Assembly: GCA_947630645.1 (NCBI GenBank)
Contig: CANRIF010000002.1
Span: forward strand, 1 to 64,000
Direction: 5' to 3'
Length of the DNA: 64,000 nt
Origin: an uncultured Oscillospiraceae bacterium
GTDB taxonomy: Bacteria > Bacillota > Clostridia > Oscillospirales > Oscillospiraceae
In this document: piece by piece, positions 1 to 64,000 of the stretch
How the letters are laid out: each line of letters begins with the position of its first letter
How positions within the stretch are numbered: position 1 is the stretch's first letter
Position numbers and translations under genes: made by a program
Notes under the pieces: model-generated
Seen by the model: the letters and a program-made list of their open reading frames with translations, nothing else
What the model was told of the DNA's origin: nothing
Database searches by the model: none

Positions 1-192
1 GGCATAGCATGAGGAGCGTGCTGCATGAGATCATCGGAAGATGATGTGCTATGAAGGAGGTGGTTTTTACATTAATACCCACAAAAAACAAGTATTGCAG
101 TAGGAGGTGGTAAACAACTCACAATTAACTTTTTTTACAGTTTCTTATGCCCCTTGCGGTATGAATCATATTTATGGAAAGGAGATTTTACC

Positions 193-417
193 ATGAAAAA
201 ATTTTTATCATTCCTGTTTACTTTCATCATGATTTTTTCTTTCGCAACTGTAAGTGCTTCGGCATCTGGCATTGAAGCACAGGATATGGATTGCTATGCT
301 GCCGATGGAGTCTCCGTATCTGTCACCGATGCCACGGAACCTGTTGATGTTTCTGCCTGTGTTGCCAGCAGTGTTGGGAGCACTGTTCCTCCTGTTCTAT
401 CTCATCACCCTTCCTGA
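193..417 (+). CDS. small secreted peptide/signal-peptide ORF, probably the 5' part of a chimeric relic
   Basis: ATG at 193 after GGAG; MKKFLSFLFTFIMIFSFATVSASAS signal peptide; the ORF ends where LysR-like sequence begins in another frame. Confidence 0.45.
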   Translation: MKKFLSFLFTFIMIFSFATVSASASGIEAQDMDCYAADGVSVSVTDATEPVDVSACVASSVGSTVPPVLSHHPS

Positions 418-763
418 TGACCCCTTGGCGAAGAAGGAACGTGTCACAGCGGAGGACCTGGCGGTGATGATAGGCGGCGGATCGCCTCCGGCCTTGAAAA
501 AGGTGCAGTAGCGGATCATCGCCGGGGGTAGCGTGAACTACTTTAACAGCGCCGACCATGAGACCACGCTGACCAACGTGGCGGCGGAAAAGGGCGTGTG
601 CCTCTCGCCGGGTTTTCTCAATGACCACAATCCCGAATTTGCCTGGACGCCCTTTGACTGCCGTGAGACCATCTCCTGCGTTCTCTGCACCCACCGGGAC
701 GACCAGCGCCCCATCGTCCGGGAGTTCGTGGCCCTACTGCGGGAGCATTATAATAAGTCTTAA
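400..763 (+). pseudogene. LysR-family regulator remnant (effector-binding domain, C-terminal part)
   Basis: One frame reads ...DPLAKKERVTAEDLAVMIGGGSPPALKKVQ*RIIAGGSVNYFNSADHETTLTNVAAEKGVCLSPGF...; in-frame TAG at 509-511, no HTH domain upstream. Confidence 0.6.
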
Positions 764-770
764 AACAGAT

Positions 771-817
771 AGCCCCCATGTGGTTTTCTTAGGAAACACA
801 CATGGAGGCTGTTTTTT
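771..817 (+). terminator. Rho-independent terminator after the LysR remnant
   Basis: AGCCCCCATGTG...CACATGGAGGCT followed by GTTTTTTAA. Confidence 0.7.
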
Positions 818-847
818 AACTATTTCTCCCGCCGGAATCGGTGGCCT

Positions 848-1096
848 TCAGCTCATATTTTCTCCGTATTCCGTGACCGCTTTCAAATACACCTGCGGAT
901 CGCCGTTCAAAATCAAATCGGCATAGGCCAGCGGGTCATTGTAGATCAGGTAATCCAGTTCCGACCGCTGATACATGTTATCGGCCACTTCGTTCTCCAC
1001 GGCAGTACAGTCAATGGAGATCATGCTGCCATCATCATACCGCAGTTCTACGCAAGCAGTATCCATATTGAAATCACAGGAAATCAGGCGTTCCAT
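848..1096 (-). CDS. DUF6061-like small protein
   Basis: MERLISCDFNMDTACVELRYDDGSMISIDCTAVENEVADNMYQRSELDYLIYNDPL...; GGAGG upstream; a type often seen on mobile elements. Confidence 0.55.
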   Translation of the reverse strand: MERLISCDFNMDTACVELRYDDGSMISIDCTAVENEVADNMYQRSELDYLIYNDPLAYADLILNGDPQVYLKAVTEYGENMS

Positions 1097-1159
1097 CGTA
1101 TTGCCTCCATATTTATTGATGTGGAAGTAAGGCAAGCGTGGGTCTTTGGTGTAGTCTCC

Positions 1160-1297
1160 TTAACTTTGGGAAACACCGTTTTCCCATTTTGATACGGCCT
1201 TATTGGTGACGCCCAGTTGTTCTGCCAGTTTTGTTTGTGTCAGACCTCTTTCTTTCCTTCGTTCAGCAATAAATGAACCTATTTTTCGTATGTCCAT
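1160..1297 (-). pseudogene. truncated XRE/HTH regulator
   Basis: MDIRKIGSFIAERRKERGLTQTKLAEQLGVTNKAVSKWENGVSQS*; ends directly after the HTH. Confidence 0.6.
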
Positions 1298-1518
1298 GTT
1301 TAGCCTCCTGATAATATCAAGTGTTATTGATAGCATTGATCTATCAAAACGAAGATTACCAAAACGCTTCTTCAAGGTCAATCCACTTATGATCGAACCA
1401 AAAAGATGACACTGCATGATCCATTTCTACCAGAGGTGGATGTCAGAATACGATCGCTTAACTGTTTGTCTGGGAGAGGAAATGCGTCTCACGGTTTGAG
1501 ATGCACCTCCGGGGCATG

Positions 1519-1546
1519 AAAAAAGGGCGTCCCGGATGTAACGCCC
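1519..1546 (-). terminator. Rho-independent terminator (minus strand)
   Basis: minus strand GGGCGT-TACATCCGGG-ACGCCC followed by TTTTTT. Confidence 0.5.
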
Positions 1547-1659
1547 GTTCCTCTCTTCTGGGCTCCCACGCGGCACGCTTACCGCGCGAGGAAAAGGAGA
1601 AAGACCCTTGAATGCCCTTCCCAAATCATGATTTCTATGCGCCCAATGTGTCACGAATA

Positions 1660-1818
1660 CTACCATCTGCTTTGATATATCTCATCCAGATTCAGAAGCG
1701 ATTCAAATAACGCCTCCTGCAATTCCTTTTTGGACTGGCTTTTTACATAAGCGCGTATCTCCGCAAGGCGTTCTTTTTGGCGCTTTTCTTCCTCGCGTTC
1801 AGCTTCTTTTACGGCCAT
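1660..1818 (-). CDS. short charged coiled-coil-like ORF (probable relic, reading frame open further upstream)
   Basis: manual translation MAVKEAEREEEKRQKERLAEIRAYVKSQSKKELQEALFESLLNLDEIYQSRW*; below the ORF-track length cutoff. Confidence 0.35.
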   Translation of the reverse strand: MAVKEAEREEEKRQKERLAEIRAYVKSQSKKELQEALFESLLNLDEIYQSRW

Positions 1819-2043
1819 TTGGATATCCAGCGAAAGAAGACGCTTGCTTGCGCCATGGAGTTTTCCGATGAATCAGGCAAAAACGAAACGACGGAACAGG
1901 CAGCCGTGTAGATAGGTGACAGATGTTGCTGACAGATGTTGGCCTTTTTCCCCTGTTTTTTGCCTCCAAAACGCAAGACGGAGGAAAAAGCAAAAGTACT
2001 GGAAACGTAGTGTTTCCAGTACTTTCACCTGTGCCCCCGCAGT

Positions 2044-2119
<76 letters not shown>

Positions 2120-2223
2120 GTAGCACCCCGAATGTGGGGTTTTGGTGGGGAAACAGTGATTAAGTTGTCCGATGGTGGTGTTTCTTGCAAGCCCAAACAG
2201 GTGAGCAGAACATATTATGTGGG

Positions 2224-2245
2224 CTCCCAGCTGAGCTATACCCCC
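2224..2245 (-). repeat. partial duplicate of the tRNA-Ala 5' end
   Basis: CTCCCAGCTGAGCTATACCCCC repeated from the tRNA (2098-2119). Confidence 0.75.
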
Positions 2246-2320
2246 ATCTCGGAACGGCTTACATCATAACAGATTGCCGCCCGGTTGTCAACGCTTTTTT
2301 GGCCGGCCCGGCAAAAAAAC

Positions 2321-2743
2321 TCACTCCATGGACCGGATCATATCGTCCAGCATCCGCTCCAGGAGCGCCAGCTCCTGGGGGGTATAGAGCTTTTGCAGCT
2401 GGGCCACGCTGTCGGCGATGAAGGGGTAATCCGTGTCGTAGTAGGAGAAGAACCGCTCCCCCACGGACACCCGGCACTCCCGCCGGTCGGCGTCGGAGGC
2501 GGAGCGCACGGCGTAGCCCTTGGCCTCCAGGTTGTTGATCTTATAGGTGGCGTTGGGCTGGGAGATGCCCAGGGTCTCGGCGAAGGCGCTGACGGTGGGC
2601 GTCCCCAAGAGGTAGATCACGTCCGCGGCGTAGGCCTCCGTGGCGCTCAAAGAGCCGTCCCGCTCCTTGACGCGGCTGAACAGGTCCCGGTAATTTTGCA
2701 GCCGAACCTTTTCGTACAGCTTTTTCAATTTCTGATAGAGCAT
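2321..2743 (-). CDS. MarR-family transcriptional regulator
   Basis: winged-helix pattern VSAFAETLGISQPNATYKINNLEAKGYAVRSASDADRRECRVSV. Confidence 0.85.
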   Translation of the reverse strand: MLYQKLKKLYEKVRLQNYRDLFSRVKERDGSLSATEAYAADVIYLLGTPTVSAFAETLGISQPNATYKINNLEAKGYAVRSASDADRRECRVSVGERFFSYYDTDYPFIADSVAQLQKLYTPQELALLERMLDDMIRSME

Positions 2744-2900
2744 ATCCGGCCTCCGCGTTTTTTCTTAGTTTATCCCAGGGCGCCGGGGTTTGTCAATGGC
2801 GGCGGGGCGCATATTTTTGCGGGGAGCGGGTGCAAAACAGGGGAAAAGGTGCTATAATGCTCATACACTGTACCAAGATCGGGAGGATAGGAGACAGACC

Positions 2901-3146
2901 ATGGTAGAATTGAGACTTACGGTGAGCGACGTGGACTACGATTCCGTCATCCAGGCCCTGGCGGGCCAGCTGGCGGGGCCGGCGCTGATGGCGGCCCGGG
3001 CCATGCCGGACAGCGCCAAGGAGGAGATGGTGGTGCGCTTCATCAACGCCAACGCCGCCGCCATCGCGGCCCAGATGCAGAGCGCCCTGCTCTCCAAGGG
3101 CGTGCGGGCCACCATTTCCGGCGCCCAGGCGGCCATCTGCCGCTGA
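2901..3146 (+). CDS. hypothetical small protein
   Basis: ORF MVELRLTVSDVDYDSVIQALAGQLAG...; TATAAT at about 2853. Confidence 0.6.
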   Translation: MVELRLTVSDVDYDSVIQALAGQLAGPALMAARAMPDSAKEEMVVRFINANAAAIAAQMQSALLSKGVRATISGAQAAICR

Positions 3147-3184
3147 AGCGGACACATATCAAGAAAGAGAGACACACGGACCCT

Positions 3185-4927
3185 ATGAAGGACTTTTCCA
3201 AGAGCCCCCTGCGGCTGTTCGCCAGCTACTATAAGCCCCATATGCGCCTGTTCCTGCTGGACATGGCCTGCGCGCTCATCGCCTGCCTGGCGGACCTGAT
3301 CTTCCCCTACGCCACCCGTTACAGCCTCAACGCCCTGCTGCCGGGGCGGCTGTTCGGGGCCTTTTTCGCCGTCATGGCCATCCTGGCGGCGGCCTACATC
3401 GTCAAGGCGTTCTGCAAGTTCGTCATCACCTACTTAGGTCACCTGATGGGCGTGCGGCTGGAGGCGGATATGCGGACCGACATCCTCACCCACATCCAGA
3501 CCCTGTCCTTCTCCTTTTTCGACCGCAACCGCACCGGCGTCCTCATGAGCCGGATCACCAACGACCTGTTCTCCATCACGGAACTTAGCCACCACGGGCC
3601 GGAGAACCTGATGACCAGCCTCGTCACCATCCTGGGCGCCTTCGTCATCCTGTGTACGATATGCTGGCCGCTGGCCTGCATCATCCTGGCGGTGGTGCCG
3701 CTGTTCGTCCTGTTCACGATCCACTGGAACGGCCGCATGGACGAGGCCAACGCGGAGGTGAAGAACACCCTGGGGGAGATCAACGCCTCTATCGAGTCGG
3801 GCATCTCCGGCATCCGCACCGCCAAGGCCTTCGCCAACGAGAACGCCGAGGCGGAGAAGTTCAAAAGCGCCAACGACCGGTTCAAAAACGCCAAGAAGAA
3901 CTGGTACAAGACCATGGGCATCTACCACTCCGGCATCGACTCCACCATGAGCCTGATGCAGGTGCTTACCATCACCGCGGGCGGGTTTTTCATCATGCGG
4001 GGCAAGATGGATTATGTCGACCTTATCACCTTCTCCCTCTACGTCTCCACCTTCACCCGCCCGGTGACCCAGCTGGCGGATTTCATCGAGACGTTCACCG
4101 ACGGCATGACCGGCTTCAAGCGTTTCCGCCAGATCATGAACACCCAGCCGGATATCGTCGACAAGCCTGACGCCGTAGAACTGCATGACGTGAAGGGCGA
4201 CGTGGAGTACAAGGACGTGTCCTTCTCCTACACCGACGGCGTGCCGGTGCTGGACCACGTCAGCTTCACCCTGCCCCACGGCAAATGTCTGGCCGTGGTT
4301 GGCCCCTCCGGCGGCGGCAAGACAACGTTATGTCAACTTCTCCCCCGCTTCTACGACGTGACCGGCGGGGCGGTGACCATCGACGGCATGGACGTGCGGG
4401 ACGTGACCCAGCAGAGCCTGCACCGGACCATCGGCATCATCCAGCAGGACGTGTTCGTGTTCGCCGACACCATCCGGGAGAACATCCGCTACGGCCGGCC
4501 GGACGCCACCGACGAGGAGATCATCGCCGCGGCGGTGCGGGCGGAGATCCACGAGGAGATCCTGGCCATGCCCGACGGGTACGACACCTTCGTTGGCGAG
4601 CGGGGCGTGATGCTCTCCGGCGGGCAGAAGCAGCGGCTGTCTATCGCCCGGGTCTTTTTGAAAAACCCGCCGGTGCTTATCCTGGACGAGGCCACCAGCG
4701 CCCTGGACAGCGTGACGGAGCAGCACATCCAGGCGTCTCTGGACAAGCTGGCGGAGGGCCGGACCAGCATCATCATCGCCCACCGGCTGTCCACTGTGAA
4801 GAACGCGGACCTGGTGGCGGTGGTGGAGGACGAGAAGATCGTGGAACTGGGCACCCGGGAGGAACTGCTGGCGAAAAACGGCGCCTTCGCCCGGCTGTGG
4901 AACGCCCAAAATCTGAGCCTGGCGTGA
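3185..4927 (+). CDS. ABC transporter, permease/ATP-binding fusion (multidrug/lipid exporter type)
   Basis: six-TM domain, Walker [10 protein letters not shown], signature [32 protein letters not shown]. Confidence 0.95.
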
Positions 4928-5880
4928 TGGCGGCGGAGCGCATCGGCATCGACGGGGCCGCCGCGCTGCTGGCGGCGGCGGAGGACATGCTTATCGTCAC
5001 CCACGTCCGCCCGGACGGGGACACCGCGGGCAGCGGCTGCGCCCTGTGCCTGGGGCTGCGGTCCCTGGGCAGACGGGCCTACCTCGCCCCCAATCCGCCG
5101 TCCATGGCGCGGTACGAAAAATATATGCGCCCCTACTTCGCCCCGGAGGGGTTCGCGCCCCGGTTCATCGTCGCGGTGGACACCCCGGGGCCGGGCCAGT
5201 TCCCCCCGGGCCAGGAGGCTCTGGCGGGCCGCACGGACCTGGCCATCGACCACCACGGCACCAACAGCGGCTACGCCCGGCACACCTGTCTGGAGCCGGA
5301 CAGCGCCGCGGCGGGGGAGCTGGTGTACCTGATCCTGCGGGCCATGGGCGCGGCCCTCACCGCCGACATGGCCGAGGCCCTCTACACGGCCCTGGCCACA
5401 GACACGGGCTGCTTCCGCACCCCCGGCACCACCGCCCGGACCATGGCCATCGCCGCCGCCCTGCGCCAGACGGGCTTTGACGCCGCGGGCCTCACCCGCC
5501 GCCTCTTTGAGACGAAATCCGCCGCCCGGCTGCGGCTGGAGAGCGCGCTCTATGGCTCCATGCGCTTTCCCCGGCCGGGGGTGTGCGTCATGACGCTGCC
5601 CCTGGCGGACATCCTCCGCTGCGGGGCCGGGGAGGACGACATGGACAAGCTCTCCCTTCTCACCACAGTGCCGGAGGGAGTGACGGCGGGGCTGCTGCTG
5701 CGCCAGCTGCCCGGCGGAACGTGGAAGGTCAGCCTCCGCACCGGGGGCGTCCCCCACGCGGGGCAGGTGCTGCAGGCCCTGGGGGGCGGCGGCCACGCCG
5801 ACGCCGCCGGGGCGGTGGTCCCCGGCCCGCCGGAGGCCATCGAGGCGGCCGTCCTGGCGGCCCTGGAGGGCGCCCGCTGA
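4927..5880 (+). CDS. DHH-family phosphoesterase (NrnA-like oligoribonuclease/pAp phosphatase)
   Basis: THVRPDGDTAGSG, AIDHHGTNSGYA, DHHA1-like GGGGHADAAGA; ATGA-type overlap with the ABC gene. Confidence 0.88.
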   Translation: MAAERIGIDGAAALLAAAEDMLIVTHVRPDGDTAGSGCALCLGLRSLGRRAYLAPNPPSMARYEKYMRPYFAPEGFAPRFIVAVDTPGPGQFPPGQEALAGRTDLAIDHHGTNSGYARHTCLEPDSAAAGELVYLILRAMGAALTADMAEALYTALATDTGCFRTPGTTARTMAIAAALRQTGFDAAGLTRRLFETKSAARLRLESALYGSMRFPRPGVCVMTLPLADILRCGAGEDDMDKLSLLTTVPEGVTAGLLLRQLPGGTWKVSLRTGGVPHAGQVLQALGGGGHADAAGAVVPGPPEAIEAAVLAALEGAR

Positions 5881-5990
5881 TTTCCAGCTGTGTGTCCACC
5901 GCTCATGGACACATGCCGAAAAATTTATGTTTATATTTTTATGTTTGTCCGTCTGCCAGAAAAATTTTCCAATATTTTGAAAAATAAAGC

Positions 5991-6020
5991 TTGACGTACT
6001 GGAAAAAGTGTGGTTATATA
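5991..6020 (+). promoter_or_regulatory. sigmaA-type promoter for an unannotated transcript
   Basis: TTGACG - 17 nt - TTATAT (TATATA at 18 nt). Confidence 0.6.
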
Positions 6021-6025
6021 TATAC

Positions 6026-6221
6026 AAGGATCGTAAGACTCGGATCGGTCCGATGGAGCAGCCGCCGGCCACGCCCCTGTAATGGGCCTTTTGTGTAACT
6101 CCCCTTTCTCCTCTTGATGCTTTCTCATACAGGAAACTCCTTTCCGACCTCGAAGCACGCAGGGGTGTGGCTTTTATAAACGAAAAAAGAGAGCCTTTTT
6201 GGGCTCTCTTTTTTCGTTTTC
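6026..6221 (+). ncRNA. candidate intergenic structured ncRNA (6S-like in size; family unassigned)
   Basis: own promoter, no ORF, long-range helix 6068-6079 (GCCACGCCCCUG) with 6160-6171 (CAGGGGUGUGGC) including a G.U pair in plus-strand RNA, perfect terminator at the 3' end. Confidence 0.5.
6178..6221. terminator. bidirectional Rho-independent terminator
   Basis: 18-bp perfect stem AAACGAAAAAAGAGAGCC / GGCTCTCTTTTTTCGTTT, T-rich on both strands. Confidence 0.85.
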
Positions 6222-6229
6222 TTTTTCCG

Positions 6230-7714
6230 TCAGTCGTCCCGGTCCCGCTCGTGGTCCAGCACCGCGCCGGACCCGGCGTCGATGGTGTACTCGTACTCGT
6301 ACCCGCCGGCGGCAAACTCGATCTCATATTCCAGCCGGCCGTCGTCGTAATCCTGCTCGCACTTCATCCGGGACGCCTGGGAGGCATCCACCCCCGCGTG
6401 GGCCAGGGCCGCGGTCTTGGCCGCGTCGGCGCCGATGTCGCCGGAGGAAGAGGAGGCCGTAGAGCCGCCGCTCTGGGCGGGCTGCTGGGCCGCGGGGACG
6501 TTGGGCGTCACGGGGACGGGCTCGGCCTCCTTCTGGGACGAGAGGATGGCCCCGGTGGCGGCGTCGATCTCATATTCGTACTCATAGCCGTCGGCGCGGA
6601 ACTCCACGTCCCAGCGCAGCGCGCCGTCGTCGTAGTCCTGTTTGGTCACCGCCGGCACGTCCTGCACCCCGGCGTGAGCCATGGCGATGGCCTCGGCGTC
6701 CGCCTGGGTGACGGCGGGGGTGCTGCCCTGGGGCAGGGCCGGACCGGGATTCATCGCCGACACGTTCGCCCCCTGGATCACCTCGCCGGTGTAGGCGTGT
6801 ACGCCGTAGTCGGTCTCCTGGCCGTTCACGATCAGTTCCACCTCATAATAGGGGGTGGCCTCGTCCAGCTCCGGGTCTACCTCGGCCCAGGAGTAATCGC
6901 CCTCGCCCAGGCCGGCGTAGGCCAGCGCCGCCTGCAGCGCCGCGTCCTTGCCGATGGGCATGGCGGGCGCGCCGGTGGTCAGCAGGTCCCGCAGCTCCTC
7001 CACGGATAGCCCCGCCAGGGCGTCGAAGGAGAGGGACCCGTTCACGGCCAGCACCCGCTCCACCAGATAGGCCTTGCCGGTGGAGATGTTGTTCTGCTTG
7101 GCCTGGTCGTCCAGGGCCTTGTTGGCGGTCACGCTCTGGCTCAACACCGCCGTCTGGTTGGAGGCGCCCTGCAGCACCCCGTCCACGGAGGCCACCAGCT
7201 CCTGCTGGAGCCGGGCGCCCCGGTCGGCGTCGCTGTCCTCCACGGAGATCAGGATGGCGCTGTCCAGGTCGTCCAGATAGCCGCTGCGGACCAGCGCGCC
7301 CACGATGGCGTTCACCGCCACGTCCAGCTTGGCGCCCTTCAGGTCGCTGCCGCCGCCCATGTCCGCCAGGACGGTCCGGCCCTCCTCGTTCAGGCCCGTG
7401 CAGGACAGGACCTTTTCGCTCTTGTTGACGGTCAGCTCGATGCTGGGGTTCACGTCCAGGCTGATGACCGACGCCACGGCGTAGGCCTGCTGGTAGAACA
7501 GCCCCCCGCCGCCCGCCACCAGCACCAGCGCCAGGCACGCGGCCACAAGACCCATATACCGGCGTTTGCGGCCGGAAGAAGCGGATGAAGTCTTTTTCAT
7601 TTCGATCACAGTTCCTTTCCCGTTCCCGCACCGGGAGAGGATCGCCTCCAGATCGTCGGGGGCGGCGTTCTCCACGGCCTGACGCAGCCGCTCGTTCAGC
7701 TCCCGTTCCGTCAT
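6230..7714 (-). CDS. membrane anti-sigma-like protein with RsgI-type domain and PepSY repeats
   Basis: single TM then VASVISLDVNPSIELTVNKSEKVLSCTGLNEEGRTVL (RsgI-like); repeats such as QDYDDG...YEYEYEIDAATGAIL (PepSY). Confidence 0.8.
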   Translation of the reverse strand: MTERELNERLRQAVENAAPDDLEAILSRCGNGKGTVIEMKKTSSASSGRKRRYMGLVAACLALVLVAGGGGLFYQQAYAVASVISLDVNPSIELTVNKSEKVLSCTGLNEEGRTVLADMGGGSDLKGAKLDVAVNAIVGALVRSGYLDDLDSAILISVEDSDADRGARLQQELVASVDGVLQGASNQTAVLSQSVTANKALDDQAKQNNISTGKAYLVERVLAVNGSLSFDALAGLSVEELRDLLTTGAPAMPIGKDAALQAALAYAGLGEGDYSWAEVDPELDEATPYYEVELIVNGQETDYGVHAYTGEVIQGANVSAMNPGPALPQGSTPAVTQADAEAIAMAHAGVQDVPAVTKQDYDDGALRWDVEFRADGYEYEYEIDAATGAILSSQKEAEPVPVTPNVPAAQQPAQSGGSTASSSSGDIGADAAKTAALAHAGVDASQASRMKCEQDYDDGRLEYEIEFAAGGYEYEYTIDAGSGAVLDHERDRDD

Positions 7715-8274
7715 GTGGCGTCATCTCCTTCCAGCAGGACACGCAGTTTTTTCAGTGTGCGTTGGTACTTCGACAGGACCGTTGCAAGGGGCATATCCAT
7801 CAGTTCCGCGATCTGGCGGTGCTTCAAGCCGGACACGGCGTGCAGCAGCACGATCTGCCGCTCGTCGCCCCGCAAGGCGCCCAGGGCTCTTTGCAGCAGC
7901 GCCCGGTCCTCTGCCGGGACGGTCGCCCCGGCGGGAATGGCGTCCCACTCCTCGTCGGAGAGCGTCTGCTGCCGCCCGCGCCGGCGCAGGCGGGCCAAGG
8001 CCTTGTTTCGGGCGATGGTGAGCAGCCAGGCCATGGGCGAACCCTGGGGCCGGTAGCGCACGGCGGCCTCCCAGGCCTTGACGAAGGTGTCCTGGGCCGC
8101 GTCCTGGGCGTCGGCCGCGTTTTGCAGCAGGCCCAGCGCCGTGGCATATACCGCGGCACGGGTGCGGCTGTACAGCGCCGCCAGCGCCTGCCGGTCGCCC
8201 GCGCCCATCCGGAGCAGCAGCTCCTCCAGCTCGCCGCCGGCTGTCACGCCGGCGTTTTCCGTCTCTTGTGTCAT
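7711..8274 (-). CDS. ECF-type RNA polymerase sigma factor
   Basis: DAQDAAQDTFVKAWEA, PMAWLLTIARNKALARLRRR, region 4 HAVSGLKHRQIAELMDMPLATVLSKYQR; overlaps the downstream RsgI-like gene. Confidence 0.9.
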   Translation of the reverse strand: MTQETENAGVTAGGELEELLLRMGAGDRQALAALYSRTRAAVYATALGLLQNAADAQDAAQDTFVKAWEAAVRYRPQGSPMAWLLTIARNKALARLRRRGRQQTLSDEEWDAIPAGATVPAEDRALLQRALGALRGDERQIVLLHAVSGLKHRQIAELMDMPLATVLSKYQRTLKKLRVLLEGDDAT

Positions 8275-8347
8275 ACCGCCCTGCTTTCTCCTGTCGCATA
8301 AGTAACGCACGGGATAAGGATTTTATTGCAAGACTACAAAAAATTTT

Positions 8348-9238
8348 TCAATAACTGCCCGCCAGGGTCCGCAGCCGCTCGGTGACGGACCCGGGGCAGG
8401 ACACGGTCAGCCCCGCGGCGGCCACGCCCAGCCGGGCGCATCCGTCCAGCGGCAGCCCCGCCGCCAGGCCCACCGCCAGCGCCGCCGTCATGCTGTCGCC
8501 GGCGCCGGTGGCGTCCACCGTCCGGACCGCGGCCGCGGGCAGGCGCAGCACGGTCTTGGCCTCCGCGCACAGCACGCCCTCCGCCCCCAGGGTGATCACC
8601 GCCCGCTTCACCCCCGCGTCCAGCAGCACCCGGGCGCAGTCCAGGGGCCGGGCCAGACCGGTGAGCGCCTGGGCCTCCCGGCGGTTGGCCTTGAGGGTGT
8701 GCAGCCGGGCCAGGATGGGCCGCAGCCGCGTCCCCTTTGTCACGGACACGCAGTCCGCCGCCAGCGGCGCCTGCACCGAGCGGGCCAGCGCCTCCAGGGT
8801 CCGCTCCGGGAGGTTCGCGTCCACCACCACCGCGCCGAACCCCTCCAGGGCCCCGCAGGCGGCGGCGAAGGCCTCGTCCATCCGCCCGCACAGCGCCATG
8901 TCGTTCACCGCCGCGGCCACGTCGCCCCGCTCGTCGCATATGTATAGATACCGGTCGTTTGGCCCGTCCGTCCATTGGCAGCGGCTCATGTCCACCCCGC
9001 ACCTGGCCCCGTCCGCCAGGATCGCGTCCCGGTGTCCGTCCCGGCCCAGCAGGGAGATGAAGGCTGTCTCCGCGCCCAGCAGGGCGCAGTCCCGGGCGAT
9101 GTTCCATCCCACCCCGCCCAGGGACGTGCTGACCCGGCCGGGGATGGAATCGCCCCGGGCCAGAGGGCCTTCCGGGCGGCCTCCGATATCCACGTTCAGC
9201 GCGCCGATAACGGCGACTTTCTTTTTTGTCGTTTCCAT
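8348..9238 (-). CDS. PfkB-family carbohydrate/nucleoside kinase
   Basis: GALNVDIGG N-terminus, TVDATGAGDSMTAALAVGL signature. Confidence 0.88.
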   Translation of the reverse strand: METTKKKVAVIGALNVDIGGRPEGPLARGDSIPGRVSTSLGGVGWNIARDCALLGAETAFISLLGRDGHRDAILADGARCGVDMSRCQWTDGPNDRYLYICDERGDVAAAVNDMALCGRMDEAFAAACGALEGFGAVVVDANLPERTLEALARSVQAPLAADCVSVTKGTRLRPILARLHTLKANRREAQALTGLARPLDCARVLLDAGVKRAVITLGAEGVLCAEAKTVLRLPAAAVRTVDATGAGDSMTAALAVGLAAGLPLDGCARLGVAAAGLTVSCPGSVTERLRTLAGSY

Positions 9239-9284
9239 GGTATTATCTTACTGCCAACTTTCCCTTTTTGCAAGGAGGAACCCT

Positions 9285-9758
9285 ATGACCATCGAAAAAG
9301 TAAGAGCGTTCCTGGACGAGAACGGGCTATTGGACCGGCTGCACGAGTTCGACGCCTCCACCGCCACGGTGGACCTGGCGGCCCAGTGCCTGGGCGTGGA
9401 CCCGGACCGGATCGCCAAGACCTTGAGTTTTTACTGGGGCGACGGGGCGGTGCTGGTGGTGGCCGCAGGCCGCCGGCGCGTCGACAACCACAAGTTCAAG
9501 GCCCACTTCGGCTGCAAGGCGAAGATGCTCTCCGCCGAGGACACCGAGCGGCTCACCGGGAACCTGCCCGGCGGCGTGTGCCCGTTCCTGGCGCCGGAGA
9601 ACGTCCGGGTCTGGCTGGACGTGAGCTTAAAAGACCACGAGACGGTCTTCCCCGCCGCCGGCAGCCCCCACAGCGGCGTGGAACTGACCCCGGCGGAGCT
9701 GGAGGCGCTGACCGCGCCCGCCGGCTGGTGCGACGTGTGCAAGGCGCCGGAGGCATAG
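9285..9758 (+). CDS. YbaK/EbsC-family (aminoacyl-tRNA editing-like) protein
   Basis: MTIEKVRAFLDENGLLDRLHEFDASTATVDLAAQCLGVDPDRIAKTLSF...; AAGGAGG RBS. Confidence 0.85.
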   Translation: MTIEKVRAFLDENGLLDRLHEFDASTATVDLAAQCLGVDPDRIAKTLSFYWGDGAVLVVAAGRRRVDNHKFKAHFGCKAKMLSAEDTERLTGNLPGGVCPFLAPENVRVWLDVSLKDHETVFPAAGSPHSGVELTPAELEALTAPAGWCDVCKAPEA

Positions 9759-9760
9759 CC

Positions 9761-10309
9761 ATGAGGACATATTGGGAGCTGTTCATCACCTTCTTCCGCA
9801 TGGGCGCCATCACCTTCGGCGGCGGCTACGCCATGCTGCCCATCCTCCAGCGGGAGGTGGTGGAGCATCGCGGCTGGTGTACCAACGAGGAGCTGACCGA
9901 TTACTTCGCTCTGGGCCAGTGTACCCCCGGCATCATCGCGGTCAACACCGCCACGTTCATCGGCTTCAAGCAAAAGGGCGTGGCCGGGGGCCTGGTGGCC
10001 ACCTACGGCGTGGTCCTTCCCAGCTTCTTCGTCATCGGCCTCATCGCGGCGCTGCTGCAAAATTTCGCGGACTACGCCGTGGTGCAGAACGCCTTTGCGG
10101 GCATCCGGGTGGCGGTGACAGTGCTGATCCTCAACGCGGTGGTCAAGCTGCTCAAGACCTCCGTGGTGGACAAACTCACCGCCTGCGTGTTCGTGGCGGT
10201 GGGCCTGCTGGCGTTCTTCCTGGACGTGTCCCCCATCCTGTTCGTGGTGGGGGCGGGGCTGCTGGGCGTGGCGGTCCGGGTCCTGGGAAAGGAGGCGGCG
10301 GGGAAATGA
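9761..10309 (+). CDS. chromate transporter (ChrA half 1)
   Basis: FFRMGAITFGGGYAMLPILQREVV...LGQCTPGIIAVNTATFIG. Confidence 0.92.
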   Translation: MRTYWELFITFFRMGAITFGGGYAMLPILQREVVEHRGWCTNEELTDYFALGQCTPGIIAVNTATFIGFKQKGVAGGLVATYGVVLPSFFVIGLIAALLQNFADYAVVQNAFAGIRVAVTVLILNAVVKLLKTSVVDKLTACVFVAVGLLAFFLDVSPILFVVGAGLLGVAVRVLGKEAAGK

Positions 10310-10881
10310 TCTACCTGCAGCTTTTCTGGGAGTTTTTCCAGACGGGCCTGTTCGCCGTGGGTGGCGGGCTGGCCACGCTGCCGTTTTTGTACGACATGGG
10401 CGCGCGCACCGGCTGGTTCACCGCCCACCAGGTGGCGGATATGCTGGCGGTGAGCGAGTCCACCCCCGGCCCCATCGGCATCAACATGGCCGTCTACACC
10501 GGCTATACCACCGCCGGCCCCCTGGGGAGCCTGGTGGCCATGGTTGGCATCGTCACCCCCAGCATCGTGGTTATCATTATTATCGCCGCGTTCCTGCGGG
10601 CGTTCCGGGACAGCAAGTATGTGGGTGGCGCCTTTTACGGCATCCGCCCCGCCTCCACGGGCCTGATCGCCGCCGCGGGCGTCTCGGTGGCCATCGGCGC
10701 GCTGCTGCACACGGACCTGTGGACCGGCTGGGACCGGTTCTGGACCGTGCTGGACTGGAAAGCCCTGGCCCTGGCCGCGGTCATCTTCGCCGTGAGCCGG
10801 ATATGGAAAAAACTCCACCCGGCGTTCCTCATCCTGATCGGCGCCGTGGCGGGGGTCCTGTTCCGGTTCGCCGGGGCGTGA
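10306..10881 (+). CDS. chromate transporter (ChrA half 2)
   Basis: FFQTGLFAVGGGLATLPFLYDM...SESTPGPIGINMAVYTGY; ATGA overlap. Confidence 0.92.
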   Translation: MIYLQLFWEFFQTGLFAVGGGLATLPFLYDMGARTGWFTAHQVADMLAVSESTPGPIGINMAVYTGYTTAGPLGSLVAMVGIVTPSIVVIIIIAAFLRAFRDSKYVGGAFYGIRPASTGLIAAAGVSVAIGALLHTDLWTGWDRFWTVLDWKALALAAVIFAVSRIWKKLHPAFLILIGAVAGVLFRFAGA

Positions 10882-10891
10882 GCAGATTGTC

Positions 10892-10919
10892 TTGCGTTTC
10901 CAGGATATCGTGCTATAAT
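10892..10919 (+). promoter_or_regulatory. putative promoter of the glycan locus
   Basis: TTGCGT - 16 nt - TATAAT with TGC extended -10. Confidence 0.55.
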
Positions 10920-10957
10920 ATGAATATTGTGTAGTTTTTCCCAGCCGGAGATATGCC

Positions 10958-13669
10958 ATGACGACAGCCCAGCCCGGACTGAAAAAGCGAATACTGTCCG
11001 CCCTGGGCGTGTGCCTCGTCAGCTTCGGCCTCACGGCCGTGGTGATGGCGGTGGTGTACGCCCTGCGGGGCATATGGCCCTTCGGCACGGACAACGTGGC
11101 CTATATGGACACCGCCCAGTTCTATATCCCCGGGTATTACAACAGCTGGGCGTATATGCACCAACTCGCCACCGGGACCGGCGGCTCCTGGAAGGCCCTG
11201 CTGTACCCCTACAACTGGGCCTACCTGATGGTCCCCCGGGATCATGTGCTGGAGGGCTTGAGCCTGTATCTGGCGCTGCATATGTGTACGATCGCGGCCG
11301 TGGCCGGGGCGGTGTTGAGCGCCCGGTTCCCCCGGGTGGACGGCAAGTGGCGGGTGTGCCTGGCCCTGGCCTACGCCTTCTCCGGCTTCGTGCTGCAATA
11401 CTACTCCAACTTCTCATGGCTGGGCATCGTGGCGGTGTTCCCCGTATATCTGCTGGGGCTGGAGCGGCTGCTGCGGAAGGGCAAGTACGGGCTGTACACG
11501 TTCATGTGCGCCTATTTCCTCAATGCCGGCCCTTACTTCGCCTACATGGTCCTGGTGTACACCGTGCTGTTCTCCCTGGGCTGGTGCCTCACCGTGCTGC
11601 CCCGGCGGGACTGGGGCGACCGGCTGTTCCGGCTGGGCGCGGCCACCGCCGCCGCCTTCGCCTTGTGCGCCCCCAGCTGGATGCGCCAGGCCCAGTCCTT
11701 CACCACCCAGGCCCGGTTCCAGCAGAACCTTGAGACGGGCATCGTGGACGGCATGACCACCTGGGACATCACCAACACCCGGCACACATTTTTGATGCTG
11801 CTTGGCCTGGGGCTGGCGATGGCGGTGCTGCTGCGGACCTTCTCCGACCGGCGGCGGGCGTCCGGCCCGCTGCGGGAGGGATACCGCCGGGGGACACGGT
11901 TCTTCCTCTATGTGGCCGGGATGTTCCTGATCCCCATGGTGTTCACCAACATCGACACCGCCTGGCACTTCGGCCAGTACAACCTCTTCCCCATGCGCTA
12001 CGGCTATATGCTGCCCGCCACGGTCATCGGCTTCGCGGGCGTGGCCCTGGACGCCCGGCTGGACCTGGAACCGGCGGCCCCGGCCAAGGTCCCGGCGGCG
12101 CTGTGGGCGGCGGTGGCGGCGGCCCTGGCCGTGATATGCGCGCTGATGCCCTGGATCACCTCCCTGTGGCGGGAGTACGGCGCCTGCTTCCTGCAGACCA
12201 TCGGCTGGGCGGAATACGCCCGCTACTTCGCCGCGCTCACCCTGTGCGGCGGCGGCGCCGTGACGGTCTACTTCGTCCTGCTCCGGCTGCCCCGGCAGAA
12301 GGCGGCGGCCTGGGCCGCGGCGGTGCTTGTGCCCCTGCAGATGGGCGCCAACGCCTTCGGCCTGGTCGCCCCCAGCGACGACCACACCACCACCCATGAG
12401 TACGACCCCGCCTATATCGAGAAGGCGGACAGCCTCTACGAATACTTCTCCGGCCAGGACCGGTCCCCTCTGGTCCGGACCAAGAACGCGGACAGCAGCC
12501 TCAACGCGGGCTATCCAACCATCGCGGGCGTCAGCGCCATCTCCTCCATCAACAGCGGCGCCTCCAACGCCCAGTTGAGCCTGTTTCGGGGCCTGGGGTA
12601 CACCGTCAACTACTTCCGCATCCTGGACGTGGGCGGCACGGTGTTCACCGATATGCTGCTGGGCATGGACTGCGCCATCACCGCCTCCCAGCCGGACCAG
12701 GACCTCTACCTCCCCGGCGAGACGGTGGACGGTATGTGGGTGAGCCCGGCCCGGTACGGCGTCGCCCCCGTCATGCCCTACGACCCGGCGGCGCTGGAGG
12801 ATTACTTTGAACTGACCACCATCCCGGACCGGCTCAACGCCCTTTACCGGGCCTTCACCGGGGCGGAGGAGCCTCTGGCCATCCTCCCGGAGACGGTGAC
12901 CGACGTGACGGGCCAGGGGATGCGCCGGTACACCCTCACCCTCCAGCTGGACGGGCCGGCGTTCCTCTATATGCGGGCGGACGGGGTGCTGATCAACATC
13001 ACCGCGGACGGCAAGGACGTGACCGTGCCCTCCTACGGGGCCCTGGACAATCGGGTCTACCCCGCCGCGTTCAACGCGAACCTCCTCTCCCTCGGCCTGC
13101 ACGGCCCCGGCCAGGTGGAGATATGCTTCTCCTCCGCCATGGACATGACGGAGAAAGATCTGACCCTCTTCGGGCTGGACAAGGCCGCCCTGGACCGCTT
13201 TGCCCAGGACGCCAAGAAGGTGGACACCGCCTTTTCCGAGGACGGCTCCATCACCGTGCGGGTGGACGCCCAGCCCGGCCAGGCGCTGTTCCTGTCCCGG
13301 ATGGACCCCGGCAGCTGGCGCTGTACCGTCAACGGCCAGCCGGTCGAGACGGGGCGCTTTCTGGACTTCATGTTGAGCGTGCCGCTCCAGGAGGGGGAGA
13401 ACACCGTGGTGCTGTCCCGCGGCGGCGCTGCCGCCGCCCCCGCCAGCATAGATTACCGGGTGGTCATCTCCCGGGTGACCCAGGCCCTGATCGGCGCGTG
13501 GGTGCTGGCGCTGCTGGCCGTGCCCCGGCTGCGGGGCGCCCGGGCGCCCCGGGTCCTGGGGTGGATCGCCGTGGCGCTGTTCGCCGTCACCGCCGCCTGC
13601 ATCATCGGCTTCGTCTACGTCGCCCCCACCATCTCCCTCGTCACCAATGGAAAGGTGATATTCTTCTGA
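10958..13669 (+). CDS. YfhO-family membrane protein (lipoteichoic-acid/glycan glycosylation type)
   Basis: multi-TM; GTDNVAYMDTAQFYIPGYY...YPYNWAY; C-terminal soluble domain and final TM. Confidence 0.8.
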   Translation: MTTAQPGLKKRILSALGVCLVSFGLTAVVMAVVYALRGIWPFGTDNVAYMDTAQFYIPGYYNSWAYMHQLATGTGGSWKALLYPYNWAYLMVPRDHVLEGLSLYLALHMCTIAAVAGAVLSARFPRVDGKWRVCLALAYAFSGFVLQYYSNFSWLGIVAVFPVYLLGLERLLRKGKYGLYTFMCAYFLNAGPYFAYMVLVYTVLFSLGWCLTVLPRRDWGDRLFRLGAATAAAFALCAPSWMRQAQSFTTQARFQQNLETGIVDGMTTWDITNTRHTFLMLLGLGLAMAVLLRTFSDRRRASGPLREGYRRGTRFFLYVAGMFLIPMVFTNIDTAWHFGQYNLFPMRYGYMLPATVIGFAGVALDARLDLEPAAPAKVPAALWAAVAAALAVICALMPWITSLWREYGACFLQTIGWAEYARYFAALTLCGGGAVTVYFVLLRLPRQKAAAWAAAVLVPLQMGANAFGLVAPSDDHTTTHEYDPAYIEKADSLYEYFSGQDRSPLVRTKNADSSLNAGYPTIAGVSAISSINSGASNAQLSLFRGLGYTVNYFRILDVGGTVFTDMLLGMDCAITASQPDQDLYLPGETVDGMWVSPARYGVAPVMPYDPAALEDYFELTTIPDRLNALYRAFTGAEEPLAILPETVTDVTGQGMRRYTLTLQLDGPAFLYMRADGVLINITADGKDVTVPSYGALDNRVYPAAFNANLLSLGLHGPGQVEICFSSAMDMTEKDLTLFGLDKAALDRFAQDAKKVDTAFSEDGSITVRVDAQPGQALFLSRMDPGSWRCTVNGQPVETGRFLDFMLSVPLQEGENTVVLSRGGAAAAPASIDYRVVISRVTQALIGAWVLALLAVPRLRGARAPRVLGWIAVALFAVTAACIIGFVYVAPTISLVTNGKVIFF

Positions 13670-13684
13670 CCAAAGGAGCATCCC

Positions 13685-14707
13685 ATGAGAACCGTCCTCG
13701 TCACCGGCGGCGCCGGGTTCATCGGCGCCAACTTCGTCTACTATATGCTGGATACCCACCCGGACTGCCGGGTGGTGTGCGTGGACAGCCTGACCTACGC
13801 GGGGAACCTGTCCACCCTGGAAAAGGCCCTGGCCGACCCCCGGTTCGCCTTCTATAAGCAGGACATCCGGGACCGGGCCGGCGTCAACGCCATCTTCGAC
13901 AAGGAGAGGCCCGACGCGGTGGTGAACTTCGCCGCCGAGAGCCATGTGGACCGGTCCATCGAGGAGCCGGACCTGTTCGTGCAGACCAACGTGCTGGGCG
14001 CCCAGGTGATGATGGACGCCTGCCTTGCCCACGGCAACGTGCGCTTCCACCAGGTATCTACCGACGAGGTGTACGGGGACCTGCCCCTGGACCGGCCGGA
14101 CCTGCTGTTCACCGAGGACACCCCGCTGCACGCCTCCAGCCCTTACAGCGCCTCCAAGGCGTCGGCGGACCTGCTCACCCAGGCATACCACCGCACCTAC
14201 GGCCTGGCCGCCACCATCAGCCGCTGCTCCAACAACTACGGCCCCTATCAGTTCCCGGAGAAGCTGATCCCCCTCATGATCGCCAATGCCCTGGAGGACA
14301 AGCCCCTTCCGGTGTACGGCCAGGGCCTGAACGTGCGGGACTGGCTGTACGTGGCCGACCACTGCAAGGCCATCGACCTGATCCTGGAAAAGGGACAGAT
14401 CGGCCGGGTGTACAACGTGGGCGGCCACAACGAGATGCGTAACATCGACATCGTGCGCCTGATCTGCGCCCGGCTGGGCAAGCCGGAGAGCCTGATCCGC
14501 TACGTCACCGACCGGAAGGGCCACGACCTGCGCTACGCCATCGACCCGGCCCGCATCCACGCCGAACTGGGCTGGCAGCCGGAGACGCCCTTCGCCGAGG
14601 GCATCGGGAAGACCATCGACTGGTATCTGGCCAACCGCCCCTGGTGGGAGGCCATCGTGTCCGGAGAATACAGAAACTACTACGAGCGGATGTACGCCCA
14701 CCGCTGA
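13685..14707 (+). CDS. rfbB: dTDP-glucose 4,6-dehydratase
   Basis: VTGGAGFIGANFVYYML, AAESHVDRSI, YSASKASADLL, YGPYQFPEKLIP. Confidence 0.95.
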   Translation: MRTVLVTGGAGFIGANFVYYMLDTHPDCRVVCVDSLTYAGNLSTLEKALADPRFAFYKQDIRDRAGVNAIFDKERPDAVVNFAAESHVDRSIEEPDLFVQTNVLGAQVMMDACLAHGNVRFHQVSTDEVYGDLPLDRPDLLFTEDTPLHASSPYSASKASADLLTQAYHRTYGLAATISRCSNNYGPYQFPEKLIPLMIANALEDKPLPVYGQGLNVRDWLYVADHCKAIDLILEKGQIGRVYNVGGHNEMRNIDIVRLICARLGKPESLIRYVTDRKGHDLRYAIDPARIHAELGWQPETPFAEGIGKTIDWYLANRPWWEAIVSGEYRNYYERMYAHR

Positions 14708-14726
14708 CATTTCGGAGGAACGCCTT

Positions 14727-15860
14727 ATGATCCCCTTCAATGTGCCACCCTATTGCGGCCGGGAGGACGCCTACGTCCTGGAGGCCATCCATTCCCACAA
14801 GATCTGCGGCGACGGCGCCTTCACGAAAAAGTGCCACGCCTGGCTGGAGCAGCACACCGGCGCGGAGCGGGCGCTGCTGACCACCAGCGGCTCTCACGCC
14901 CTGGACATGGCGGCGCTGCTGTGCCGCCTGGAGCCGGGGGACGAGGTGATCCTGCCCTCCTATACCTTCTCCTCCACGGCCAACGCCTTTGTTCTTACCG
15001 GGGCGGTGCCGGTGTTCGTGGACGTGCGGCCGGACACCATGAACATCGACGAGAAGTGCATCGAGCCCGCCATCACGTCCCGCACCCGGGCCATCTGCGT
15101 GGTACACTACGCGGGGGTGGCCTGCGAGATGGACGAGATCATGGCCATCGCCCGGCGGCACGGCCTGCTGGTGGTGGAGGACGCGGCCCAGGGCGTGATG
15201 TCCAGCTATAAGGGCCGCGCCCTGGGGACCATCGGCGATTACGGCTGTTACAGCTTCCACGAGTCCAAGAACTACTCCATGGGCGAGGGCGGCGCGCTGC
15301 TGATGCGGCGGGCGGACCCCCGGGCGGAGGTCATCCGGGAGAAGGGCACCAACCGGGCCAGGTTCCTCCGGGGCCAGGTGGACAAGTACACCTGGGAGGA
15401 CCTGGGCTCCAGTTACCTGCCCAGCGAGTTGAACGCGGCCTACCTCTACGGCCAGTTGGAGATGGCGGACGAGATCAACGCCGCCCGTCTGCACAGCTGG
15501 GACCTCTATCGCCAGGGCCTAGCGCCGCTGCACGACGCCGGGCGCATCGACTGGCAGACCGTGCCGGAGGGGTGTCAACACAACGCCCATATGTTCTACA
15601 TCAAAGCCCGGGACCTGGCCGAGCGCACCGCGCTGATCGCCTATCTGAAGGCGCATGGGGTGGGAAGCGTGTTCCACTATGTGCCGCTGCACTCCGCCGC
15701 CGCCGGCCTGCGCTTCGGCCGGTTCCACGGGGAGGATAGATATACCACCCGGGAGAGCGAGCGGCTGCTGCGGCTGCCCATGTACTACGGCCTGGCCGAC
15801 GCCGACGTGGAAAAGGCGGTGGACACCGTGGCCGCCTTCTACCGGGAGGCCCGGGCATGA
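14727..15860 (+). CDS. dTDP-4-amino-4,6-dideoxyhexose aminotransferase (DegT/DnrJ/EryC1; WecE/RffA-like)
   Basis: MIPFNVPPYCGREDAYVLEAI, VVEDAAQGVMSSYKGRALGTIGDYGCYSFHESKNYSMGEGGAL. Confidence 0.9.
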   Translation: MIPFNVPPYCGREDAYVLEAIHSHKICGDGAFTKKCHAWLEQHTGAERALLTTSGSHALDMAALLCRLEPGDEVILPSYTFSSTANAFVLTGAVPVFVDVRPDTMNIDEKCIEPAITSRTRAICVVHYAGVACEMDEIMAIARRHGLLVVEDAAQGVMSSYKGRALGTIGDYGCYSFHESKNYSMGEGGALLMRRADPRAEVIREKGTNRARFLRGQVDKYTWEDLGSSYLPSELNAAYLYGQLEMADEINAARLHSWDLYRQGLAPLHDAGRIDWQTVPEGCQHNAHMFYIKARDLAERTALIAYLKAHGVGSVFHYVPLHSAAAGLRFGRFHGEDRYTTRESERLLRLPMYYGLADADVEKAVDTVAAFYREARA

Positions 15861-17212
15861 GCAAGGGGAAAAAGGACGCCGCCCTGGCGTTTTTCCGGCG
15901 CAACGGCATGGCGCTGCTTCTCTGCGCCGGGCTGTTCACGCTGGTATACCAGGTCACGTTCTGTTTCCGCGGCAATGGGGACAGCGATTACATCGACCAT
16001 CTGCTCTGGGCCGTCGCCATGGATGGCAGGGCGATGCTGGAGAGCTTCTACAACGGCCAGGAGCGGCTGTGGCACATCTGCGTGCAGCTGATCCACCGGG
16101 CCGGCGTCTCCAATATCTGGATGTGCGCCGCCCTTGTCACCGCCGCCGCGGATACCGCCGCCTATTTCCTGGTCTTCAAGACTTGGGACCGGGCGCTGTC
16201 GGAGCGGACGCCCCGGTGGCTGCTGGCGCTGGCGGTCGGGACCGTGTTCGTCGTGAGCAGCCTCACCGTGCCGGGACAGTCTTTCTATACCGACCGGAGC
16301 GCGGTGAACACCTGGCACAACCCCACCAACATCATGGTCCGGCCCTTTGCCGCCGCCGTCTTCTTCATGACGGTGAATATCTATAATCGCCGGCTATGCG
16401 GCCAGCACGCCATCCTGCCGGACCCGGCGGAAGCGAGGCGCGGCTTCGTCTTTTCCGGCGGCTTCTTGGCCCAGTTCCGCGTCCCGGTCTTCACCCGGAG
16501 CGAACTGGTGCTTTATCCGCTGTGCCTGCTGCTCTCCGTGTACTCAAAGCCCTCGTTCCTGCAGTTTTTCGCCCCGGCCATTTTCCTGTTCCTGCTGCCC
16601 GGCGTGTTCCGCACCCGGGGCAAGCTGCTGCCCTTCTGCCTCAAGCTGGCCCTGGCCTACCTGCCGGCCGTCATTGTCCTTTACCGGCAGTTCCTCGCCT
16701 TTTTCAGCGGCGGCATCTCCCTGGGCATCCCGGCCTCGGCGGACACGGTGACCGCGGACAGCCTCTTTCCCGTCATCCACAGCGCCGGCGTCCAGATCTA
16801 TCTTTCCGGCGTCTCCTTTACCAGCGCCGGGAGTTTCCTGCGGTCGCTTTTCTCCCTCCTGCTCGGGCTCCTATATCCCTGCGCGTTCCCGCTGTTCATC
16901 CTGGCGATCAGCCGGCGGCGGGGCGCGGTCCTCTCCTTGGGCGGCCTGGGCATGGCCGTGGGGCAGCTGGAGGCGCTGCTGCTGCATGAGACCGGCAGCC
17001 GGGCTTATCACGGCAACTTCTCCTGGGGCTTTTATCTCTCCGTCTGGCTGTTCTGGGTAGCCGCCATCGGCATATACGCCGATCTTCTGCGGGAAAAGAG
17101 CCTCTCCGGCCGGCTGGCCCGTTGGGGCGGCACGGCGCTGCTCCTATGGCATCTGGCGTGCGGGGCCGCTTATGTCGCCACCATCCTAAGGACTGGACAG
17201 TACTTCATTTAA
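15857..17212 (+). CDS. multi-pass membrane protein of the glycan locus (polymerase/GT-C-like candidate)
   Basis: about 10 hydrophobic segments; overlaps the upstream gene. Confidence 0.65.
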   Translation: MSKGKKDAALAFFRRNGMALLLCAGLFTLVYQVTFCFRGNGDSDYIDHLLWAVAMDGRAMLESFYNGQERLWHICVQLIHRAGVSNIWMCAALVTAAADTAAYFLVFKTWDRALSERTPRWLLALAVGTVFVVSSLTVPGQSFYTDRSAVNTWHNPTNIMVRPFAAAVFFMTVNIYNRRLCGQHAILPDPAEARRGFVFSGGFLAQFRVPVFTRSELVLYPLCLLLSVYSKPSFLQFFAPAIFLFLLPGVFRTRGKLLPFCLKLALAYLPAVIVLYRQFLAFFSGGISLGIPASADTVTADSLFPVIHSAGVQIYLSGVSFTSAGSFLRSLFSLLLGLLYPCAFPLFILAISRRRGAVLSLGGLGMAVGQLEALLLHETGSRAYHGNFSWGFYLSVWLFWVAAIGIYADLLREKSLSGRLARWGGTALLLWHLACGAAYVATILRTGQYFI

Positions 17213-17239
17213 ACATAAGTTTTTCGGAGGTCACCTATC

Positions 17240-18862
17240 ATGGATACGATTTCTACCCCCGCCAAAACGCCGCTCCTTCGCAGTCCGCGCCGTGAGCTGG
17301 CGGTACGCATCTGCCTGACGCTGCTGGTCATGGTCATGCCGCTGGTCGTCGTCTATGTCCTGACCAGCAGGATGGGTCTGAATATGTTCCGCGCGATGCC
17401 TCTTTGGGGCGACGAGACGTGGTGGTATATGCAATACAGCGCCATGAGCAAATACGGCCGCCCGCTGGGCTATTTCGGCTACGCCGGCACCCACGCGGCG
17501 GTCGGCACCTTCGCCGCCTGGGGCATGTATCCCACCCTGGTCATCGGCCTGCTGGCCCGGGTGTTCGGCTGGGGCCTCCACTCTTTCGTCATCTATAACT
17601 TCGCCCTGCTGGCCGGCGCCAGCCTGATCTTCATCCTCCTGGCCAAGCCCAACACCAGGAGCCTGATCCTGCTGGCGGTGTCCAACAGCGTCTCCTACGT
17701 CGCTCTGGCATATAGCATCATCTGCATGAACGAGGTCGTCCGGTACAGCATGGCCATCGTTCTGACCGGCATCATGTATCGGATCATCACCGTGCCGAAG
17801 GTGTCCCGCTTCCGCTTCATCCTCCGCTGCACCCTGGTCCCGCTGCTGCTGGCCTATGCGGTGTGGTTCTATTTGATCCTGATCGCCTTCATCCCCATCT
17901 ACGTCTACGCCATGCTGCACCGGCTGAAGCCCTGGTGGCGCCTGCCGATCGCCGTCCTGGCCACCTATGTGGCCTTGCGTTGTCTCTCGCCCGTAAATGG
18001 CCCCACCTGCGCGCCATATATCACCGGCGACGGACCCACCGCCTCGTCCATCGCCGCCTCCTCCTACATGATGTCCATCAATCCGTCTCTGACGATGCGG
18101 GTAAAGTTCCTCTCTTTTCTAAAGAGCCTGACGTTCATCGACCCCATCACCCTGCTCACCAACGGGCAGAGCGGAGTCCTGCAGGCGGTCATGCTTTGGT
18201 TCTGCGTGCTACTGTATGTCGGAATGGGCTTCCTGCTGTGGCGGATGCACGCCACGGCCAAAAAGCGGGACATGACCTCCTTCACCGTGCAGGGGGCGGC
18301 GCTGGCGCTGCTGCTGTGCTTCTGGGGCGGCCATATCCTGTTCTATACCGCCGAAGGCTGGACGTTCTTACACGGCTGCAACACCGCCGTCATATGCGCC
18401 ATGTTCCTGGCGGCCATGCTGCCGAAGGAGGAGGGCCACGTCTGGCGGGCGATGTTCATCACCTGTCTGGCGGGCGTCGTCGTGTTCCTCAACATGTTCT
18501 CTTCCGTCTTTGCCACCGGGGACCGCTTCACCACAGACGCCCAGGAACAGGCGTGGGCGGAGGAGCGCCAGCAGCTGGCAGAGATGATCATTCTGGACGA
18601 GGACGCCAAGGATCCCTGGAGCAACACCGTCGTCCTCCTCCATGTCGATCCGGAGATCTGTTATGAGCTTCCTTACGGCGTAGGCGTGAACGAGTCGCCG
18701 GACGACACCATCAACCGCGACGCCAAATATGTGGTGGTGGGAAAGGGCGGCTCGGATAACCGCGCCGGCGAGATCCAGCGCCTTGAGGACACCCGCCATG
18801 TGCTGATCGGCGAGACGGATACTTACTTCGTTTTTGAGAACCGGGGCCGCACATTTGACTGA
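17240..18862 (+). CDS. multi-pass membrane protein of the glycan locus (GT-C/polymerase-like candidate)
   Basis: many TM segments and a C-terminal soluble tail; RBS GGAGG. Confidence 0.65.
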   Translation: MDTISTPAKTPLLRSPRRELAVRICLTLLVMVMPLVVVYVLTSRMGLNMFRAMPLWGDETWWYMQYSAMSKYGRPLGYFGYAGTHAAVGTFAAWGMYPTLVIGLLARVFGWGLHSFVIYNFALLAGASLIFILLAKPNTRSLILLAVSNSVSYVALAYSIICMNEVVRYSMAIVLTGIMYRIITVPKVSRFRFILRCTLVPLLLAYAVWFYLILIAFIPIYVYAMLHRLKPWWRLPIAVLATYVALRCLSPVNGPTCAPYITGDGPTASSIAASSYMMSINPSLTMRVKFLSFLKSLTFIDPITLLTNGQSGVLQAVMLWFCVLLYVGMGFLLWRMHATAKKRDMTSFTVQGAALALLLCFWGGHILFYTAEGWTFLHGCNTAVICAMFLAAMLPKEEGHVWRAMFITCLAGVVVFLNMFSSVFATGDRFTTDAQEQAWAEERQQLAEMIILDEDAKDPWSNTVVLLHVDPEICYELPYGVGVNESPDDTINRDAKYVVVGKGGSDNRAGEIQRLEDTRHVLIGETDTYFVFENRGRTFD

Positions 18863-18886
18863 CATCCCCCGCCGGAAAGGAACGCC

Positions 18887-19999
18887 ATGAAAAAGCTTGC
18901 CATCATCGGCGCCAACGAATTTCAGGACCCCCTCATCCGCCGGGCAAAGGAGATGGGCTTCGAGACTCATGTGTTCGCCTGGGCCGCGGGGGCCGTGGGC
19001 GAGCGCACGGCGGACGTGTTCCACCCCATCAGCATCACGGAGAAGGAGGCCATCTGGGAGGTGTGCCGGCAGGTGGGCGTGGAGGCATGCTGCTCCGTGG
19101 GGTCGGACCTTGCGGTCCACACGGTCAACTACGTCCAGCGGCGGCTGGGCAATCCCTGCAACCCGGAGATCACCGACACCATCGCCACCAATAAATACGC
19201 CATGCGTCAGGCCCTGACCGACGCGGGCGTGGCCTGCCCCCGGTTCATGCGCCTGACCGCGCCCCCGGCGCCGGAGGCGCTGGCCGGCATGGGCTGGCCC
19301 CTGATCGTCAAACCCACGGATCGCTCCGGCAGCCGGGGCATCTACAAGGTGTCCGACTATGCCGCCCTGGCCCGGGCGGTGCCGCTGGCCGCGGCGCAGT
19401 CCTTTGAGAAGGCCGCCATCGTGGAGCAGTTCATCACCGGCACGGAATATAGCTGCGAGAGCGTCTCCTTTGCCGGGACCCACCACATCCTGGCCCTGAC
19501 GAAGAAATACACCACCGGCGCGCCCCACTTCATCGAGACGGGCCACGCCCAGCCGGCGGAGGACATCCCGGCGGATATGCTCCCGGCCATATACGGCCAG
19601 GTGCGCGCGGCGCTGGACGCGCTGCACATCGCCTACGGCGCCAGCCACGCGGAATTCCTGCTGACGGCGGACGGCCAGGCGCGCATCGTGGAGGTGGGCG
19701 CCCGGATGGGCGGCGACTGCATCGGCTCGGACCTGGTGTACCTCTCCACCGGCGTGGACTTCCTGGGGGCGGTCATCGACACGGCCCTGGGCAAGGCCCC
19801 GGACCTGGCCCCCAAGCGGACCCCCTGCCGGGCGCGGATACGGTTCATCTTCACCCCGGAGGACGCCGCCGAGATGGAGCAGGTCAAGGCTGCCGCGCCA
19901 GACAGCATCTGGCGGGCAGAATATGACGGCAACGCCTCCGGCGCTGTGACGGACAGTTCCAACCGCCACGGCTACTGGATCACCACAGCGCCGCTGTAA
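18887..19999 (+). CDS. ATP-grasp ligase-like protein
   Basis: GWPLIVKPTDRSGSRGIYKV, EQFITGTEYSCESVSF, IVEVGARMGGD. Confidence 0.88.
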   Translation: MKKLAIIGANEFQDPLIRRAKEMGFETHVFAWAAGAVGERTADVFHPISITEKEAIWEVCRQVGVEACCSVGSDLAVHTVNYVQRRLGNPCNPEITDTIATNKYAMRQALTDAGVACPRFMRLTAPPAPEALAGMGWPLIVKPTDRSGSRGIYKVSDYAALARAVPLAAAQSFEKAAIVEQFITGTEYSCESVSFAGTHHILALTKKYTTGAPHFIETGHAQPAEDIPADMLPAIYGQVRAALDALHIAYGASHAEFLLTADGQARIVEVGARMGGDCIGSDLVYLSTGVDFLGAVIDTALGKAPDLAPKRTPCRARIRFIFTPEDAAEMEQVKAAAPDSIWRAEYDGNASGAVTDSSNRHGYWITTAPL

Positions 20000-20059
20000 C
20001 ACGCGCACGCCCCCCGGGGCGGGACGCTTTTTCAGAATAATGAATAAAGGAGAATCGAC

Positions 20060-21247
20060 ATGAAAACGCTTATGGTACTGGGCGCCAGCGCCCCGCAAGT
20101 CCAGCTGATGAAGGCCGCCAAGGGCCTGGGCTACAAGACGGTGGTATGCAGCATCCCCGGCAACTATCCCGGCTTCGCCGCCGCGGACGAGACCGCCTAC
20201 GCGGACATCTCCGACCCGGAGGCCGTGCTGGCGGCGGCCAAGCAGTTCCACGCCGACGGCATCGCCACCTGCTGCCTGGACACGGGCGTGCGGGCCATGG
20301 GCTACGCCTGCGAGAAACTGGGCCTGACCAATTTGAGCGAGGCGGCCGCCGTCTGCTCCGCCGACAAGTGGAGCATGAAAAACGCCTTCGCCGCCGCCGG
20401 CGTCAACACCGCCCGGTTCCGCCGGGTCACGGGCGAGGCGTCGCTGGCCGAGGCGCTGGAGACGCTGGAGCTGCCGGTCATCATCAAGGCCGTGGACCTG
20501 CAGGGCAGCCGGGGCATCTACATCTGCCGGACCCGGGAGGCCGCCTTCGAGAACGTCAACAAGACCCTGGCGGAGACAAAGCAGGACTTCTGCATCGTGG
20601 AGGAGTTCATCGAGGGCAACGAGCTGGGCGCCCAGTCCTTCGTCTACCACGGCAACGTCCTGTTCGTGCTGCCCCACGGGGACAACACCTACCTGAGCGG
20701 CACCAACGTGCCCGTGGGCCACTACGCGCCGCTGGACGCGCCGGACAGCGTCCTGGCAGCCGTGGACGAGCAGGTCCGCAAGGCCATCCGGGCCATCGGC
20801 CTGGACAACTGCGCCGTGAACCTGGACCTGATCGAGAAAGACGGGAAGGTATACGTCATCGAGTTGACCGGCCGGGCCGGGGCCACCTGCCTGCCGGAGA
20901 CAGTGAGCATCTACTATGGCATGAACTACTATGAGATGATCGCGGCCATGGCCGTGGGCGACGACCCCATCGCCATCTTCGACAAGCGCACCGACGCCCA
21001 CCGCCCCAACGCCTCCCGGATGCTCCTGTCGGAGAAGTCCGGCACGGTCAAGCGCATCGTGGACAACGTAAAGCGGGACGAGAGCATCTTCGACCTGTCC
21101 GTCATCGTCAAGGAGGGGGACCGGGTGGAGAAGTTCACCAACGCCAAGCACCGTCTGGGCCAGGTGATCGTCCAGGGCCCCACGCTGGAATGGTGCTTCG
21201 AGCGCATCGACGAGGTCCAGCGCCAGTTCGTCATCGAGATAGAGTGA
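20060..21247 (+). CDS. ATP-grasp ligase-like protein
   Basis: LPVIIKAVDLQGSRGIYICRT, EEFIEGNELGAQSFVY, VIELTGRAGATCLPE. Confidence 0.88.
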   Translation: MKTLMVLGASAPQVQLMKAAKGLGYKTVVCSIPGNYPGFAAADETAYADISDPEAVLAAAKQFHADGIATCCLDTGVRAMGYACEKLGLTNLSEAAAVCSADKWSMKNAFAAAGVNTARFRRVTGEASLAEALETLELPVIIKAVDLQGSRGIYICRTREAAFENVNKTLAETKQDFCIVEEFIEGNELGAQSFVYHGNVLFVLPHGDNTYLSGTNVPVGHYAPLDAPDSVLAAVDEQVRKAIRAIGLDNCAVNLDLIEKDGKVYVIELTGRAGATCLPETVSIYYGMNYYEMIAAMAVGDDPIAIFDKRTDAHRPNASRMLLSEKSGTVKRIVDNVKRDESIFDLSVIVKEGDRVEKFTNAKHRLGQVIVQGPTLEWCFERIDEVQRQFVIEIE

Positions 21248-21277
21248 GCGCCCAACCGGGCGCAGGAGGTGTGGGAT

Positions 21278-22237
21278 ATGACCACCGTTTCCGTCGCTAT
21301 ACCGTGCTATAAGTCCGCGGACACCATCGGCCCCGTGGTGGACGAGCTGCGCCGTGTGTTCGCCGGCCGGCCGGAATACGACTATCAGATCATCCTGGTC
21401 AACGACTACCCGGACGACGGCACCTTTGACGCGATCGAGTCCCTGTGCCGGGACGACGGGAAGATCGTGGGGGTGAATCTGTCGCGCAACTTCGGCCAGA
21501 CCGTGGCGAAGATGGCCGCCCTGCCCTATGTGAAGGGGGAGGTGCTGGTGTACATGGACGACGACGGCCAGCACCCGGCGGACCAGATCTTCCGCCTGGT
21601 GGAGAAGGTACAGGAGGGGTACGACGTGGTGTACGCCCGCTTCCCCCACAAGCACCACAGCGTCTTCAAACGCTTCACCAGCTGGCTCAACGGCAAGGTG
21701 CTGGAACTCAACGGCACCAAGCCCAAGGGCGTGGCCATCTCCAGCTTTTACGCCATGGGCCCCACGGCCATCGCCGCCCTGCGCCGCTATAAGAGCCCCT
21801 TCCCCTCCATGGGCGGGTATCTGGCCCATGTGGCCCGGCGGTACGCCAATGTGGATATGCCTCACCGGGACCGGCTGGCGGGCCATTCCAATTACACGCT
21901 GAGAAAGATGCTGTCCCTATGGCTGACGGGCTTCACCAACTTCTCCACCGTGCCGCTGCGGTTCGCCATCATCATCGGCACCCTCTTCGCCGGGGTGGGC
22001 TTCTTGTCCGCTATCGTGGTGGTGATCCGCAAACTGCTCAACCCCCACATCGCCGCGGGCTTCACCACCAGCATCGCCCTGCAGCTGGGCATCGGCGGCG
22101 TCATCATGCTGCTGCTGGGGCTGTGCGGCGAGTACATCGGCCGCATCTACATGACCGTGAGCAATATGCCCCAATATGAGGTCCGCCAGACCGTCAACGC
22201 CGACGCCGACGCGCCGGCGGAAAGGAGCAAAGGATGA
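21278..22237 (+). CDS. family 2 glycosyltransferase, polyprenyl-phosphate type
   Basis: MTTVSVAIPCYKSADTI..., YMDDDGQHPADQI, two C-terminal TMs; RBS GGAGG at 21264. Confidence 0.9.
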   Translation: MTTVSVAIPCYKSADTIGPVVDELRRVFAGRPEYDYQIILVNDYPDDGTFDAIESLCRDDGKIVGVNLSRNFGQTVAKMAALPYVKGEVLVYMDDDGQHPADQIFRLVEKVQEGYDVVYARFPHKHHSVFKRFTSWLNGKVLELNGTKPKGVAISSFYAMGPTAIAALRRYKSPFPSMGGYLAHVARRYANVDMPHRDRLAGHSNYTLRKMLSLWLTGFTNFSTVPLRFAIIIGTLFAGVGFLSAIVVVIRKLLNPHIAAGFTTSIALQLGIGGVIMLLLGLCGEYIGRIYMTVSNMPQYEVRQTVNADADAPAERSKG

Positions 22238-22308
22238 TGCCTGCTCTCCGCGGTGCTTTCGGACGCCGCACAGAGCAGAAATCCTGATAAAGAAAGGAAA
22301 CTCCATAT

Positions 22309-23397
22309 ATGGAAAACAACCCTCTCAGACCTCTGTTCGACAAGCTGTACGTCACCATCGAGGGTCGGGTCAACGCCCGAAAAGACTACAAAAGCGGCCG
22401 TAAATACGCCCGCGGCCTAGGGCACGACCCTCGTGTCACCGAAAAGTATGCAACCGAGATACGTCCCTATTGGAAGCAGTTCAAGGTGTCCGTCCCACGG
22501 CGCTTCTGGTTCGATCTGCTGGCCAACAAGGACAAGCCCTTCAGTCCCAAGTACATCCCGGACGACCTGTGGTTCTCCCGCATAGTTCCCTATTACAGCG
22601 ACACCATCCTGGCCAAGGCGTGGCAGGACAAATGTATCCAGAACATCCTGTTCCCGGATATGCGCCATCCGGAGACGGTGGTCAAGTGTATCGCCGGGGT
22701 GTTTTATGACGACGGACTGGGCCTGCTCACCCAGGAGCAGGCCGTGGCGCGCTGCCACGGAGCGGGCCGGGTCATCGTCAAGCCCTCCATCGGCAGCGGC
22801 GGCGGACGGGGCATCAAGTTCTGCGACATCGGCGACATGACCGACGGCGAGGTCCTCTCCCTTTTCCGCGACAGCGGGAAGAATTTCATCATCCAGAAAA
22901 AGCTGGTCCAGCACCCGGACTTGGCGCGGATGAACGTCGGCAGTCTGAACACCCTGCGGATCATCACCTTCCTGCACGGAGGCCGGGTCCATGTGCTTTC
23001 CTCTGTGCTTCGCATCGGCGGTGCGGACAGCGAGGTGGACAACGTCTCCCAGGGTGGGTTCCAGTGCAACATAGGGCCAGACGGGCGGCTGTGCGGCAAA
23101 GCCATGACCCACTTCCGGGGCAAATGGGAATATTTCGCCATCCACCCAGGCAGCGGCATCCCCTTCTCGGACGTGGTGGTGCCAGGCTACGACAAGGTGC
23201 TTCGGGCCGTCACTTTCTACGCCGCCCGGATGCCCCACTTCAAGATCATCGGCTGGGACATCGCCGTGGACCCGGACGCGGAGCCGGTGCTGATCGAGTT
23301 CAACGCCCTGCCCGGGCATAATCAGGAGACAGAAGGCCCCATGTTCGGCGATTTGACCGATCAGGTGCTGGAGGAGGTCTTCGGCCGGCGCAAATAA
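22309..23397 (+). CDS. sugar-transfer-associated ATP-grasp protein
   Basis: RVIVKPSIGSGGGRGIKF, NVGSLNTLRIITFLHGGRVHVLSSVLRIG, GWDIAVDPDAEPVLIEFNALPGHNQETE. Confidence 0.85.
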   Translation: MENNPLRPLFDKLYVTIEGRVNARKDYKSGRKYARGLGHDPRVTEKYATEIRPYWKQFKVSVPRRFWFDLLANKDKPFSPKYIPDDLWFSRIVPYYSDTILAKAWQDKCIQNILFPDMRHPETVVKCIAGVFYDDGLGLLTQEQAVARCHGAGRVIVKPSIGSGGGRGIKFCDIGDMTDGEVLSLFRDSGKNFIIQKKLVQHPDLARMNVGSLNTLRIITFLHGGRVHVLSSVLRIGGADSEVDNVSQGGFQCNIGPDGRLCGKAMTHFRGKWEYFAIHPGSGIPFSDVVVPGYDKVLRAVTFYAARMPHFKIIGWDIAVDPDAEPVLIEFNALPGHNQETEGPMFGDLTDQVLEEVFGRRK

Positions 23398-23417
23398 CAC
23401 AAAGGACCGTTTTTGCT

Positions 23418-24683
23418 ATGAAGCTGATCCTGCTTGCCAACGGTTTCCCCTACGGCCCCTGGGAGCCGTTTTTAGAGACGGAGACAAAATACTATCAGGG
23501 CTTTGAGGACGTGTACGTCTGCGCCATGCAGCTGCGGCGGGAGCATATGGGTTCCTGCCGGCCCCTGCCCTCGGACCGGTTCCACGTCTGCCCGGTGCCC
23601 TTCTCCCTGCCCGCCTGCATCCCCGGCTGTCTCCGGGCGCTGTTCAGCCGGGACCTCTACGGGGAGCTGGCCCGGCTGGCTCGGGAGCATCGGCTCTCCC
23701 TGACCCGGATGGCGTGGCTGTTCTTCTACCTGGGCCGCTCTTTCCATGAGGCCGCCCTTATCGGCCGGTATCTGCGAAAGCAGGGCGTGACCCAGCCCGG
23801 GGAGCGGGTGGTGCTGTACAGCTACCGCTTCGACTACCAGCCCTATGTGGCGCTGCTGCTGAAGAAAAAGTACTTCCCTGATGCCGCGGTGATCGCCCGC
23901 GGCCACCGATATGACCTATACGAGCAGGAGCGCGGCTGCGGCTACATCCCCATGCGGCCGGCGCTGCTGGCGCGGCTGGACAAGGTGGTGCTGATCGCCC
24001 AGGACGGCCGGCGCTATCTGGCGGAGCGGTACCCCGCCTGGCGGGACAAGCTCACCGTCTCCCTGCTGGGCACGGAGGATCATGGCCCCGGTCCGGCGCC
24101 GGATGGGGACGGCCCTTTCCGGCTGGTGAGTTGTTCCGCCCTCACCGGCAACAAGCGGGTGGCCCTGATCGCCCAGGCCCTGGCGGGCGTCACCGACCGC
24201 CCCGTCCTCTGGACCCACTATGGCGACGGCCCGCTGATGGGTGAGCTGCGCGCCCTGTGTGAAAAGCTGCCGGCCAACGTCCATTGGGAACTGCCCGGCC
24301 ACATCGGTAACGCCGATCTCATGGCCGAGTACGCCCGCCGGCCGGCCCATCTGTTCGTCAACGCCAGCTCCTCCGAGGGCATCCCCGTGTCCATCATGGA
24401 GGCCATGAGTTTTTCCATCCCCTGTATCGCCACGGACGTGGGGGGCACGAGGGAGATCGTCCGCACCGGAGAGAACGGGACGCTGCTGCCGGCGGATGTG
24501 ACCGCCCAGGCGCTGCGGCAGGCCATCGTCTCCTTCGCCGATATGCCGCCGGAGAAATACGCGGCCTGCCGGACGCGGGCGCGGGCCTTCTGGCAGGAAC
24601 ACTACTGCGCGGAGAAAAATTACGCCGCCTTCGCCGCCTGGCTGCGTCAACTCGGCGAGGAGAGAGCGGACGCTTCATCATAA
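23418..24683 (+). CDS. family 4 glycosyltransferase
   Basis: SSEGIPVSIMEAMSFSIPCIATDVGGTREIV. Confidence 0.9.
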   Translation: MKLILLANGFPYGPWEPFLETETKYYQGFEDVYVCAMQLRREHMGSCRPLPSDRFHVCPVPFSLPACIPGCLRALFSRDLYGELARLAREHRLSLTRMAWLFFYLGRSFHEAALIGRYLRKQGVTQPGERVVLYSYRFDYQPYVALLLKKKYFPDAAVIARGHRYDLYEQERGCGYIPMRPALLARLDKVVLIAQDGRRYLAERYPAWRDKLTVSLLGTEDHGPGPAPDGDGPFRLVSCSALTGNKRVALIAQALAGVTDRPVLWTHYGDGPLMGELRALCEKLPANVHWELPGHIGNADLMAEYARRPAHLFVNASSSEGIPVSIMEAMSFSIPCIATDVGGTREIVRTGENGTLLPADVTAQALRQAIVSFADMPPEKYAACRTRARAFWQEHYCAEKNYAAFAAWLRQLGEERADASS

Positions 24684-24698
24684 AAACGGAGGAACACC

Positions 24699-25697
24699 AT
24701 GAGCAAGAAGAAGAACAAGGAACAAACCAAGTCGTATTGGTTCCGGGAACTATTCAAAACGCTGCCTGACATAGCAAAGCAGTCCGGCTACGGGCTGCCG
24801 CGCATCGCCATGTCCTATGCCGCCGGCTATATCCTGCACAGCGCGGATTCGGAGAAATTCCGCACCCTGCATCTTTACGAATACTCCCTGAAAAAGCGTT
24901 CCACATTCATCGGCAACCGGGCCACTCATCGGTTCAGCGACACGCTCAACGCCGCCGCCTCGGCGGAGGATATGGCCGTCATGGATGACAAGCATCTCTT
25001 CAACACCGTCTTTAGGGACTATATACGCCGGGACTGGATCTATATCCCGGACAGCACGCCGGAGCAGATCGGGGCGTTCCTGGACCGGAACAGCGCCTTC
25101 CTTGCCAAGCCCGCCCGCTCCACCCAGGGCTACGGTATCTGCAAATATATCACGGCCGAACTGGATCGGACCGCGTTCCTGGAGCAGTATCGGGACAAGC
25201 CCTTCCTGCTGGAGACCTTCATCCGCCAGCATCCCGCCCTGGAGGCGCTGAATCCCTCCACGGTGAACACCGCCCGTATCCAGACCATCCGCAAGGGCGA
25301 CCGGGTCCAGGTGGTGGGCGGGTGCGTCCGCGTCGGCGGCTCGGGTGCCACCGTGGACAACTTCCACCAGGGCGGCGTGGCCTATCCGCTGGATATGGAC
25401 AGCGGCATCGTAACGGCCCCCGGCCGACGGCTGACCGGCGAGATATTCCTGCGCCACCCGTCCTCCGGCGTTCTCATGCCCGGCTTCCAGATGCCCTTTT
25501 GGGACCAGGCGGTGCAGATGGTCCAACAGGCGGCCGTCACCCCCCCGCACATCGGCTACGTCGGTTGGGATGTAGCCTTCACCCAGGACGGCCCGGAACT
25601 GATCGAGGGCAACATCAATTACCCCGACCCCATCGTCTTCCAGCTGGACGGGCAGGGCAAGTACCGGATGGTCCGTGACTTCGTGGAGGGGACATGA
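24699..25697 (+). CDS. sugar-transfer-associated ATP-grasp protein
   Basis: FLAKPARSTQGYGICKY, NPSTVNTARIQTIRKGDRVQVVGGCVRVG, GWDVAFTQDGPELIEGNINYP. Confidence 0.82.
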   Translation: MSKKKNKEQTKSYWFRELFKTLPDIAKQSGYGLPRIAMSYAAGYILHSADSEKFRTLHLYEYSLKKRSTFIGNRATHRFSDTLNAAASAEDMAVMDDKHLFNTVFRDYIRRDWIYIPDSTPEQIGAFLDRNSAFLAKPARSTQGYGICKYITAELDRTAFLEQYRDKPFLLETFIRQHPALEALNPSTVNTARIQTIRKGDRVQVVGGCVRVGGSGATVDNFHQGGVAYPLDMDSGIVTAPGRRLTGEIFLRHPSSGVLMPGFQMPFWDQAVQMVQQAAVTPPHIGYVGWDVAFTQDGPELIEGNINYPDPIVFQLDGQGKYRMVRDFVEGT

Positions 25698-26698
25698 CGC
25701 CGTATATCTCCGTTATCGTCCCGGTCTATAATGTCGAGCCGTATCTGCGCCAGTGTGTAGACAGCATTTTGGCCCAGACGTTTTCCGACTTTGAACTGAT
25801 CCTGGTAGATGACGGCTCCCCCGACGGCTGCCCCGCCATCTGCGACGAATACGCCGCCCGCGACAGCCGCGTCTCCGTCATCCACCAGCAAAACGCCGGC
25901 CTCACCCAGGCCAGGAGATCCGGCTTGCTCCGCGCGTCGGCCGACTATGTCTGCTTCGTGGACAGCGACGACTGGGTGGTCCCTCACTGGCTGGAGACCC
26001 TGCACAGCATCATAGAGGGCAACGGGCATCCGGATATGGTCGTCTTTGAGCATGAGCGTGACACGGGGCCAACGGAGTATCCTGTTCTGGCGGAGGAGGG
26101 CTATTACGACCGGGCGCGGATGGAACGGGAGATCCTTCCCTATATGCTGTGCGACCTGCGCCGACGGCCCTTCGGCACCCAACTCCTTCCCGGTATGCTC
26201 TGCACCAAGGCAGCAAAGCGGCATCTGTTTCTGGACCATTATATCCCGGACGATGTGTCCATCACGCTCTTTGAAGACATGGCCATGTGCTATGAGTGCA
26301 TCTATCACGCTTCGTCCATGTATGTTTGCCGTCAGGCGTTGTATGTATATCGGCGCCGGGAACAGTCCCTATTGACCGGTTTCCGGCCGCAGTTCCTGCG
26401 GGAGGTCGGTGTCTGCTTCGGCTATATCCGCAGCCGTCTGGGCGGAAAAGCCCCGGTGCTGGACAAGGAGATAAACGCCGCCTTCCTCCGCAAAGTGCTG
26501 GTGGGCGCGGTACAGCTGCTGGCCCACACCGACAGCATCGGCGAGGCCGCCCGGGACCTGCAGCAGGCGCTGCGGGATACGGACATACCGCGGCAGCTCA
26601 CCTTTGCCGGCCTGCCCTGGGATATGAAGCTGTACCTGCTGCTTCTCAAGTGCCGGCTGTATCGGGCCGCCGCGCTCGTTACAAAGTATAAAATGTAG
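25694..26698 (+). CDS. family 2 glycosyltransferase (tandem paralog 1)
   Basis: ISVIVPVYNVEPYLRQCVDSILAQTFSDFELILVDDGSPDGCPAICDEYAARDSRVSVIHQQNAGL. Confidence 0.93.
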   Translation: MTPYISVIVPVYNVEPYLRQCVDSILAQTFSDFELILVDDGSPDGCPAICDEYAARDSRVSVIHQQNAGLTQARRSGLLRASADYVCFVDSDDWVVPHWLETLHSIIEGNGHPDMVVFEHERDTGPTEYPVLAEEGYYDRARMEREILPYMLCDLRRRPFGTQLLPGMLCTKAAKRHLFLDHYIPDDVSITLFEDMAMCYECIYHASSMYVCRQALYVYRRREQSLLTGFRPQFLREVGVCFGYIRSRLGGKAPVLDKEINAAFLRKVLVGAVQLLAHTDSIGEAARDLQQALRDTDIPRQLTFAGLPWDMKLYLLLLKCRLYRAAALVTKYKM

Positions 26699-26716
26699 CG
26701 TCAAGGAGACGGATGT

Positions 26717-27739
26717 ATGATCTCTGTCATCGTTCCCGTATATAAGGCCGAACCCTATCTGCGCCAGTGCGTAGACAGCATCCTCGCGCAGACCCTCTCC
26801 GATCTGGAGATCATCCTGGTGGACGACGGCTCCCCCGACGGCTGCCCCGCCATCTGTGACGAATACGCCGCCAAGGACCCCCGTGTCCGGGTCATCCATA
26901 AGGAAAACGGCGGCCCCGCCTCGTCAGTGATCGCCGGCGTACAGGCCGCCACGGGGGAATACATCGGTTTTGTGGACAGCGACGACTGGATAGACCCTAA
27001 TTATTACGCCGACCTATACCGGGGCATCATACAGAACGGAGCCGACGCCGTGGAGGCGGAGCGGGTCATAGAGTCCCAGCCGCCCTTTGTCCGCAGGCGC
27101 AGCGAGCCGATCGTTTATGAGGGGCCGGAACAGATACAACTTCTGCTGCGGCGGTTCTTCCTCGCTTTTCTGGATCAGAGCGGCCTCCGGTGGCCCGTCA
27201 CCTACGCGCGCTGGGACAAGCTGTACCGCCGGGCGCTGTGGACGGACAGTCTACACCTGATGGACGGGCGGATCGTGCTGGACGACGACCGGATGGAGAA
27301 CGCCGCCGTACTTTCCCTTTGCGGCAAGTTCGTCCTGCTGGCCGGCACCGCAAAATACCACTACCGACAGACGGCCGGCTCCGTCTCCAGCGGCTATGCG
27401 CTGTCACCGCCCAGCAACAGCGGCAGGCTGTATGCGGCCTTGGACCGCATCGCCAGCGTCCGCGGTCTGGACACCGAACCTGTGGAGATATATGTCGGCG
27501 GGGCTGCCTACCGGCAGATCTACGCCGCCGCCCGGCAGGCGGGCGTCCCGCTCCGGGAAAAACGCGCCAAGATAAAAGAACATCTATCGATATGTCCCCC
27601 CGGTACATTGAAAAAATACGCCAAGGCGCGGGGCGGGCTGTTTGTTCGGCTGTTCTGTACTATGCTTCAGGCAGGCTTTGTCGCTCCCTGTATTGGAATC
27701 GTGACGCTCTATGCCGCCCTATCTGGAGAGAAAGGCTAA
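26717..27739 (+). CDS. family 2 glycosyltransferase (tandem paralog 2)
   Basis: ISVIVPVYKAEPYLRQCVDSILAQTLSDLEIILVDDGSPDGCPAICDEYAAKDPRVRVIHKENGG. Confidence 0.93.
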   Translation: MISVIVPVYKAEPYLRQCVDSILAQTLSDLEIILVDDGSPDGCPAICDEYAAKDPRVRVIHKENGGPASSVIAGVQAATGEYIGFVDSDDWIDPNYYADLYRGIIQNGADAVEAERVIESQPPFVRRRSEPIVYEGPEQIQLLLRRFFLAFLDQSGLRWPVTYARWDKLYRRALWTDSLHLMDGRIVLDDDRMENAAVLSLCGKFVLLAGTAKYHYRQTAGSVSSGYALSPPSNSGRLYAALDRIASVRGLDTEPVEIYVGGAAYRQIYAAARQAGVPLREKRAKIKEHLSICPPGTLKKYAKARGGLFVRLFCTMLQAGFVAPCIGIVTLYAALSGEKG

Positions 27740-27752
27740 AGAGGAAAAAAAT

Positions 27753-28733
27753 ATGGCAAACATATCGGTCATCGTCCCGGTCTATAAGGTGGAGCCATAC
27801 CTGCGCCGGTGCGTGGACAGCATCCTCGGACAGGACTTTGAGAACTTCGAGCTGATCCTGGTGGACGACGGCTCCCCCGACGGCTGCCCCGCCATCTGCG
27901 ACGAATACGCCCAAAAGGATGGGCGCGTCCGGGTCATCCATCAGGAGAACACAGGCCAGTCCACCGCACGGAATCGGGCAGTCGCTCTCACGGAGGCCCA
28001 ATTCATCACCTTTGTGGACGGGGACGATTGGATCGCGCCAGGCTATCTCTCCGCCCTATACGATGCCATAAAGCGCACGGATGCGGGCATAGCCGCGGCT
28101 CGGATATGCACAGAGATACCCCAGCCCGACGGGTCTACCTCCCAGCAACTCTATCCTCTGCCGCAAAAGCTGCTGATGGAGCGGGACGAGGCACTGCAAG
28201 CACTGTGTATGGAGGGTGTCAGCGGCGTAAGTGGGTTTTTATGCGGTAAACTTATCCACAGGGAAAACGCACTGGCCCATCCGTTCCCGGACGGGCGGCT
28301 TTTTGAGGATTCCTTTGCCGTCTGGCGGCAGGTCGCGGACGCTGGGCAGCTTGTGTGTGTGCCGGAAGCTCTGTACCACTGTCTGACTAGAGCCGACAGT
28401 TCCCAGCGCCAGGCCTTTCAGCCCCGGCACATGGATCTGATCGATGCGGTACAAGACATGATGGAGCAGTTTCGGCAGCAGGAAATGCCCCCGGCGGTGA
28501 TGAACGCCGGGGCGTACAAAGTCTGCCGGGCTTGTTATGTGACCGCCTATCATGCCGCCGAACTGCCCTATCGGGAATTTCGCGCCGTCTGTGGCAAGGT
28601 GACGCCCCTGCTGCGGGAGCATCTGTCCGCCGCCTGGGCCACAGGACGGTTGAGCAGACGGGACCGGACCCTTTATCAGCTGCTGCTGCGCTGCCGCCCG
28701 GCGTTTTACGCCGCCGCAAAGCTTCACGGCTGA
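27753..28733 (+). CDS. family 2 glycosyltransferase (tandem paralog 3)
   Basis: MANISVIVPVYKVEPYLRRCVDSILGQDFENFELILVDDGSPDGCPAICDEY. Confidence 0.92.
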   Translation: MANISVIVPVYKVEPYLRRCVDSILGQDFENFELILVDDGSPDGCPAICDEYAQKDGRVRVIHQENTGQSTARNRAVALTEAQFITFVDGDDWIAPGYLSALYDAIKRTDAGIAAARICTEIPQPDGSTSQQLYPLPQKLLMERDEALQALCMEGVSGVSGFLCGKLIHRENALAHPFPDGRLFEDSFAVWRQVADAGQLVCVPEALYHCLTRADSSQRQAFQPRHMDLIDAVQDMMEQFRQQEMPPAVMNAGAYKVCRACYVTAYHAAELPYREFRAVCGKVTPLLREHLSAAWATGRLSRRDRTLYQLLLRCRPAFYAAAKLHG

Positions 28734-28766
28734 TAATGGCCTTAAAACGCGCTTAGGAGAAACATC

Positions 28767-29771
28767 ATGACGCCCTCTTTTTCCGTCGTTGTTCCCGTCT
28801 ATAATGTCGAGCCGTATCTGCGCCAATGTATAGACAGCATCCTCGGACAGTCATTTTCCGACTTTGAACTGATCCTGGTGGACGACGGCTCCCCCGACGG
28901 CTGCCCCGCCATCTGTGACGAGTACGCCGCTCGCGACAGCCGCATCACCGTCATCCACCAGCAAAATGCCGGTCTTGCCAAGGCCAGAAAGTCCGGCTTG
29001 CTCCGGGCGTCGGCAGACTATGTCTGCTTTGTGGACAGCGACGACTGGGTGGTCCCCCACTGGCTGGAAACCGTATGGAAGGAGGCCCGGGCCAACGGTC
29101 TGCCGGACATCGTCCTTTTTGATCAACGTCGTGACGTGGGCGAGTCATCCAACGCTATCCTCGCCCAGCCTGGGTACTACGACAAGGCCCGGCTAGAGGC
29201 GGAGATCTATCCCTATATGCTCTGTGACCGGCGGCGCAAACCTTTTGGCTGGCCGATGATCCCGGCCTTTGTCTGGTCCCGGGCCACACGGCGGGAACTC
29301 CTGCTGGCCCACTATATTGAGGACGATTCAGGGATCACCCTCTATGAGGACATCGCCATGAGTTATGAGTGTATGTACTATGCCCGGAACATGGTCATCA
29401 TCTCCGAGCCGTTGTACATTTACCGCCAACGCGAGGGTTCCATCCTGTCCGGCGCCAGGCCCCGGTATTTCGCGGAGATAAAGGCCTGCTATGATTACCT
29501 GCGGTCCCATCTGGGCGGCAAGGACGCCGCGCTGGACTGGCAGATCAACGCCTCATATCTCTTCAAGGTCATCGGCGGCTTTGTGTGGGAACTGGACCCT
29601 GCCGGCGATGTGCGGCAGGCCGCCCGCCGCGTCCGGGCCGGGCTGGGACAGACGGATACAGTGCGCGTTCTCTCCTTTGCCGGACTTCCTGTGAATATGA
29701 AGCTCTTCCTCGCACTGCTCAAATGCAAGCTGTTCCTGCCCGCCACTTGGCTCGTCAAGCTGCGGATGTGA
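28767..29771 (+). CDS. family 2 glycosyltransferase (tandem paralog 4)
   Basis: FSVVVPVYNVEPYLRQCIDSILGQSFSDFELILVDDGSPDGCPAICDEYAARDSR. Confidence 0.93.
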   Translation: MTPSFSVVVPVYNVEPYLRQCIDSILGQSFSDFELILVDDGSPDGCPAICDEYAARDSRITVIHQQNAGLAKARKSGLLRASADYVCFVDSDDWVVPHWLETVWKEARANGLPDIVLFDQRRDVGESSNAILAQPGYYDKARLEAEIYPYMLCDRRRKPFGWPMIPAFVWSRATRRELLLAHYIEDDSGITLYEDIAMSYECMYYARNMVIISEPLYIYRQREGSILSGARPRYFAEIKACYDYLRSHLGGKDAALDWQINASYLFKVIGGFVWELDPAGDVRQAARRVRAGLGQTDTVRVLSFAGLPVNMKLFLALLKCKLFLPATWLVKLRM

Positions 29772-29790
29772 CCGCGCCCAGGAGGTTTTT

Positions 29791-31392
29791 ATGACCCGTT
29801 CCCAAAACTCCTTCTTGAATATGGTCACCGGTTTGGGTTCGTCGCTGCTGCTCATGGCCCTCAGCTTCGTCACCCGCACCGTGTTCATCCGCACCCTGGG
29901 CACGGATTATCTCGGTCTGGAGGGCGTGTTCTCCAATATCCTCACGGTGTTGAGCCTTGCCAATCTGGGCTTTGACACCGCCATCGTCTACAAACTCTAC
30001 AAGCCCATCGAGGAGGGCGACCGGCGGCGCATCCAGGTGCTGATGAAACTGTACCGCCAGGTGTATTTTGCCGTGGGCTGCGTCATCGCCGGGCTGGGCC
30101 TTGCGCTGATCCCCTTCCTTCCCTACCTGGCCAAGGACTACGACCGGCTGGCTCACCTGGGGCTCAACGGCGTGATCATTTTCCTGCTGTACCTGTTCAA
30201 CACCGTCTCTTCCTACTGGTTTTTCGCTTACAAAAACTCCTTTATCCGGGCTACCCAGAAGAGTTACATCCTCACCATCGCTGGGTATTTTATCAGCGTG
30301 GCCAGCAGCCTTGCCCAGATCCTGGCTCTGGTATATGCACGCGATTTTATGCTGTATCTTCTGACCCAGATCGGTTTCACCATACTGCAAAATCTGCTCA
30401 ACGCCTTCATTTGCGACCGACGGCATCCCTATTTGCGGGAGAAGGTCGCCGACCGAGTCTCCCGGCAGGAGTTAAAGGACCTTTTTAAGGATTGTTCTGT
30501 TCTGATGCTCCACCGGGTCAGCGGCACCGTCATCAACAGTTCGGACGTGATCGTGCTGTCCGTCTTAGCGGGATTGCAGCCCGTGGGATTATACTCCCAA
30601 TATCTGATGATCAAAAGCCAGTTGTCCGGCCTGCTGGCTACCCTTGTCAGTTCCCTGCAGGCATCCTTGGGGAGTTTATATTCTACCGGCAATCTGGACT
30701 GGTCCCGGCTGGCTTTTCGGGTGGTCAATTTTTTCACTGTGTGGCTGTTCGGCGTGGGCAGCGTGGGCCTGGCGGTGCTGATGGACGAGTTCCTCTCCCT
30801 GTGGCTCGGCCCGGGCTATGCGGTCACCAGCTGGACCACGGCGGCGGGCGTGACCGTCTCTACGCCTCTGGCGCTGTTGATCGGCATAGAGTTTTATATC
30901 GCCGGCGAGAGCCATTGCCTTATGATCTTCCGGGAGATCACCGGCACCTTCCGGTACATCCGCTTCCGGCCCATCGCCACGATCCTGACGAACCTGCCTC
31001 TGTCCATCCTGCTGGTACCCCGGATCGGTATCGCCGGATGCGTGGTAAGCACCATCATCGCCCAGCAGTTCACCTACCTTCTCATGGACCCCTGGGTCAT
31101 ATGGCCGCGGGCTTTACAGCAAAAGCCCTGGGGCTATTTCCTGCGTAACACCCTGTATCGGGTGGTGACGGCTGCCGCCGGGCTTCTGACTTGGTGGCTG
31201 TGCGGGCTGATCCCCCTAGGCGGCATAGGCGGCTTTATCGTCCGGGGCTGCGTGTGCGTGGCCGTGCCAAGCGCGGCGTTTGCCCTCTTCTTTTGCCGCA
31301 CGCAGGAGTTCCATTTCCTTCTTCAGACAATCCTGGAACTGCTATCAGGCCGGACAAAACGAAAAACCAACAAAGGGGATCTAAATCCATGA
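29791..31392 (+). CDS. polysaccharide flippase (Wzx-like)
   Basis: MTRSQNSFLNMVTGLGSSLLLMALSFVTRTVFIRTLGTDYLGLEGVFSNILTVLSLANLGFDTAIVY; multi-TM MATE/PST type. Confidence 0.88.
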   Translation: MTRSQNSFLNMVTGLGSSLLLMALSFVTRTVFIRTLGTDYLGLEGVFSNILTVLSLANLGFDTAIVYKLYKPIEEGDRRRIQVLMKLYRQVYFAVGCVIAGLGLALIPFLPYLAKDYDRLAHLGLNGVIIFLLYLFNTVSSYWFFAYKNSFIRATQKSYILTIAGYFISVASSLAQILALVYARDFMLYLLTQIGFTILQNLLNAFICDRRHPYLREKVADRVSRQELKDLFKDCSVLMLHRVSGTVINSSDVIVLSVLAGLQPVGLYSQYLMIKSQLSGLLATLVSSLQASLGSLYSTGNLDWSRLAFRVVNFFTVWLFGVGSVGLAVLMDEFLSLWLGPGYAVTSWTTAAGVTVSTPLALLIGIEFYIAGESHCLMIFREITGTFRYIRFRPIATILTNLPLSILLVPRIGIAGCVVSTIIAQQFTYLLMDPWVIWPRALQQKPWGYFLRNTLYRVVTAAAGLLTWWLCGLIPLGGIGGFIVRGCVCVAVPSAAFALFFCRTQEFHFLLQTILELLSGRTKRKTNKGDLNP

Positions 31393-32441
31393 TTCCATCT
31401 GTATCCATTGTCATCCCGATCTATAATGTGGGACCCTGGCTGCGCCAGTGCGTAGACAGTGTCCTGGGCCAGACCCTACGGGACATCGAGGTCATCCTGG
31501 TGGACGATGGTTCCTCCGACGGCTGCCCGGCCATATGTGATGAATATGCCGCGAAAGATAACCGCGTCCAGGTCATCCACAAAGAAAACGGCGGTCTGGT
31601 TTCCGCCTGGACGGCCGGCCTGCGCGTCGCGTCGGCACCTTGGGTAGGCTTCGTAGACGGCGATGACTGGGTGGACCCGGAGTATTTTGGGCAGATGTAT
31701 GCCACCGCTTTGAAAACCGGTGCGGATATGGTCATGGCCGAACTCGTCGAACACACGCCAGAAGGCGATCGCCACTTTGACAGAGAACAGCTGGAGGTCC
31801 TCCCCAAGCCAGACGGCGGCCGTCACTTCCTGGCCCGGTATTATGCTGCCGCGCCCGGCCCAGGCGTTCCGTTCACCGTTACCAATTCCAGGTGTACCAA
31901 GCTGTACCGGCGCCAGCTGTTTCTGGACAACCTGTGCTACTTCTCCCCGGAAGTCTGGCACGGGGAAGACTTGATGGCAAATACCGCCGTGATGGCCGAC
32001 TGCGGCTGTGTGGCGCTGTTGGCAGGCGGGCCAAAATATCATTACATGAAGCGGGAAAGTTCCCTGTCCTTTGGCAAAGACACCGGGCCGTTCACAGACA
32101 GGTGGGCGGAAAACGAACGGGCTTTTCTGGCCGCAACGGGCCGGATCGTCCGGGACAAGACTCTGCTGCCGGACTGCTTTTACAGTTTCTTGGGCTATAC
32201 GGCCTATGCAGCCGTGGTAAACTATCTTTCCCGTCGGGAGGCGACCTTTGCCGCCAAACGCCGTTACGCCCGCCAGATCGTGGAATTGGCGCCTTCCGGC
32301 TCGCTGTCCGCTTATGCCCGCGAGCGCGGTTCCCTGTCTGTCCGCCTTCTCTGTGCGCTGCTGCAGGCCCGCTTGGTCACACCCTGTGTTCTTATCTGCA
32401 CACTGTTCACCCGTGTTATAGGAGAACGTCATGACGCCTAA
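31389..32441 (+). CDS. family 2 glycosyltransferase (tandem paralog 5)
   Basis: MIPSVSIVIPIYNVGPWLRQCVDSVLGQTLRDIEVILVDDGSSDGCPAICDEYAAKDNR. Confidence 0.92.
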   Translation: MIPSVSIVIPIYNVGPWLRQCVDSVLGQTLRDIEVILVDDGSSDGCPAICDEYAAKDNRVQVIHKENGGLVSAWTAGLRVASAPWVGFVDGDDWVDPEYFGQMYATALKTGADMVMAELVEHTPEGDRHFDREQLEVLPKPDGGRHFLARYYAAAPGPGVPFTVTNSRCTKLYRRQLFLDNLCYFSPEVWHGEDLMANTAVMADCGCVALLAGGPKYHYMKRESSLSFGKDTGPFTDRWAENERAFLAATGRIVRDKTLLPDCFYSFLGYTAYAAVVNYLSRREATFAAKRRYARQIVELAPSGSLSAYARERGSLSVRLLCALLQARLVTPCVLICTLFTRVIGERHDA

Positions 32442-33471
32442 ATTTTCCGTCATCGTGCCCGTCTATAATGTCGAGCCATATCTGTGTCAGTGTGTGGACA
32501 GCATTTTGGCCCAGACCTTTTCCGATCTGGAGGTCATTTTGGTGGACGACGGCTCCCCCGACGGCTGCCCAGCCATATGCGACGAATACGCGGCAAAAGA
32601 CGCCCGTGTCACCGCCATTCATCAGCTGAACGCAGGTCTGGTCCGGGCCAGAAAGTCCGGTATCCTGCGTGCCTCCGCCGATTATATCTGCTTCGTGGAC
32701 AGCGACGACTGGGTGAAAGAGAATTGGCTGCAGACCGTTTACCAGTGCCTGATGGAAGGCAACTGGCCAGATATGCTTGTTTTTTCTTATATACAGAGCA
32801 ACGGTATGCCCTCCCAGCCGCTCCTTGCCGAGGAAGGTTTTTATGATAAGAACCACATGGAGAGCCAGATATATCCCTACATGATATGGGATCGGCGCAA
32901 GCCCTTCTTTGCCCAGCTGATCCCCGGCTATCAATGGATGTACGCCATCAGACGAGAACTTCTCCTGGCACATTATATGCGTTCTGACGCTATTACTGTC
33001 TACGAAGACGCCGCCATGCTTTACGAGTGCCTTTACAACGCTGAGTCTCTTTATATCTGTCCGGAGAAGTTGTATATCTACCGCCAGCACAGCGGCTCTG
33101 CCTTGGCGCGCTTTGCCCCCAACACCATCGACAACATAGATTTGTGCCGGGACTATATGTTGGACCATTTGGTCCAGCAGGCACCGGAATTACAGGTACA
33201 GGTGGACGCCTTCTTTGCCGAGAAGATCATCCGCATCCTGCGTTTCAGCAGAAGCTATCATTTTACCGTCCAGCAGACTGCCCGTGTCCTGGCCGACGGG
33301 CTGGATCGTACCGGTCTTGCCGGGCCGTTGGCCCGTGCAAAACTCCCCATCCACATCCGGCTGTTCATGCTGCTGCTTCGCTTCCGTCTTTACTACATCG
33401 CCGCTGCCCTTTACCGGGCCTTTCTTTGGCTGTGCATCCAGGCGCACGGCCTGCGCTCCCGAGGTGGTTGA
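32431..33471 (+). CDS. family 2 glycosyltransferase (tandem paralog 6)
   Basis: MTPKFSVIVPVYNVEPYLCQCVDSILAQTFSDLEVILVDDGSPDGCPAICDEY. Confidence 0.92.
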   Translation: MTPKFSVIVPVYNVEPYLCQCVDSILAQTFSDLEVILVDDGSPDGCPAICDEYAAKDARVTAIHQLNAGLVRARKSGILRASADYICFVDSDDWVKENWLQTVYQCLMEGNWPDMLVFSYIQSNGMPSQPLLAEEGFYDKNHMESQIYPYMIWDRRKPFFAQLIPGYQWMYAIRRELLLAHYMRSDAITVYEDAAMLYECLYNAESLYICPEKLYIYRQHSGSALARFAPNTIDNIDLCRDYMLDHLVQQAPELQVQVDAFFAEKIIRILRFSRSYHFTVQQTARVLADGLDRTGLAGPLARAKLPIHIRLFMLLLRFRLYYIAAALYRAFLWLCIQAHGLRSRGG

Positions 33472-33473
33472 TC

Positions 33474-34496
33474 ATGCCTGAATTCTCTGTCATTGTACCC
33501 GTTTATAACGTAGAGCCCTATTTGCGTCAGTGCGTGGACAGCATTTTGGCCCAGACCTTTTCCGATTTCGAGGTCATTTTGGTGGACGACGGCTCCCCCG
33601 ATGGCTGCGGCGCCATCTGCGACGAGTACGCGGCGAAGGACAGCCGCGTCACCGTCGTCCATCAGCAAAACGCCGGCCTGGCCCGCGCCAGAAAGTCCGG
33701 CCTCCTGCGGGCCTCCGCCGATTACATCTGCTTTGTGGACAGCGACGACTGGGTGAAAGAGGATTGGCTGCAGACCATCCACCAGTGCCTGATGGAAGGC
33801 AACTGGCCAGATATGCTTGTTTTTTCCTATGTGCAGGACGACGGCTCGACCGCGCAGCCGCTTTTTGCCGAGGCGGGACTGTACGACAAAGCCCGCATGG
33901 AGAGCCAGATATATCCTTACATGATCTGGGACCAACGCAAACCCTTCCTCACGCAGCTGCTCCCAGCCTTTCAATGCATGAAGGTCACCCGTCGGGAGCT
34001 TCTGGCGGAGCATTTCATCAGCGATGACGCCTATATCCCGCTTTTTGAAGATGTGGCGATGACCTACGAGTGCCTGTACAACGCCGATTCCCTGTATATC
34101 TGTCCGGAGGCGCTGTATGTTTACCGCATTCGGGAGGGCTCTCTCCTGCACCATCCCGACCCGGACGTATACCGGAAGATCAAATGCAGCCGGGACTATA
34201 TGCTGGAGCATCTCGTCCTGCAAGCGCCGGAGTTGCGGGTACAAGTAGACGCGTTTTTCGCGGTAAAATTCCTGTTTTTTCTGGAGCGGGATGTTGCCAG
34301 CGGCCACAGCACACGGCAGGCGGCCCGCCACCTGCGGGACGGGCTGGCGGGCACCGGCCTGGCTGGCGACCTGTCCGTGGAGGCGCTGCCGCTTCGCATC
34401 CGGTTTTTCCTCATGCTGCTCCGTCACCGCGCCTATCTGTCCGCCGTGGTGACATATCGCCTGCGTACCTGGTTGTTCAACACTTTGCATATATAG
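33474..34496 (+). CDS. family 2 glycosyltransferase (tandem paralog 7)
   Basis: MPEFSVIVPVYNVEPYLRQCVDSILAQTFSDFEVILVDDGSPDGCGAICDEYAAKDSR. Confidence 0.92.
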   Translation: MPEFSVIVPVYNVEPYLRQCVDSILAQTFSDFEVILVDDGSPDGCGAICDEYAAKDSRVTVVHQQNAGLARARKSGLLRASADYICFVDSDDWVKEDWLQTIHQCLMEGNWPDMLVFSYVQDDGSTAQPLFAEAGLYDKARMESQIYPYMIWDQRKPFLTQLLPAFQCMKVTRRELLAEHFISDDAYIPLFEDVAMTYECLYNADSLYICPEALYVYRIREGSLLHHPDPDVYRKIKCSRDYMLEHLVLQAPELRVQVDAFFAVKFLFFLERDVASGHSTRQAARHLRDGLAGTGLAGDLSVEALPLRIRFFLMLLRHRAYLSAVVTYRLRTWLFNTLHI

Positions 34497-34521
34497 CGTT
34501 TTGGCTCCTTGAAAGCTGAAA

Positions 34522-34550
34522 AGAGGGACCGCCCGACGGGTGGTCCCTCT
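34522..34550 (+). terminator. terminator-like hairpin at the end of the glycan operon
   Basis: AGAGGGACCGCCC-GAC-GGGTGGTCCCTCT; T-run is not immediate. Confidence 0.5.
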
Positions 34551-34591
34551 CCACTGTATGCTCCTTTTCCTTCCAAGCGCCGCGTACACCC

Positions 34592-35446
34592 TCACAACCG
34601 CCGCAGGCAGTCATATTCGGCCCGGCGGCCGGGGGAGAGATAAAACGCCTCAAAGCGCCCGCCGGGCACGTCCAATTCCTCATCAGGGCCAACGCCCCAG
34701 CCGGGGTGCATCACCAGTTCCAGCGTACAGCCCTTTTTCGCCGCGGCCCGCTCCATGTCCGGCAGCAGCCGATGCACCGGCTCGTAGGCCATGTTCCCGG
34801 ACAGGACCAGGCCCATCACCATGTTCCGTTTCAGGCCCATCTCGTCCATGACGCGCCCGCTCCGCAGAGCCAGGGCGTTCAGCGTCAGGTTTTTCACCAC
34901 GTTCACCGGCCGGCTGTACCGCCACACCGACGGCCGGCGCAGGTAGGGAAGCAGCGGCTCCCGCGCCCAGCGGATGTAGGTCACGGTCCAGCCGTTTTCC
35001 CGCACCGCGTCACGGATGGCCTCCAGGACCACGGGGATCATCTGGATGTGCTGATGCCCGTCCAGCCGCAGGGGCCGGTCCCCCAGCAGGGGCAGCGTCC
35101 GCCGGATCTGGCGGGCGAACTCCCGGGCCAGCTGCTCCTGCAGCGCCCGGCGCTTTGGCCCCAGGGACAGGGCGAAAAGCCGGAAAAAACTCTGGCGGAA
35201 CCGGCCGTCCGGCCCGGCCAGCAGCGGCACCTCCTCCGGCGGGGACAGGCACAGCCCCTCTGTCGCGTTCAAGTGTACCGCCACGGTCAGCGCCCCGTCG
35301 TCCGCCAGCAGCCCCATGGCTCGCTCCAGCGCCGGGCTGTTGGGCATGGCGCTCACGCCAGTGAGCCGCCCTTCCCGCCGGCAGTCCAGGATATGCTCCG
35401 CCTGGGACAGGGTGATGCCGTAGTCGTCGGCGTTAATGAGCGTCAT
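34592..35446 (-). CDS. ChbG/HpnK (YdjC-like) carbohydrate deacetylase
   Basis: MTLINADDYGITLSQAEHIL..., LRLDGHQHIQMIPVV, ELVMHPG. Confidence 0.88.
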   Translation of the reverse strand: MTLINADDYGITLSQAEHILDCRREGRLTGVSAMPNSPALERAMGLLADDGALTVAVHLNATEGLCLSPPEEVPLLAGPDGRFRQSFFRLFALSLGPKRRALQEQLAREFARQIRRTLPLLGDRPLRLDGHQHIQMIPVVLEAIRDAVRENGWTVTYIRWAREPLLPYLRRPSVWRYSRPVNVVKNLTLNALALRSGRVMDEMGLKRNMVMGLVLSGNMAYEPVHRLLPDMERAAAKKGCTLELVMHPGWGVGPDEELDVPGGRFEAFYLSPGRRAEYDCLRRL

Positions 35447-36401
35447 CGCCGCGCTCCTTCCGCCGGTCGGGCAGGCCCACGGTGCCGGCGATGATGAAGC
35501 GGTGGCGGCCCTTGACCTCCTCGTAGATCTTGGCGATATATCCGCCGATGATCCCCAAGCTGAGCATCACGATGGCGCCGATGATCAACTCGATCAGGAT
35601 CACGGTGGTGAAGCCCTCCACCGCCCGGTGGGTGGCGAAGGACACGATGCTGTCGATGCCCTGGATCACGGCCAGCACCAAAAACAGCGCGCCCATGGCC
35701 GTCACCAGGTACAGCGGCGCCGTGGTGAAGGAGACGATGTTGTTCACCGCGTATTTGATAAGGCTCACGGCGCTCCACTTGCTCTTGCCCGCCTGGCGCT
35801 CCTGCACCCGGAAGCCTACGGAGACAGTCTTATACCCCACCCAGCCGGACAGCGCCCGGAAGAACGTGTTGCGCTCCGGCAGCGCCACCAGCGCGTCCAC
35901 CGCCTTCCGGTCCAGCAGCTTGAAGTCCGACGCCTTCGACATATCCATCTTCACCGCGGCGCTCATGATCTTGTAAAACAGGGCGGTCATGCACCGGTAG
36001 ACGGGGTTTTCCTTCCCCCGGTCCTCCTTGACGCCCTCGATCACCTCATAGCCGCTCTGCCACAGCCGGTACATCTCCACCAGCGTCTCCACCGGATGCT
36101 GCAGGTCGCAGTCCATCACGGCGCAGCAGTCCCCCGCCGCCGTCTCCAGCCCGGCGAAGATGGCCGCCTCCTTGCCGAAATTCCGGGAGAAGCGCACGCC
36201 CCGGACCATATCCCACTCCCCGGCGGCCGCGCCGATCTGCTCCCAGGTGCCGTCCGTGGAGCCGTCGTCCACGAAGTAGACGGCGGCGGCGATGCCCTCC
36301 CGCTCCATGACGGAGCGGACGGCCTGGGCCGCGGCTTGGATATTGTCCGCCTCGTTGTAGGCGGGGATGATGATGGAAAGGGTCTCCCTCTGTGCGCTCA
36401 T
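35433..36401 (-). CDS. family 2 glycosyltransferase, bactoprenol-glucosyltransferase type
   Basis: LSIIIPAYNEADNI, VMDCDLQHPVETL, two C-terminal TMs. Confidence 0.9.
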   Translation of the reverse strand: MSAQRETLSIIIPAYNEADNIQAAAQAVRSVMEREGIAAAVYFVDDGSTDGTWEQIGAAAGEWDMVRGVRFSRNFGKEAAIFAGLETAAGDCCAVMDCDLQHPVETLVEMYRLWQSGYEVIEGVKEDRGKENPVYRCMTALFYKIMSAAVKMDMSKASDFKLLDRKAVDALVALPERNTFFRALSGWVGYKTVSVGFRVQERQAGKSKWSAVSLIKYAVNNIVSFTTAPLYLVTAMGALFLVLAVIQGIDSIVSFATHRAVEGFTTVILIELIIGAIVMLSLGIIGGYIAKIYEEVKGRHRFIIAGTVGLPDRRKERGDDAH

Positions 36402-36434
36402 GTCTGTCCCTCCCACGGGTTTTCCGTACCGTTC

Positions 36435-36463
36435 ATTATAAATTGTATGGAAAGGCTTGTCAA
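36435..36463 (-). promoter_or_regulatory. sigmaA-type promoter for the 36401 gene
   Basis: minus strand TTGACA - 17 nt - TATAAT. Confidence 0.7.
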
Positions 36464-36495
36464 GAAAACGGCCCCCCGTCGTCGGGATAAGCTGC

Positions 36496-36551
36496 ACAAT
36501 CCCTCAGTCTCCGGCTATTGCCGGAGCCAGCTCCCTTTGCACAAGGGAGCC
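36496..36551 (+). repeat. palindromic element, right half
   Basis: ACAATCCCTCAGTCTCCGGCTATTGCCGGAGCCAGCTCCCTTTGCACAAGGGAGCC; same layout as 48453-48505. Confidence 0.75.
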
Positions 36552-36611
36552 TTTCAATAATGTGTCGCTTTCAGCGACAAATGAAGATGCTAAGTTGACC
36601 GCAAGCCCAAA

Positions 36612-36662
36612 GCCTCCCCTGTGCAAGGGGAGGTGCCGAGCGAAGCGAGGCGGAGAGGTTGT
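36612..36662 (+). repeat. palindromic element, left half
   Basis: GCCTCCCCTGTGCAAGGGGAGGTGCCGAGCGAAGCGAGGCGGAGAGGTTGT; near-identical to 48376 and 46867-46918 (rc). Confidence 0.85.
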
Positions 36663-36730
36663 CGTTGGGAAATGCTCTTCGCTGGTTTCCCGTGGGGGCC
36701 CCATTTCAGATAAGCTCCACAATCCCGCGC

Positions 36731-36779
36731 TTTGACAGCAGAACGGCCCCGCCGGGAGGCGGGGCCGTTCTGTGTCAAA
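36731..36779 (-). terminator. strong hairpin beyond the 36785 stop codon
   Basis: about 22-bp stem with one bulge: TTTGACA(G)CAGAACGGCCCCGCC / GGCGGGGCCGTTCTGTGTCAAA. Confidence 0.5.
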
Positions 36780-36784
36780 GATGC

Positions 36785-37222
36785 TCAGTTGCCGGTGGCG
36801 ACGATGTATTCCTCGCTCTCGGAGAAGCGCAGGGTCGTCACATAAAAGTCGTCGTAAACCAGGGTCCCGTCCTCGGCGCCCAGCACCGCGCAGCTGGTGA
36901 CGTACTCCGCGGACTTGGGCTGGCCCATGTAGTCGTACAGCGACTGGACCGGCTCGCCCACCAGATCCTCCACGTGCTTCTGCTGCTCGCCCATATCCGC
37001 GAGGCCGTCGCCGGCGGTCTTCCGGTCGGGAGCGGCGTTATCGTCCGCGCTCACGATATTGCCGGCCTCTTTGTCCTCGGGGGGCGCGGTCACGGTGGGG
37101 ATCTCGGTGGCCTCGGCCTCCGGCGCCTCGGTGGGAGCGGGGGCGTTATTGCCGCCGCCGCAGGCGCACAGCGTCGCCAGCGCAAGGACCAGCGCAAGGA
37201 TGATGATCGTATATTTCTTCAT
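36785..37222 (-). CDS. putative lipoprotein, SmpA-like C-terminal pattern not confirmed
   Basis: MKKYTIIILALVLALATLCACGGGNN lipobox LCAC; about 145 aa. Confidence 0.75.
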   Translation of the reverse strand: MKKYTIIILALVLALATLCACGGGNNAPAPTEAPEAEATEIPTVTAPPEDKEAGNIVSADDNAAPDRKTAGDGLADMGEQQKHVEDLVGEPVQSLYDYMGQPKSAEYVTSCAVLGAEDGTLVYDDFYVTTLRFSESEEYIVATGN

Positions 37223-37272
37223 GATGTTCTCCTTCGTTCGATATTCTGTTGGCTCTCTCGCTCAACCCCCAC

Positions 37273-37301
37273 ATTATACCCAGCCGGGCAGGGGCTGTCA
37301 A
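37273..37301 (-). promoter_or_regulatory. sigmaA promoter for the lipoprotein gene
   Basis: minus strand TTGACA - 17 nt - TATAAT. Confidence 0.75.
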
Positions 37302-37316
37302 GTGCATAAACGACGA

Positions 37317-37344
37317 AAAAGGACCCGCACTGGCGGGTCCTTTT
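37317..37344. terminator. Rho-independent terminator
   Basis: AAAAGGACCCGC-ACTG-GCGGGTCCTTTT. Confidence 0.8.
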
Positions 37345-37355
37345 GGGATGCTGCC

Positions 37356-37796
37356 TTATTCCTCCGGGGGCGTCTCGCTCTTCTCCTCGCCCAGATCGAA
37401 CTCCAGGGACTCGCCGCAGGCGGGGCACTGGATGGTGCCGTTTTTCAGCACGTCCTCCTCGAAGGTGATGGTCTCGCCGCAGCTGGGGCACTCGCACTCG
37501 TAAAACACGGTCTTGCCGTCCCAGGGCTCGCCATCCTCGTCTTCATCCTCTTCCTCTTCCTCTTCCTCCTCTGGCTCACCGAAGAGGATGTTCTCCACGT
37601 CCTCCAGATCGTCGCTGACGGCGTCCAGTCCATCGCCCAACTCAGCCACGTCCGAGCCCAGGTCGTCCAGGTCCAGCGCCAGGTCCTCCAGGATGTCCAG
37701 CAGGGTGGCCAGCAGCTTTCCCTCCTTCGTGGAGGGGTCGGTGCCGTAGCCCTCGGCCAGGCCCTTCATATACGCGACTTTTTCAGCAGTGGTCAT
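37356..37796 (-). CDS. CD1247-type N-terminal domain and zinc-ribbon protein
   Basis: MTTAEKVAYMKGLAEGY...LLATLLDILEDLA; acidic run EEEEEEEEDEDED; CPSCGETI...CPACGESL. Confidence 0.75.
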   Translation of the reverse strand: MTTAEKVAYMKGLAEGYGTDPSTKEGKLLATLLDILEDLALDLDDLGSDVAELGDGLDAVSDDLEDVENILFGEPEEEEEEEEDEDEDGEPWDGKTVFYECECPSCGETITFEEDVLKNGTIQCPACGESLEFDLGEEKSETPPEE

Positions 37797-37808
37797 ACCG
37801 GGGCCTCC

Positions 37809-38372
37809 TCAGCTCTTGGCCCGGCCCAGATACTCGCCCGTGCGGGTGTCGATCTCGATGCGCTCGCCCGGCTCGATGAACAGGGGCACCTTGATCTCCG
37901 CGCCGGTCTCCAGGGTGGCGGGCTTGGTGGCGTTGGTGGCGGTGTTGCCGGCGAAGCCGGGGTCGGTCTCGGTGATGGTCAGGGTCACGAAGTTGGGCGC
38001 GTCCACGGCGAACACCACGCCCTTGTAGGAGCTGATGGTGCAGACCTCGTTCTCCTTGACGAAGCGGAAGCCGTCGGACAGCTTGCTCTTGTCGATGGGG
38101 ATCAGCTCGTAAGTCTCCCCGTCCATGAAGTAATAGATGTCGCCGTCGGCGTAGCTGTACTCCATGTTCTTGCGCTCCACATAGGCGCTCTCGAACTTGG
38201 CGGTGGGGTTGAAGGAAGTCTCCACCACGGCGCCGGTGATGACGTTCTTCATCTTGGTACGCACGAAGGGGGAGCCCTTGCCGGGCTTGACATGCTGGAA
38301 TTCGATGACCTGCATGACCTGTCCGTCCATCTCGAAGGTCACGCCGTTGCGGAATTCGCCTGCTGAAATCAT
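37809..38372 (-). CDS. efp: elongation factor P
   Basis: [63 protein letters not shown]. Confidence 0.97.
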
Positions 38373-38448
38373 ATGAAATATCCTCCGTATGAGTGATTTG
38401 TTTTAACGATTCATTTTACTATATATTTTCCGCTTTGACAACCCTCTT

Positions 38449-39510
38449 TTAGAGGATGATCAGTTCCTTGGGGGCCTTTGTCAGGTTCTCGGCGCCGCCG
38501 TCGTGGAGCCAGAGCATATCCTCGATCCGCACGCCGAAGCGCCCGGGCAGGTAGATGCCCGGCTCGGCGGAGATCACCGCGCCCTCCGGCAGCGGTCCCT
38601 CGGTGCGGGTATTGGCGCCGGGGGCCTCGTGGATCTCCAGGCCCAGGCTGTGGCCGAAGCCGTGGCCGAAGTACGCCCCGTAACCCGCGTCGGCGATGAC
38701 CTTGGCGGCGGCGTTGTGTACGTCGATGCCCGGCACCCCGGGGGCCGCGGCCTCGATGCCCGCCAGCTGGGCGGCCAGCACCGTGTCGTACACCCGGCGC
38801 ATCTCGTCCGTCACATGGCCCACCGCCACGGTGCGGGTCATGTCGGAGCAGTAGCCGTTATACAGCGCGCCGAAGTCCATGGTGATGAAGTCCCCGTCCT
38901 GGACCACCTTGTCGCCAGGCACCCCATGGGGCATGGAACTTTTCGCCCCGGTGACCACGATGGGGTCGAAGGAGTTGCCCTCGCTGCCGTACTTATACAT
39001 CCGGTAGACCAGCTCCGCGGTGATCTCCTTCTCCGTCATGCCCGGTCGGATGATGCCCAGCAGTTCGTCCAGGGCCTTTTCCGCGATGCGCTGGGCGGCC
39101 ACGATGGAGTCCACCTCGTCCCGGTCCTTGCTGGCCCGCAGGCCGGCCAGGATGGTCCTGTCCTCCACCAGCGGCACGCCCACCGCCTTTTCCAGCCACT
39201 CCCACTGGCTGTGGGTAAGCCGGTCGGGCATGGCGGCGGCCTTTTCAAAACCGTTCTGGGCGAATATCTCCCCCAAGATGGCGTCCAGGCCGCGGCCCGG
39301 GCCGGTGCAAAGCACCTGCATATCCCGGATGGCGGCGGTGGCGGCCTCCACATAGCGGGAGTCGGTGACCACCCACGCCTTGTCGCGGGCGATGACGGCG
39401 GCGCCGTCGTCGATATGGAAGCCGGAGGCGTAGCGGATGGACACCGCGTCCGTCATCACCAGCGCGGGCACCTCGCCCAGCATGGCCTGTATCTTTTCTA
39501 CGTGTGACAT
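38449..39510 (-). CDS. M24-family Xaa-Pro aminopeptidase
   Basis: FITMDFGALYNGYCSDMTRTVAVG, GHGFGHSLGLEIHEAPG, SAEPGIYLPGRFGVRIEDM. Confidence 0.95.
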   Translation of the reverse strand: MSHVEKIQAMLGEVPALVMTDAVSIRYASGFHIDDGAAVIARDKAWVVTDSRYVEAATAAIRDMQVLCTGPGRGLDAILGEIFAQNGFEKAAAMPDRLTHSQWEWLEKAVGVPLVEDRTILAGLRASKDRDEVDSIVAAQRIAEKALDELLGIIRPGMTEKEITAELVYRMYKYGSEGNSFDPIVVTGAKSSMPHGVPGDKVVQDGDFITMDFGALYNGYCSDMTRTVAVGHVTDEMRRVYDTVLAAQLAGIEAAAPGVPGIDVHNAAAKVIADAGYGAYFGHGFGHSLGLEIHEAPGANTRTEGPLPEGAVISAEPGIYLPGRFGVRIEDMLWLHDGGAENLTKAPKELIIL

Positions 39511-39544
39511 TGTTTTGCGCTCCTTCTGTCGTTAGATTTCGATG

Positions 39545-40498
39545 TCAGTCCGGCATATCCACGGCGAACAGGCCGCCGGCGCCGCCGGAATAGAGGAACA
39601 GTACGTTGTCCGTGGGGCGGAACGCGCCCTCCTCCGCCATGGCCAGCAGCCCGGCGAAGGCCTTGCCCGTGTACACCGGGTCCAGGAACAGGCCCTCCTT
39701 CTCCGCCATCAGGCGCACCGCCCGGGTCCCCTCCGCCGACGGGATGGCGTAGCCGGGGCCGGCCATGGGCCGCAGGTGGATGTCATCGGGCCCTAGCTCC
39801 ACGTCCGCTTCCAGCAGCTTGACCGCCTCTTTCATGATGCCCATGGTGATCACGTCGAAGGGGTCCGTGTCCACCATCATGCCCACCACGGTGGTGTGGG
39901 GCAGAAACAGCTTCGCCCCCAGGGCCAGGCCGGCGTGGGTGCCGCCGCTGCCCTCGGCGCAGATGAGGTAATCAAAGTCCATGCCGCTCTCCGCGATCTC
40001 CTTGGCGCAACTCACATACCCCAGCGCGCCCAGGGCGTTGGAGCCGCCGCAGGGGATCTTGTAGTAGGGCTTGCCCATGGCCTGCCCCACCCGGTCCATC
40101 TCCGCGTAGATGTCCGCGTAGTCGTCCGTGTCCATGAAGCGCACGTCCACGCCCATGAGATGCTCCAGCAGAAGATTCCCCCGCCGGTCGGTGACGCCCC
40201 GCTTTTTCAGGATCAGGATGGGGGTCATGCCCACCTTCAGGGCGCAGGCGGCGGTGAGCATGGCGTGGTTGGACTGGGCGCCGCCGGTGGTGAACACCAC
40301 CTCCGCGCCCTGGGCCTTCGCCTCCGCCAGCAGGAACTCCAGCTTGCGTACCTTGTTCCCGCCCAGGCCGACGCCGGTCATGTCGTCCCGCTTGATCCAC
40401 ACGTTGGTGCCCAGCATACGGCTGATGTTCTCCAGCCGCTGCACCGGTGTGGGCAGTACGGCCAGCGGGACCCTGTCGAACGAGTTGAGTTCTCTCAT
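39545..40498 (-). CDS. D-cysteine desulfhydrase/ACC deaminase family PLP enzyme
   Basis: IKRDDMTGVGLGGNKVRKLEFLLAEAKAQGAEVVFTTGGAQSNHAMLTAA. Confidence 0.9.
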   Translation of the reverse strand: MRELNSFDRVPLAVLPTPVQRLENISRMLGTNVWIKRDDMTGVGLGGNKVRKLEFLLAEAKAQGAEVVFTTGGAQSNHAMLTAACALKVGMTPILILKKRGVTDRRGNLLLEHLMGVDVRFMDTDDYADIYAEMDRVGQAMGKPYYKIPCGGSNALGALGYVSCAKEIAESGMDFDYLICAEGSGGTHAGLALGAKLFLPHTTVVGMMVDTDPFDVITMGIMKEAVKLLEADVELGPDDIHLRPMAGPGYAIPSAEGTRAVRLMAEKEGLFLDPVYTGKAFAGLLAMAEEGAFRPTDNVLFLYSGGAGGLFAVDMPD

Positions 40499-40526
40499 AA
40501 GTTCCTCCTAGATCATGTCGTATTTT

Positions 40527-41840
40527 TTATCCCATATCCGGCCCTGTTCCGTCCCAGGGTCCGGACCAATCCACGCCGTCGAACAGGGCGGGACCGCCGC
40601 CGGTGGTGAACGACACCCGCTCCACCCCGTCCAGGGCGCAGAGGGTGGCGGTCATGGACCGGACGGCCACCGCCCGGGCCTCGGCGGGGATGGAGGCGAA
40701 GAAGCTGCCCGCCAGCTCCACCGTACACGTCCCGTCCTGGACAGTCACGCCGCCCACGGTGCCGCTGCCGGGAAAGAGGGTGGGATAGCCCGGCTCGGCG
40801 GCTACCAGCAGCGCGGCCAGCACCGCCTCCGGCTCGGAGGCGTACTGTCCCCGGCTCACCCGCCAGGGCAGCGGCTCTACGCCCTCCAGCCCCGGCAGGG
40901 GCAGCCACAGGTCCGCGTCGATCTCCCCGGCCGCCGCGGGGCCGGCCGCCTGCTCATACCGGGCCAGTGGCCCGTCCAGGCTCCGGTACACATACCGCTC
41001 CACCGGTTCGCCCTCCGCCAGGATACGCACGCTGTCCACCTGGGGCAGCTCCGTCAGGGAGTCCACCAGGGAATACAGCGCCAGCCGCTCCCCCAGCGCG
41101 GTCTGGGGCCGGCCGTCCAGAAATTCCGCCGACAGGTCCACGGTACACACCCCGTCCTCCGTCCGGCAGGACAGCAGCCGCGTCCCCGGGGGGATGGCGC
41201 TTTGCAGCGCCGGGTCGTTGGGGCCCCGCAGCAGTTCCTCCACCACATAGCGGTCCGCGTCGGCGTCCTCCTCCAGGGTCAGGCTGTGGCTCTCCCCCGT
41301 CAGATACCGCCCGGTCCCGTCGGCAAAATACAGCCGCAGCTGCCGCACGAAGGGGTCTGTGTCCGTGTCCCGGGTGAAGGCGTCCGCCTCCGTCAGCCGG
41401 GAGAACAGCACCTGCTCCCCCACCGCCACGGATACGCTCCCCACGCCCTCCACCTGGCACAGCGTCAGCGCCGCGCACAGCGCCGCCACCGTCCGGTCCA
41501 TGGCGTCCGCCTCCAAAAACGGCTCCGACAGCGAGAGCGTCACGTCCCCGTCGTCCAGGGTCCAGCTCTCCACCGTCACGCCATCCGGCAGGGCGCAGAC
41601 GAGCCCGTCCGCCCCGGAGGGGGCGGCGAACAGCGCCACCGCCGTCTCCAGTTCCACGTCGCCGTCCCCCGGCAGGACGCAGATCTCCCGGCCGGTCAGC
41701 TCCCCGCTCTCCGTGTCCTCCTGGAGCCGCCAGACCGTCAGCGTCCGGGTCCCAGGGGTCCCGGCGGGCGACGCCTGGCCGCAGCCGCCGAGGACCAGAA
41801 GCGCCGCGCACAGCGCCACCGCCAGCCACCGCTTGCTCAT
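40527..41840 (-). CDS. GerMN-domain lipoprotein
   Basis: lipobox VLGGCGQ; two GerMN-like repeats (VVEELLRGPNDPALQSAIPPGTRLLS...). Confidence 0.75.
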   Translation of the reverse strand: MSKRWLAVALCAALLVLGGCGQASPAGTPGTRTLTVWRLQEDTESGELTGREICVLPGDGDVELETAVALFAAPSGADGLVCALPDGVTVESWTLDDGDVTLSLSEPFLEADAMDRTVAALCAALTLCQVEGVGSVSVAVGEQVLFSRLTEADAFTRDTDTDPFVRQLRLYFADGTGRYLTGESHSLTLEEDADADRYVVEELLRGPNDPALQSAIPPGTRLLSCRTEDGVCTVDLSAEFLDGRPQTALGERLALYSLVDSLTELPQVDSVRILAEGEPVERYVYRSLDGPLARYEQAAGPAAAGEIDADLWLPLPGLEGVEPLPWRVSRGQYASEPEAVLAALLVAAEPGYPTLFPGSGTVGGVTVQDGTCTVELAGSFFASIPAEARAVAVRSMTATLCALDGVERVSFTTGGGPALFDGVDWSGPWDGTGPDMG

Positions 41841-43255
41841 ATCTCCGCCTCCTCCGGCGGACACAGGGGAAAGGACACGGTGAACACCGTGCCTCGCCCG
41901 TCCCCCGGCTCCATCCACACCTGGCCTCCGTTGGCCACCACCGTGTCGTGGACGATGGCGAGGCCCAGGCCGCTGCCGCCGGAGGCCCGGGACCGGGCCT
42001 TGTCCACCCGGTAGAACCGGTCGAAGATGTGGGGCCGGTCCGCCTCGGGGATGCCGATGCCCGTGTCCGCCACGGTAAGCACGGCCCGGCCGTCCTCCGC
42101 CCGGAGGGCGATATCCACCGTGCCGCCGGGCTGGTTGTACTTCACGCCGTTCTCCGCCAGGTTGAAGATGATCTGATAAAGGCCGTCCGCCGGCACCGCC
42201 ACCAGGCAGCCCTCCGCCAGGTCCGTCCGGAGGGTCACGCCCTGGGCCGCGGCCAGCGGCTCCAGCAGATGCAGCGCCTGCCGCGCCGCCTGGGCCACGT
42301 CCGCGGGCTCTTCCGCCGGCGGGGCGACGCCCGCGTCCAGCTTGGTCAGGCTCATGAGTTTCTCCGTGATCCGCTGCAACCTATCCGCCTCGCTGCCGAT
42401 GTCGCTGGCGAACTCCCGCATGGTCCGCTGGTCCATATCCCCGGACTGGGTGATGCTGTCGCTGAGCAGGCGGATGGCGGCCAGGGGCGTGCGAAGCTCG
42501 TGGGAGGCGTCCGACACGAACCGCCGCCGGACCTCCTCCGTGTCCTCCAGCCGCCCGGTCAGGTCGTTGAACTCCGCCGCCAGCTGGTCCAACTCGTCGC
42601 CCCGCTCCTTCTCGGGGACCCGGTAGCTGTAATCCCCCCGCCGGACCACGTCCATGGCCCGGGCCAGGCGCTTGATGCGCCGGGTGAGGGTGGCGGACAG
42701 CAGCCCGATCAGCAGCACCCCCGCCGCGCCGAACAGCACGGAGATGTTCGCCAGGTTCCGCTGCAGGTCCGCGATGATGGTCCCCTGGGTCCGGTCGTAT
42801 TCGTAGAGGTACACCGCCCCCACCACCGCCCCGCCGGACACCACCGGCGTGGCCGAGCGGCTGGCGAAAGCGCCCTCGGCGGAGGAATAGCGGCAGAAGA
42901 ACTGGGCGCGGCCCTCCAGCGCCCCGGCCACCCCGGCCAGCAGCGCATAGCGGCCCACGGCGCTTGCCCCGGCGTCCGTGTCGTACAGCACGCAGCCGGC
43001 CCGGTCGGTGACCAGCGTGCGGGTCACCGGGGCCGTGTCCAGCAGCTGCATGACCTGGGCCACCGTCTCCGGGGTCAGTGTCTCCAGCGCCGAGAGGGAG
43101 CTGGAGATGACGGACCCCTGGGACTGGAGCGTGCTTTTGGAGCGGGCGATGACCATGTCCCGGCTCACCAGCACGGGATAGATGTTCATCACCAGCAGCA
43201 GCCCCGCGGTGAACAGGGAGAAGGCCGCGGCGATCTTGAACCGGACGGACAGCAC
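41837..43255 (-). CDS. sensor histidine kinase (HAMP, HisKA, HATPase)
   Basis: FVSDASHELRTPLAAIRLLSDSI, NLAENGVKYNQPGG, DTGIGIPEADRPHIFDRFYRVDKARSRASGGSGLGLAIV. Confidence 0.95.
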   Translation of the reverse strand: MLSVRFKIAAAFSLFTAGLLLVMNIYPVLVSRDMVIARSKSTLQSQGSVISSSLSALETLTPETVAQVMQLLDTAPVTRTLVTDRAGCVLYDTDAGASAVGRYALLAGVAGALEGRAQFFCRYSSAEGAFASRSATPVVSGGAVVGAVYLYEYDRTQGTIIADLQRNLANISVLFGAAGVLLIGLLSATLTRRIKRLARAMDVVRRGDYSYRVPEKERGDELDQLAAEFNDLTGRLEDTEEVRRRFVSDASHELRTPLAAIRLLSDSITQSGDMDQRTMREFASDIGSEADRLQRITEKLMSLTKLDAGVAPPAEEPADVAQAARQALHLLEPLAAAQGVTLRTDLAEGCLVAVPADGLYQIIFNLAENGVKYNQPGGTVDIALRAEDGRAVLTVADTGIGIPEADRPHIFDRFYRVDKARSRASGGSGLGLAIVHDTVVANGGQVWMEPGDGRGTVFTVSFPLCPPEEAEI

Positions 43256-43274
43256 CCGCCGGGTCTTTTTTCGT

Positions 43275-43955
43275 TCAGTCCTTGAAATAGTACCCCACGC
43301 CCCACTTGGTGATGATGAACTCCGGCCGGGCGGAGTTGCGTTCCAGCTTCTCCCGCAGCCGGCGGATATGTACGTCCACGGTGCGGATGTCGCCCTGGTA
43401 ATCGTAGCCCCAGACCAGGTCCAGCAGGTTTTCCCGGGAATACACCTTGCCCGGGGTCCGCATGAGCAGCTCCACCAGGTCGAACTCCTTGGCCGTCAGC
43501 TCCACCGGCCGGCCGTCCACCTGGGCGGAGCGGCGCTCGGTGTCGATGGTGATGGGGCCGCGGGTGACCTGGGCGGAGGCGGCCTCGGCCCCCTGCAAAC
43601 TCGCCCGGCGCAGCAGCGCCCGGATGCGGGCCTTCAGCTCCAGCACATTGAAGGGCTTGGTCACATAGTCGTCCGCGCCGTACTCAAATCCGATCAGCTT
43701 GTCGGTGTCCTCGCCCTTGGCGGTGAGCATGATCACCGGGACGGTGGAGAACTGGCGTATCTTCATGCAGGCGGCCAGGCCGTCCAGCTTGGGCATCATC
43801 AGGTCCAGCAGGATCAGGTCGTACCCGCCCGTCCGGGCCATCTCCACCGCCGCCTCGCCGTCGTAGCAGGCGTCCACGTCGTAGCCCTCGTTCTCCAGGT
43901 TGAATTTGAGCCCCTTCACCAGCAGCGGCTCGTCATCCACCACCAATATCCTCAT
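43275..43955 (-). CDS. OmpR-family response regulator
   Basis: MRILVVDDEPLLVKGL, LILLDLMMPKLDG, winged-helix C-terminus RTVDVHIRRLREKLE. Confidence 0.96.
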   Translation of the reverse strand: MRILVVDDEPLLVKGLKFNLENEGYDVDACYDGEAAVEMARTGGYDLILLDLMMPKLDGLAACMKIRQFSTVPVIMLTAKGEDTDKLIGFEYGADDYVTKPFNVLELKARIRALLRRASLQGAEAASAQVTRGPITIDTERRSAQVDGRPVELTAKEFDLVELLMRTPGKVYSRENLLDLVWGYDYQGDIRTVDVHIRRLREKLERNSARPEFIITKWGVGYYFKD

Positions 43956-44310
43956 GCGCCGTATCCTCCTCCCCGAAATAGACGTAGGGGGCGATGCCCT
44001 CCCACAGGGCCGGGCCGATCCCTGGCACCGCCTGGACCTGGTCCGCCCCGGCGAAGGGGCCGTTCTCCTCCCGGTAGGCCAGTATCCGCTCCGCCAGCGC
44101 CGGCCCGATGCCCGGCAGCTCCTCCAGCTGGCCGGCCGTGGCCCCGTTCAGGTCCAGCACCGGCACCGCCGGCAGGACGGCCACGGTGCCCTCCGGCTCG
44201 GCCGGGAGCGGCGTCCGATCCCCGGCGTACCACCGGAACACGGCCGCCGCGCATGCCGCCGCCGCAGTCCACAGCAGCGCCCGCCCGATCCATTTTCCCG
44301 CCTTCGTCAT
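43933..44310 (-). CDS. ComEA-like helix-hairpin-helix protein
   Basis: N-terminal TM; LDLNGATAGQLEELPGIGPALAERILAYREENGPFAGADQVQAVPGIGPALW. Confidence 0.88.
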   Translation of the reverse strand: MTKAGKWIGRALLWTAAAACAAAVFRWYAGDRTPLPAEPEGTVAVLPAVPVLDLNGATAGQLEELPGIGPALAERILAYREENGPFAGADQVQAVPGIGPALWEGIAPYVYFGEEDTAHEDIGGG

Positions 44311-44351
44311 CCTGTCCCGTCTTCTGAATAAAGAATTAATAAAAGTAGCAG

Positions 44352-44380
44352 TTGCTTTTCAACGGTTTTTTCCTTATAAT
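44352..44380 (+). promoter_or_regulatory. sigmaA promoter for the DacF-like gene
   Basis: TTGCTT - 17 nt - TATAAT. Confidence 0.6.
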
Positions 44381-44432
44381 AAGGGGAAAGTATCTGCCTT
44401 TTCTATCATATCATACTTTTTCGGAGAATGAC

Positions 44433-46421
44433 ATGAAAAAATTCAAGCTGCTGTCCTTTCTTCTTATCATAGCACTGCTGACGGGGCTACTGCCCTCCTT
44501 TGCCCTGGCCGCGGAGGCCCCGGAGGCGATCGTCCCTGAGACGGTGAACGAGCCGGAGGTCCTGGCGACCAAGGCCATCGCCATCAACGCGGAGACGGGC
44601 GACATCCTCTTCCAGCGCGACGCGGACGTCACGGCGAACCCCTATTTTCTGGGCCAGCTGATGACGCTGCTGCTGATCGGCGACGCCCTGGACCTGCAGT
44701 CCATCTCCCTGAACGACACGGTCACCGCCTCCGGCACGTTCCAGACCGGCCTGGAGGGCGCCACCGTGGCCGGCATCTCCCCCGGCGAGGTGCTTACGGT
44801 GGAGCAGCTGCTGTACCTGCTGGCCAGCCCCGGCTATATGGACGCGGCCAACATCCTGGCGGAGTTCAACTCCGGGTCCGTCACCGCCTTCGTCGCCGAG
44901 ATGAACCAGCGCGCCCAGGACCTGGGATGCACCCGCACCCACTTCGTCAACGCCACCGGGATGCCCACGGACGGCCAGTATTCCACCGCCCACGACCTGG
45001 CCCTGATCACGGCGGAGCTGCTGAAAAAGCCGTCCATCTCCCAGATCATGCAGACCCTGACCTATAACATCCCGGCCACCCAGTACGCCGGCGCCCGGAC
45101 CGTCAACAACGAGAACCTCCTTCTCAAGAGCGACAGCTCCGTGTACTACCGCAACGCTTACAGCGGCAAGACCGGCGGCGTCACCGAGGAGGGCGCCAAC
45201 CTGATGGCCGCCGCCTCCTATAACGAGCTGGACATCATCGCCATCGTCCTGGGCAGCCAGAGTACCGACACCCGCTTCACGGACGCCGTCAACCTCTTCA
45301 CCTGGTCCTTCACCAATTACAGCTTCCGCACCCTCCTAAGCTCCACCGACATCCTGGACACCGTCCCCGTGGAGATGGGAAGCCCCGAGTCCGTGAGCGT
45401 ACACGCCGAGGACCAGATCCGCATGGTCATGCCCGTGAGCCAGGAGTTGGGCGAGGTGAGGATGGAGTTCTCCTATACCTTCGAGCAGTCCGGCGAACCC
45501 CTGCACGCCCCGGTCACCGTGGGGCAGTATGTGGGCGACGTGACGGTCTATCTGGACGGCGTGGAGATGGGCACCTCCCGGCTCGTCACCTCCACCTCGT
45601 CGGACATCTCCCGGATCGAGTACCTGCGCTCCCAGCTGGATACCCTGGTCCACACCGACTCGGTGCGCCGGATGGTGACGGTGCTGCTGGTGATATTGGC
45701 GGTCTATCTGCTGCTGGTGATATTCTACCGCATCCAGCGGTCCCTGCACCTCCGCAGCCTGCGCCGCGCCCGCAAGGACCGGGCCATCGCCCGAGCCTCC
45801 CAGGAGATCCAGTGGCTGGACATCCCGCAGGACCAGAACGGCGTGCCTGTCGTCTCCCTGCCCGACCAGGAGCAGCCGGCGCCGGAGGATAGCGCCGGGG
45901 AGGAAGCCGCCGTCTATGAGCAGGCCCCCGAGGACATAGGGGAGGAAGCACCCGCGGAGGAACAGGCCCCCGAGGGCACGGAAGAGGCCGCCATTTACGA
46001 GCAGGCCCCCGAGGATACCGGAGAGGAAGCACCCGAAGAGGAACAGGCTCCCGCCGACGCCGAAGAGGCAGCCCCCGCGGAGGAGCAGGCCCCGGAGGAT
46101 ACTGTGGAAGAGGTCCCCGCGGAGGGCGGCCAGGAATATTATGAGGAAGCCCCCGCTGATGGCGAAGAGTATTACGAGGAAGCCCCCGCGGAGGGTGAGG
46201 AATATTACGAAGACGCTCCCGCCGACAGCGAAGAGTATTACGAAGAGGCCCCCGCTGACGGCGAGGAATATTACGAAGAGGCCCCCGCCGACGGCGAGGA
46301 ATATTATGATGACAACGCGCCGGAGGACGACTCCTATCTGGACGAACTGGAGGACCAGGAGGGCTTCTTCGACGAGGACGACATAGACCTTGACGGCCTC
46401 GACGGCCCTTACCACAAGTAA
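44433..46421 (+). CDS. D-alanyl-D-alanine carboxypeptidase (DacF-like) with long acidic cytosolic tail
   Basis: signal peptide; serine-peptidase S11 layout (HFVNATGMPTDGQYSTAHDLALI, NAYSGKTGGVTEEG); TM; EEYYEEAPADGE repeats. Confidence 0.85.
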   Translation: MKKFKLLSFLLIIALLTGLLPSFALAAEAPEAIVPETVNEPEVLATKAIAINAETGDILFQRDADVTANPYFLGQLMTLLLIGDALDLQSISLNDTVTASGTFQTGLEGATVAGISPGEVLTVEQLLYLLASPGYMDAANILAEFNSGSVTAFVAEMNQRAQDLGCTRTHFVNATGMPTDGQYSTAHDLALITAELLKKPSISQIMQTLTYNIPATQYAGARTVNNENLLLKSDSSVYYRNAYSGKTGGVTEEGANLMAAASYNELDIIAIVLGSQSTDTRFTDAVNLFTWSFTNYSFRTLLSSTDILDTVPVEMGSPESVSVHAEDQIRMVMPVSQELGEVRMEFSYTFEQSGEPLHAPVTVGQYVGDVTVYLDGVEMGTSRLVTSTSSDISRIEYLRSQLDTLVHTDSVRRMVTVLLVILAVYLLLVIFYRIQRSLHLRSLRRARKDRAIARASQEIQWLDIPQDQNGVPVVSLPDQEQPAPEDSAGEEAAVYEQAPEDIGEEAPAEEQAPEGTEEAAIYEQAPEDTGEEAPEEEQAPADAEEAAPAEEQAPEDTVEEVPAEGGQEYYEEAPADGEEYYEEAPAEGEEYYEDAPADSEEYYEEAPADGEEYYEEAPADGEEYYDDNAPEDDSYLDELEDQEGFFDEDDIDLDGLDGPYHK

Positions 46422-46435
46422 CCCCCAAAAATCAC

Positions 46436-46459
46436 GCCCCCGGGCTTCTGCCCGGGGGC
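46436..46459. terminator. hairpin GCCCCCGGGC-TTCT-GCCCGGGGGC
   Basis: 10-bp perfect stem after the dacF-like gene; recurs at 47140 and 48517. Confidence 0.65.
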
Positions 46460-46473
46460 ATTCCGTTTATTAT

Positions 46474-46918
46474 GGCCCCCTTGTGTAAAGGGGGCTGTCA
46501 GCGAAGCTGACTGAGGGATTGTTTTACCGCCCGATCTATGTATTCGCAAACGCCGTCAAAGTTCTGGCTTATCTCATTGTTGGGTATCCTTATGACCGTC
46601 AGGCCATATCCTGCCAAAAAGTTCGTTCTATCAGCGTCTTTCGCCTTGGCATCCGGCTCAAAATGCTGTGAGCCATCCAATTCAATGACCAGCTTTGCCT
46701 GGGCGCAGTAAAAGTCAACGATATATCTTCCTAAGACTTTTTGCCTTGAAAAAGGAATGGGATACTCCCGAAGGAGATCATACCAGAGGCGTCGCTCCTC
46801 TTTCGTCATATTCTGGCGCAACTCTCTGGCTCTTGATGTGAGCGTTTTGTTATGCTTTCGCTCCATAACAACCCCTCCGCCTCGCTCCGCTCGGCACCTC
46901 CCCTTGCACAGGGGAGGC
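46474..46918 (-). mobile_element. candidate gene-bearing palindromic element (left half, DUF559 gene, right half)
   Basis: minus strand: GCCTCCCCTGTGCAAGGGGAGG...GGCGGAGGGGTTGTT | DUF559 ORF | ACAATCCCTCAGTCAGCTTCGCTGACAGCCCCCTTTACACAAGGGGGCC. Confidence 0.6.
46498..46866 (-). CDS. DUF559/Vsr-like endonuclease-domain protein
   Basis: MERKHNKTLTSRARELRQNMTKEERRLWYDLLREYPIPFSRQKVLGRYIVDFYCAQAKLVIELDGSQHF; RBS and stop codon lie in the flanking repeat halves. Confidence 0.88.
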   Translation of the reverse strand: MERKHNKTLTSRARELRQNMTKEERRLWYDLLREYPIPFSRQKVLGRYIVDFYCAQAKLVIELDGSQHFEPDAKAKDADRTNFLAGYGLTVIRIPNNEISQNFDGVCEYIDRAVKQSLSQLR

Positions 46919-47015
46919 TTTGGTCTGGCTATGACCTCCACAAAGCCCGTTTTGTCGCGCTCATTATACTATGCCCGAAGCCGCTTTACAAGCGCCTTTT
47001 CTCCGAAACGGAAAG

Positions 47016-47125
47016 GCCTCCCCTGTGCAAGGGGAGGTGGCGCGGCTTAAGCCGTGACGGAGAGGTTGTTACAATCCCCCAGTCAGCGCCAGAGGCGCTG
47101 ACAGCCCCCTTTACACAAGGGGGCC
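47016..47125 (+). repeat. short palindromic element without gene (110 bp)
   Basis: GCCTCCCCTGTGCAAGGGGAGGTGGCGCGGCTTAAGCCGTGACGGAGAGGTTGTTACAATCCCCCAGTCAGCGCCAGAGGCGCTGACAGCCCCCTTTACACAAGGGGGCC. Confidence 0.85.
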
Positions 47126-47139
47126 GTCAATAATGTATC

Positions 47140-47163
47140 GCCCCCGGGCTTCTGCCCGGGGGC
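47140..47163. terminator. hairpin GCCCCCGGGC-TTCT-GCCCGGGGGC
   Basis: same hairpin as 46436; lies beyond the right end of the short element. Confidence 0.6.
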
Positions 47164-47198
47164 GGTGCTGTATTATGGGCGTTACGCCACGGAGCGGT

Positions 47199-48131
47199 TT
47201 ACAGACTGTTCGGGTCGAACGTCTTCGCTGCCGGGTCTGCAAAGCCGAACAATTCGTTGACCTCCACCTCCACAGGCGAATCGCTCTTCAATACGAACGC
47301 CCGCTGCACATCAAGGGTCACGCCGGGCCTGATATCCGCCATATATGGGTTGGGGTCGTATCCGTCGACATCATACAGGATAGCAGACTCCAGCTGGACG
47401 CCATCCTGGAAGGCCTTCTCTATAAGCGACACCATCGCGCTGGTGGTGTTTTCGCTGTTATTTGTCCAGGCGTATGTAACCACTATGGCGGGCTTCCCCT
47501 CATAATCCGTCGTCTTGAACGCGCTTTTGATCTCAACGGCATATGCACCCACGTTTACGGCGCCGCTGGCCTGGACCGGCGCAGCCGCCGCGCTGCCGGA
47601 GCCTGCCGGCTGCGACACACTGATGTTCGCGCCTGCTGGTGTATCGTCCTTTTTGCTGTTCCCGCCCACGATGCCGCCGACGATGCCGACGACCAGGACC
47701 ACGCACACAGTCCAAAACCACCATTTTTTGAATATGGGCTTTCGCGGCGCACCGCCCGGATAGGCCCGATATGGCGGGGCGCTGTTCTCATAGCGGTTCT
47801 GCCGTCCGGGGCGGGATGCGGACGGCTTTTCCGGGATGGGCGCCAGCGCGAAGTCATCCCCATTGTCGGCCACGGTGGCGTCAAATTGTCTCTTGAACTG
47901 GACAGCCTCCTCCAGCTGGTCCTCCTCAAAGAAGACCCGGTAACGCCGCCCATCCGCCGTCTCGATCCGGATAAACCCATCCGCGTCCGGCTGGGGCCTT
48001 CTCACCCTGACGGCAGTGATATCGTCCAGGAAGATCACTACCGCCTCCTGATCCTGCTTCTGGATCTTCATTTTCTGCTCGGAAAACGCGATCCCGCCGT
48101 CAAAGGAAATAAATCTTGCTATCGACGCCAT
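47199..48131 (-). CDS. DUF5067-like membrane protein
   Basis: MASIARFISFDGGIAFSEQKMK...; single TM WWFWTVCVVLVVGIVGGIVGG; C-terminal ITYAWTNNSENTTSAMVSLIEKAFQDGVQLE-type domain. Confidence 0.7.
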   Translation of the reverse strand: MASIARFISFDGGIAFSEQKMKIQKQDQEAVVIFLDDITAVRVRRPQPDADGFIRIETADGRRYRVFFEEDQLEEAVQFKRQFDATVADNGDDFALAPIPEKPSASRPGRQNRYENSAPPYRAYPGGAPRKPIFKKWWFWTVCVVLVVGIVGGIVGGNSKKDDTPAGANISVSQPAGSGSAAAAPVQASGAVNVGAYAVEIKSAFKTTDYEGKPAIVVTYAWTNNSENTTSAMVSLIEKAFQDGVQLESAILYDVDGYDPNPYMADIRPGVTLDVQRAFVLKSDSPVEVEVNELFGFADPAAKTFDPNSL

Positions 48132-48168
48132 CTCTCTGCTCCTCCGCTTGAATATATTGTTCCCGCGC

Positions 48169-48200
48169 AAAATAAAAAGTGCGCGGCGGTCGCCGCGCAC
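48169..48200 (-). terminator. intrinsic terminator between the structured RNA and the DUF5067-like ORF
   Basis: minus strand GTGCGCGGC-GACC-GCCGCGCAC-TTTTTATTTT. Confidence 0.85.
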
Positions 48201-48331
48201 GAAAAACGCGGACCCCGCTTGCGCCACACAAGTCGTCTCACAGCATCCGCACATGAAACAAGAGTCCGCATTTTTACCAAAAGATAAAAACGCGCACGGA
48301 TGCTTAGAGTATTGACTTGTGTGGCGCTTTT
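48169..48331 (-). ncRNA. candidate structured RNA: standalone sRNA or riboswitch-like leader of the DUF5067-like gene
   Basis: promoter TTGTAA-17-TATACT; three nested helices P1 (14 bp), P2 (7 bp), P3 (10 bp with G.U); intrinsic terminator at the 3' end. Confidence 0.6.
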
Positions 48332-48360
48332 AGTATACCACATGCTAAACTGCATTACAA
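48332..48360 (-). promoter_or_regulatory. sigmaA promoter for the structured RNA
   Basis: minus strand TTGTAA - 17 nt - TATACT with TGG extended -10. Confidence 0.65.
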
Positions 48361-48375
48361 GCGGCAAAAAGAAAA

Positions 48376-48505
48376 GCCTCCCCTGTGCAAGGGGAGGTGC
48401 CGAGCGGATGCGAGGCGGAGGGGTTGTTGCGGTGCGGTTGGACTGACGTTACAATCCCCCAGTCAGTGCCAGCGGCGCTGACGGCCCCCTTTACACAAGG
48501 GGGCC
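48376..48505 (+). repeat. short palindromic element without gene (130 bp)
   Basis: left half GCCTCCCCTGTGCAAGGGGAGG...GGTTGTT, 22-nt spacer, right half ACAATCCCCCAGTCAGTGCC...CCCCCTTTACACAAGGGGGCC. Confidence 0.85.
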
Positions 48506-48516
48506 ATAAATGGTGT

Positions 48517-48539
48517 GCCCCCGGGCAAAGCCCGGGGGC
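48517..48539. terminator. hairpin GCCCCCGGGC-AAA-GCCCGGGGGC
   Basis: third copy; again just outside the right end of an element; also downstream of spo0A (minus). Confidence 0.6.
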
Positions 48540-48562
48540 GTCCTTATGCCATACCTATGGCC

Positions 48563-49354
48563 TCACGCCATGCGGTCTTTCCGACGCAGGGTCAGAGAAT
48601 CCGCGATCATGGCGATAAATTCCGAATTGGTGGGCTTGCCCTTGATATTGGACACGGTATAGCCGAAAAACTTTTGCAGGGTCTCCAGGTCGCCCCGGTC
48701 CCAGGCCACCTCGATGGCGTGGCGGATGGCCCGCTCCACCCGGCTGGGCGTGGTGGCGAACTTCTTCGCCACGGCGGGATACAGCACCTTTGTGACGGCG
48801 TTGATGGCGTCCATATCGTTGACGGTGAGGATGATGGCCTCCCGCAGATACTGATAGCCCTTGATGTGGGCCGGCACGCCGATCTCGTGGATGATGTCGG
48901 TGACCACGGCCTCCAGGCTGGGCTCCTTCGGCACCGGCGCGATGGCCACGCCCTGGGACACCGGCCCTCCGGCCCGGCGGCGTTCGGCCGCCACCTGGCG
49001 GATGCGGGTGAGCAGATTGGCCACGTCACAGGGCTTGGGTATGAAGTAATAGGCGCCCAGCTCCGAACAGCTGGCCACCACCTTGTCGTTGAAAAAGCCG
49101 GACAGGACGATGGCCGCCGGCCCGTCCTCCAGCTTGGACACCTCACCCAGCAGACCCAGGCCGTCCAGCCGCGCCAGGACCAGGTCGGTCACCAGCACGT
49201 CGGGCCGCAGCTTTTCCGCCAGCGCCAGCGCCTCTTGTCCGTCGCCCGCGCTGCCGACAGCCTGAAGGTCTTCTTCGCCGTCGATGACCTCCGTGAGCAT
49301 CCTACGGAAGTCCTCGCCGGAGTCAGCAATAAGAACGCGTGTCATAGTTTCCAT
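48563..49354 (-). CDS. spo0A: sporulation master regulator Spo0A
   Basis: receiver domain plus C-terminal [24 protein letters not shown]-type, [34 protein letters not shown]. Confidence 0.95.
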
Positions 49355-49509
49355 GAATGTTTCCTCCCTTGTTCGTTTTTGGACCGCATTATCTCTCTTT
49401 GTTGCGAAACTCCGCTGTGTCAGCTTTTACAATTTACCATAACACCTGTTCCTTTGCAACACAAATCCAGCAAATCAGGGCAATTTTTTGTTGACATAAT
49501 TTTACCGCC

Positions 49510-49518
49510 TTCGACAAT
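49510..49518 (-). promoter_or_regulatory. 0A-box-like site upstream of spo0A
   Basis: ATTGTCGAA on the minus strand versus consensus TTTGTCGAA (8/9). Confidence 0.4.
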
Positions 49519-49580
49519 TTCCGACGATCCGACACGGCTCGTCCTTTCTCCCCACGGCCCTTTTTACCCCGCCCGGGCCG

Positions 49581-50678
49581 TCAGACGCCCGCCTCCTTCA
49601 TCCGGCGGCGGACCCGGTTCAGGTGGCGCTCGAAGTGGCCCTGGTCGATGAACGACGCCAGGGCGTACTGCTCCAGCACCGGCACAGAGCAGGAGTACAT
49701 CCCCACACGCTGGCGGTAGGCGTCCATCAGCGACGGCGGCAGGATCATATAGCCCATACGCATGGAGGGAGCCAGGCTCCGGGAGAAGGTGTTCAGATAG
49801 ATCACCCGCTCCCCGCCGGCCATGGTGTACAGGCTCTCCAGGGGCTTGCCGGGCATGGTGAACTCGCTGTCGAAGTCGTCCTCCACCACGAACCGCCCGG
49901 GCCGGGCGGCGGCCCATTGCAGGTACTCGTACCGCTTGGCGGCGGGGGCGGTGACCCCGGAGGGCCAGCTGTGGAAGGGGGTCACGTGCAGCACGTCGGC
50001 CCCCGTGGCCGCCAGAGCCTGGCTCTGCACGCCGTCCGGCCCCATGGGCAGCCGCTCCACCCGCGCCCCGGAGCCAACGTACACCGCCTCGATCTGGCCG
50101 TAGGAGGGCTGCTCGATGGCGTAGACCCGCTCCCGGCCCAGCATCCGCACCACCGCGCCGTACAGCTGCTCCGAGCCGGAACCCACCACCACCTGTTCCG
50201 GCTGGGCGTACATCCCCCGGTAGCGGAGCAGGTACCGGGCGATGGCGTTACGCAGCACGGCGCAGCCCTCGTTGGGCGACCGGACCCCCAGGCGCGGCCC
50301 CTGCTCGCTGATGACCCGGCGCAGGGTCCGGCACCACAGGCCGTAGGGGAAGTCCTCCCCGGTCCCCGGCCCCTCCTTCTCCTCCGGCAGCAGGCGCAGC
50401 GGCTCCCGGCGGCCGGCCGGCGCCGCCGCGGGCGCCCCCACCGGCAGCACATAGTAACCGCTCCGCTCCCGGGCGGCGGCGTAGCCCTCGTCCGCCAGCA
50501 GGCGGTACGCGCCCTCCACCGTCACCACGCTCACCCCCAGGTGTTCCGCCAGCGCCCGCTTGGAGGGCAGCCGCTCCCCCGGCGCCAGCTCCCCGGCGGC
50601 GATATCTTCCCGGATGGCCCGGTACAGCGCGCAGTAAAGCGGCTCCCGGCCCCGGTCATGCAGATCGTATGTCAGCAT
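49581..50678 (-). CDS. MocR/PdxR-type GntR-HTH and aminotransferase-domain regulator
   Basis: LYCALYRAIREDIAAGELAPGERLPSKRALAEHLGVSVVTVEGAYRLLADEGY; PLP-fold EDDFDSEFT. Confidence 0.92.
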   Translation of the reverse strand: MLTYDLHDRGREPLYCALYRAIREDIAAGELAPGERLPSKRALAEHLGVSVVTVEGAYRLLADEGYAAARERSGYYVLPVGAPAAAPAGRREPLRLLPEEKEGPGTGEDFPYGLWCRTLRRVISEQGPRLGVRSPNEGCAVLRNAIARYLLRYRGMYAQPEQVVVGSGSEQLYGAVVRMLGRERVYAIEQPSYGQIEAVYVGSGARVERLPMGPDGVQSQALAATGADVLHVTPFHSWPSGVTAPAAKRYEYLQWAAARPGRFVVEDDFDSEFTMPGKPLESLYTMAGGERVIYLNTFSRSLAPSMRMGYMILPPSLMDAYRQRVGMYSCSVPVLEQYALASFIDQGHFERHLNRVRRRMKEAGV

Positions 50679-50786
50679 TTGGACTTATCAAAACTCCTTT
50701 TTTCGTGATTTTAATGATACCAATTCGATTATACGCCCCCCGTCGGGGGCTGTAAAGGGGCCAGTTCCGCGCCGCATAAAGAAAAA

Positions 50787-50826
50787 ACGGGCCTGCCGCA
50801 AGCACTCTTGCTCACGGCAGGCCCGT
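50787..50826 (-). terminator. Rho-independent terminator of the aspartate-kinase operon
   Basis: ACGGGCCTGCCG ... CGGCAGGCCCGT then TTTTTTC on the minus strand. Confidence 0.85.
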
Positions 50827-50838
50827 CCGGCCCTGTCT

Positions 50839-52047
50839 TTACGTCTCGAAGAATTTCCGGTGGATGGCGGCCACGGCCCGGTCGGCGCTGGCCGCGTCGA
50901 TGACGCAGGAGATCTTCACCTCGCTGGTGTTGATCATCTGGATGTTGATATGCTCGTCGTTGAGCGCCTCGAATACCAGCGACGCGATGCCCACGGAACT
51001 CATCATCCCCGCGCCCACCACGCTCACCTTGGCGATGTCCGTGTCCACGGAGACGTGGTCGAAGCCGATGGCGGTCTTGCGCTCGTCCAGCGCCTGGGCG
51101 GCCGCCTGGGCGTCCGATTCCGCCACCACGAAGCTGATGTTGTTCGTCTCGTCCTGGCCGGTGGCCTGGATGATCATGTCCACGTTGATCCCCGCCTTGG
51201 ACACGGCGCCCAGCACCCGGAACGCGGAGCCGGGCCGGTCGGCCACCTCCATGACCGTGACCCGGGCCACGTTCTCGTCCTTGGCGATGCCGGTGATCTT
51301 CATCTCCTCCATGTTTCTGGAAACCTCCTTGACCTTAGTACCCGGCGCCCTCACCAGCGAGGAGAGGACCTCCAGCTCCACCCCGTAACGCTTTGCCAGC
51401 TGCACGGAGCGGTTCATCAGCACCTGCGCGCCCATGCTGGCCAGCTCCAGCATCTCGTCGTAGGTGATCTCTTCCAGCTTCCTGGCCCCCGGCACCTTCC
51501 GGGGGTCGGCGGTATATATGCCCTCCACGTCGGTGAATATCTGGCACCGGTCCGCGTGAAGCACCGCGGCCAGGGCGACGGCGGTTGTGTCGCTGCCGCC
51601 GCGGCCCAGGGTGGTGTAGTCGTCGAACTTGTTCACGCCCTGGAAGCCCGCCACCAGCACGATGCGCTTTTTGTCCAGCTCCCGGCGCAGGCGCTCGGTG
51701 TCCACCCGGCGGATGCGGGCGCTGCCGTAGGCCGCGTCGGTCCGCACGCCCACCTGCCATCCGGTGAGGGACACCACCGGCAGGCCCATCCCCTCCAGGC
51801 ACATGGCCATCAACGCGATGGACTGCTGCTCGCCCGTGGCCAGCAGCATATCCAGCTCCCGCTTGGAGGGACTGGGGTTGATCTCGGCCGCCTTTTCCAA
51901 AAGCTCGTCCGTGGTGTCGCCCTGGGCGGACAGCACGACCACCACGTCGTTGCCGTAGAGGAAGCTCTCCGCGATGATCCGCGCCGCGTTGCGGATGCGC
52001 TCGGCGTTGGCCACGGAGGAGCCGCCGAATTTTTGTACGATCAGCAT
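50839..52047 (-). CDS. lysC: aspartate kinase
   Basis: MLIVQKFGGSSVANAERIRNAA; ACT domains; TTLGRGGSDTTAVALA. Confidence 0.96.
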   Translation of the reverse strand: MLIVQKFGGSSVANAERIRNAARIIAESFLYGNDVVVVLSAQGDTTDELLEKAAEINPSPSKRELDMLLATGEQQSIALMAMCLEGMGLPVVSLTGWQVGVRTDAAYGSARIRRVDTERLRRELDKKRIVLVAGFQGVNKFDDYTTLGRGGSDTTAVALAAVLHADRCQIFTDVEGIYTADPRKVPGARKLEEITYDEMLELASMGAQVLMNRSVQLAKRYGVELEVLSSLVRAPGTKVKEVSRNMEEMKITGIAKDENVARVTVMEVADRPGSAFRVLGAVSKAGINVDMIIQATGQDETNNISFVVAESDAQAAAQALDERKTAIGFDHVSVDTDIAKVSVVGAGMMSSVGIASLVFEALNDEHINIQMINTSEVKISCVIDAASADRAVAAIHRKFFET

Positions 52048-52097
52048 ATAGAATCAAGTCTCCTTATGATCTGGGGTCGGGCCTTGGCCCACCCATA

Positions 52098-53294
52098 CTA
52101 TGCCAGCACCCGCCAAACGGCCCGGACATCCAGCCCGTCGCACAGCCCGTCCAGCTCCCCGCGTGTCATGGCCCGGGTGATGAAGCCGCACTCCCGGCTG
52201 GCGCCGTAGACCGGCCGCGCCTCGGGGAAGGCCGCCAGCACCGCCGCCGGCTCCGCCTCCGCCCGGACGTACCACGGTCCGGCCAGGCTGTCCGCCGGGA
52301 CCAGCACGCCGCCGGGCTTGCCCAGGTCCGGCACCACCGGGTCCGATATGTGGCGCACCGCGTCGATGATGTCCCCCGCCACGGCGCTGGCGGTGGGGTG
52401 GGCGCCCGCACCGGGGCCGCACAGCACCACCTCGCCCACGGCGCTGCCCCGGATGGCGCAGGCGTTGGTCACGCCGTTCACCGCCGCCAGGATGTGGTCC
52501 AGCGGCACCAGATGGGGCTCCACCAGGGCGCAGCAGCCGCCCTCGGCCCGGGCCGCCCGGCCCAGCAGCTTCACCGTGTATCCCAGCGCCCGGGCCAGCT
52601 CCAGGTCCGCCGGCTCCACCCCCGTGATGCCGGTGGTGGGGATGCGGGCGGGGTCCACGTTCCAGCCGAAGGCCAGGTCCGCCAGGATCGCCGTCTTGCG
52701 GCAGGCGTCGATGCCCTCCACGTCGGCGGTGGGGTCCGCCTCGGCGTAGCCCAGCTCCTGGGCCGTCTTCAGCGCCGAGGCGAAGTCCCGGCCCTGGGCG
52801 TCCATGGCGGTGAGGATGTAGTTGGTGGTGCCGTTGACGATGCCGTACACCTGATCGATGCGGTTGGCGGCCAGACACCGGCACAGCGGCCGCAGCAGCG
52901 GGATGCCCCCGCCCACGCTGGCCTCGAAAAGGTAGCTCACCCCATGCTCCCGGGCCAGCGCCGCCAGCTCCATGCCGTGTTCCGCCACCAGCTGCTTGTT
53001 GCTGGATACCACGCTCTTGCCCGCCAGGATGGCCCGGCGGGAGTACTCATAGGCCGCGTCCGAGCCGCCGATGACCTCCGCCACCACGGCCACGTCCGGG
53101 TCCCGCTCGATCACCGAGAAGTCCCGGGTGAGCCAGGGCCGGAAGGGGCTGTCCGGGTAGTCGTGCCGGACCAGGATGTACCCCAGCTCCAGCTCCTGGC
53201 CCGCCGCGGCGTCGATCCGCTCCTTCTGGTCGGCCATGACCTCCGCCAGGCCGCCGCCCACGACGCCGAAGCCCAGTATCGCGTATTTTTTCAT
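52098..53294 (-). CDS. hom: homoserine dehydrogenase
   Basis: MKKYAILGFGVVGGGLAEV, YGIVNGTTNYILTAM, YAEADPTADVEGIDACRKTAILA. Confidence 0.95.
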   Translation of the reverse strand: MKKYAILGFGVVGGGLAEVMADQKERIDAAAGQELELGYILVRHDYPDSPFRPWLTRDFSVIERDPDVAVVAEVIGGSDAAYEYSRRAILAGKSVVSSNKQLVAEHGMELAALAREHGVSYLFEASVGGGIPLLRPLCRCLAANRIDQVYGIVNGTTNYILTAMDAQGRDFASALKTAQELGYAEADPTADVEGIDACRKTAILADLAFGWNVDPARIPTTGITGVEPADLELARALGYTVKLLGRAARAEGGCCALVEPHLVPLDHILAAVNGVTNACAIRGSAVGEVVLCGPGAGAHPTASAVAGDIIDAVRHISDPVVPDLGKPGGVLVPADSLAGPWYVRAEAEPAAVLAAFPEARPVYGASRECGFITRAMTRGELDGLCDGLDVRAVWRVLA

Positions 53295-53310
53295 TGGTGT
53301 GTCCTCCTTG

Positions 53311-53757
53311 TCAGCCTGCCGCGACGGCGGCCTTGATGACGCCCTCTAGGGCGGTGAGCCGGGTGAGCAGCGCCTCGGCGGAGGTGTCCAGCGCGGTCAG
53401 GTCCGCCGTGATGGTCACCGGGGCCGCCCCGTTGGTGGGGATGCCCTGGTTGATGGTCAGGATGTTGGCGCCCGTCTCCGCGAACTGCGCCAGCACCTCG
53501 CTCAAAAGGCCCGTCTTGTGCCGCAGCATGATCTGAAAGGTGACGATGCGCCCGCCGGCCACGTTCTGGAACGGCATGACGGCGTTTTTATACTTGTAGT
53601 ACGCGGAGCGGGAGATGCCCACCGCCTCGGCGGCCTCCGCCACCGTCTGCGCCCGGCCGGTGTCCAGCAGTTCCCGGGCCTGGGTGACCCGGATGAACAC
53701 CTCCGGCAGGGCGTCTCCATCCACGAGATAGAGCTGTCCGTGCCCGTTTTGCGCCAT
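53311..53757 (-). CDS. ACT-domain protein (PheB-like)
   Basis: VTFQIMLRHKTGLLSEVLAQFAETGANILTINQGIPTNGAAPVTITADL. Confidence 0.85.
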   Translation of the reverse strand: MAQNGHGQLYLVDGDALPEVFIRVTQARELLDTGRAQTVAEAAEAVGISRSAYYKYKNAVMPFQNVAGGRIVTFQIMLRHKTGLLSEVLAQFAETGANILTINQGIPTNGAAPVTITADLTALDTSAEALLTRLTALEGVIKAAVAAG

Positions 53758-53871
53758 GAAATGTCCTCCTTTTGTGGTCAAATGTCCACACGACGTGTAT
53801 ATTACCACGTTTGCGGCCATTATGCAAGACCTTTGGCGCATCCGCGCGGGCCCGGTCGGAACAGGCGGAAA

Positions 53872-53901
53872 ACCCCCGTCCCGGTCACCCGGGACGGGGG
53901 T
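53872..53901 (-). terminator. Rho-independent terminator of the surface-protein gene
   Basis: 13-bp perfect stem ACCCCCGTCCCGG-TCAC-CCGGGACGGGGGT, T4 on the minus strand. Confidence 0.75.
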
Positions 53902-53926
53902 CCATTGCTGATATGGATGTTCTTTT

Positions 53927-56900
53927 TTACCGGACGCCGCGCTTTTTCCGCGCCGCCAGGGCCAGGACCAGCCCGCCCAGGCACAGCGCCAGTGCCCCGG
54001 CCCACAGCGCCAGCGGCGTCTCGTCCCCTGTCTCGGGGGACGTGGCCGCGCCGGAGGGTTTGGCAGAAGCGGAACGGTCCACGATATTGAAGACGATCTC
54101 CTTCGTCCCGGTGAACCGGCCCATGCCCGTGATCACGGCGCTCGCCTTGCCGGCGGCGACGTTCTTCTCATACGAAACGGTATAATCGATGCCCTCTTTG
54201 AGTTCTTCCGTCCCGTTGACGCCCTCGATGGTCAGGCTCACAGCCGGCTTGATCTCGGAGCCGGTATAGGTCTGGTCGGGTATATCCTTTGCCAGCGCGT
54301 CCCCGATGTGGTCGCTGGAGACGATCGCAAAGGTGGAGAACTTGTCGGAGGAGAAGGCGATCTGCCCGTCGCTGACCTTGCTGGCCAGCCGCTCCACCTC
54401 GCCCTCATGGGCGCGCATGACATAGAGGATCGGCCCCGTTGCCGTCGCCGGCAGCGGCAGTGTAAAGTCGATGGGCTCGTTGGTCTCGGTGAGGTTCCCG
54501 GCGGGCTCTTCGTTCACCGTCACAAGGATGCTGATGTCCACATACTCCGCCACCTCGCCGTTGACCGCCGCCTCGATGGCCGCGCCGTCCTCCGCTGGCG
54601 ACGCGTTGGGGGTCACCGTGAGCTTCGTGTCCACGCGGATGGGGTCGATGGCCGAGCCGCCCTCCTTCGCATCGTCGATGGCCTCGTGGATCGCCTCCCC
54701 CAGCGCCTTAAAAGCATCTGTCAGGGACATATCGCCCTTCAGGACGCTGTCCACGATATCCTTGATCGTGTCGCCCAGGCTCTTCTGTGCCTGCTGCTCT
54801 TCCACGCCGCCGCCCACGATCTCGCTGTCGATCACGATGGGCGGTATATCCTTCTCCGTCCGCTTCTCGCCGCAGACCGTGCAGGTATAGGTCGTCTCGC
54901 CCATCTCCTCTGTCGTCGGCGCCTTCGTCACCTCGCCGTCGTCCCAGGTGTGCTTTCCCGTGGCCGCGACCGGCTCTCTCTTGGTCCGGCCGCACAGAGG
55001 GCAGTAATAGGTCGTCTCGCCCTCTTCGCCGCAGGTCGGCTCCTTTGTCTGCTCGCCCTGGTCCCAGGCGTGGGTATGCTCCGCCTCGGCCATGATCGTG
55101 ATGGTCATTTCCTCTCCGTCCGGCAGGATGCGGGTCCGGGTCCCCTTCTGGATGGTCCCTCCGGTGACCTCGGCGACGTACCCGCTCTCCAGGGCGAGGT
55201 TTATGCCTTCCAGACTGTATCCGTAGTAGAGATATTTATCCTTATACTGTTTAGTATAGGTAAGGGAGTTGAAAAGCGATGCGGGCGTCAGGCTATAATC
55301 CGCGCCCTTTGGATTTTGGACCGTCACCGTAAGCTTCGTGAGCAGCTTGTCATCTTTTACTACGGACACAGTCACCGTGTCGGAGAGCGCTGTGATCCCA
55401 TATTCCTTATAAGGTTTATCATTCTCATCTAAGAGCGGGATAATGCCGGTGACCACGCCACCCGAGATGTCCGCGATCTTGTAGCCATTTTTGACAAGTA
55501 CAACACCCGTCCCAGCCGAGTAAATCCTTGCTCCATCCCATAATCCCCTACCGTCTGAATCAATGAAAAGCTGGTCCGCGTTGACGCCGTCCTTTACGAA
55601 AAATCTGGCCTGATCAACGGTCTTATGGGCCGTGACGGTGACGGCCGCAGCGTCGGCGTCCACCAGCCATGTGCCGTTATCTGACTGCTGCGCTCCCTCG
55701 ACCGTGGCGGCGTAACCATCCGCCACGAAGAAGTCCATCGCCCCGCCAGGCAGCACGTACTGCTGCCAGACGTCTGCAAACGCCTCCTCCGGGCCTACAT
55801 AGGTCACCTTGACAGGCTTGGGCGCCGCCGCACCGGTGTGGCGGACCTCCGCCGTCACCGCACCCGCCTCCACGACGTTGATGTAATAATAATGGTCGAC
55901 TTCGCCGGTCTCCCCGTAGCAGGAATATCCTGACTGGATCACAGAGCCGCTTCCCGTGACCGCCAGTTCATAGCCCGCCTTAAGATGTACATAAAAAGAC
56001 TCTCCGGGATAGCACGTCGAGCCGGTCAGGTAGTCCTCATCATACAGTCCCTCCAACGCCCCTGTTACTATTAAGGTCGCCATCTCCTCAGGCGCCATGA
56101 CCGTGAGGATCACCTTCCCGTCACCGTCTTCATCCCGCACGGTCAGTTCATAACCGTCGCCGTAGTCTTCCATATATTCGCTCAAGGACACGGGCCGGTA
56201 TCCCGCGTCGGCCTGGATATGCAGCGTAGAGCCAAATTTAACGATGGCGCCGCTCTCCACGGGTTTGTTCTCGCTGTCCGTGATCCTGATGTGCGAGGCC
56301 TCCCCGCGGACCTCCACCGTCACGCCGGGGTCCTTCACCACACGGATGACGATCTTCTCCGCCGCAGGGTCCGGCTTCACCTCATAGCAGATTTTCCCCT
56401 CACCAGAGACCCCTGCCCGCTGAACAATTCCTCCTTCGGCCTCGATGGCATAATCGCTATCGATAAAGAAGCCTATGGTCCCACCCTCTAAAATGGCAGG
56501 TGGATAATCCTCCTCGGTGAGCTGATCGTCCAGGTTCACATATTCGATAGGGATCGCCCTCGGCGCCGGGGTAGAGGACTTGGTGATCGTTATAAGCAGC
56601 GTCCCGCTGGACGGAGATGTAAAGTAATAGTCGTGAGCAACTTCCCATTTCACTTCCGGATCATCTTCAATCGTGTACCAAATCAAAGAATAAGAATCGT
56701 CTTTTACCGCGGCGCCGTCGATCGTGACCTCATAGTCCGCCAAAACGCTGACCCGCGTTTCAGTGTTCCCTGGCACCATATTGGCCACGCCGGTATAATT
56801 CGACGGAAGCCAGCCGACGCCATCTTTGAAATAGTTGATATCAAATCCGGCCCCCTGCGTCTCGCCGGTCACCACAAAAGAGACAGCCGGGATCACATGG

Positions 56901-57523
56901 ACGGTCATAGAATACTCGCCGGGCTCGATGTTCTCTCCACCCCAAGTGGCTTCATAGCCGCCCTCTTCCTCTGCATACCAGACGGCTTCCCGGATTTCCT
57001 CGCCTTGCGCCTCCGGGAAATCACAGGTGACTGTATAGCCGTCCTCTACCTTGATGATCAGATCGACAAACTCCTCAAACACATCCCCGTCTTTTACGGG
57101 TTCGTCGTCGTCCCTGGCCGTTATGGTCGCCTTATCCACCGCGCCGTCAAAGTGGACCGTGATACGGACCGTTTCCGCCGCCGCCATCAGCATGATCCCG
57201 GCCGCCGGCTCCTCCGTGGCTTCAGGCTCTTCCGTAGTCTCCGGTTCCTCCGTGGCCGCCGGCTCTTCCGTAGTCTCCGGTTCCTCCGTGGCCGCCGGCT
57301 CTTCCGTGGCCGCCGGTTCTTCCGTAGCCTCCGGCTCTTCCGTGGCCTCCGGCTCTTCCGTAGCCGCCGGTTCTTCCGTGGCCTCCGGTTCTTCCGTCGC
57401 CTCCGGCTCTTCCGTCGCTTCCGGCGTCACCGCGTCCTTGTCCGGGGCCTCGGCAAATACCGGCACAGCCATGGACGCCAAAAGCGCCAGGATCAGAAGA
57501 AAATAAATCGCTCTATTCTTCAT
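53927..57523 (-). CDS. large cell-wall-anchored surface protein with SPETG-type sorting signal
   Basis: signal peptide; TEEPEATEEPAA repeat; CGEEGETTYYCPLCGRTKREPVAATGKHTW; C-terminus SPETGDETPLALWAGALALCLGGLVLALAARKKRGVR. Confidence 0.85.
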   Translation of the reverse strand: MKNRAIYFLLILALLASMAVPVFAEAPDKDAVTPEATEEPEATEEPEATEEPAATEEPEATEEPEATEEPAATEEPAATEEPETTEEPAATEEPETTEEPEATEEPAAGIMLMAAAETVRITVHFDGAVDKATITARDDDEPVKDGDVFEEFVDLIIKVEDGYTVTCDFPEAQGEEIREAVWYAEEEGGYEATWGGENIEPGEYSMTVHVIPAVSFVVTGETQGAGFDINYFKDGVGWLPSNYTGVANMVPGNTETRVSVLADYEVTIDGAAVKDDSYSLIWYTIEDDPEVKWEVAHDYYFTSPSSGTLLITITKSSTPAPRAIPIEYVNLDDQLTEEDYPPAILEGGTIGFFIDSDYAIEAEGGIVQRAGVSGEGKICYEVKPDPAAEKIVIRVVKDPGVTVEVRGEASHIRITDSENKPVESGAIVKFGSTLHIQADAGYRPVSLSEYMEDYGDGYELTVRDEDGDGKVILTVMAPEEMATLIVTGALEGLYDEDYLTGSTCYPGESFYVHLKAGYELAVTGSGSVIQSGYSCYGETGEVDHYYYINVVEAGAVTAEVRHTGAAAPKPVKVTYVGPEEAFADVWQQYVLPGGAMDFFVADGYAATVEGAQQSDNGTWLVDADAAAVTVTAHKTVDQARFFVKDGVNADQLFIDSDGRGLWDGARIYSAGTGVVLVKNGYKIADISGGVVTGIIPLLDENDKPYKEYGITALSDTVTVSVVKDDKLLTKLTVTVQNPKGADYSLTPASLFNSLTYTKQYKDKYLYYGYSLEGINLALESGYVAEVTGGTIQKGTRTRILPDGEEMTITIMAEAEHTHAWDQGEQTKEPTCGEEGETTYYCPLCGRTKREPVAATGKHTWDDGEVTKAPTTEEMGETTYTCTVCGEKRTEKDIPPIVIDSEIVGGGVEEQQAQKSLGDTIKDIVDSVLKGDMSLTDAFKALGEAIHEAIDDAKEGGSAIDPIRVDTKLTVTPNASPAEDGAAIEAAVNGEVAEYVDISILVTVNEEPAGNLTETNEPIDFTLPLPATATGPILYVMRAHEGEVERLASKVSDGQIAFSSDKFSTFAIVSSDHIGDALAKDIPDQTYTGSEIKPAVSLTIEGVNGTEELKEGIDYTVSYEKNVAAGKASAVITGMGRFTGTKEIVFNIVDRSASAKPSGAATSPETGDETPLALWAGALALCLGGLVLALAARKKRGVR
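57205..57430 (-). repeat. in-gene tandem repeat encoding TEEPEATEEPAA
   Basis: repeated GGCTCTTCCGTGGCCTCC-type 18-bp units. Confidence 0.85.
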
Positions 57524-57571
57524 GGCACTGACTCCTCCAACTCTGAATATTAAAAAAGCGCCTATATAGCA

Positions 57572-57600
57572 ATTATATCATTAATATTTGCTATTGTAAA
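57572..57600 (-). promoter_or_regulatory. sigmaA promoter of the surface-protein gene overlapped by an inverted repeat
   Basis: minus strand TTTACA - 17 nt - TATAAT; TAGCAA(57567-57572) / TTGCTA(57588-57593). Confidence 0.7.
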
Positions 57601-57679
57601 GCGAAAATTAATAATATAATAACCAACCTCCCTTCGCGGTACATACTACAATAATAAAGCACACGGAAGGGAGGCGCAC

Positions 57680-58000
57680 ATGAGCGACCAGATATACGAG
57701 GCGCAGCTGCGCCAGCGGCTGACGGAACTGCGGATCAAAAAGGGCGTTTCCGAACACAGAATGAGCCTGGAACTGGGCAAGAGCGGCTCCTATATCCGGA
57801 GCATCACCAGCGGCGCGGCCCTGCCGTCCACAAGGGAACTATTCAACATCATCGAATACCTGGGCCTGACCCCGGCGGAATTTTTCGCCCCGCTGACCGG
57901 ATCGGAGAGCGCCCGGACGCGGCTGGGCGACCGGCTGCGGAGCGTGGACGAGGAGGATCTGCAAAAGGTCGACACGTTCCTCGACTGGATAACAAAATAA
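57680..58000 (+). CDS. XRE-family transcriptional regulator
   Basis: RLTELRIKKGVSEHRMSLELGKSGSYIRSITSGAALPSTRELFNIIEYLGLTPAEFF. Confidence 0.88.
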   Translation: MSDQIYEAQLRQRLTELRIKKGVSEHRMSLELGKSGSYIRSITSGAALPSTRELFNIIEYLGLTPAEFFAPLTGSESARTRLGDRLRSVDEEDLQKVDTFLDWITK

Positions 58001-58069
58001 AACTGCCAGGCGCAGATGCACCTGGCAGTTTCCCGTATCGGCGGCCCGAACGTGAGGCCGCAGGTCCGT

Positions 58070-58483
58070 TTACTGGATCTCGATCTGGCGCTGGGCGGGG
58101 ACGACCTCCGGCAGCTTGGGCAGCGTCAGGCGCAGCACGCCGTTGACGTACTCGGCCTTGATGCCCTCGGCGTCCACGCCGGAGACCTCGAACCGCCGCT
58201 CCACCGTCTCGGTGGACCGCTCCCGGCGGATATAGCCGGCGCCGGACTTGTCCTCCGCCTCGGCCTTGTGTTCGGCCCGGACGGTGAGGACGCCCTCCTT
58301 CATGTTGACGGCCAACTCGCTCTTGTCATAGCCGGGCAGTTCCGTCTCGATGGTGAAGGCATCGTCGCTCTCCCGGATGTCGGTGGCGGCGGCGTGGGTC
58401 ACCGTGCCGAAGAATTCCTGGAACGGGTCCCAGATCGTGCTGGGGGAATAAGACGAACGGGTGAAAGGGATCATATCAAACAT
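58070..58483 (-). CDS. Hsp20/alpha-crystallin small heat-shock protein
   Basis: ESDDAFTIETELPGYDKSELAVNMKEGVLTVRAEHKAE...GVLRLTLPKLPE. Confidence 0.93.
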   Translation of the reverse strand: MFDMIPFTRSSYSPSTIWDPFQEFFGTVTHAAATDIRESDDAFTIETELPGYDKSELAVNMKEGVLTVRAEHKAEAEDKSGAGYIRRERSTETVERRFEVSGVDAEGIKAEYVNGVLRLTLPKLPEVVPAQRQIEIQ

Positions 58484-58517
58484 TGTAGGAAACCTCCTGT
58501 TTTTTATTTGTCTGTAT

Positions 58518-58552
58518 CATACACATAAATTGTGAATAAAATTATGTGTATG
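58518..58552. promoter_or_regulatory. inverted repeat in the hsp20 5' region
   Basis: CATACACATA ... TATGTGTATG, 10-bp perfect arms. Confidence 0.55.
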
Positions 58553-58571
58553 TGTGAACGAATTGTAAATG

Positions 58572-58598
58572 TTGGCACTCTCATCTGTTGAGTGCTAA
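58572..58598. promoter_or_regulatory. CIRCE element (HrcA operator)
   Basis: TTGGCACTC-N9-GAGTGCTAA, one mismatch to consensus TTAGCACTC-N9-GAGTGCTAA. Confidence 0.85.
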
Positions 58599-58715
58599 AA
58601 TGATCGTTCCCTCGTCCTTTTCAGTATGCCCGGACCGGGCGGCCCCTTTGCGGGGGAGGATTGTAAAATCCCGGCGGGCGTGCTAAAATGTGCAAAAACG
58701 CACAGGAGGCAAACG

Positions 58716-59627
58716 ATGGGACCGATGCTGGTGATCATGGCCGCCGGGATGGGCAGCCGCTTTGGAGGGCTGAAGCAGATGACGGCGGTGGACCGGGCCG
58801 GGCAGGTCATATTGGACTACTCCGCCTATGACGCGCTCCAGGCCGGCTTTGAAAAGGTGGTCTGCGTCATCAAGAAGGAACTGGAGGCGGACTTCCGGGC
58901 CGCGGTGGGCGACCGGATCGGGAAGAAGTGCGCGTTATACTATGCCTTCCAGGACCTGGGCGACATCCCCGCGGGCTTTTTGGTCCCGGCGGAGCGGACC
59001 AAGCCCTGGGGCACGGCCCACGCGGTCTGGGCCGCCCGGGCGCTGATCGACCGGCCCTTCGCCGTCATCAACGCCGACGACTTTTACGGCCGGGGCGCCT
59101 TCACGGCGCTGGCCTCGTTCCTCACGGCCGGCGAGGATGAACACACCCACGCCCTGGTGGGCTACCAGCTGAAGAACACCCTGACGGAAAACGGCACCGT
59201 GGCCCGGGGCGTCTGCACCGCCGACCGGGACGGGTATTTGCAGACCGTCACGGAGTTGACCGCCATCCGCGGCCCCGCCCAGGCCCCGTCCTACACCGCC
59301 GACGGCGGCGCCACCTGGACCGATCTGGCCCCGGACACCCCGGTGAGCCTGAACACATGGGGCTTCCAGCGCAGCTTCATCGACGCCATCGGCTCCCAGC
59401 TGGAGCGGTTTTTGGCGGAGGAGATGCCTCAAAACCCCGCCAAGGCGGAGTTTTTCCTGCCCAGCGTGGTGAACAGGTGCCTGGCCGCCGGGACGGACCG
59501 GGTGAAGCTGCTGCCCACGGACGAGGTGTGGCACGGGGTCACCTACCGGGACGACCTGCCCGCGTTGCAGGCGGCGCTGGACGAAATGAGAGCCGCTGGG
59601 AAGTACCCCGAGCGGCTCTGGGAATAA
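58716..59627 (+). CDS. nucleotidyltransferase-family sugar NTP transferase-like protein
   Basis: MLVIMAAGMGSRFGGLKQMTAVDRAGQVILDYSAYDAL; FAVINADDFYG. Confidence 0.85.
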   Translation: MGPMLVIMAAGMGSRFGGLKQMTAVDRAGQVILDYSAYDALQAGFEKVVCVIKKELEADFRAAVGDRIGKKCALYYAFQDLGDIPAGFLVPAERTKPWGTAHAVWAARALIDRPFAVINADDFYGRGAFTALASFLTAGEDEHTHALVGYQLKNTLTENGTVARGVCTADRDGYLQTVTELTAIRGPAQAPSYTADGGATWTDLAPDTPVSLNTWGFQRSFIDAIGSQLERFLAEEMPQNPAKAEFFLPSVVNRCLAAGTDRVKLLPTDEVWHGVTYRDDLPALQAALDEMRAAGKYPERLWE

Positions 59628-59628
59628 T

Positions 59629-60006
59629 TCATTTCATGGCGGCGAAGGCCGCGGCCTCCTCTATCCAGTCCATCAGCTCCCCGTCGATCTCCGACGGGTC
59701 CCCGATCATCACATGATGGGTCCACCGCTCCGGATATGGCTCCACGGTCCCGTCGATACGGGGCGACGGCAGCCGCCGCCGCAGGCCGAAACTCACCGTG
59801 ATCCACACCGGCGGCCGCTCCGCCTTCCGCCGGACCGCCAGCCGGGACACGAAGGCGAAGCCGTGCCGGTTGGCGAATGTGATCTGGGTCTTCTGCACCC
59901 GGATGTACGCGTCGGGCACCGCCGCCAGCACCCGCGCCCGGAACGGCTCGTACAGCGCCAGCGCCTCCGGACACCCGGCAAAAAACAGCTTTTCCTCGTC
60001 CGTCAT
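59629..60006 (-). CDS. DUF5655-like protein
   Basis: MTDEEKLFFAGCPEALALYEPFRARVLAAVPDAYIRVQKTQITFANRHGFAFVS. Confidence 0.7.
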   Translation of the reverse strand: MTDEEKLFFAGCPEALALYEPFRARVLAAVPDAYIRVQKTQITFANRHGFAFVSRLAVRRKAERPPVWITVSFGLRRRLPSPRIDGTVEPYPERWTHHVMIGDPSEIDGELMDWIEEAAAFAAMK

Positions 60007-60056
60007 TGGAAACGCCTCCCTTTCGTGCATATTCGCGCCGCCGCCGCGAGAAAAGA

Positions 60057-60085
60057 TTGCAAACTGGTTACAGATATGGTATAGT
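60057..60085 (+). promoter_or_regulatory. sigmaA promoter of the sortase gene
   Basis: TTGCAA - 17 nt - TATAGT. Confidence 0.65.
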
Positions 60086-60178
60086 GGATACAAGTACCCC
60101 CCCGGCCGTCCGCGCGGCCGGCGGAAGATCACGGCGGTCGGAGCATCGGCTTTTGACGCGCCGGGAAAGGAACCCATT

Positions 60179-61627
60179 ATGGCAGAGGGTGGACGCCATT
60201 TGAATAACGGCGGAACGCCGGAGCAGCCCTTCCGCGGTTCCTCCTTCGAGGAGGACATGGATTGGCTGGACATGGACTGGCTGGAGGAAAAGCCCGCGCC
60301 GGAGCCGCGCCGGAGCGCAAGTCCGGGCGGGAGCCGGAAGGCCCCGTCCCACAGCCTGCCGGAGGAGGACTATTTCGACTCCGACGACTGGGACCTGACG
60401 CCCAAGGAGCAGGCCGCGCCCCGGCAGCGCCCGGTGCAGCAGCAGCGCCCCGTGCAGCAGCAGCGTCCCGTGCAGCAGCAGCGCCCCGTGCAGCAGCAGC
60501 GCCCCGTACAGCAGCAACGGCCCGTGCAGCAGCAACGGCCCGTGCAGCAGCAACGGCCCGTGCAGCAGCAACGGCCCGTTCAGCAGCAACGGCCCGTGCA
60601 GCAGCAACGCCCCGCGCAGCAACAGCGCCCCGTACAGCAGCAGCGTCCGGTGCAGCAGCAACGCCCCGTTCAGCAGCAGCCCGTACAGCAGCGGCCCGCG
60701 CAGCAGCAGCGCCCCGTGCAGCAGCAGCGGCGCCAGCCGCGCACCGCGTCTGTGGAGCCATGGCGGGATAAGCCAGGCCGGGCGGTGGCCGTGGAGCCGG
60801 AGAACTACCGCTCCAAGACCAGCCGCGGCGTGAAAAAGGGCGACATCCTGCTGATCTGCCTGGTGGCGGTGCTGGTGATCGGCGTGGTCGTGTCCGCCAC
60901 GGTCCTGATCACCCACCTGTTGGCCTATCACCGGGACCGCTCGGCCTATGACTCCCTGGCGGACGAGGCCCTGTCCGACCTGGCGGAGCCCAACGCCACC
61001 CCCGTCCCCGGCCAGCCGGAGGACCCGGGCACGGAGCAGCAGGTCCAGTCCGAGGTGCCCTTCGCGGTGAACTGGGACTATCTACGCAGCGCCAACAGCG
61101 ACGTGGTGGGATGGATCTACTGCGCCGACACCCGCATCAACTACCCCGTCGTCCAGACCACCGACAACGAGTACTACCTCCACCGGGACTTTTACAGCAA
61201 GCAGACCAACACCGTCGGCACCCTGTTCGCCGACCCCAACTCCGCCCTGGGCGTCACGTACAGCAACTATATCATCTATGGCCACAACATGAAGGACGGC
61301 TCCATGTTCGCCGCCATCGAAAGCTATGTCTCCCAGGACTTCTACGAGCAGCATCCGGTGATGTACTTCCTCACGCCGGACCAGAATTACCGCATCGACC
61401 TGATCGCAGGCCGGATCGTGGAGTCCACGCTGGACAATTACCCCAACTACTTCAGCGACAGCGACTATGGCAGCTATTTGAGCAACATCACGTCCCACTC
61501 CTTCTTCGCCACCCACGCGCCGGTGTCCACCGGCAACCAGCTGATCACCCTGTCCACCTGCGACTACTCCGGCGGGTATCGGGACCCCCGCTTCCTGCTC
61601 CAGGGCCTGCTGGTGCCGATCCAGTAA
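60179..61627 (+). CDS. srtB: class B sortase with N-terminal RPVQQQ-repeat cytosolic region
   Basis: single TM; WIYCADTRINYPVVQTTDNEYYLHRDFYSKQT, YIIYGHNMKDGSMF, LITLSTCDYSGGYRDPRFLLQGLL. Confidence 0.92.
   Translation: MAEGGRHLNNGGTPEQPFRGSSFEEDMDWLDMDWLEEKPAPEPRRSASPGGSRKAPSHSLPEEDYFDSDDWDLTPKEQAAPRQRPVQQQRPVQQQRPVQQQRPVQQQRPVQQQRPVQQQRPVQQQRPVQQQRPVQQQRPVQQQRPAQQQRPVQQQRPVQQQRPVQQQPVQQRPAQQQRPVQQQRRQPRTASVEPWRDKPGRAVAVEPENYRSKTSRGVKKGDILLICLVAVLVIGVVVSATVLITHLLAYHRDRSAYDSLADEALSDLAEPNATPVPGQPEDPGTEQQVQSEVPFAVNWDYLRSANSDVVGWIYCADTRINYPVVQTTDNEYYLHRDFYSKQTNTVGTLFADPNSALGVTYSNYIIYGHNMKDGSMFAAIESYVSQDFYEQHPVMYFLTPDQNYRIDLIAGRIVESTLDNYPNYFSDSDYGSYLSNITSHSFFATHAPVSTGNQLITLSTCDYSGGYRDPRFLLQGLLVPIQ
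60423..60735 (+). repeat. in-gene 18-bp tandem repeat encoding RPVQQQ
   Basis: roughly 17 copies of CGCCCCGTGCAGCAGCAG-type units. Confidence 0.9.
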
Positions 61628-61642
61628 CGACATACATTATGT

Positions 61643-61671
61643 AGGGAGACGCTTTTGCGTCTCCCTTTTTA
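61643..61671 (+). terminator. Rho-independent terminator of the sortase gene
   Basis: AGGGAGACGC-TTTT-GCGTCTCCCT then TTTTATTTT. Confidence 0.85.
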
Positions 61672-61673
61672 TT

Positions 61674-63998
61674 TTATCCCCGCTTCCGGCGCTCCCACAG
61701 CCACGCCGCCACGCACACGAGCAGCGCCCCGCCGCTGACGCACAGCCCGGGGATCAGGCCCGCCGGCATATAGCGCATCTCCAGGGTGTGGGTCCCCGGC
61801 GTCACCGTAAGGGCGGTGAAGCAGTCCAGCACCTGAACTGTCTCGGCCCGCTCCCCGTCCAGCAGGACGGTCCAGCCCTCGTCCCAGGGGATCGTCAGGA
61901 CCAAAAGGCTGTCCCCCTCCCCGGTGGTGAAGGAGCCGGTCAGGTGGTGGCCGGAGAGTTTCTCCAGAGGGCAGCCCCCCGCCCGCAGCGCGGCGCTGTA
62001 AGCGGCCAGGGCCTCGCCGTCCTCGGTGGCGAAGGCCGCGTGGTCCACCCGGATGTCCGTAGCGGCCCGCACCTCCACGGACACCGTCTCCCCCGCCGCG
62101 AACGCGCCCAGGTACAGGCTCCCGTTGGCCTCGCCGCTGGCGTAGTAGGCTAAAAACTTCCCGTTCACCCGCACCAGCGCCCCGGGGTAGTCCGGGATGT
62201 CCAGCTGGGCGTAGAGGGGGCCGTCCGCCCGGGGCGTGACGGTGTAGGTGAGGGTGCCGGAGGTGCCTCCGTCCAGTACATAGCGCCCGTCCGCCTCCGC
62301 CCGGAAGCCCTCCGTCGCCGGGCCGGACACGTCCGCGGCGGTGTAGACCGCCCGGTCCACCTCCGGCGCGGCGGCATCGTATACCGCCTGCAGCCAGGCA
62401 AAGCAGTCCTGCCCGGTCACTTCCCCGGCCAGGGCCTCGTCCGCCGTCCAGCCGATGGGCAGGGCGTTTTCGTTCTCATATACCGTCCAGCTCCCGGCGG
62501 CGGCCACGGGCGCGTAGGGCTTTTCCAGGTCCGACGCCACCAGGTACCGCACGCCCAGCAGCGTGTCCGCCCCGGCGGTCACGTCCGGGCCGTACAGCCC
62601 GAATATCTCCTTGTACCGGGGGATGCCCGCCCGCTGGAACAGCTCCAGGTTCTTCACCGGGATGGTGGAGCCGAAGTGGGACAGGCCGTCGTAGCCGAAG
62701 AGCATGGGTTCGCTCCGGTCGTTGCCCAGCCGCTCCGGGCTCTCCACCCGGGCGTATTCTCCGCCCGTGTCCGCCAGGGCGAAGGCGGCGCTCTTCTCCG
62801 TCACATACCGGGTCCAGTCGGCCGTGCCGTAGGCGAAGGGGGTGAGCGCGTCCAGGGATATCTTGGCGTTGGCGCCGAGGTCCGCCATGTGTACCGCCAG
62901 CAGACCCGCGCACAGCACGGCGGCCATCCGCCGGCCGGCGCCTGCCGGCCGCAGCGTCAGCCACAGCCCGCCGCTCACCAGCGCCGCCACGGCCACCGTC
63001 CACGCCCCGGCGGGCCAGGCCACGAAGTCGTAGCTGCGCCCCACGAAGGCCAGCGCCGCGGCGAGGCCCGTCACGGCCACGGGCAGCAACAGATGCCGCG
63101 GCCGGGTCCCCTCCCGCACCAGCGCCAGCTCCTGGTCCGCCGCCGCGATCAGAAGGAAGCTGAAGAGGTAGCTGTACCGGTGGTTATACCAGCTGGGCAC
63201 GTTCAGCCCGTGCCACACCAGGTCCAGCCCGGATATCCAGAAGGACAGCGCCAGCAGCCCCAGCAGCAGCCCCGTCCCGATCCGGCGGGACCGTGGCACC
63301 CGGCCGTTGGCAAAGTACAGCGCCGCCAGCGCCAGGGTCACCGACCCGCAGAAGATGTTGGGCCGGCCGACGGGGGTGAACTGGTCGTAGTTGAACGCGC
63401 CGGGGAAGAGTTTGGCGAACATCTCCGGCAGGGGGAAGTTGGCCGCCATGGACAGCTGGGCCAGGCCGGCCTTGCCCCCCATGAGGACGAAGATAGTCGG
63501 CACCAGCACCGCCGCCGCCAACGCCCCCGCCGCCAGGCTGGACAGGGCGAACACAGCCACCGCCCGGCCCCGGCGTCCCCCCGGCCCGGTGACGAGTTCA
63601 AAGAGGAAGAACAGCACCGAGAACAGGCACAGGATATAGCCCATGTAGAAATTCATCGCCAGCGCCCCGGCCAGGCACACGGTGTACAGCCAGTGGCCCC
63701 GGCCCTCCGTCACCCGGGAGATGCCCAGGGCGATCAGCGGCAGCAGCGCCACGCAGTCCTGCCACAGGTAGTTGATGCTGTAAGCCGTCATGAAGCCCAT
63801 GCAGCCGTAGGCCAGGCCCGCCAGCACCGCCCGCGGCCCCCAGCCGTGGCGGCTCCCGGCGTAATAGGCCATGGCCAGCCCGCACAGCCCCACCCGCAGG
63901 ATGTACAGCAGCCCCACGCCCATGAGCAGGTCCTGCTTGGAGAACAGACACGCCAGCAGGTTCAGCGGGCTCATGAGGTAGTACGCCGCCACGCCCAC
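61674..63998 (-). CDS. YfhO-family membrane protein, probably truncated by the window edge
   Basis: YYLMSPLNLLACLF...; multi-TM; open to the window end. Confidence 0.8.
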   Translation of the reverse strand: MGVAAYYLMSPLNLLACLFSKQDLLMGVGLLYILRVGLCGLAMAYYAGSRHGWGPRAVLAGLAYGCMGFMTAYSINYLWQDCVALLPLIALGISRVTEGRGHWLYTVCLAGALAMNFYMGYILCLFSVLFFLFELVTGPGGRRGRAVAVFALSSLAAGALAAAVLVPTIFVLMGGKAGLAQLSMAANFPLPEMFAKLFPGAFNYDQFTPVGRPNIFCGSVTLALAALYFANGRVPRSRRIGTGLLLGLLALSFWISGLDLVWHGLNVPSWYNHRYSYLFSFLLIAAADQELALVREGTRPRHLLLPVAVTGLAAALAFVGRSYDFVAWPAGAWTVAVAALVSGGLWLTLRPAGAGRRMAAVLCAGLLAVHMADLGANAKISLDALTPFAYGTADWTRYVTEKSAAFALADTGGEYARVESPERLGNDRSEPMLFGYDGLSHFGSTIPVKNLELFQRAGIPRYKEIFGLYGPDVTAGADTLLGVRYLVASDLEKPYAPVAAAGSWTVYENENALPIGWTADEALAGEVTGQDCFAWLQAVYDAAAPEVDRAVYTAADVSGPATEGFRAEADGRYVLDGGTSGTLTYTVTPRADGPLYAQLDIPDYPGALVRVNGKFLAYYASGEANGSLYLGAFAAGETVSVEVRAATDIRVDHAAFATEDGEALAAYSAALRAGGCPLEKLSGHHLTGSFTTGEGDSLLVLTIPWDEGWTVLLDGERAETVQVLDCFTALTVTPGTHTLEMRYMPAGLIPGLCVSGGALLVCVAAWLWERRKRG

Positions 63999-64000
63999 CA

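Follow-up and report, generated by a model that had tools for sequence, protein, structure and literature searches.

The genome of an uncultured Oscillospiraceae bacterium carries a gene for a DUF559 (PD-(D/E)XK/Vsr-like) endonuclease exactly between two inverted halves of a palindromic repeat, and this pairing of nuclease gene and repeat is general, recurring across numerous unrelated bacteria with the types of repeat matched. We suspect, with a probability of roughly one half, that the gene with its halves is the autonomous form, and gene-free dimers of the same halves the non-autonomous form, of a REP-like BoxC/triplex repeat that is spread in a RAYT-like manner. In what follows, the window is the whole stretch of 64,000 nucleotides that was analysed.

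A nuclease gene at the centre of a repeat dimer

Read on the gene strand, the junctions of the element are ...GGCGGAGGGGTTGTT / ATGGAGCGA...GGTAAA / ACAATCCCTCAGTCAGCTTCGCTGACAGCC... (slashes mark the borders; Table 1). A preliminary description of this DNA had placed the gene on the minus strand between two repeat halves, with the left half providing the Shine-Dalgarno sequence and the hairpin of the right half holding the stop codon; the junctions bear this out, and its coordinates were correct. The tail of the upstream half doubles as the Shine-Dalgarno sequence, with GGAGGGG immediately 5' of the ATG. The downstream half is an inverted relative of the upstream one (tail ACAATCCCTCAG, then hairpin 2, then hairpin 1), the stop codon (46498-46500) lies within its hairpin, and the C-terminus SLSQLR is encoded by the repeat. 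For translation the element needs nothing from outside, since the purine tail acts as the ribosome-binding site and the reading frame terminates in the other half.

Table 1. Position of the nuclease gene, its repeat halves and related repeats in the window
Feature	Position	Strand	Details
DUF559 (PD-(D/E)XK/Vsr-like) endonuclease gene	46498..46866	-	122 aa, ATG start, stop in downstream repeat hairpin
Upstream (A) half	46867..46917	-	hairpin 1 CCTCCCCTGTGCAAGGGGAGG 46897-46917; hairpin 2 46879-46895; tail GGAGGGGTTGTT 46867-46878
Downstream (B) half	46475..46523	+	hairpin 1 GCCCCCTTGTGTAAAGGGGGC 46475-46495; hairpin 2 GTCAGCGAAGCTGAC 46497-46511; tail TGAGGGATTGTT
Gene-free dimer of the same two halves	47016..47125	+	centre TTGTTACAA; empty counterpart
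Second gene-free dimer	48373..48504	+	short spacer, 14 nt between blastn matches
Additional A-half copy	36608..36662	+	blastn and half pattern
Outer palindrome CGCCCCCGGGCTTCTGCCCGGGGGC	46435..46459	.	terminator-like, 25 bp; one edge of the two-element cluster
Identical outer palindrome	47139..47163	.	opposite edge of the two-element cluster

The neighbouring gene-free dimer has an uninterrupted centre (TTGTTACAATCC), which places the DUF559 gene at the exact centre of a dimer. Patterns for the halves recovered four copies of one kind and three of the other in the window, where shuffles expect 0.00, and inverted arms were detected mechanically at 46435-46503/47096-47164 and 46892-46921/47013-47042. 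The outer palindromes at the edges of the two-element cluster are possibly a target duplication or a third hairpin of the unit, an ambiguity that arises because the 25-bp sequence is itself palindromic. At locus L045 like outer palindromes of a different sequence stand at both edges. Elsewhere in the window (about 45860-46330), a gene for a D-Ala-D-Ala carboxypeptidase-like protein has a long acidic repeat (EEAPADGEEYYEE...) at its end.

The 122-aa protein matches PF04480 (DUF559) with E = 6e-33 and 113.4 bits, against a curated cut-off of 20.6. A profile search of the PDB with DUF559 returned the solved endonuclease-like protein 3hrl (E 6.7e-25) and, remotely, the mobile intron protein 3r3p (E 0.012), which we take to be I-Bth0305I, a Vsr-like homing endonuclease of the EDxHD family from a mobile intron. 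Homing-endonuclease models of PADLOC and PHROG also matched weakly. Residues E24, D51, E62, D64 and H68 are conserved in the family alignment and in the window protein, and fit a Vsr-type PD-(D/E)XK nuclease. No transposase match to the protein was found in Pfam, NCBIfam or the PDB, where the best matches were DUF559 or endonuclease-like proteins.

With the halves and the gene as query, blastn gave 62 matches in the organism's own assembly (1.87 Mb, 73% complete), the gene-bearing element included, and the assembly holds a single DUF559 gene. Pairing of 60 half matches (40 A and 20 B, with the gene-bearing match and one short fragment omitted) yielded 19 facing pairs with spacers of -1 to 214 nt, and only the DUF559 element has a gene inside. 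Several gene-free dimers, such as 47016-47125, have the bare centre TTGT-Y-ACAA. The preliminary description had likened the gene and the gene-free copies nearby to an autonomous/non-autonomous pair, analogous to REP/RAYT but with a different enzyme. The comparative data give this picture, with a single nuclease gene and dozens of gene-free copies, and give it well outside this genome too; the enzyme may mobilise or maintain the repeats, as that description suggested.

Inspection by eye of the outer flanks of 50 distinct halves from the genome revealed no common end with a clean target duplication, and the flanks vary; the check for target duplications is negative in these flanks and ambiguous at the identical 25-bp palindromes of the window cluster. 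Many halves carry in their outer flanks a third, variable hairpin and ACANTATYGAAA (e.g., L005, L007, L010, L011 and L015), so that the complete repeat may extend past hairpins 1 and 2. The spacers of gene-free dimers in L019, L023, L024 and L028 have in common another, GC-rich repeat (GTCGGAACAAGCTGCAC... and GTTTCCCGTGGGGAGAGG), and the dimer centre therefore also accepts a different repeat.

Copies are not all fixed at orthologous positions, the third condition that the preliminary description had named against its reading. Two convergent genes flank the window cluster, and in two relatives (G025 and G029) the same two genes enclose a short intergenic region with a terminator and no repeat. 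A second site, 5' of a YitT-like gene, occurs with matching flanks in three states: G006 is empty, G013 carries a dimer without the gene, and the DUF559 element is present in both G021 and G022, the direction of gain or loss being unpolarised. An empty counterpart was also sought for the element of G020, which lies near a contig end, and none was recognisable.

Recurrence and build of the flanking repeats in Clostridia

Of 60 relatives, 25 carry PF04480, with at most three genes per genome. The flank test covered 106 clostridial loci. Relatives supplied 28 of these (from 30 fetched), and a scan of species genomes supplied 78 (from 79); the scan loci came from the top 80 among 574 confirmed matches and so are not a random sample. 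The 30 loci from relatives were taken from 40 listed matches, and L054 and L055 were excluded from the test as fragmentary or weakly matching; L061 was excluded because it duplicates L046. Each locus was scored by how well the 130 bases 5' of the start codon matched, in inverted orientation, the region at and 3' of the stop codon, and the threshold was set at the 99th percentile of 3703 random placements of equal length within these loci.

Inverted-repeat flanks were found at 67 of the 106 loci (23/28 from relatives and 44/78 from the species scan), compared with 1% of random placements. As a control, GIY-YIG genes of the same genomes had such flanks at one of 15 scorable loci; in the other half of the 30 fetched, the gene exceeded the length that the fetched flanks allowed. 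The remaining 39 DUF559 loci fell below the threshold, some of them with degraded, direct or read-through halves. DUF559 homologs without detectable flanking halves, which the preliminary description had regarded as contrary evidence, do exist; they speak in part against the autonomous/non-autonomous picture and do not remove it.

Chance placement as a source of the pairing is ruled out by the random placements, the GIY-YIG control and shuffled windows, and the recurrence of the pairing with different sequences rules out that it arose by one clonal expansion within a single genome. A role of the repeat as an expression signal alone was also rejected: the purine tail accounts for the upstream half, but not for the inverted half past the stop.

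When the flanks are read, many sequence types share one build, consisting of hairpin 1, hairpin 2 and a purine tail. The tail is a mirror-order copy of the purine arm of hairpin 1 (CCTCCC...GGGAGG...GGAGGG; in L104, CTCTCCC...GGGAGAG...GAGAGGG). Tail and mirrored arm matched at 0.836 on average across 166 halves from 95 loci, against 0.763 (sd 0.006) when arms were re-dealt, with 0 of 500 re-dealings as high; matched to the inverted arm, the same tails scored 0.737. Hairpin 2 has a stem of at least 5 in 297 of 382 distinct halves (23/382 after shuffling) and comprises 73 distinct arm pairs. Its stem is kept while its sequence turns over.

The clostridial halves have the three-arm layout of the BoxC or intrastrand triplex motif, that is, a pyrimidine arm, its complement and a mirror purine arm. 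This motif, TMECO (Holder et al. 2015), was earlier named BoxC or PIT. The available part of its survey counts 23 copies for E. coli MG1655, puts the number of genomes with the motif above 260, and states that neither transposase nor integrase remnants were found nearby; it reports no mobility gene there (PMC4666352). Likeness extends from the pyrimidine, purine and mirror purine arms to dimers in inverted orientation, whereas the clostridial halves differ in having their own sequences and a second hairpin in the second loop. The published E. coli consensus, CCCTCNCCCN3-6GGGNGAGGGN3GGGNGAGGG, has no match in the window. By word search, the accessible text of PMC4666352 makes no mention of endonucleases. 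The repeats themselves are of a published kind, and the pairing with DUF559 would be the new part.

Enzyme lineages, repeat types and other phyla

Each DUF559 lineage tends to sit in its own type of repeat. On the DUF559 tree, the tail labels GTTGT, GAGAGA and GATGAGG require 7 changes against a shuffled mean of 21.4, with 0 of 200 shuffles as low, for the 57 of 104 rows that could be labelled (the 47 without a clear label were left uncounted). Columns coded by the repeat were trimmed before the tree was built and L034 and L086 were excluded for their length; the proteins are short and many forks are open. Host phylogeny alone is unlikely to be behind the match, since single genomes, clearly G033, G035, G019 and G043, have paralogs of different lineages in repeats of different types. 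Enzyme lineage and repeat type co-diversify. The protein is also under strong purifying selection, with a median dN/dS of 0.08 across 55 pairs from the GTTGT clade of 11 members, where the median dS, about 1, is near saturation. One DUF559 copy in G035 (contig C36, 54988-55293) has an in-frame TAA and still lies 3' of a GTTGT-type half.

Repeat copy number also follows the enzyme. At least five type-1 copies are present in 14 of 17 same-genus genomes with DUF559 and in two of 18 without (Fisher p = 3e-5, kinship uncorrected), the rows being 35 same-genus genomes (34 plus the organism's own) and the other 25 of the 60 relatives, mostly with other DUF559 types, being omitted. The three exceptions with the gene (G016, G020 and G028) have other DUF559 and repeat types; in G020, exactly two type-2 halves were found by pattern, and both flank its DUF559 gene. 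G009 has 34 type-1 copies though its sole DUF559 gene is of the GAGAGA type. Reversed repeat patterns, a control for the counts, gave 0 everywhere. No DUF559 was detected in the repeat-rich G012 (39 type-1 copies, 93% complete) and G018 (21 type-1 copies), or in G038 and G050, which have type 2 repeats. Repeats in genomes without the nuclease, which had been named beforehand as an argument against the reading, occur in these four; they too speak in part against the autonomous/non-autonomous picture and do not remove it.

Outside the Clostridia, tblastn for DUF559 found 37 records of a plasmid collection, several of them chromosomes, and two phage records. Chromosome-size entries among these "plasmids" are NZ_CP141089.1, NZ_OL790696.1, NZ_CP119142.1 and NZ_CP119140.1 (E. 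coli, 4.9 and 4.8 Mb; N. gonorrhoeae, 2.17 Mb). Inverted-repeat flanks scored above every random placement at nine of 18 non-clostridial loci, under a null made from two alphaproteobacterial stretches whose base composition is mismatched for some of the 18. Among the nine are Sphingomonas (two), Sinorhizobium, Azospirillum, Deinococcus, Pseudanabaena, Sphingobium and one phage record; the flank test found no inverted-repeat flanks at the other nine. The Neisseria gonorrhoeae DUF559 gene has direct repeats on both sides, and by eye the Novosphingobium locus is built like the clostridial ones, its reading frame running into the downstream half.

Two of these genes adjoin motifs of the published or a relaxed BoxC/TMECO consensus, a further likeness to that system. 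On S. meliloti pSymB there are 24 triplex motifs by the relaxed pattern, three of them within 200 bp of the DUF559 gene; this wider count covered five of the 18 records. In E. coli 118UI, a motif of the published consensus overlaps the 3' end of the DUF559 gene ycjD (gene 1030-1395, motif 1372-1406 of L162), and strain C has one motif about 170 bases 3' of ycjD. The ycjD query was covered to at least 80% in 3309 of 5426 E. coli genomes. We looked for a clean insertion polymorphism at ycjD and found none; in the three ycjD-less strains that were read, a different gene occupies the place. In the sapF-fabI interval of these strains (compared in L158-L163), the gene 3' of sapF encodes a multidrug efflux MFS transporter.

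Possible roles of the nuclease

The anatomy of the element, the excess of repeat flanks, the match of types, the purifying selection and the insertion polymorphism are observations; we infer that DUF559 would recognise, cut and disperse the repeats. The nuclease may recognise the structured half (hairpin 1, hairpin 2 and purine tail), the palindromic centre GGGATTGT-N-ACAATCCC where the two tails would meet, or both. It would then cut at the half or the centre, probably on single-stranded or extruded repeat, and host repair may place the element at other sites by copying or capture, much as RAYT does for REP but by different chemistry. Each nuclease lineage would serve its own repeat type. More tentatively, DUF559 proteins could be dedicated to dispersing an ancient superfamily of repeats that spans phyla, has purine tails, forms triplexes and includes BoxC, with enzymes and repeats co-diversifying in a RAYT-like relationship without a transposase. 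Against dispersal are the 39/106 clostridial and 9/18 other loci lacking flanks, the repeat-rich genomes lacking DUF559 and the lack of a clean target duplication. A PD-(D/E)XK nuclease is not known to carry out strand transfer on its own, which counts against the proposal as well, as do the lack of a recognisable empty counterpart at the G020 site and the different gene that takes the place of ycjD in E. coli.

The closest parallel is the REP/REPIN system with RAYT (TnpA-REP), which likewise has inverted pairs of palindromes, an enzyme gene between two halves, many gene-free copies and specificity for the repeat type. RAYT is an HUH tyrosine transposase with GTAG-tagged repeats, according to the available part of PMC3733652. 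The element described here differs in having a PD-(D/E)XK nuclease and purine-tailed three-arm halves; the window protein is not an HUH (Y1) transposase of the IS200/IS605 superfamily, and the GTAG tag is absent from the halves as read. Another class, the CGTC-tagged REPs (Di Nocera et al. 2013), also consists of paired palindromic repeats and is stated, in the same available part, to lack a dedicated transposase (PMC3733652). Its build, as given there, is a terminal CGTC tag, an 8-9 bp stem that starts with A-T pairs and a CCA tail, unlike that of the DUF559 halves.

Homing is an unlikely alternative, with several observations in its favour. In this scenario, a selfish DUF559 gene would cut empty dimers at their centre and be copied in by recombination over the halves, and the repeats would spread by other means. 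We keep it in consideration because the gene lies at the exact dimer centre and because of the three-state site, where one orthologous position is gene-free in G013 and gene-bearing in G021 and G022. The profile match to 3r3p and the weak PADLOC and PHROG matches are consistent with homing, and lineage-specific tails would serve as homing sites. Like 3r3p, to which it is remotely related, the DUF559 gene would lie within its own likely recognition site; 3r3p is intron-encoded, however, whereas the DUF559 gene is free-standing inside a dispersed repeat. Efficient homing is also hard to reconcile with genomes that usually have one gene per dozens of gene-free dimers, most of which stay empty, or with G020, where no further copy of the repeat was found by pattern beyond the two halves at the gene. 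For these two reasons we prefer a RAYT-like role. Homing would, moreover, leave the arrival of dimers at new sites unexplained.

Improbable, in our judgement, is a role in maintenance or repair, in which a structure-specific DUF559 would process hairpins or triplexes of the repeats at replication forks, make the repeats tolerable and for that reason be kept adjacent to them. Strong purifying selection and a hairpin 2 stem that persists through sequence turnover would suit such an enzyme. So would the reported link of the triplex motif to instability (PMC4666352) and the repair setting in which the Caulobacter DUF559 protein VsrA works (PMC12907096), both as given in the available parts of these papers. 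A guardian, however, need not sit inside the repeat or match its type, and many-repeat genomes without detected DUF559 persist. Least probable is a passenger role, with the repeats as miniature elements of an ordinary transposase and DUF559 as cargo that uses the purine tail as a ribosome-binding site: the tail does act as a Shine-Dalgarno sequence, other gene-free dimer spacers carry unrelated sequence, including another repeat, and repeats occur without DUF559, but no other gene-sized cargo occurs between paired halves in the organism's own genome, DUF559 lineages match the repeat types, the pairing recurs in distant phyla, and neither fixed ends nor terminal repeats with target duplications were seen (an identical outer palindrome does stand on both sides in the window).

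Two groups of survey authors sought a spreading factor and found none, as stated in the available parts of their papers (PMC4666352; PMC3733652, on another repeat class). No report of DUF559 within repeats was found in the literature searched, a body of work that left most subscription papers outside its scope. Repeats of the BoxC/triplex type have so far been without a known spreading factor, and DUF559 is a concrete enzyme candidate. If the dispersal role is true, a nuclease without transposase chemistry can drive the dispersal of repeats, and DUF559, which in Pfam is still a protein of unknown function, would gain a function.

Follow-up and report, generated by a model that had tools for sequence, protein, structure and literature searches.

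Structure of the candidate leader

The question raised by this locus is whether the structured RNA encoded upstream of a DUF5067 gene in an uncultured Oscillospiraceae bacterium is a regulatory leader and, if so, which of its strands decide the fate of transcription. The window, that is, the whole 64,000-nucleotide stretch of DNA analyzed, carries the element on the minus strand, and positions of RNA features are given below in the 5' to 3' direction of that strand. The whole element, from stem P1 to the U-tract of the terminator, spans 48325-48174 (123 bits, E 2.9e-27 with the family model R1 described below). The promoter TTGTAA-17-TATACT, proposed in the first-pass annotation, was found in its place at 48360-48332 and is the sole promoter-like site in the region, with 0.2 expected; it would place the start of transcription on the first G of GCCACACAA, position 48325.

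The window leader folds at -87.5 kcal/mol, compared with -53.3 kcal/mol for shuffled sequences (z = -8.6, 200 shuffles), and all three stems read from the letters by the annotation are present in its minimum free energy (MFE) fold. These are the 14-bp P1 (48327-48314 with 48234-48221), whose 5' strand carries the family core GCSACACAA; the 7-bp P2 (48303-48297 with 48249-48243; z -28.6 in the swap test explained below); and P3, which was given as 10 bp and has 11-12 bp. P1, P2, and P3 are in effect a single long hairpin. The 5' strand of P3 is called here strand a (48294-48283), and its 3' strand together with the tail, GGTAAAAATGCGGACTC, strand b (48278-48262). Strand c, GGGGTCCGCGTTTTT (48216-48202), follows P1 and precedes the terminator, which has the stem 48200-48179 and then a U-tract, as annotated. 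Its 5' arm, t5, occupies 48200-48192, and its 3' arm with the U-tract, t3, 48187-48174. The ATG at 48131, 38 nt past 48169, opens a 310-aa gene (47199-48131, minus strand) with a C-terminal DUF5067 domain (PF16729, E 1.2e-27).

The same-strand gene directly upstream of the cassette is spo0A (48563-49354, minus strand; Response_reg and Spo0A_C, E 5e-46). The 64-kb window has five occurrences of a REP-like palindrome, CTCCCCTNNNNNAGGGGAG (48378-48396, 47018-47036, 46898-46916, 36614-36632, and 36531-36549), where 0.45 are expected, and similar sequences sit before some cassettes in related genomes. The predicted N-terminus of a DUF559 endonuclease-like protein (46498-46941, minus strand; E 1e-32) runs through this repeat.

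Distribution of the family

Of 60 related genomes compared by a blastn-type search, 22 contained matches, several in each, and an alignment of 21 copies defined the common anatomy. The 5' part consists of P1 beginning with GCSACACAA.., an AUA-type internal loop, a variable P2, and a P3 ending in GGUAAAAAYGC. The 3' part contains the P1 3' strand, AGCAAACGGAG-NNN-GCGUUUUUC, GUGCGC..GCGCACUUUUU, a ribosome site, and the start codon. The model R1 was built from the P1, P3, and terminator pairs only, the b:c and c:t5 pairings being absent from it. It detects six copies in this genome, the window element among them, and copies in 33 of the 60 relatives, in 102 of 297 genomes of the order (62 of 149 genera), and in 76 of 292 genomes of the class (49 of 180 genera), the latter being roughly one in four of the Clostridia genomes tested. 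No copy was found in the phylum outside the class in a sample of 300, which includes about ten class members. With full scoring, the number of copies in 12 copy-rich genomes is 10 to 29 each.

Named records with close copies are metagenome-assembled genomes (MAGs) of rumen, rabbit, deer, and other gut Oscillospiraceae, Ruminococcaceae, and Clostridia. The Flexilinea sp. RGIG2505 MAG (G902), labelled Chloroflexota, has seven copies (L095, L099, L114, L144, and L156 among them), and zero copies were found in 100 of its relatives; these copies may result from horizontal transfer or from mis-binned Clostridia contigs. The element was not found on plasmids. Two unverified and unannotated human faecal 'Bacteriophage sp.' scaffolds, MT835845.1 and MT837627.1 (L236 and L237), contain one cassette each, followed by genes for a lipoprotein-like protein and a zinc-ribbon membrane protein; they are probably mis-assigned bacterial DNA rather than phage.

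In the Rfam 15 scan of the window, 20 family loci, and 15 further loci, which the first-pass annotation had named as a possible refutation of novelty, only tRNAs pass the gathering threshold. The proposed riboswitch-like structured RNA before a DUF5067 gene is strongly conserved and has no Rfam match; the homolog search found the same anatomy, with compensatory changes, in dozens of diverged copies, well beyond chance. RNA candidates from comparative genomics, some of them with intrinsic terminators, have been described for human microbiomes (PMC8040213) and for 26/50 genomes (PMC8632094, PMC11109978). The main texts of these three papers mention neither the motif nor Oscillospira- or Ruminococcus-type hosts, and our literature search did not find the motif described. 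As judged from the sequence comparisons, this is a real and widespread class of predicted attenuators that is absent from Rfam.

Cassette layout and tandem arrays

The promoter keeps a nearly constant position in the family: in 83 of 100 copies, exactly 6 nt separate the end of the -10 box from the element, and the spacer is 17 in 80 of 100. A sigma-70 promoter score of at least 9 out of 12 is reached by 68% of copies versus 3.8% of shuffles. Where an ORF was found, the distance from the element to the start codon has a median of 23 nt, the start typically lying 15-40 nt past the terminator, and 114 non-redundant proteins start within 60 nt of an element on the same strand. The elements without an ORF by a simple rule (52 of 181) include cut contig ends and upstream members of tandem arrays. 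Such arrays, in which two to four full cassettes, often of differing sub-types, precede one gene (L222, L224, L198, L199, L203, and L216-L221), have gaps of about 46-160 nt between units, mostly containing the promoter only.

The presence of an own promoter and a strong terminator, as well as the upstream units of tandem arrays that lack a gene of their own, could suggest that the unit mainly yields a 155-nt small RNA acting elsewhere, with incidental read-through, and the annotation had indeed considered a free-standing sRNA. We find this improbable, because the gene begins about 20 nt after the terminator and depends on read-through. Moreover, the genes lie 15-60 nt past the terminator, too close for another promoter, their class is non-random, and the covariation of c with t5 (see below) is sensible only under read-through control.

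Covariation of four strands

Alternative pairings were evaluated by a swap test, in which the duplex energy of the strands of each copy is compared with that of strands exchanged among copies. In the first set, comprising 75 copies under 80% identity, four pairings were never matched in 20,000 permutations (0/20000 for each): a:b, that is, P3 (z -14.3), b:c (z -9.7, or z -8.6 without the A5/U5 runs), c:t5 (z -6.8), and t5:t3 (z -12.5). The controls a:c, b:t5, and a:t5 gave no signal in these 75 copies. All four pairings hold, at z about -5 to -7, in the 17 copies under 65% identity. The second set consists mostly of other families of the class that were unused in forming the hypothesis, with about ten rows overlapping the first set; here z is -12.5 for a:b, -10.0 for b:c, -7.6 for c:t5, and -18.5 for t5:t3, and the controls a:c (z -2.7) and b:t5 (z -3.1) are weakly positive, partly due to rows with mis-assigned strands. 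The pairing b:t3 was also considered and set aside, since its weak z of -3.2 is explained as transitive from b:c, c:t5, and t5:t3.

The aligned columns point in the same direction. Within the b:c core, 98.4% of cells are paired, with exchanges of C-G/U-A and G-C/A-U pairs, compared with 83.4% for P3, although the model R1, by which the copies were collected, had neither b:c nor c:t5. In the window, b and c (48278-48262 and 48216-48202) form 14 contiguous pairs. The terminator t5:t3 is paired in 98.7% of cells and P1 in 98.0%, with double changes in 10 of 12 pairs of the latter. The UUUG of P1 also covaries with the CAAA that immediately follows P1 (0/20000, no signal in the control), so that a second, alternative P1 hairpin may form; in the window, it would pair CUUG (48232-48229) with CAAG (48221-48218). 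In alignment A2 the invariance of the bases GCGUUUUUCGUGCGC is inflated, since 68 loci were fetched by a pattern fixing them; the selection of the second set was free of this pattern.

These observations support, at the level of covariation, a cascade of a:b (P3), b:c, c:t5 (antiterminator), and t5:t3 (terminator). The antiterminator and terminator helices are mutually exclusive and both are kept by covariation, and the upstream strand b is able to sequester the antiterminator strand c, as expected of an attenuator. The first-pass annotation had the anatomy right and left the switching strands 48278-48262, 48216-48202, and 48200-48192 unconnected. The switch that it proposed instead, between GUGCGCG at the P2/P3 junction (48297-48291) and CGCGCAC of the terminator 3' arm, finds no support in the family: these switch bases are not conserved among copies, and the own strands pair no better than swapped ones (-6.43 versus -6.44 kcal/mol, z 0.1, 75 copies). 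According to the covariation, the actual antiterminator is the post-P1 strand c paired to the terminator 5' arm.

Predicted folds and proposed mechanism

In nascent RNAs ending before t3, the c:t5 pairing is part of the MFE fold of 94 of 94 copies, involving a median of 11 bases of c, and it is accompanied by the long 5' hairpin in the examples shown. When b:c is forced, the terminator is present in all 94 copies, and the alternative P1 hairpin arises unprompted in the examples shown. Since c:t5 appears in all nascent folds and forced b:c restores the terminator, the default state would be ON, turning to OFF if the 5' hairpin is prevented. The nested OFF fold lies about 26 kcal/mol above the ON fold in nascent RNA (ViennaRNA), and thus a strong kinetic or binding effect would be required. 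We believe that the element is probably a self-contained default-ON transcription attenuator cassette that is turned OFF when its 5' hairpin is blocked. Covariation does not discriminate between ON and OFF as the default. It does show all four pairings of the cascade as well as P1 and its alternative hairpin, and to that extent the predicted mechanism is well supported.

The order of events, the default state, and the choice by a signal are what we infer from these pairings. Transcription would begin with the first P1 nucleotide, P3 would form from strands a and b, and the closing of P2 and P1 would then complete a single long hairpin. As long as a occupies b, strand c would be free to capture the emerging t5 as the antiterminator, resulting in read-through into the gene (ON). 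If the long hairpin is blocked, the P1 3' strand would fold locally onto the CAAA that follows, b:c would form, and t5 would be freed for the terminator, so that transcription would stop (OFF). A b:c pseudoknot with both P1 and P2 closed was rejected on geometry, since by our estimate about 70 A would have to be spanned by 7 nt; a pseudoknot retaining P2 alone is possible.

Similar terminator/antiterminator logic operates in classical amino-acid attenuators, but ribosome-mediated control by a leader peptide is hardly credible here, the least probable of the explanations considered: by inspection, a ribosome site and start codon before strand b are absent from the aligned leaders, and transcription would start directly within P1.

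As the signal we would first suspect a trans-acting factor, either a protein or, less likely, an RNA, which would bind the 5' strand while it is being transcribed or else the alternative hairpin. In P1 (ACACA/UGUGU) and in the loop of the alternative hairpin (UGUSGCAR), the sequence is conserved beyond the needs of pairing, which favours recognition by a factor. The pattern TTGTGTSGCA, antisense to P1, occurs in this genome at two elements (once on the opposite strand of one) and once more within a coding-like stretch of contig C116; hence there is no candidate trans RNA antisense to P1 in this genome.

A small molecule as the signal is a close alternative to the trans-acting factor. In that case, the AUA loop at the P1/P2 junction and nearby conserved bases would bind a metabolite or a signalling nucleotide and thereby select the fold. 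The overall architecture fits such a riboswitch, an unpaired AUA-type motif follows P1 in 87 of 101 copies versus 21 of 101 in a control stretch, and the large surface-protein regulon resembles that of second-messenger riboswitches. However, the hairpin is very stable already, P2 is free to vary in length and sequence, conserved unpaired bases are few apart from the AUA motif, and it is P1 that is conserved best, an unusual pattern for a riboswitch aptamer. We consider the small-molecule riboswitch a serious possibility but lean against it, and retain the trans-acting factor as the preferred reading.

Genes downstream of the cassettes

Matches to BspA-type LRR_5 repeats were found in 21 of 106 downstream proteins; others match InlB-type repeats, S-layer, Cu-amine-oxidase-N, and SHOCT domains, zinc ribbons, AMP-binding enzymes, and MazE/AbrB-type regulators. 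An N-terminal signal or membrane segment is present in 59 of 85 downstream proteins versus 88 of 452 other genes of the same loci (Fisher p 5e-19), as called by a simple hydrophobicity rule in a sample where copy-rich, LRR-rich genomes are over-represented. In this genome the predicted targets are the DUF5067 gene, a gene for an 88-aa relative of the N-terminal part of its product, and genes for a SHOCT membrane protein, a lipoprotein-like protein, and two cysteine-rich proteins. The predicted regulated genes mainly encode surface and secreted proteins. A small protein of 51-61 aa (MPDYEKLYHLMVNAAEDA..) recurs after the cassette (L092, L108, L128, and L152), and the one member scanned has no Pfam match.

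The many copies, tandem arrays, and long inverted repeats are also what a repeat or mobile palindromic element could produce if it had no regulatory role and landed upstream of genes by chance. Such an origin is very improbable given the compensatory changes in mutually exclusive pairings, the fixed register of the promoter and ribosome site, and the enrichment in secreted proteins.

Tentatively, and stopping somewhat short of calling it probable, we propose a new global class of RNA switches that would operate in a large share of gut Clostridia with up to about 30 copies per genome and tune the surface and secreted proteome to one signal, possibly via capture of the nascent 5' strand and not through a conventional aptamer, in promoter-switch-terminator cassettes that act singly or in series. 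The family would rank among the more abundant regulatory RNAs of Clostridia in gut and rumen. Since the standard RNA library lacks it, current annotation would be overlooking hundreds of regulated genes, many of them for surface proteins. Tandem promoter-switch-terminator arrays would be an unusual route to multi-input control. The four-strand map makes the question of the signal directly testable by single reporter constructs and compensatory mutants.

Comparison with known systems

Riboswitches that act by terminating transcription and have a separate antiterminator occur, for example, in the fluoride and c-di-GMP classes. Like them, the cassette is a 5' leader with an intrinsic terminator beside the start codon and an upstream fold that is in competition with an antiterminator. 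Unlike them, it matches no Rfam class, the terminator sequence itself is conserved, the sequence of P1 is strongly conserved, and the promoter is joined to the switch and the terminator in a fixed arrangement. In protein-controlled antitermination leaders (LicT/SacY RAT, PyrR, TRAP, and HutP), each of which serves one or a few pathways, the fate of an upstream strand likewise sets the choice between antiterminator and terminator, whereas the present family has a 155-nt conserved fold and up to 29 copies per genome. Finally, tandem riboswitches place several switch units in series before one gene (PMC9481103); in the arrays described here, in contrast, each unit has its own promoter and terminator.
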